Source: Candidatus Nomurabacteria bacterium (GTDB taxonomy: Bacteria > Patescibacteriota > Saccharimonadia > Saccharimonadales > Saccharimonadaceae). Taken from it: a stretch of 11,019 nt of DNA. Both the position numbers and the translations under genes were made by a program. The notes below the pieces were generated by a model. That model did not search any database. It was given only the letters and a program-made list of their open reading frames with translations, and was not told the DNA's origin. This document shows, in pieces, positions 1 to 11,019 of the stretch (its first letter is position 1; each line of letters begins with the position of its first letter). The stretch covers positions 1 to 11,019 of the forward strand of contig JAITSF010000022.1 of NCBI GenBank assembly GCA_031287975.1. Direction: 5' to 3'.

Positions 1-126
1 ACACGTCTTCCGCCGCAGCGGCATTGAGGGAAGGAAGTCCCAGGCTCGAGTATATGAAAATTTTTTATACTCTAGCCACCTGAATTGTTAAGGGGCATGG
101 GAACTACTAATAGCCCAACGTCCCAC
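1..126 (-). ncRNA. unidentified transcript (non-coding RNA or long leader), runs off the window
   Basis: A near-consensus promoter at 133-161 should start an RNA at about 126 reading leftward. No reading frame is sustained over this stretch. The first ATGs give very short frames that soon stop; only an ATG at 24 stays open to the edge, and it has no Shine-Dalgarno. The RNA would fold: 43-54 pairs with 66-77 (11 of 12 pairs, one mismatch at 47/73) around an 11-base A/T-rich loop at 55-65. No T-run follows the stem, so it is not a terminator. I compared it with the conserved motifs of RNase P RNA, tmRNA, SRP RNA, 6S RNA and the rRNA 5' ends and matched none. It could be a stable RNA, an rRNA operon leader, or the 5' UTR of a gene beyond the window. 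The transcript is inferred from the promoter only. Confidence 0.35.
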
Positions 127-132
127 CTCTCA

Positions 133-161
133 ATTGTAGCATACTTTGTCCGAAAAGTCAA
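133..161 (-). promoter_or_regulatory. sigma70-type promoter firing leftward out of the window
   Basis: The minus strand reads TTGACT (156-161), a 17-base spacer, then TACAAT (133-138), with TGC just before the -10 box, so both -35 and extended -10 elements are present. The predicted start is about 126. It is one of the two strongest-looking promoters in the window and nearly matches the one at 8579-8607. Confidence 0.7.
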
Positions 162-196
162 TACCTCGTATTGCCTCGACTACCATCATTGTCCAT
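158..196 (-). CDS. possible 12-codon micro-ORF after tRNA-Pro(GGG)
   Basis: On the minus strand an AAAGGAG Shine-Dalgarno (203-209) stands 6 bases before an ATG at 196. It opens a 12-codon frame (MDNDGSRGNTRY) ending in TGA at 158-160. That stop lies inside the -35 box of the leftward promoter. The ribosome binding site is one of the best in the window, but so short a frame can arise by chance and no family is recognisable. It would need read-through from tRNA-Pro(GGG) or an unseen promoter. It may be a leader peptide or simply chance. Confidence 0.15.
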   Translation of the reverse strand: MDNDGSRGNTRY

Positions 197-241
197 ACAT
201 ATCTCCTTTCTTCTTTCCAGTCAGTTTACGTAAGAACCTGA

Positions 242-317
242 TGGTCGGGGTAACAAGATTTGAACTTGCGACCTCACGGCCCCCAGCCGTGCGCGCTACC
301 AACTGCGCCACACCCCG
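242..317 (-). tRNA. tRNA-Pro (anticodon GGG)
   Basis: The minus strand folds as a 76-nt cloverleaf: acceptor CGGGGTG/TACCCCG with a closing G-U pair, D-stem GCGC/GCGC, anticodon stem CACGG/CCGTG with loop CTGGGGG (anticodon GGG, reading CCC and CCU), T-stem GCAAG/CTTGT with loop TTCAAAT, discriminator A and an encoded CCA (242-244). C1-G72 is the usual proline identity pair. It has its own likely extended -10 promoter to the right (326-334). No intrinsic terminator is evident downstream. Confidence 0.95.
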
Positions 318-325
318 ATAGACCT

Positions 326-334
326 ATCGTAACA
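326..334 (-). promoter_or_regulatory. extended -10 promoter of tRNA-Pro(GGG)
   Basis: The minus strand reads TGT then TACGAT (326-331), 8 bases before the mature tRNA 5' end at 317. No -35 box is recognisable. It is back to back with the promoter of the gene at 360; the two TG elements form the ends of the dyad 333-346 (arms CACAAA/TTTGTG). Confidence 0.45.
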
Positions 335-344
335 CAAAAATTTG

Positions 345-353
345 TGATATACT
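345..353 (+). promoter_or_regulatory. extended -10 promoter, probably leaderless, of the 129-aa membrane protein gene
   Basis: TGA plus TATACT (348-353) ends 6 bases before the ATG at 360, so the expected transcription start falls on or next to the start codon. There is no Shine-Dalgarno in the few bases between, and no convincing -35 box. Confidence 0.6.
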
Positions 354-359
354 ATTGTT

Positions 360-749
360 ATGAGTGCCAAAAAAAGATCCCCTGGAAAAGGCTGGTTGAT
401 CGCTGGTGTTATTATGATTTGTTTTGGTATTTTTGAGGCTTTCGGTTCGACTTTATCTAATATGGATCGACCAAGCAGCGATTATGCAGCGGCCGGTTCG
501 ATATTAGCGCTAATTGGTTTGCTCTTTCTGGCTATCTCGGTAGTTACTCGCTTGATCCATCGCCGTTACGGCGACACAGATGGCGACAACTTCGCCAACG
601 ATGGGTTGTCCGCAACCAAAACTCAACGAACCGAAATTTTGGAAATCATGCAAGCCAAAGGTGTATTTTGGGACCCCAAAACTAAGATAACTCAAAGCGA
701 AGCGCGAAAAATTATTCGTGAACACAAAAAAGTCGGCTCAAAAAAATAA
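360..749 (+). CDS. small two-TM membrane protein of unknown function
   Basis: 129 residues, family not recognised. A basic N-terminus (KKRSPGK) leads into hydrophobic helix 1 (about 11-29). A short loop of about 15 residues (30-43) and helix 2 (about 44-64) follow, then a mostly polar 65-residue tail with acidic and basic patches (RLIHRRYGDTDGD) and a predicted helical end (EILEIMQAK, SEARKIIREHKK). The likely topology is both ends in the cytoplasm. The ATG is favoured because an extended -10 box sits 6 bases upstream, implying leaderless translation. It is the only plus-strand gene in the left three quarters of the window, and its TAA directly abuts the stop of the convergent L,D-transpeptidase gene with no base between. 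Function cannot be assigned. A role beside the wall enzyme would be guesswork, because convergent genes are not co-transcribed. Confidence 0.8.
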   Translation: MSAKKRSPGKGWLIAGVIMICFGIFEAFGSTLSNMDRPSSDYAAAGSILALIGLLFLAISVVTRLIHRRYGDTDGDNFANDGLSATKTQRTEILEIMQAKGVFWDPKTKITQSEARKIIREHKKVGSKK

Positions 750-781
750 CTAATAGTGTACCACAACCCTCGTGCCGACTT
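730..781. terminator. possible long-loop inverted repeat between convergent genes
   Basis: AAGTCGGC at 730-737 pairs perfectly with GCCGACTT at 774-781, spanning both stop codons. On the minus strand the 3' arm runs into six T's, as in an intrinsic terminator for the L,D-transpeptidase gene. The 36-base loop is unusually long, so this is only a weak candidate. Confidence 0.2.
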
Positions 782-2243
782 CGGCAAAGTCGTAAACTTT
801 TTTGGCGTCCGCTTCAAACATATTGACACAGCCGTGGCTGATTCGCGAACGCACATTTCCGCCCAACCACGACGCGGTATGGAAAGCATAGCCGCCTGGC
901 CCCCAATACGTTACCCATTTGACACCCGGAATGCTGTAATAGGCATTATCGCCGACTTCCACTCCAGCCGTTCCGCCAGTCATCGTCTGAATCGGAAACT
1001 TCAAGAAAACTCGAAACGACCCAACGATTGTCGGCGTTGACGGCTTGCCATTGGCGGTGTTACTGGTGCTCCATAGCTGACTAGCGCCGTTCCACAGCGT
1101 CAGTGTGAAAGTCGATACATTATATTCAATCCACCGATTGTCTTCGGTAACGATTTTTTCGGTTTCAAACGGCGTTTCGACCAGTTTCATGTCAGCGTTC
1201 AAAGTTGCTCCGTCGACCAAAGCTTGCTTTATCTCGCCGACCAACCAATTGATATCGCTCGGCGCCATACCGTTCTTGCCGGCGGTTATTACCATCAAAG
1301 TTTCGCCGTCTTTGTTTACCAAAAGCTTTTCTGCTACCGGCGAACCAGACACCGACGGCGTCAATTTTTGATCCAAGAAAGTTTTAATTTTGTCGTCGCT
1401 GAAATTCACATCAAACTTTCCGGTTTCCGTATTCGGCGTAAACTCAAAAAACGCCGCAATATCCCACGGATCAATAAAGTACAAAACTTTGCCGTCATGT
1501 ATCATATTAAGTCGCAACTTCAGCCGCTCGTTTGCGTAATCACGCGCTTCGATAGCGTTTTCATCGCTGACTGTTGGGCTGGCTTCGCTCAAATTTACAT
1601 TTTGGATAACCTCGCGCGGGTGGCTGAGAACGTCGTTGATTGTCGGCATAACACTTTCCAAACTGATAATTTTACCGTCCTTACCAGATACAATTTCAAA
1701 AGCTTTTAGGTTATTTTTATAAGCCACAATCGGCTCGCTTATAGGGGTAGATATGGCGTAAAATTGCCCGTTTAAGTACTCTTGAACAACTTTTTTATCT
1801 ATTTGAACTATTAAATCATTTTCCTTTTTTATAAATGGATTAAACTTGGCGAAAATATTTCTTTCGTTGCCGGTATCCAACACCTTTTGAGCCGTAGCGT
1901 CGGCGTCTAAATTAACGCCCAGTTCCGGCAAAGTCGCGCGGACTATGACGTCCGAACTTGTTAAAGTCAGCTTGATTTTCTCAAATTCTTTCTCGGCGAT
2001 TTTCTTTATTTCGCTGGGAGTTTTGCCGCTAACTTCTACTCCCACCAAAAACGACGCTGGCGCAGCTTTCTCGCCGTACGATATAGCGTAAGCACTGCTG
2101 GCAGCCACAAAAACCAACAGTAACGCCGCCAATGTCGCAAAAGTAATCGCTCGGTGCTTGTGCTGGCGAACCGGATCTTGGCTGTATTTATTGTGCAACT
2201 TCGCCAAGTTCTGGCGGTAGCCGTCTTTCATGCTCTCAAACAT
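750..2243 (-). CDS. membrane-anchored L,D-transpeptidase (YkuD) with PG_binding_4-type N-terminal part
   Basis: 497 residues. L,D-transpeptidases make 3-3 peptidoglycan cross-links, or attach groups to the wall, outside the membrane. A cytoplasmic tail of about 32 residues (KHKHR-like basic end) precedes one TM helix (about 33-53), so it is probably a type II anchored enzyme. Residues about 65-360 resemble two PG_binding_4-type repeats (VGVEVSGKTPSEI is the usual entry motif of the first). The YkuD domain spans about 371-497, with the catalytic H455...S469-H470-G471-C472 signature (SHGCVNM), so the active site looks intact. The ATG has an extended -10 box 6 bases upstream and no Shine-Dalgarno. 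It is flanked by tRNA-Pro(TGG) upstream and a convergent small membrane protein gene downstream. The domain call is confident; the exact reaction (cross-linking or protein anchoring) is not determined here. Confidence 0.93.
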   Translation of the reverse strand: MFESMKDGYRQNLAKLHNKYSQDPVRQHKHRAITFATLAALLLVFVAASSAYAISYGEKAAPASFLVGVEVSGKTPSEIKKIAEKEFEKIKLTLTSSDVIVRATLPELGVNLDADATAQKVLDTGNERNIFAKFNPFIKKENDLIVQIDKKVVQEYLNGQFYAISTPISEPIVAYKNNLKAFEIVSGKDGKIISLESVMPTINDVLSHPREVIQNVNLSEASPTVSDENAIEARDYANERLKLRLNMIHDGKVLYFIDPWDIAAFFEFTPNTETGKFDVNFSDDKIKTFLDQKLTPSVSGSPVAEKLLVNKDGETLMVITAGKNGMAPSDINWLVGEIKQALVDGATLNADMKLVETPFETEKIVTEDNRWIEYNVSTFTLTLWNGASQLWSTSNTANGKPSTPTIVGSFRVFLKFPIQTMTGGTAGVEVGDNAYYSIPGVKWVTYWGPGGYAFHTASWLGGNVRSRISHGCVNMFEADAKKVYDFAEVGTRVVVHY

Positions 2244-2249
2244 AGTGTA

Positions 2250-2258
2250 ATTATATCA
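2250..2258 (-). promoter_or_regulatory. extended -10 promoter of the L,D-transpeptidase gene (leaderless)
   Basis: The minus strand reads TGA then a perfect TATAAT (2250-2255), ending 6 bases before the ATG at 2243. No Shine-Dalgarno fits in between. No -35 box is evident. It sits in the 43-base gap after tRNA-Pro(TGG), so the gene can be transcribed alone. Confidence 0.7.
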
Positions 2259-2286
2259 TATCTAAAGATATTAAACAAAAACAAAA

Positions 2287-2364
2287 TGGTCGGGGTGAGA
2301 GGACTCGAACCTCCGACCTCCGCGTCCCAAACGCGGCGCGCTAGCCTGGCTGCGCCACACCCCG
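2287..2364 (-). tRNA. tRNA-Pro (anticodon TGG)
   Basis: The minus strand folds as a 78-nt cloverleaf: acceptor CGGGGTG/CACCCCG, D-stem GCGC/GCGC with a 10-base loop, anticodon stem CCGCG/CGCGG with loop TTTGGGA (anticodon UGG), T-stem GGAGG/CCTCT with loop TTCGAGT, discriminator A and encoded CCA (2287-2289). It is the second proline tRNA in 2.1 kb and shares its first 15 bases with tRNA-Pro(GGG). It lies between ftsA and the L,D-transpeptidase gene, with its own promoter at 2379-2387. Confidence 0.96.
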
Positions 2365-2378
2365 ATGTGTGCTGATTT

Positions 2379-2387
2379 ATTATAGCA
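2379..2387 (-). promoter_or_regulatory. extended -10 promoter of tRNA-Pro(TGG)
   Basis: The minus strand reads TGC then TATAAT (2379-2384), 14 bases before the mature tRNA 5' end at 2364. This leaves a 5' leader of about 8 bases for RNase P. It begins only 2 bases after the ftsA stop codon. No -35 box is visible. Confidence 0.65.
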
Positions 2388-2389
2388 TA

Positions 2390-3586
2390 TTATTTACCGG
2401 ACTTTTTGAAAAACCATTTTTTGGCTTTTTTCGGTTTCATAACAGCAATGTCGTCTTTAATATCGACAATCATTAAACCCAGCGCTGTCGACCAAGCCGG
2501 TCCGCTAACCTTGTCGCCTAGTCCACCAAATTTATGCATTTCGCTAACTTTGGCGTTTAGCTTCATAACTTCCTTAGCGCACTCGGCGATTCCGGTCAAC
2601 TCTGCGCCACCGCCCGTCAACACTACTCCGCCCGGCAATTTAGCATAGCGATCAACTCGCCGCAACTCTAAATTCACCAACTCAAAAATCTCTTCCATAC
2701 GCGCTTCAACGATTTGATCAACCAAAGCCGTTTCAAAATAATGATCACGACCGTCTGCCATAATTTTTATCCGTCCGGATTTGCGGCGCTGACTGGCAGC
2801 CGCCACCGCGTAATCGACTTTGACTTTTTCGGCAATTTCGAGATCGGTCCGCAGCCCAATCGCCAAATCATTAGTAACATTATTCCCACCCACCGGCAAA
2901 ATCGCTGTGTGGTACAGTTCACCTTCGTCGTAAATTATAATATTAGTCGTCGTGCCGCCGATATCAACACAAACAACACCATTTTCTTTTTGATTGCGCG
3001 AAAGCGTAGTTTGCGCCGCCGCCAAACCGCTCGGCAAAATTGTAGTTTTCGGTAGCTCCACCAAGTCAAAAACCTTTTCTAAATTGTTAATGTGCGGCGT
3101 CAGCCCCGAAATAATGTATGAGTCAACTTCCAAACGCAACCCCGACATACCAATCGGATCTTTAATATTAGTTTGCCCGCCCAGAATAAATCCGCGGGTC
3201 GTAATATCCAAAATTTCGCGGTTGTCGCCCAGTTGGATCAACGAAGCATCCTGTTCCACTCGCCGCACGTCCTCCGGCATAACCTCCCGACCTGTTACAG
3301 CAATCGCGCCGTGTGAAGTCTGACCGACAATATGTGCGCCGTTTATACTAACAGTAGCGCTGACGATGTGATAGCTCGCCATTTTTTCCGCCCCCGACAG
3401 CGCCTTGTCCAAGGCAGCCGCAGTTTGATCGATACTAATAATCGTGCCTTTGCGCATACCGGAATTTTTAACCTCGCTAAACCCAACAATAATTGGCCTG
3501 TTCTTGCCCTCAGCCATTCCAATCGCCACCCGCACCGAATTTGTGCCGATATCAATTCCAACGCCGTAGTGATTTTCGCCTTGCAT
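2390..3586 (-). CDS. ftsA: cell division protein FtsA
   Basis: 398 residues, close to the usual FtsA length. FtsA is an actin-like ATPase that ties FtsZ filaments to the membrane. The phosphate-1 loop is GVGIDIGTNSVRVAIG (8-23); the 1C/SHS2 region covers about 83-160; SGLAAAQTTL is at 186-195; the phosphate-2 loop VCVDIGGTTTN is at 205-215; the adenosine motif LTGGGAEL is at 323-330. The tail KKAKKWFFKKSGK (386-398) is basic with an aromatic face, as expected of the FtsA membrane-targeting helix. The start is fixed by the phosphate-1 loop beginning at residue 8. The gene follows map by 21 bases and has its own -10 box in that gap. Unusually, no ftsZ follows: the next genes are tRNA-Pro and an L,D-transpeptidase gene. 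PilM/MreB relatives share the fold, but the SHS2 region and C-terminal helix favour FtsA. Confidence 0.93.
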   Translation of the reverse strand: MQGENHYGVGIDIGTNSVRVAIGMAEGKNRPIIVGFSEVKNSGMRKGTIISIDQTAAALDKALSGAEKMASYHIVSATVSINGAHIVGQTSHGAIAVTGREVMPEDVRRVEQDASLIQLGDNREILDITTRGFILGGQTNIKDPIGMSGLRLEVDSYIISGLTPHINNLEKVFDLVELPKTTILPSGLAAAQTTLSRNQKENGVVCVDIGGTTTNIIIYDEGELYHTAILPVGGNNVTNDLAIGLRTDLEIAEKVKVDYAVAAASQRRKSGRIKIMADGRDHYFETALVDQIVEARMEEIFELVNLELRRVDRYAKLPGGVVLTGGGAELTGIAECAKEVMKLNAKVSEMHKFGGLGDKVSGPAWSTALGLMIVDIKDDIAVMKPKKAKKWFFKKSGK

Positions 3587-3592
3587 ATTATT

Positions 3593-3601
3593 ATATTAGC
3601 A
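3593..3601 (-). promoter_or_regulatory. -10 promoter of ftsA (leaderless)
   Basis: The minus strand reads TGC then TAATAT (3593-3598), 6 bases before the ATG at 3586. An overlapping TATAAT (3590-3595) is only 3 bases away and gives no workable start site for the full gene. There is no Shine-Dalgarno. Read-through from map is also possible, since only 21 bases separate the genes. Confidence 0.45.
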
Positions 3602-3607
3602 CAAACT

Positions 3608-4363
3608 TTATAGTGTCGTCAAAATCTCGCAACCGTCTTCTGTTACTAAAATCGTATGTTCCATATGCGCCGCCAAACTGCCGTCCCTAGTCCGAAAAGT
3701 CCAGCCGTCGCTGTCCTGCACCACCGCGTCGCCGCCCAAAGTTACCATTGGCTCGATACAAATCGTGTCGCCCACCTGTACCATTGACCCGCGCCCGCGT
3801 GTCCCATAATTTGGAATATCCGGATCCATATGAACCGCCTCGCCGATTCCATGCCCAGCCAAATCCCGCACAATCCCACACTTAGCCTTGTCTAAAACTT
3901 CCTCAACCGCCGCGCCAATATCGCCAACATGAAAAGTCCCTTTAGCTTGCGCAATTCCAGCCTGAAGCGCTCGTTCGGTCGCACTTAACAAATGTTTTTT
4001 AGCGCCGGTCGGCTTGTCCTCGCCCACCACCACAGTAAAAGCCGAATCAACATTCATACCTTTATAAGTTATTACCAAATCAAAACTAACCACATCGCCC
4101 AGCTCCAAAAAAGCCTTAGTCGGCACACCATGAACCACTTCATCATTTGTCGAAATGCAAATCGCGCCCGGAAAATTAATTTCGGGCGTTTTATAAGTTA
4201 CAATCGCGCCGTGTTTTTTAATCTGATGCTCAACCCACTTATCTAAAAACAGCTCGCTGACACCCGGTTTAATTTGCTCTTTCAAATCCGCAAAAATTTG
4301 CGCCATGATTTTCCCGCCGCGACGCATCGCTTCAATTTGATAGTCAGTTTTCGGCGGCTGCAT
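3608..4363 (-). CDS. map: type I methionine aminopeptidase
   Basis: 251 residues, typical of type I enzymes. It removes the initiator methionine from new proteins in the cytoplasm. The five metal ligands line up as D95 (SFDLV), D106 (NVDSA), H171 (GHGIG), E204 (CIEPM) and E235 (MEHT), with the substrate-binding histidine at H78 (VVHGVP). There is no N-terminal zinc-finger extension. The start codon overlaps the adk stop by one base (TAATG), with AGAGGA a few bases upstream, so translation is probably coupled to adk. adk-map is an old pairing known from the spc ribosomal protein operon, but secY and the ribosomal genes are absent here. All key residues are present, so I expect an active enzyme. 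Confidence 0.97.
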   Translation of the reverse strand: MQPPKTDYQIEAMRRGGKIMAQIFADLKEQIKPGVSELFLDKWVEHQIKKHGAIVTYKTPEINFPGAICISTNDEVVHGVPTKAFLELGDVVSFDLVITYKGMNVDSAFTVVVGEDKPTGAKKHLLSATERALQAGIAQAKGTFHVGDIGAAVEEVLDKAKCGIVRDLAGHGIGEAVHMDPDIPNYGTRGRGSMVQVGDTICIEPMVTLGGDAVVQDSDGWTFRTRDGSLAAHMEHTILVTEDGCEILTTL

Positions 4364-4914
4364 TATTCCTCTCGTTCCAATTTCGCTTCGCTTAAAGCCA
4401 CATCAATCCTGTCATGCACTTCGCCGACCGTGCCAATACCATCAACCACTTTCACAATCACACCATTCTTTTTTAGAAAATCTATAATCGGTTCAGTTTC
4501 AAAATTATATTGTTCAATTCGTTTTTTAATAATTTCCGGACTGTCTTCCATTCGACCACGTAAATGCAAACGATTATAAATCTCATCGCTATCAACCCGA
4601 AGAACCACCAAAGCCGACACTTTAGCGCCGTATTTTAGCAATTCTTCAGCCTGTTCAATGCGCCGAGGATAACCGTCCAAAATTATATGATCCAATCCGT
4701 CGAGATTCAAAGCTTTGTCGATATGCCGAAAAACCAACCGGTTAATGTAATCATCAGACACTAATTTACCCTCGCTCAAAATCGCCATAGTTTCCGGATC
4801 AGAGATATCGCGCAACAACTGCCCTGTCGAAATCCAACGCCAACCATGGCGCGCTGCCATCAGCTGCCCTTGCATGCTTTTGCCAGAACCAGTCGGCCCA
4901 AAAAATAAAATCAT
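4363..4914 (-). CDS. adk: adenylate kinase / nucleoside monophosphate kinase (short LID)
   Basis: 183 residues. Adenylate kinases interconvert AMP, ATP and ADP. The P-loop GPTGSGKS is at 6-13 with K12; the NMP-site motif STGQLLRD is at 29-36; DGYPRR is at 80-85; the LID arginines follow in LRGRMEDSPEIIKKR (118-132). The LID is the short form, without the extra domain or zinc cysteines of long bacterial Adk, so specificity among AMP, UMP and CMP cannot be settled from sequence. AMP is favoured by the link to map. The start is right because the P-loop begins four residues in. A TGG+TACAAT box lies 7 bases before the ATG and no Shine-Dalgarno is present. It is the first gene of an adk-map(-ftsA) unit, 37 bases downstream of yqeY. 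Confidence 0.92.
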   Translation of the reverse strand: MILFFGPTGSGKSMQGQLMAARHGWRWISTGQLLRDISDPETMAILSEGKLVSDDYINRLVFRHIDKALNLDGLDHIILDGYPRRIEQAEELLKYGAKVSALVVLRVDSDEIYNRLHLRGRMEDSPEIIKKRIEQYNFETEPIIDFLKKNGVIVKVVDGIGTVGEVHDRIDVALSEAKLEREE

Positions 4915-4921
4915 ACTAACG

Positions 4922-4930
4922 ATTGTACCA
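4922..4930 (-). promoter_or_regulatory. extended -10 promoter of adk (leaderless)
   Basis: The minus strand reads TGG then TACAAT (4922-4927), ending 7 bases before the ATG at 4914, with no Shine-Dalgarno between. The -35 position holds only a weak TTTAAT. The yqeY-adk gap is A/T-rich and has no terminator hairpin. Confidence 0.55.
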
Positions 4931-4951
4931 CTTTTTTATTCAGTATTAAAT

Positions 4952-5401
4952 TTAATTTAACAATTCTTTAACAATTTTAGCAATCAGCGCGCCGTCGCCG
5001 CGAGTACCGACTTCCTTTTTGATATCGCCGATAGCTCGCCCCATATCCTTAATAGAAAACCCACCGGTCGAAATTACCCGCTCAGCAATCTGCCGCAACT
5101 CGTCCTCGCTCAGCGGCTCCGGCAAAAACTTCGCCAAAACCTCGCGCTCCGCCAGCTCTTTCTCAGCACGAGCCTTGTCTCCAGCGGCGGTGTAAATTTC
5201 AATCGAATCATCACGCTGCTTAACTTGCCGAGCGATAACTTTCTCAATTTCCTCATCGCTTAGCCCTTCGTCGCGCTTGATTTGCTTGATTTCTTCGTTC
5301 AAAATCGCCGATTTCAAATCACGCAGCACACCCGTCAAAAACTCGTCGCGCGCCAACATAGCGGATTTCAGTTTCGCCGCAATATCTTCCTTAACACTCA
5401 T
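4952..5401 (-). CDS. yqeY: GatB/YqeY domain protein
   Basis: 149 residues, the usual length. YqeY proteins are related to the C-terminal tail domain of GatB, the tRNA-dependent amidotransferase subunit that contacts tRNA; the role of the free-standing form is not firmly known. The N-terminal helical part has the typical start (VKEDIAAKLKSAMLARDEFLTGVLRDLKSAILNEEI). The middle has ARQVKQRDDSIEIYTAAGDKARAEKELAERE, the end KDMGRAIGDIKKEVGTRGDGALIAKIVKELL; all are family-typical. A GGAGG Shine-Dalgarno (5408-5412) stands 6 bases before the ATG. The gene begins 18 bases after the rpsU stop, a pairing seen in many bacteria, so the two are probably one transcript. Confidence 0.94.
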   Translation of the reverse strand: MSVKEDIAAKLKSAMLARDEFLTGVLRDLKSAILNEEIKQIKRDEGLSDEEIEKVIARQVKQRDDSIEIYTAAGDKARAEKELAEREVLAKFLPEPLSEDELRQIAERVISTGGFSIKDMGRAIGDIKKEVGTRGDGALIAKIVKELLN

Positions 5402-5419
5402 CTTCTCCCTCCCGCAAAA

Positions 5420-5641
5420 CTATTTCGTCAAACCCATTTTAATAGCTAAAATCTTCTTGTTTTGCCGATTCCGGTTGATAATAGCTTTCTTGCGTCGCTC
5501 AATTTTGCTAATCGGTTTCGAAAACCGCTCGACTGATTTGGCTTTCGCAATCACACCCGACTGCAAAACCCGCCGATTAAACCGACGAATAATATTCTCA
5601 TTCGCCTCTTTTTCGTCTTTTCTGGTTACTTGTATACTCAT
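5420..5641 (-). CDS. rpsU: 30S ribosomal protein S21
   Basis: 73 residues, strongly basic. S21 binds the 30S platform near the 3' end of 16S rRNA, close to the anti-Shine-Dalgarno region. The family pattern is clear in the first half (a short strand, then ENIIRRFNRRVLQSGVIAKAKSVERFSKP) and is followed by a basic tail (ERRKKAIINRNRQNKK). The ATG is the natural start for the family, and a TGA+TAGTAT box lies 8 bases upstream without a Shine-Dalgarno. It leads the rpsU-yqeY pair and starts 33 bases after the end of recJ. The apparent leaderless start is noteworthy, because S21 in other bacteria promotes Shine-Dalgarno recognition. Confidence 0.95.
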   Translation of the reverse strand: MSIQVTRKDEKEANENIIRRFNRRVLQSGVIAKAKSVERFSKPISKIERRKKAIINRNRQNKKILAIKMGLTK

Positions 5642-5649
5642 ATCAGACC

Positions 5650-5658
5650 ATACTATCA
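5650..5658 (-). promoter_or_regulatory. extended -10 promoter of rpsU (near-leaderless)
   Basis: The minus strand reads TGA then TAGTAT (5650-5655), 8 bases before the ATG at 5641. The predicted start lies within 0-2 bases of the ATG. No purine-rich ribosome binding site is present. Confidence 0.5.
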
Positions 5659-5674
5659 GAAACTGCCCGCTTTT

Positions 5675-7309
5675 TCAAGACTTTTGTTCCAACCACGCAA
5701 TCCGCCCCTCGACAGACTGCGCGCCATTCCATTCGTTAACCTCTAAATTCGCCCAAACATCGACCCTGTCGCCGAGCTCCACAAACCAATTTTCCGGCGG
5801 GTCGAAAGCCAGCAGTTTCAACTGCTTCGCGCCGTCGTCAATCGTCAACTTCAGATGATTTTTGTCTTTGCCGATCCTATCAACATATTTAGCCGACATG
5901 CCGCTCAAACGAAACACCGGTCGCTCATTACCCATACCAAACGGCTCTAATTTCGCCAACTCCTCGACCAACTCCAAACTTAACTCACTCACCGTCGCCG
6001 CTTCAACATCTTCACTTGGCAATAAAAACTTTTCCTGATTTTTCAAACCCAGCGACCCGTAAAATTCCTGCAAAGCCTGCCGCCATTTTCCGATATTTTT
6101 CGTAGCCAAACTCGCCCCGCCAGCCGCCGCATGTCCGCCACCTTTCGTCAAATACTGGCGTGTCGCCGCAATCGCCGCCGCTAACGCAAAATCTCCGAAA
6201 GACCTCCCACTGGCTTTCGCCTCAGCAGCGTTTTTCGACACCACAATCGCCGGTCGCCGATATTTTTCCATCACTTTACTCGCCACAATCCCAATCACAC
6301 CCTCGTTCCAACCCTCGCCGTCAACCACAACAATACCTCTCGCCAAATCCGGATCGGCTTCCAACTTCAAAACCACTTCGCCGAAGATTCTGTCTTGTTC
6401 GGCGCGCCGCTCCAGGTTCAGCTCATCCAACCGACGCGCCAACTCCAAAGCTCGCGTATTATTAGCCGTCGTCAAAAGCTCTAGCGCCTGTTTAGCGGTT
6501 TCCAACCGTCCAGCAGCGTTCAATCTCGGACCTAACACAAACCCCAACTGCCGCGCACTAACCTCACTCGGTCGCATTTTCGCCACCGCCATCAACGCCC
6601 GCAGCCCCGCCCGCCGAGTTTTTTTCAGCACCTCCAACCCCCAATAAACATTATTACGATTCTCATTCACTAGCGGCACAATATCACAAACCGTCCCTAA
6701 TGCCACCAAATCCAAAAGCCACTTTTCCTGCCCGCTCGGCAGACCGTCCAACTTTGTCTGCAAAGCCTGTACTAACTTAAACGCCACCCCACAGCCCGCC
6801 AAGTCCGCGAACGGATACTTATCATATTTACGATGCGGATTGATAACCGCCACCGCCTCTGGCAGCTTTTCGCCGACGACGTGATGATCGGTTACAATCA
6901 CGTCCACCCCTAACCGGTTAGCTTCCGCCACCTCATCAACACTCAAACTGCCGCAATCAACCGTTACCACTAAATTCGCGCCGCCGCTCGCTAACTTTTC
7001 GACAGCCTCCATATTTAGCCCATAACCCTCTGTAAAACGATCCGGCGTATAAGTCGAAATATCCAGCCCAAACTTAGGCAAAGCGTCCGCCAATATCGCC
7101 GTCGCCGCAATGCCATCGACATCATAATCGCCGTAAATTACCACTTTGTCATTTTGTTCAACCGCCTGGATAATCCGCCTTACCGCCTTGTCCATATCGC
7201 TCAACAAAAACGGGTCGTGCTTCGTCGCATTATAATCCGGATTCAAAAAAGCCTGCGTATCAACCACGCCGCGCTTTTTCAAAATCTTCTCAATAACCCC
7301 GTTCTTCAT
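5675..7309 (-). CDS. recJ: single-stranded-DNA-specific 5'-3' exonuclease RecJ
   Basis: 544 residues, slightly shorter than the 577-residue E. coli enzyme. RecJ degrades single strands 5' to 3' in recombination and mismatch or excision repair. The DHH part holds YGDYDVDG (59-66; D61, D63, D65), VTVDCG (115-120), TDHH (140-143) and GTVCDIVPL (205-213). GPRLNAAGR (260-268) lies beyond. The DHHA1 motif GGGHAAAGG is at 390-398. The C-terminal OB fold (about 440-540) includes LEPFGMGNERPVF. All manganese ligands are present. The ATG has a TGA+TATGAT box 6 bases upstream and no Shine-Dalgarno. The upstream gene ends in a strong terminator, so recJ must be transcribed from this promoter. The stop is TGA. 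Downstream is rpsU with its own promoter. Confidence 0.96.
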   Translation of the reverse strand: MKNGVIEKILKKRGVVDTQAFLNPDYNATKHDPFLLSDMDKAVRRIIQAVEQNDKVVIYGDYDVDGIAATAILADALPKFGLDISTYTPDRFTEGYGLNMEAVEKLASGGANLVVTVDCGSLSVDEVAEANRLGVDVIVTDHHVVGEKLPEAVAVINPHRKYDKYPFADLAGCGVAFKLVQALQTKLDGLPSGQEKWLLDLVALGTVCDIVPLVNENRNNVYWGLEVLKKTRRAGLRALMAVAKMRPSEVSARQLGFVLGPRLNAAGRLETAKQALELLTTANNTRALELARRLDELNLERRAEQDRIFGEVVLKLEADPDLARGIVVVDGEGWNEGVIGIVASKVMEKYRRPAIVVSKNAAEAKASGRSFGDFALAAAIAATRQYLTKGGGHAAAGGASLATKNIGKWRQALQEFYGSLGLKNQEKFLLPSEDVEAATVSELSLELVEELAKLEPFGMGNERPVFRLSGMSAKYVDRIGKDKNHLKLTIDDGAKQLKLLAFDPPENWFVELGDRVDVWANLEVNEWNGAQSVEGRIAWLEQKS

Positions 7310-7315
7310 ATTTCT

Positions 7316-7324
7316 ATCATATCA
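7316..7324 (-). promoter_or_regulatory. extended -10 promoter of recJ (leaderless)
   Basis: The minus strand reads TGA then TATGAT (7316-7321), ending 6 bases before the ATG at 7309. It begins only a few bases beyond the T-tract of the upstream terminator, which isolates it. No Shine-Dalgarno or -35 box is seen. Confidence 0.7.
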
Positions 7325-7326
7325 CT

Positions 7327-7355
7327 AAAAGAAAGCAGCCCCTAATTGGGGCTGC
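7327..7355 (-). terminator. intrinsic terminator overlapping the end of the 101-aa membrane protein gene
   Basis: On the minus strand GCAGCCCC (7355-7348) and GGGGCTGC (7342-7335) form a perfect 8-bp GC-rich stem with a 5-base loop, followed by TTTCTTTT (7334-7327). The last codons and the TAG stop of the upstream gene lie inside the hairpin. This is the clearest terminator in the window. Confidence 0.88.
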
Positions 7356-7647
7356 CGTCTTCGTTTTTCTCTTCGTGTCGTCGTACTTGCACGGCTTTTT
7401 TAGCACGCCACTTACCTACACAGTAGGCAATTAGGCAAAAACCGATTAAGCAGACAGTGGATACCAGCAAGTACCGCTGCCCAGCACCCACAGCCGAAAA
7501 TATCGCTGCGACTATAGCGATGATAATCGCGTATTTGGCAGTGAAGACCGAATTATAACATCCGTCAACAAAAAAATTCTCTGTGAACAGCTCAAACGCG
7601 GATGCCGCCACCGCCGCAAAGGCGATACACCAAACAATTTCTATCAT
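7342..7647 (-). CDS. small three-TM membrane protein of unknown function
   Basis: 101 residues, family not recognised. Hydrophobic stretches at about 3-20, 38-55 and 58-77 suggest three membrane helices. A short basic tail (GKWRAKKAVQVRRHEEKNEDG) ends the protein, probably in the cytoplasm by the positive-inside rule. Five cysteines (7, 30, 66, 71, 76) are unusual for so small a protein. The ATG at 7647 is chosen over one 11 codons upstream because an AAGGAG Shine-Dalgarno (7654-7659) stands 6 bases before it, while the upstream one has none. It has its own extended -10 promoter at 7730-7738 and an untranslated leader of about 75 bases with a hairpin, and it ends in a terminator, so it is a single-gene transcript. 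Confidence 0.8.
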   Translation of the reverse strand: MIEIVWCIAFAAVAASAFELFTENFFVDGCYNSVFTAKYAIIIAIVAAIFSAVGAGQRYLLVSTVCLIGFCLIAYCVGKWRAKKAVQVRRHEEKNEDGSPN

Positions 7648-7695
7648 CTTTTTCTCCTTAAGTCGAAGGTCGAAAAACAAAAACGAAACGTACCA

Positions 7696-7720
7696 GTAAT
7701 CAGACCAAAAGCCTAATTAC
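7696..7720 (-). promoter_or_regulatory. hairpin in the 5' UTR of the three-TM protein gene
   Basis: GTAATTAG (7720-7713) pairs with CTGATTAC (7703-7696) over 8 positions, one a G-U, around a 9-base loop. The RNA starts at about 7723, so the stem lies at its very 5' end. No T-run follows directly. It may stabilise the mRNA or regulate it; neither is shown. Confidence 0.35.
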
Positions 7721-7729
7721 CACTTTCTT

Positions 7730-7738
7730 ATTGTATCA
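7730..7738 (-). promoter_or_regulatory. extended -10 promoter of the three-TM protein gene
   Basis: The minus strand reads TGA then TACAAT (7730-7735). The TGA (7736-7738) is also the stop codon of the upstream acyltransferase gene. The start is predicted near 7723, giving a leader of about 75 bases with a good Shine-Dalgarno. Confidence 0.55.
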
Positions 7739-8551
7739 CACTTGCTCTCGATTGTCAATACCAACTTTATCCGCATAAAAACCGCGATTTTCCTCTGGCA
7801 GTAACTCCGCGATTTTCGTCATAACAAAATCCGACAAGTTCATACCAGTATCATTATCGCCGACCGTAACAGCCTCGCCGACAACAATCTTCGACCGACC
7901 ATCATCCTCAGTATAAGCCACCGGCAAAATATCCAATTTCTGACCTGTCCGCCTTTCGTAATGTTTCGCTAATAATTCCATACCGCGATAAGCCTCTCGC
8001 AAATGCGGCTTTTGCTTGACAGCGCCGCTTTTCGGACCATCCTCAGACAACTCCGTATGCACGCCCTCTGGAAAAATACTAACCGCATCACCCCGAACCA
8101 ACAACTCAACGGCGTTCCGGACATAACCAATATTATTCTTAGCCCGCACCCACTGACTTTGATTCACAGTATTATCAACCGCCCGCGTGTGTAATTTATC
8201 GCCCTCCAACCGATTCTTAGCTATCTGTTCCGGTGTCTGTTTAGCCAGCGATTCATCGACTTCCAACATCCCCAACCGTTTAGCAATTCCACCCCACGCC
8301 ATATCCATATTAGAATGTTTCCCTGCTGTCATATGTATATTATTTTTCGAAAACACATTCATAATACTCACAACATCGCCACCGCCAAAGTGGTTCGATA
8401 CCACCAAAAACGGCTTGTCCTCGGGGATATTTTCCTTTCCAACAATCTCAGTTTTAACAAGTTTGTCGATAAAAATACCCGCCACTTTGCTCAGCAGTGT
8501 CTGGTTTTCGAGATGCTTCGGTAGTTCCCAAGTCGTTTCTTTTTGTGTCAT
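7736..8551 (-). CDS. PlsC-like lysophospholipid/glycerol-phosphate acyltransferase
   Basis: 271 residues. This family transfers acyl chains to glycerol-phosphate or lysophosphatidate at the inner face of the membrane. Block I is NHFGGGD (53-59; H54 and D59 form the catalytic HX4D pair). Block III is FPEG (160-163), with E162-G163 for phosphate binding. ILPVAYT (208-214) fits block IV. No clear TM helix is present; the hydrophobic N-terminal stretch (LLSKVAGIFIDKLV) could be an interfacial helix. Between blocks I and III is a charged insert (about 100-140), longer than in small PlsC proteins. The gene has a near-consensus promoter (8579-8607) and an AAGGA site 5 bases before the ATG. It ends in TGA. 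Whether it makes lipids from its own or a host's acyl chains cannot be told here. Confidence 0.85.
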   Translation of the reverse strand: MTQKETTWELPKHLENQTLLSKVAGIFIDKLVKTEIVGKENIPEDKPFLVVSNHFGGGDVVSIMNVFSKNNIHMTAGKHSNMDMAWGGIAKRLGMLEVDESLAKQTPEQIAKNRLEGDKLHTRAVDNTVNQSQWVRAKNNIGYVRNAVELLVRGDAVSIFPEGVHTELSEDGPKSGAVKQKPHLREAYRGMELLAKHYERRTGQKLDILPVAYTEDDGRSKIVVGEAVTVGDNDTGMNLSDFVMTKIAELLPEENRGFYADKVGIDNREQV

Positions 8552-8578
8552 GTTTTTCCTTTTTTAGATTATACTGAC

Positions 8579-8607
8579 AGTGTAGCATACTTTTTAAAAA
8601 AAGTCAA
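8579..8607 (-). promoter_or_regulatory. sigma70-type promoter of the acyltransferase gene
   Basis: The minus strand reads TTGACT (8602-8607), a 17-base spacer, then TACACT (8579-8584), with TGC before the -10 box. The start is predicted near 8572, giving a leader of about 20 bases that holds the Shine-Dalgarno AAGGA (8557-8561). An overlapping TATAAT (8568-8573) might be a second -10. Confidence 0.7.
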
Positions 8608-8628
8608 TATCCACAAGCGTTTACCTCT

Positions 8629-8928
8629 TTAAAAGTTAATGTTGTCTTGCTTCTTGCCCTTCGAGGCCTGTTGAGATTTAATCACGATATTTTGCAATTC
8701 TTTGAAAATCGGGAAAGTTTTGTTGGTCGAATAAATTTTGGCGTTGCCTTTTCTTTCAATCGACAGGAAACCAGATTTTTCCAGCCGTTTTAGCTCGCGT
8801 TGAATATTGCCTGGGTCTTCCTTTATTAGTTTTGCCAGCCCCCGCACGTGCGTCTTGAAATCAGGGTATTTGGCATAAACCACAATTATTTTCCGTCGCA
8901 CTCGGCTTGTTATAAACACATCCAGCAT
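8629..8928 (-). CDS. winged-helix (ArsR/MarR-like) transcriptional regulator
   Basis: 99 residues, basic. The N-terminus (MLDVFITSRVRRKIIVVYAKYP) is helix 1 of a winged helix. HVRGLAKLIKEDPGNIQRELKRLEKSGFL (27-55) gives the helix-turn-helix with its recognition helix around 40-49; SIERKGNAKIYSTNKTFPIFKEL (56-78) is the wing and the following helix. The last 20 residues are a lysine- and glutamine-rich tail. No metal-binding cysteines occur at all, so a classical metal-sensing ArsR role is unlikely. An AAGGGG site lies 5 bases before the ATG, with a promoter at 8970-8998. It is divergent from priA and upstream of the acyltransferase gene; it could regulate either or itself, but no target is proved. 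Single-domain regulators of this form are common in Patescibacteria and Archaea. Confidence 0.8.
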   Translation of the reverse strand: MLDVFITSRVRRKIIVVYAKYPDFKTHVRGLAKLIKEDPGNIQRELKRLEKSGFLSIERKGNAKIYSTNKTFPIFKELQNIVIKSQQASKGKKQDNINF

Positions 8929-8959
8929 TTCTTCCCCTTACTTCTCCCGTTATTCGTAA

Positions 8960-9000
8960 TGTTGTAAATATTATACACCGCCTTTTTAAAAAATACAACA
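8960..9000. promoter_or_regulatory. promoter of the winged-helix gene flanked by an inverted repeat (candidate operator)
   Basis: The minus strand carries TTGTAT (8993-8998), a 17-base spacer and TATAAT (8970-8975). A perfect 7-bp inverted repeat, TGTTGTA (8960-8966) and TACAACA (8994-9000), brackets it: one arm covers the -35 box, the other lies just past the -10. Centre-to-centre spacing is 34 bases, a little over three helical turns. Autoregulation by the neighbouring winged-helix protein is a reasonable inference. Confidence 0.45.
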
Positions 9001-9031
9001 CTTTTTTTCTGAACTTTAGCCGACTTCGGTG

Positions 9032-9037
9032 TAAAAT
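9032..9037 (+). promoter_or_regulatory. -10 box of priA (leaderless)
   Basis: TAAAAT ends 6 bases before the priA ATG at 9044. TG directly precedes it, without the usual extra base. There is no Shine-Dalgarno and the -35 region is poor. The spacing matches the other leaderless genes in the window. Confidence 0.45.
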
Positions 9038-9043
9038 AGTGAT

Positions 9044-11019
9044 ATGAATTATCTAGAAGTTAGTCCGTACGGGGTGGTTGGCAAGGATTTTTTGGTTTTA
9101 ACTTACGCGTCGGCCGCGACATTACCGGCTGGCGCGGTGGTGGAAATTCCGGTTGGCCAGCGAAAATTTGTCGGCGTGGTGCTAAGAACCGTGCCGAAAC
9201 CACAGTTTGAATGTAAAGAAATCCTGCGCGTTCTAACTGACCGACCATTACCGCCAGCCTTACTGGCTCTACAGCAATGGCTTAGCCAATATTACCTAAC
9301 CCACCCCAGCACAGTTTGGCAGACCATACTACCAGCTGGACTAAACAAAAGCCGTCGCACCCAGTCGCCTGCTACAAGTGCTGCAAGGACCGTCCTTGCA
9401 GCAAATAAGCAAAAAGGCCTTTGCTGCAAGGACCGTCCTTGCAGCAAAGAGTTAACGTTCGATCAACAAACCGCCATCAGCCAAATCCTAAAAATGAAAT
9501 CCGGCACTGCCCTGCTACACGGTATCACTGGCAGTGGCAAAACCGAAGTCTACAAAGCTTTGGCCATGCAAGCTGCCGCGCGTGGCAAATCCTCGATAAT
9601 CCTTGTTCCGGAAATCTCTCTAACCGCCCAACTAGTCGCCGAATTTAAGAAAGATTTCAGCCACGTAATCGTTACCCACTCCAAACAAACCGAAGCCGAA
9701 CGCCACCTAATTTGGCTAGAAGCTTTAAATGCCGATCAACCAGTTGTCGTCATCGGTCCGCGCTCGGCCTTATTTATGCCGGTTAACAATCTCGGCTTTA
9801 TCGCCATCGATGAATGCCACGAGCCCAGTTACAAACAAGAAAAAGCCCCCCGCTACAGCGCCCTGCGCGCCGCTAGCGTGTTGGCCGAAAAATCCGGCGC
9901 GCGGCTGGTGTTAGGTTCTGCCACACCGCTCATTGCCGACTATTTTACCGCCCAAAAACTCGGTCGTCCGATTATTAAAATGAACCAACTAGCTCGCCCC
10001 GACGCCGTCAAACCCAAAACCACCGTCATCGACATGACCCGGTCCAGCGCTGGCTCGAAAAACCCGATTTTTTCCAAACCGTTGCTCGAAGCTATGGAAA
10101 AAACTCTGGTAAACAACAAACAAATCCTAATCTTCCACAACCGTCGCGGCAGCGCGCCAGTTACACTCTGCGAAAATTGCGGCTGGACAGCTTTCTGTCC
10201 GCGCTGCTTTGTGCCGCTGACACTTCATGTTGACAAACACCAACTCAAATGCCACATCTGCGGACACCACGAGCCGCCGCCGACTTCGTGTCCGGTTTGC
10301 CGCGAAGCTAATATTATCCACAAAGGACTCGGCACTAAAATGATAGAGTCGGAAATCCGCAAACTTTTTCCAGACGCCACTGTCCGGCGTTTTGACGGCG
10401 ACAACCCTAGCGGCGAAGGCGTCCATGATATGTATGACGAACTAAAATCTGGCAAGATAAACATTATTATCGGTACGCAAACTATCGCTAAAGGTTTGGA
10501 CTTGCCGAATCTAACGCTGGTCGGTATCCCGCAAGCCGACGCTGGGTTAATGCTGCCGGATTTCTCGTCGTCTGAGCGGACGTTCCAACTCATCGCCCAA
10601 GCCGCTGGTCGAGTCGGTCGCAACAAAGCCGCCAGCCAAGTTATTATCCAAACCTATCAGCCCAAACACCCCGCCGTGGTCTGCGGCTCAACCCAAAATT
10701 ACAAAGCTTTTTACGACTTCGAAATCAAAAACCGCCAAAAAAACCACTTCCCGCCGTTTGCACACCTGCTCAAATTAACCAATTCCTACAAAACCGAAAA
10801 ATCCGCCATCAATTCCGCCCGCAAACTAGCCCTGCTAATTGCAAATGATTCGCAATTAGCCAAAATCCACATTCTCGGTCCGACACCAGCCTTCTACGAA
10901 CGCCAACGCGACTTATGGCGCTGGCAAATCATCGTCCGCGCCGCCAAACGCGCCGACCTCGTTAAAGTCGCCGGCCTAATCCCGCCCCAACATTGGCAAT
11001 CCGAACTCGACCCCAACTC
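9044..11019 (+). CDS. priA: primosomal protein N' (replication restart helicase PriA), 3' end outside the window
   Basis: Open for 658 codons to the window edge; by comparison with E. coli only a short tail is missing. PriA is a 3'-5' helicase that reloads the replisome at stalled forks. The N-terminal DNA-binding domain covers 1 to about 105 (MNYLEVSPYGVVGKDFLVL...VPVG-like core). Walker A GITGSGKT is at 160-167 and the DEAH-type box reads DECH at 256-259 (E. coli has DEEH). Eight zinc cysteines are intact: C376, C379, C385, C388, C403, C406, C416, C419. The late helicase motifs GTQTIAKGLD and QAAGRVGR follow. Walker A lies about 64 residues earlier than in E. coli, because the winged-helix region (about 105-140) is replaced by a short linker coded by two palindromic repeats. 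Frame and motifs are unbroken, so it is probably functional. The ATG matches the family start and has a -10 box 6 bases before it. Confidence 0.96.
   Translation, partial: MNYLEVSPYGVVGKDFLVLTYASAATLPAGAVVEIPVGQRKFVGVVLRTVPKPQFECKEILRVLTDRPLPPALLALQQWLSQYYLTHPSTVWQTILPAGLNKSRRTQSPATSAARTVLAANKQKGLCCKDRPCSKELTFDQQTAISQILKMKSGTALLHGITGSGKTEVYKALAMQAAARGKSSIILVPEISLTAQLVAEFKKDFSHVIVTHSKQTEAERHLIWLEALNADQPVVVIGPRSALFMPVNNLGFIAIDECHEPSYKQEKAPRYSALRAASVLAEKSGARLVLGSATPLIADYFTAQKLGRPIIKMNQLARPDAVKPKTTVIDMTRSSAGSKNPIFSKPLLEAMEKTLVNNKQILIFHNRRGSAPVTLCENCGWTAFCPRCFVPLTLHVDKHQLKCHICGHHEPPPTSCPVCREANIIHKGLGTKMIESEIRKLFPDATVRRFDGDNPSGEGVHDMYDELKSGKINIIIGTQTIAKGLDLPNLTLVGIPQADAGLMLPDFSSSERTFQLIAQAAGRVGRNKAASQVIIQTYQPKHPAVVCGSTQNYKAFYDFEIKNRQKNHFPPFAHLLKLTNSYKTEKSAINSARKLALLIANDSQLAKIHILGPTPAFYERQRDLWRWQIIVRAAKRADLVKVAGLIPPQHWQSELDPN
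9379..9403. repeat. 25-bp perfect palindrome, copy 1, inside priA
   Basis: Arms TGCTGCAAGGAC and GTCCTTGCAGCA (12 bp each, perfect) flank a single central C. It is in frame within priA, coding about residues 112-120 (AARTVLAA). No T-run follows. It is identical to copy 2, 43 bases on. Confidence 0.9.
9422..9446. repeat. 25-bp perfect palindrome, copy 2, inside priA
   Basis: Base-for-base identical to copy 1 and separated from it by 18 bases (9404-9421). The 43-base offset shifts the reading frame, so this copy codes CCKDRPCS (residues 127-134). Each copy is self-complementary, so the two can also pair with each other. No further copy was seen in the window. Confidence 0.9.
10834..10860. repeat. 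9-bp inverted repeat inside the 3' part of priA
   Basis: GCTAATTGC (10834-10842) and GCAATTAGC (10852-10860) are perfect inverted copies around a 9-base loop, coding residues LLIANDSQLA. No T-run follows. Its sequence is unrelated to the 25-bp palindromes. Confidence 0.55.

Follow-up and report, generated by a model that had tools for sequence, protein, structure and literature searches.

Extended -10 boxes directly before start codons suggest leaderless initiation alongside Shine-Dalgarno initiation in a Saccharibacteria genome

Seven genes in the window, meaning the whole 11,019-nt stretch of DNA that was analysed, start a few bases after a TANNNT box. A preliminary description took these genes to be leaderless and the window to use two modes of initiation, raising the question of whether the boxes are promoter elements that place the 5' end of the mRNA at the start codon. 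The host is a tiny, uncultured bacterium that was placed among the Saccharibacteria in a tree of FtsA. Members of the Saccharibacteria are host-dependent, some are from the human mouth, and little was found on their gene expression.

On the forward strand, an extended -10 box, TGA-TATACT (coordinates 345..353), precedes the ATG at 360 of a gene of no assigned family (360..749), for which searches of Pfam and NCBIfam returned no match. On the reverse strand, boxes of this type were found before the L,D-transpeptidase (YkuD) gene (750..2243; TGA-TATAAT at 2250..2258), ftsA (2390..3586; TGC-TAATAT at 3593..3601), adk (4363..4914; TGG-TACAAT at 4922..4930), rpsU (5420..5641; TGA-TAGTAT at 5650..5658) and recJ (5675..7309; TGA-TATGAT at 7316..7324). 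Back on the forward strand, priA (9044..11017; profile match), which runs off the window, follows a TAAAAT box (9032..9037) that has GTG in place of TGn. The distances from box to ATG (6 bases for the starts at 360, 2243 and 3586, 7 for 4914, 8 for 5641, and 6 for 7309 and 9044) were all confirmed by direct reading of the sequence, as was the TGn before six of the seven boxes, the start at 9044 being the exception. The boxes before 360 (pattern match at 345-362), 2243, 3586 and 7309 were also recovered by a genome-wide pattern search. The L,D-transpeptidase gene, ftsA, adk and recJ were identified by Pfam, and rpsU, encoding bS21, by matches to PF01165 and TIGR00030 that were both weak and below their cut-offs. 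A -35 element with at least 4 matches was found for only three of the seven box genes, ftsA (-35-like TTGACG at 3617..3622, reverse strand, 18-bp spacer), rpsU (TTGAAA at 5673..5678, reverse strand, 17-bp spacer) and adk.

A Shine-Dalgarno (SD) sequence was said to be lacking at the seven starts, and AGGA, GGAG and GAGG were indeed absent at SD distance in all seven. The five remaining genes of the window, all on the reverse strand, each have an SD-like sequence: GAGG (4368..4371) for map, whose ATG at 4363 overlaps the adk stop codon, a GGGAGGGAG stretch (5405..5413) for yqeY (ATG 5401), AAGGAG (7654..7659) for an ORF with three TM segments (ATG 7647), AGGA (8557..8560) for an acyltransferase gene (ATG 8551), and the weaker match AAGGGG (8934..8939) for a winged-helix gene (ATG 8928).

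The spacing was then examined across the whole genome of the host, where TGNTANNNTN6ATG matched 97 times and a reversed-pattern control 6 times. As this control is crude, gene-level nulls were preferred. When distances were counted without gene calling in 39 of the 78 contigs, the plot peaked at 6 bases before ATG, and no peak at 6 was seen for GTG, TTG or CTG. A sample of 234 called genes, taken at their first ATG from 39 of the 78 contigs, was also scored; outside the homology set, these starts come from a home-made gene caller and the first-ATG rule. At distance 6, the extended box was found in 35 of the 234 genes, whereas distances 13-40 averaged 0.79 per position, and TANNNT in 49, compared with 6.9 per position. 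TGn thus accompanies 35 of 49 boxes at the peak and 0.79 in 6.9 of the background; these figures were used instead of a 46-gene motif that had been chosen for TG or A at the fifth box base, in which the TG and A counts are inflated. Spacings of 7-9 were likewise above background. Leaderless mRNAs of mycobacteria use GTG starts, whereas here, among candidate starts preceded at distance 6 by an extended box, 38 were ATG, 2 TTG and none GTG.

Overlap between box and SD was scored in 239 genes, with the box allowed 6-9 bases before an ATG. The box was found at 74 genes and an SD at 95, with only 3 carrying both, and the share of boxes above the null was ~25% of the sampled genes (74 minus 13.6 of 239). 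SD words peak 4-8 bases before the ATG, and both signals are missing from the first ATG in 81 of the 234 genes. The box was present at 30 of 58 genes whose upstream neighbour lies on the opposite strand (null 4.8), at 22 of 44 that follow a same-strand neighbour by 26-100 bp (null 3.6) and at 13 of 92 tightly packed genes (null 3.2). However, only 6 of 35 same-strand genes lying >100 bp downstream carry it (null 0.8), and 18 of these have an SD. The view that leaderless mRNA is the default for first genes is therefore too strong, as it fits about half of the genes with an opposite-strand neighbour and few of those far downstream on the same strand. The anti-Shine-Dalgarno is retained, with CCTCC found at the 16S 3' end in the host genome and seven relatives. 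The 3' ends of the eight loci read GGATTACC, and search patterns assuming GGNTCACC gave no match in one genome and none in a set of 26. IF3 was found in 24 of 26 genomes, including that of the host.

The surroundings of the box have the anatomy of a sigma-70 promoter of the extended -10 type, in which TGn precedes the -10, a -35 element lies at 16-18 bp where present, and a sigma-70 family factor is encoded (one Sigma70_r2 match in the host genome). Of 67 box genes, 11 have TTG at a 17-bp spacer, compared with counts of 0-5 for every other spacer between 8 and 44, and 26 of the 67 had a -35 score of at least 4 where 9.4 were expected. The base at -1 was a pyrimidine in 39 of 46 spacing-6 genes but in 42 of 88 SD genes (Fisher p 3e-5); before internal ATGs the count was 489 of 932. 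Low-GC Gram-positives have extended -10 promoters with TRTGn before the -10; the TGn is similar here, but the box often lies directly at the start codon.

Conservation of the box differed from gene to gene. For ftsA, a box lies 5-10 bases before the ATG in all 25 Saccharibacteria loci scored (27 hits), compared with 6 of 51 scored outside the clade, where 16 have an SD. For rpsU, it was found at the same distances in 21 of 21 scored Saccharibacteria relatives and in none of 10 outside the clade, of which 7 have an SD. For priA, the box is present in 13 of 14 scored relatives (19 hits). It was found in 3 of 23 scored relatives for adk, where 12 have an SD, in 1 of 12 for recJ, and 5-10 bases before the start in neither of two relatives for the L,D-transpeptidase gene. 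The leaderless state of adk and recJ is predicted for this genome.

The genome-wide spacing of the boxes, the -35 spacing, the base before the ATG, the near-exclusion of SD and the conservation of three of the seven genes, all read from DNA, strongly support both the proposal of two initiation modes and the identification of the boxes as -10 elements. Both the 5' ends at the start codon and the initiation route of the ribosome are inferred from these features. The preferred reading, to which a probability of roughly 90% was assigned, is that the boxes are sigma-70-type -10 elements, most of them TG-extended, from which transcription would start at the A of the ATG or no more than about 3 nt away. 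The start codon would then lie at, or almost at, the 5' end of these mRNAs, which would be translated as leaderless messages; their 5'-terminal AUG would probably be recognised by a ribosome with initiator tRNA already bound. SD-led initiation would serve most of the tightly packed downstream genes that have a signal, together with a share of first genes.

The motif could instead act at the RNA level, as an A/T-rich unstructured ribosome site beside the AUG, with the real promoters further upstream. A/T-rich DNA precedes non-SD starts in many bacteria, and Patescibacteria outside the clade are SD-poor (41 of 463 genes) with a small box excess of 5%. However, the sigma-70 signature, with TGn at 35 of 49 boxes, TTG mostly at a 17-bp spacer and a pyrimidine before the A, is one of DNA, and 6 of 39 SD-led first genes have the same element 20-29 bp upstream of the ATG where 0.12 was expected, making a signal in the RNA improbable. 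Less credible still is the idea that the pattern arose by chance from compact intergenic space and A/T-rich DNA upstream. Although intergenic regions are often short, 92 of the 239 genes lying within 25 bp of a same-strand neighbour, this idea is already contradicted by a sharp peak at one distance, for ATG only and rarely with an SD, and by the retention of the ftsA box in relatives with 41-64% identity in FtsA. By the same procedure, Bacilli gave an excess of 1 gene (n=90) and neither Anaerolineae/Chloroflexi (n=116) nor FCPU426 (n=76) gave a box excess; a pair from other orders of the same class yielded no usable gene start and was left out of this comparison.

A possible but less favoured alternative accepts true -10 elements and supposes scattered initiation, so that most mRNAs would have leaders of 1-8 nt and not be strictly leaderless. 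The excess at spacings 7-9 is consistent with this, as is the distance of 7-10 in 20 of the 21 rpsU relatives. The expected start, the seventh base after the box, is also often no purine, being one in 14 of 25 relatives for ftsA, 11 of 21 for rpsU and 6 of 13 for priA. As at spacing 6 this base is the A of the ATG itself, other spacings were scored separately, and the counts were then 4 of 15, 10 of 20 and 2 of 9. Against such leaders, the commonest distance, 6, puts +1 on the A, and a pyrimidine stands at -1 in most spacing-6 genes (39 of 46). The alternative overlaps with the preferred reading, which allows up to ~3 nt. For rpsU in particular, the distances of 7-10 in nearly all relatives make a leader of 0-3 nt just as probable as a fully leaderless message; the gene in the window is predicted to be leaderless or to have no more than ~3 nt before the ATG.

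Genes of this kind are known elsewhere, and the likeness drawn earlier to leaderless genes of Deinococcus-Thermus and Actinobacteria holds, with the host's own lineage being Saccharibacteria. TA-led genes, with TANNNT ~12 bp before the start and no SD, were reported in 207 of 953 bacterial genomes, with average shares of 19.2% in Actinobacteria, 39.4% in Deinococcus-Thermus and 26.5% in Aquificae; in low-GC Firmicutes the box is preceded by TG (Zheng et al. 2011, PMC3160421). The genome-wide TANNNT peak seen here also has its first T ~12 bp upstream of the start where an SD is absent, and the share, about 25% of sampled genes, may be set beside those. In the available text of that paper, Saccharibacteria are not among the groups named, one genome is 'unclassified in RefSeq', and 'TM7' and 'candidate' do not occur. 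In Deinococcus-Thermus, a -10 motif lies directly before the ORF, its spacing requirement was tested by mutation, and a -35 strengthens it (Zhong et al. 2025, PMC12340547); compared with that motif, the box here is mostly TG-extended and A/T-richer (TAnAAT). With annotated starts, TANNNT was found at 6-8 in 6 of 41 genes over 50 kb of D. deserti plasmid 2 and in 7 of 47 over 50 kb of Thermus pTT27. The D. deserti plasmid served as a positive control for the first-ATG rule and showed no peak, with an excess of 0.5 among 40 genes; the rule seems poor for GC-rich DNA.

A large leaderless transcriptome was described within one genome for Mycobacterium tuberculosis (PMC3898074). For Saccharibacteria, no description of leaderless mRNA or start sites was found in the literature searched, though prior notice in the gene-finder literature is possible; the kind of system is a known one. 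In the text available, 'leaderless' occurs only in a reference on protein secretion in PMC6851277 and, in PMC7441243, solely where a gene finder is cited. YchF, said to promote translation of leaderless mRNA, is noted as broadly conserved in connection with reduced ribosome biogenesis (PMC12641178). Some other candidate phyla are SD-scarce, and leaderless messages elsewhere respond to the balance of IF2 and IF3, in an account whose available text mentions neither Saccharibacteria nor Patescibacteria (PMC10783764).

If leaderless genes make up about a quarter of the total, starts would be misplaced by gene finders built around an SD or a leader, reporter constructs would need the promoter at the ATG, and translation in Saccharibacteria should respond to the IF2/IF3 balance. 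It is tentatively suggested that core genes including ftsA, rpsU and priA have stayed leaderless, or with leaders only a few nt long, from the Saccharibacteria ancestor onwards. The supply of bS21, which lies beside the anti-Shine-Dalgarno, would then fall outside the SD route that other Patescibacteria apparently use for rpsU, and the two routes could balance through bS21. With a box at rpsU throughout the clade and an SD in 7 of the 10 relatives outside it, a link of bS21 to both routes can be tested.

Genes at spacing 9 were considered separately. One explanation, that their mRNAs begin with a near-cognate codon, was abandoned, as the triplets before the ATG were mixed in 34 pooled cases. 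A purine at -3, found in 8 of 8 spacing-9 genes, is not distinctive, since 68 of 88 SD genes also have one. A pyrimidine at -4, found in 7 of these 8 genes (n only 8) compared with 35 of 88 SD genes, fits a shifted start better.

The window was found to contain 12 protein genes and two tRNA-Pro genes. Direct reading of the sequence located a -10-like box, TANNNT, at the distances of 6–8 bases from the ATG claimed in the preliminary description for seven genes, those starting at 360, 2243 (L,D-transpeptidase), 3586 (ftsA), 4914 (adk), 5641 (rpsU, encoding bS21), 7309 (recJ) and 9044 (priA). As also claimed, TGn precedes the box in six of the seven. AGGA, GGAG and GAGG are absent at Shine-Dalgarno (SD) distance from all seven starts, and SD-like sequence is present at all five remaining genes, namely map (4363), yqeY (5401), the three-TM ORF (start read as ATG 7647), and the acyltransferase (8551) and winged-helix (8928) genes. 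Words resembling a -35 element (at least four matches) were found in the window before ftsA, rpsU and adk only. Two small genes were assigned to no known family, one at 360–749 (+ strand; no match in Pfam or NCBIfam) and one at 7342–7647 (- strand; no NCBIfam match). From the ORF reading, the convergent genes at 360–749 and 750–2243 abut at 749/750, with zero bases between them.

The genome assembly to which the window belongs (506,008 bases in 78 contigs, 70% complete) includes 97 matches to TGNTANNNTN6ATG vs 6 to the pattern read backwards. In 39 sampled contigs of the 78, boxes were tallied at every box-to-ATG distance between 0 and 40 without gene calling, and a peak was found at 6 (46 boxes, with 21 at 7, 15 at 8 and 15 at 9, vs ~9 elsewhere). 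The same count in these contigs gave no peak at 6 for GTG, TTG or CTG. Among 234 called genes at their first ATG, 49 have TANNNT ending at 6, over a background of 6.9 per position, and 35 of these are TGn-extended (background 0.79).

When any ATG within 20 codons was allowed and boxes 6–9 bases before it were accepted, 74 of 239 genes had a box (null 13.6), 95 had an SD (null 18.8) and only three had both. Stricter boxes at the first ATG only (234 genes) gave 62 genes with a box alone, 90 with an SD alone, one with both and 81 with neither. In the 239-gene tally, box and SD were found in 30 and 17, respectively, of the 58 genes with an upstream neighbour on the opposite strand. For same-strand neighbours the figures were 6 and 18 of 35 at more than 100 bp, 22 and 14 of 44 at 26–100 bp, and 13 and 43 of 92 at 25 bp or less. 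Of the 10 genes at a contig edge, 3 had a box and 3 an SD. Predicted leaderless starts make up about half of the genes most clearly needing their own promoter, so that "default" for first genes, the word of the preliminary description, is an overstatement.

The upstream consensus, T-R-T-G-n-T-A-n-A-A-T, was drawn from 46 genes with spacing 6; these had been selected on having either TG or an A as the fifth base of the box, which inflates the TG and A counts. TTG at a 17-bp spacer precedes 11 of 67 box genes, with 0–5 at every other spacer from 8 to 44. A pyrimidine immediately precedes the ATG in 39 of 46 spacing-6 genes, a higher share than at SD-led starts (42 of 88, p 3e-5) or at internal ATGs (489 of 932), and a pyrimidine here is expected if transcription starts on the A of the ATG. 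TGNTANAAT was found 20–29 bp upstream of the ATG in 6 of 39 SD-led first genes (0.12 expected), and is predicted to be this promoter again, here giving rise to a short leader. A single match to sigma-70 region 2 was found in this genome.

In an FtsA tree, the window groups with loci L001 and L002 (support 1.0), and this group is nested in a clade (support 1.0) containing loci labelled Saccharibacteria, Saccharimonadia or TM7. L001 and L002, labelled Nomurabacteria, and L026, labelled Chlamydiae, fall among Saccharibacteria, contrary to their labels.

Starts in relatives were set by tblastn with the window proteins, using the nearest ATG, and a box was scored 5–10 bases before it; the gene at 360 was left out. 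Within the clade, a box precedes ftsA at all 25 scored loci (of 27 hits, one lay at an edge and one was aligned too late), rpsU at 21 of 21 and priA at 13 of 14 (19 hits, five aligned too late). Outside it, ftsA has a box at 6 of 51 scored loci (53 hits) and an SD at 16, and rpsU has a box at 0 of 10 and an SD at 7 of 10. The box was found in 3 of 23 scored adk relatives (12 with an SD), 1 of 12 for recJ and 0 of 2 for the L,D-transpeptidase, each of which counts against the leaderless reading. The same rule gave 4 of 24 for map, 3 of 20 for yqeY and 1 of 20 for the winged-helix gene, which are SD-led in the window. As the box is kept in relatives of ftsA, rpsU and priA and rarely in those of the other three, three of the seven starts are predicted to be old, and the adk, recJ and L,D-transpeptidase boxes look recent or local.

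In most rpsU relatives, TTG lies near 17 bp ahead of a TctGnTAnAAT box, and as spacings range over 6, 7, 8, 9 and 10 (1, 4, 7, 5 and 4 loci), the leader may be 0–3 nt. At the seventh position past the box, a purine stands in only 14 of 25 ftsA, 11 of 21 rpsU and 6 of 13 priA relatives, some of these purines being the A of the ATG itself, and the counts do not support a fixed start base in these relatives. The ftsA box in relatives is mostly TATAcT without TG; the common form of the promoter (L001–L024 and L026) is approximately AAGCGnTATAcT, also without TG.

Matches to TGNTANNNTN6ATG over control, summed per group, were 5.11 in the organism's own family (241 genomes), 2.68 in other families of the order (119), 2.73 in other orders of the class (32) and 2.16 in other classes of the phylum (108 of 116 genomes, the remaining 8 belonging to the class). 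When 392 genomes were ordered by matches over control plus one, the genome studied came 11th. Among 44 genomes reached via FtsA loci, the two nearest had 117 vs 13 and 78 vs 7 control matches, Cytobacillus had 170 vs 128 and one FCPU426 genome 26 vs 40. At gene level, the excess of TANNNT at 6–8 was 20% of 234 genes in the genome studied, 27% of 20 in L001 and L002, 14% of 155 in ten genomes of strong genera, 9% of 71 in four of weak genera, 13% of 75 in other families of the order, 14% of 402 at Saccharibacteria FtsA loci, 5% of 463 in other Patescibacteria and 1% of 90 in Bacilli, with no excess at 6–8 in Anaerolineae/Chloroflexi or FCPU426. Of two plasmids, that of D. deserti gave 1% of 40 and that of Thermus 12% of 44. 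The organism's own family shows the TGn form most strongly.

The usual 16S 3' end is GGATCACCTCC. The anti-SD is intact, as the organism's own 16S (L147, an Rfam match) ends GGATTACCTCCTTTCT. The 3' end is GGATTACCTCC in all eight 16S loci compared (L142–L149). IF3 is present in 24 of 26 genomes, this one included. One paper notes broad conservation of YchF, which has been linked elsewhere to the translation of leaderless mRNA (PMC12641178). The route by which ribosomes would initiate on the predicted leaderless messages is presumably that of other organisms, from which it is carried over (PMC10783764, PMC12340547). Actinobacteria, Deinococcus-Thermus and other groups have established leaderless genes with a -10 adjoining the start (PMC3160421, PMC12340547), the first two as stated in the preliminary description. 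A literature search covering mainly open-access papers found no description of leaderless mRNA in Saccharibacteria.

A palindrome, TGCAAGGACCGTCCTTGCA, was also observed twice within the priA reading frame (9382–9400 and 9425–9443), and its core recurs a third time in L103, a different contig in the sample of the same genome.
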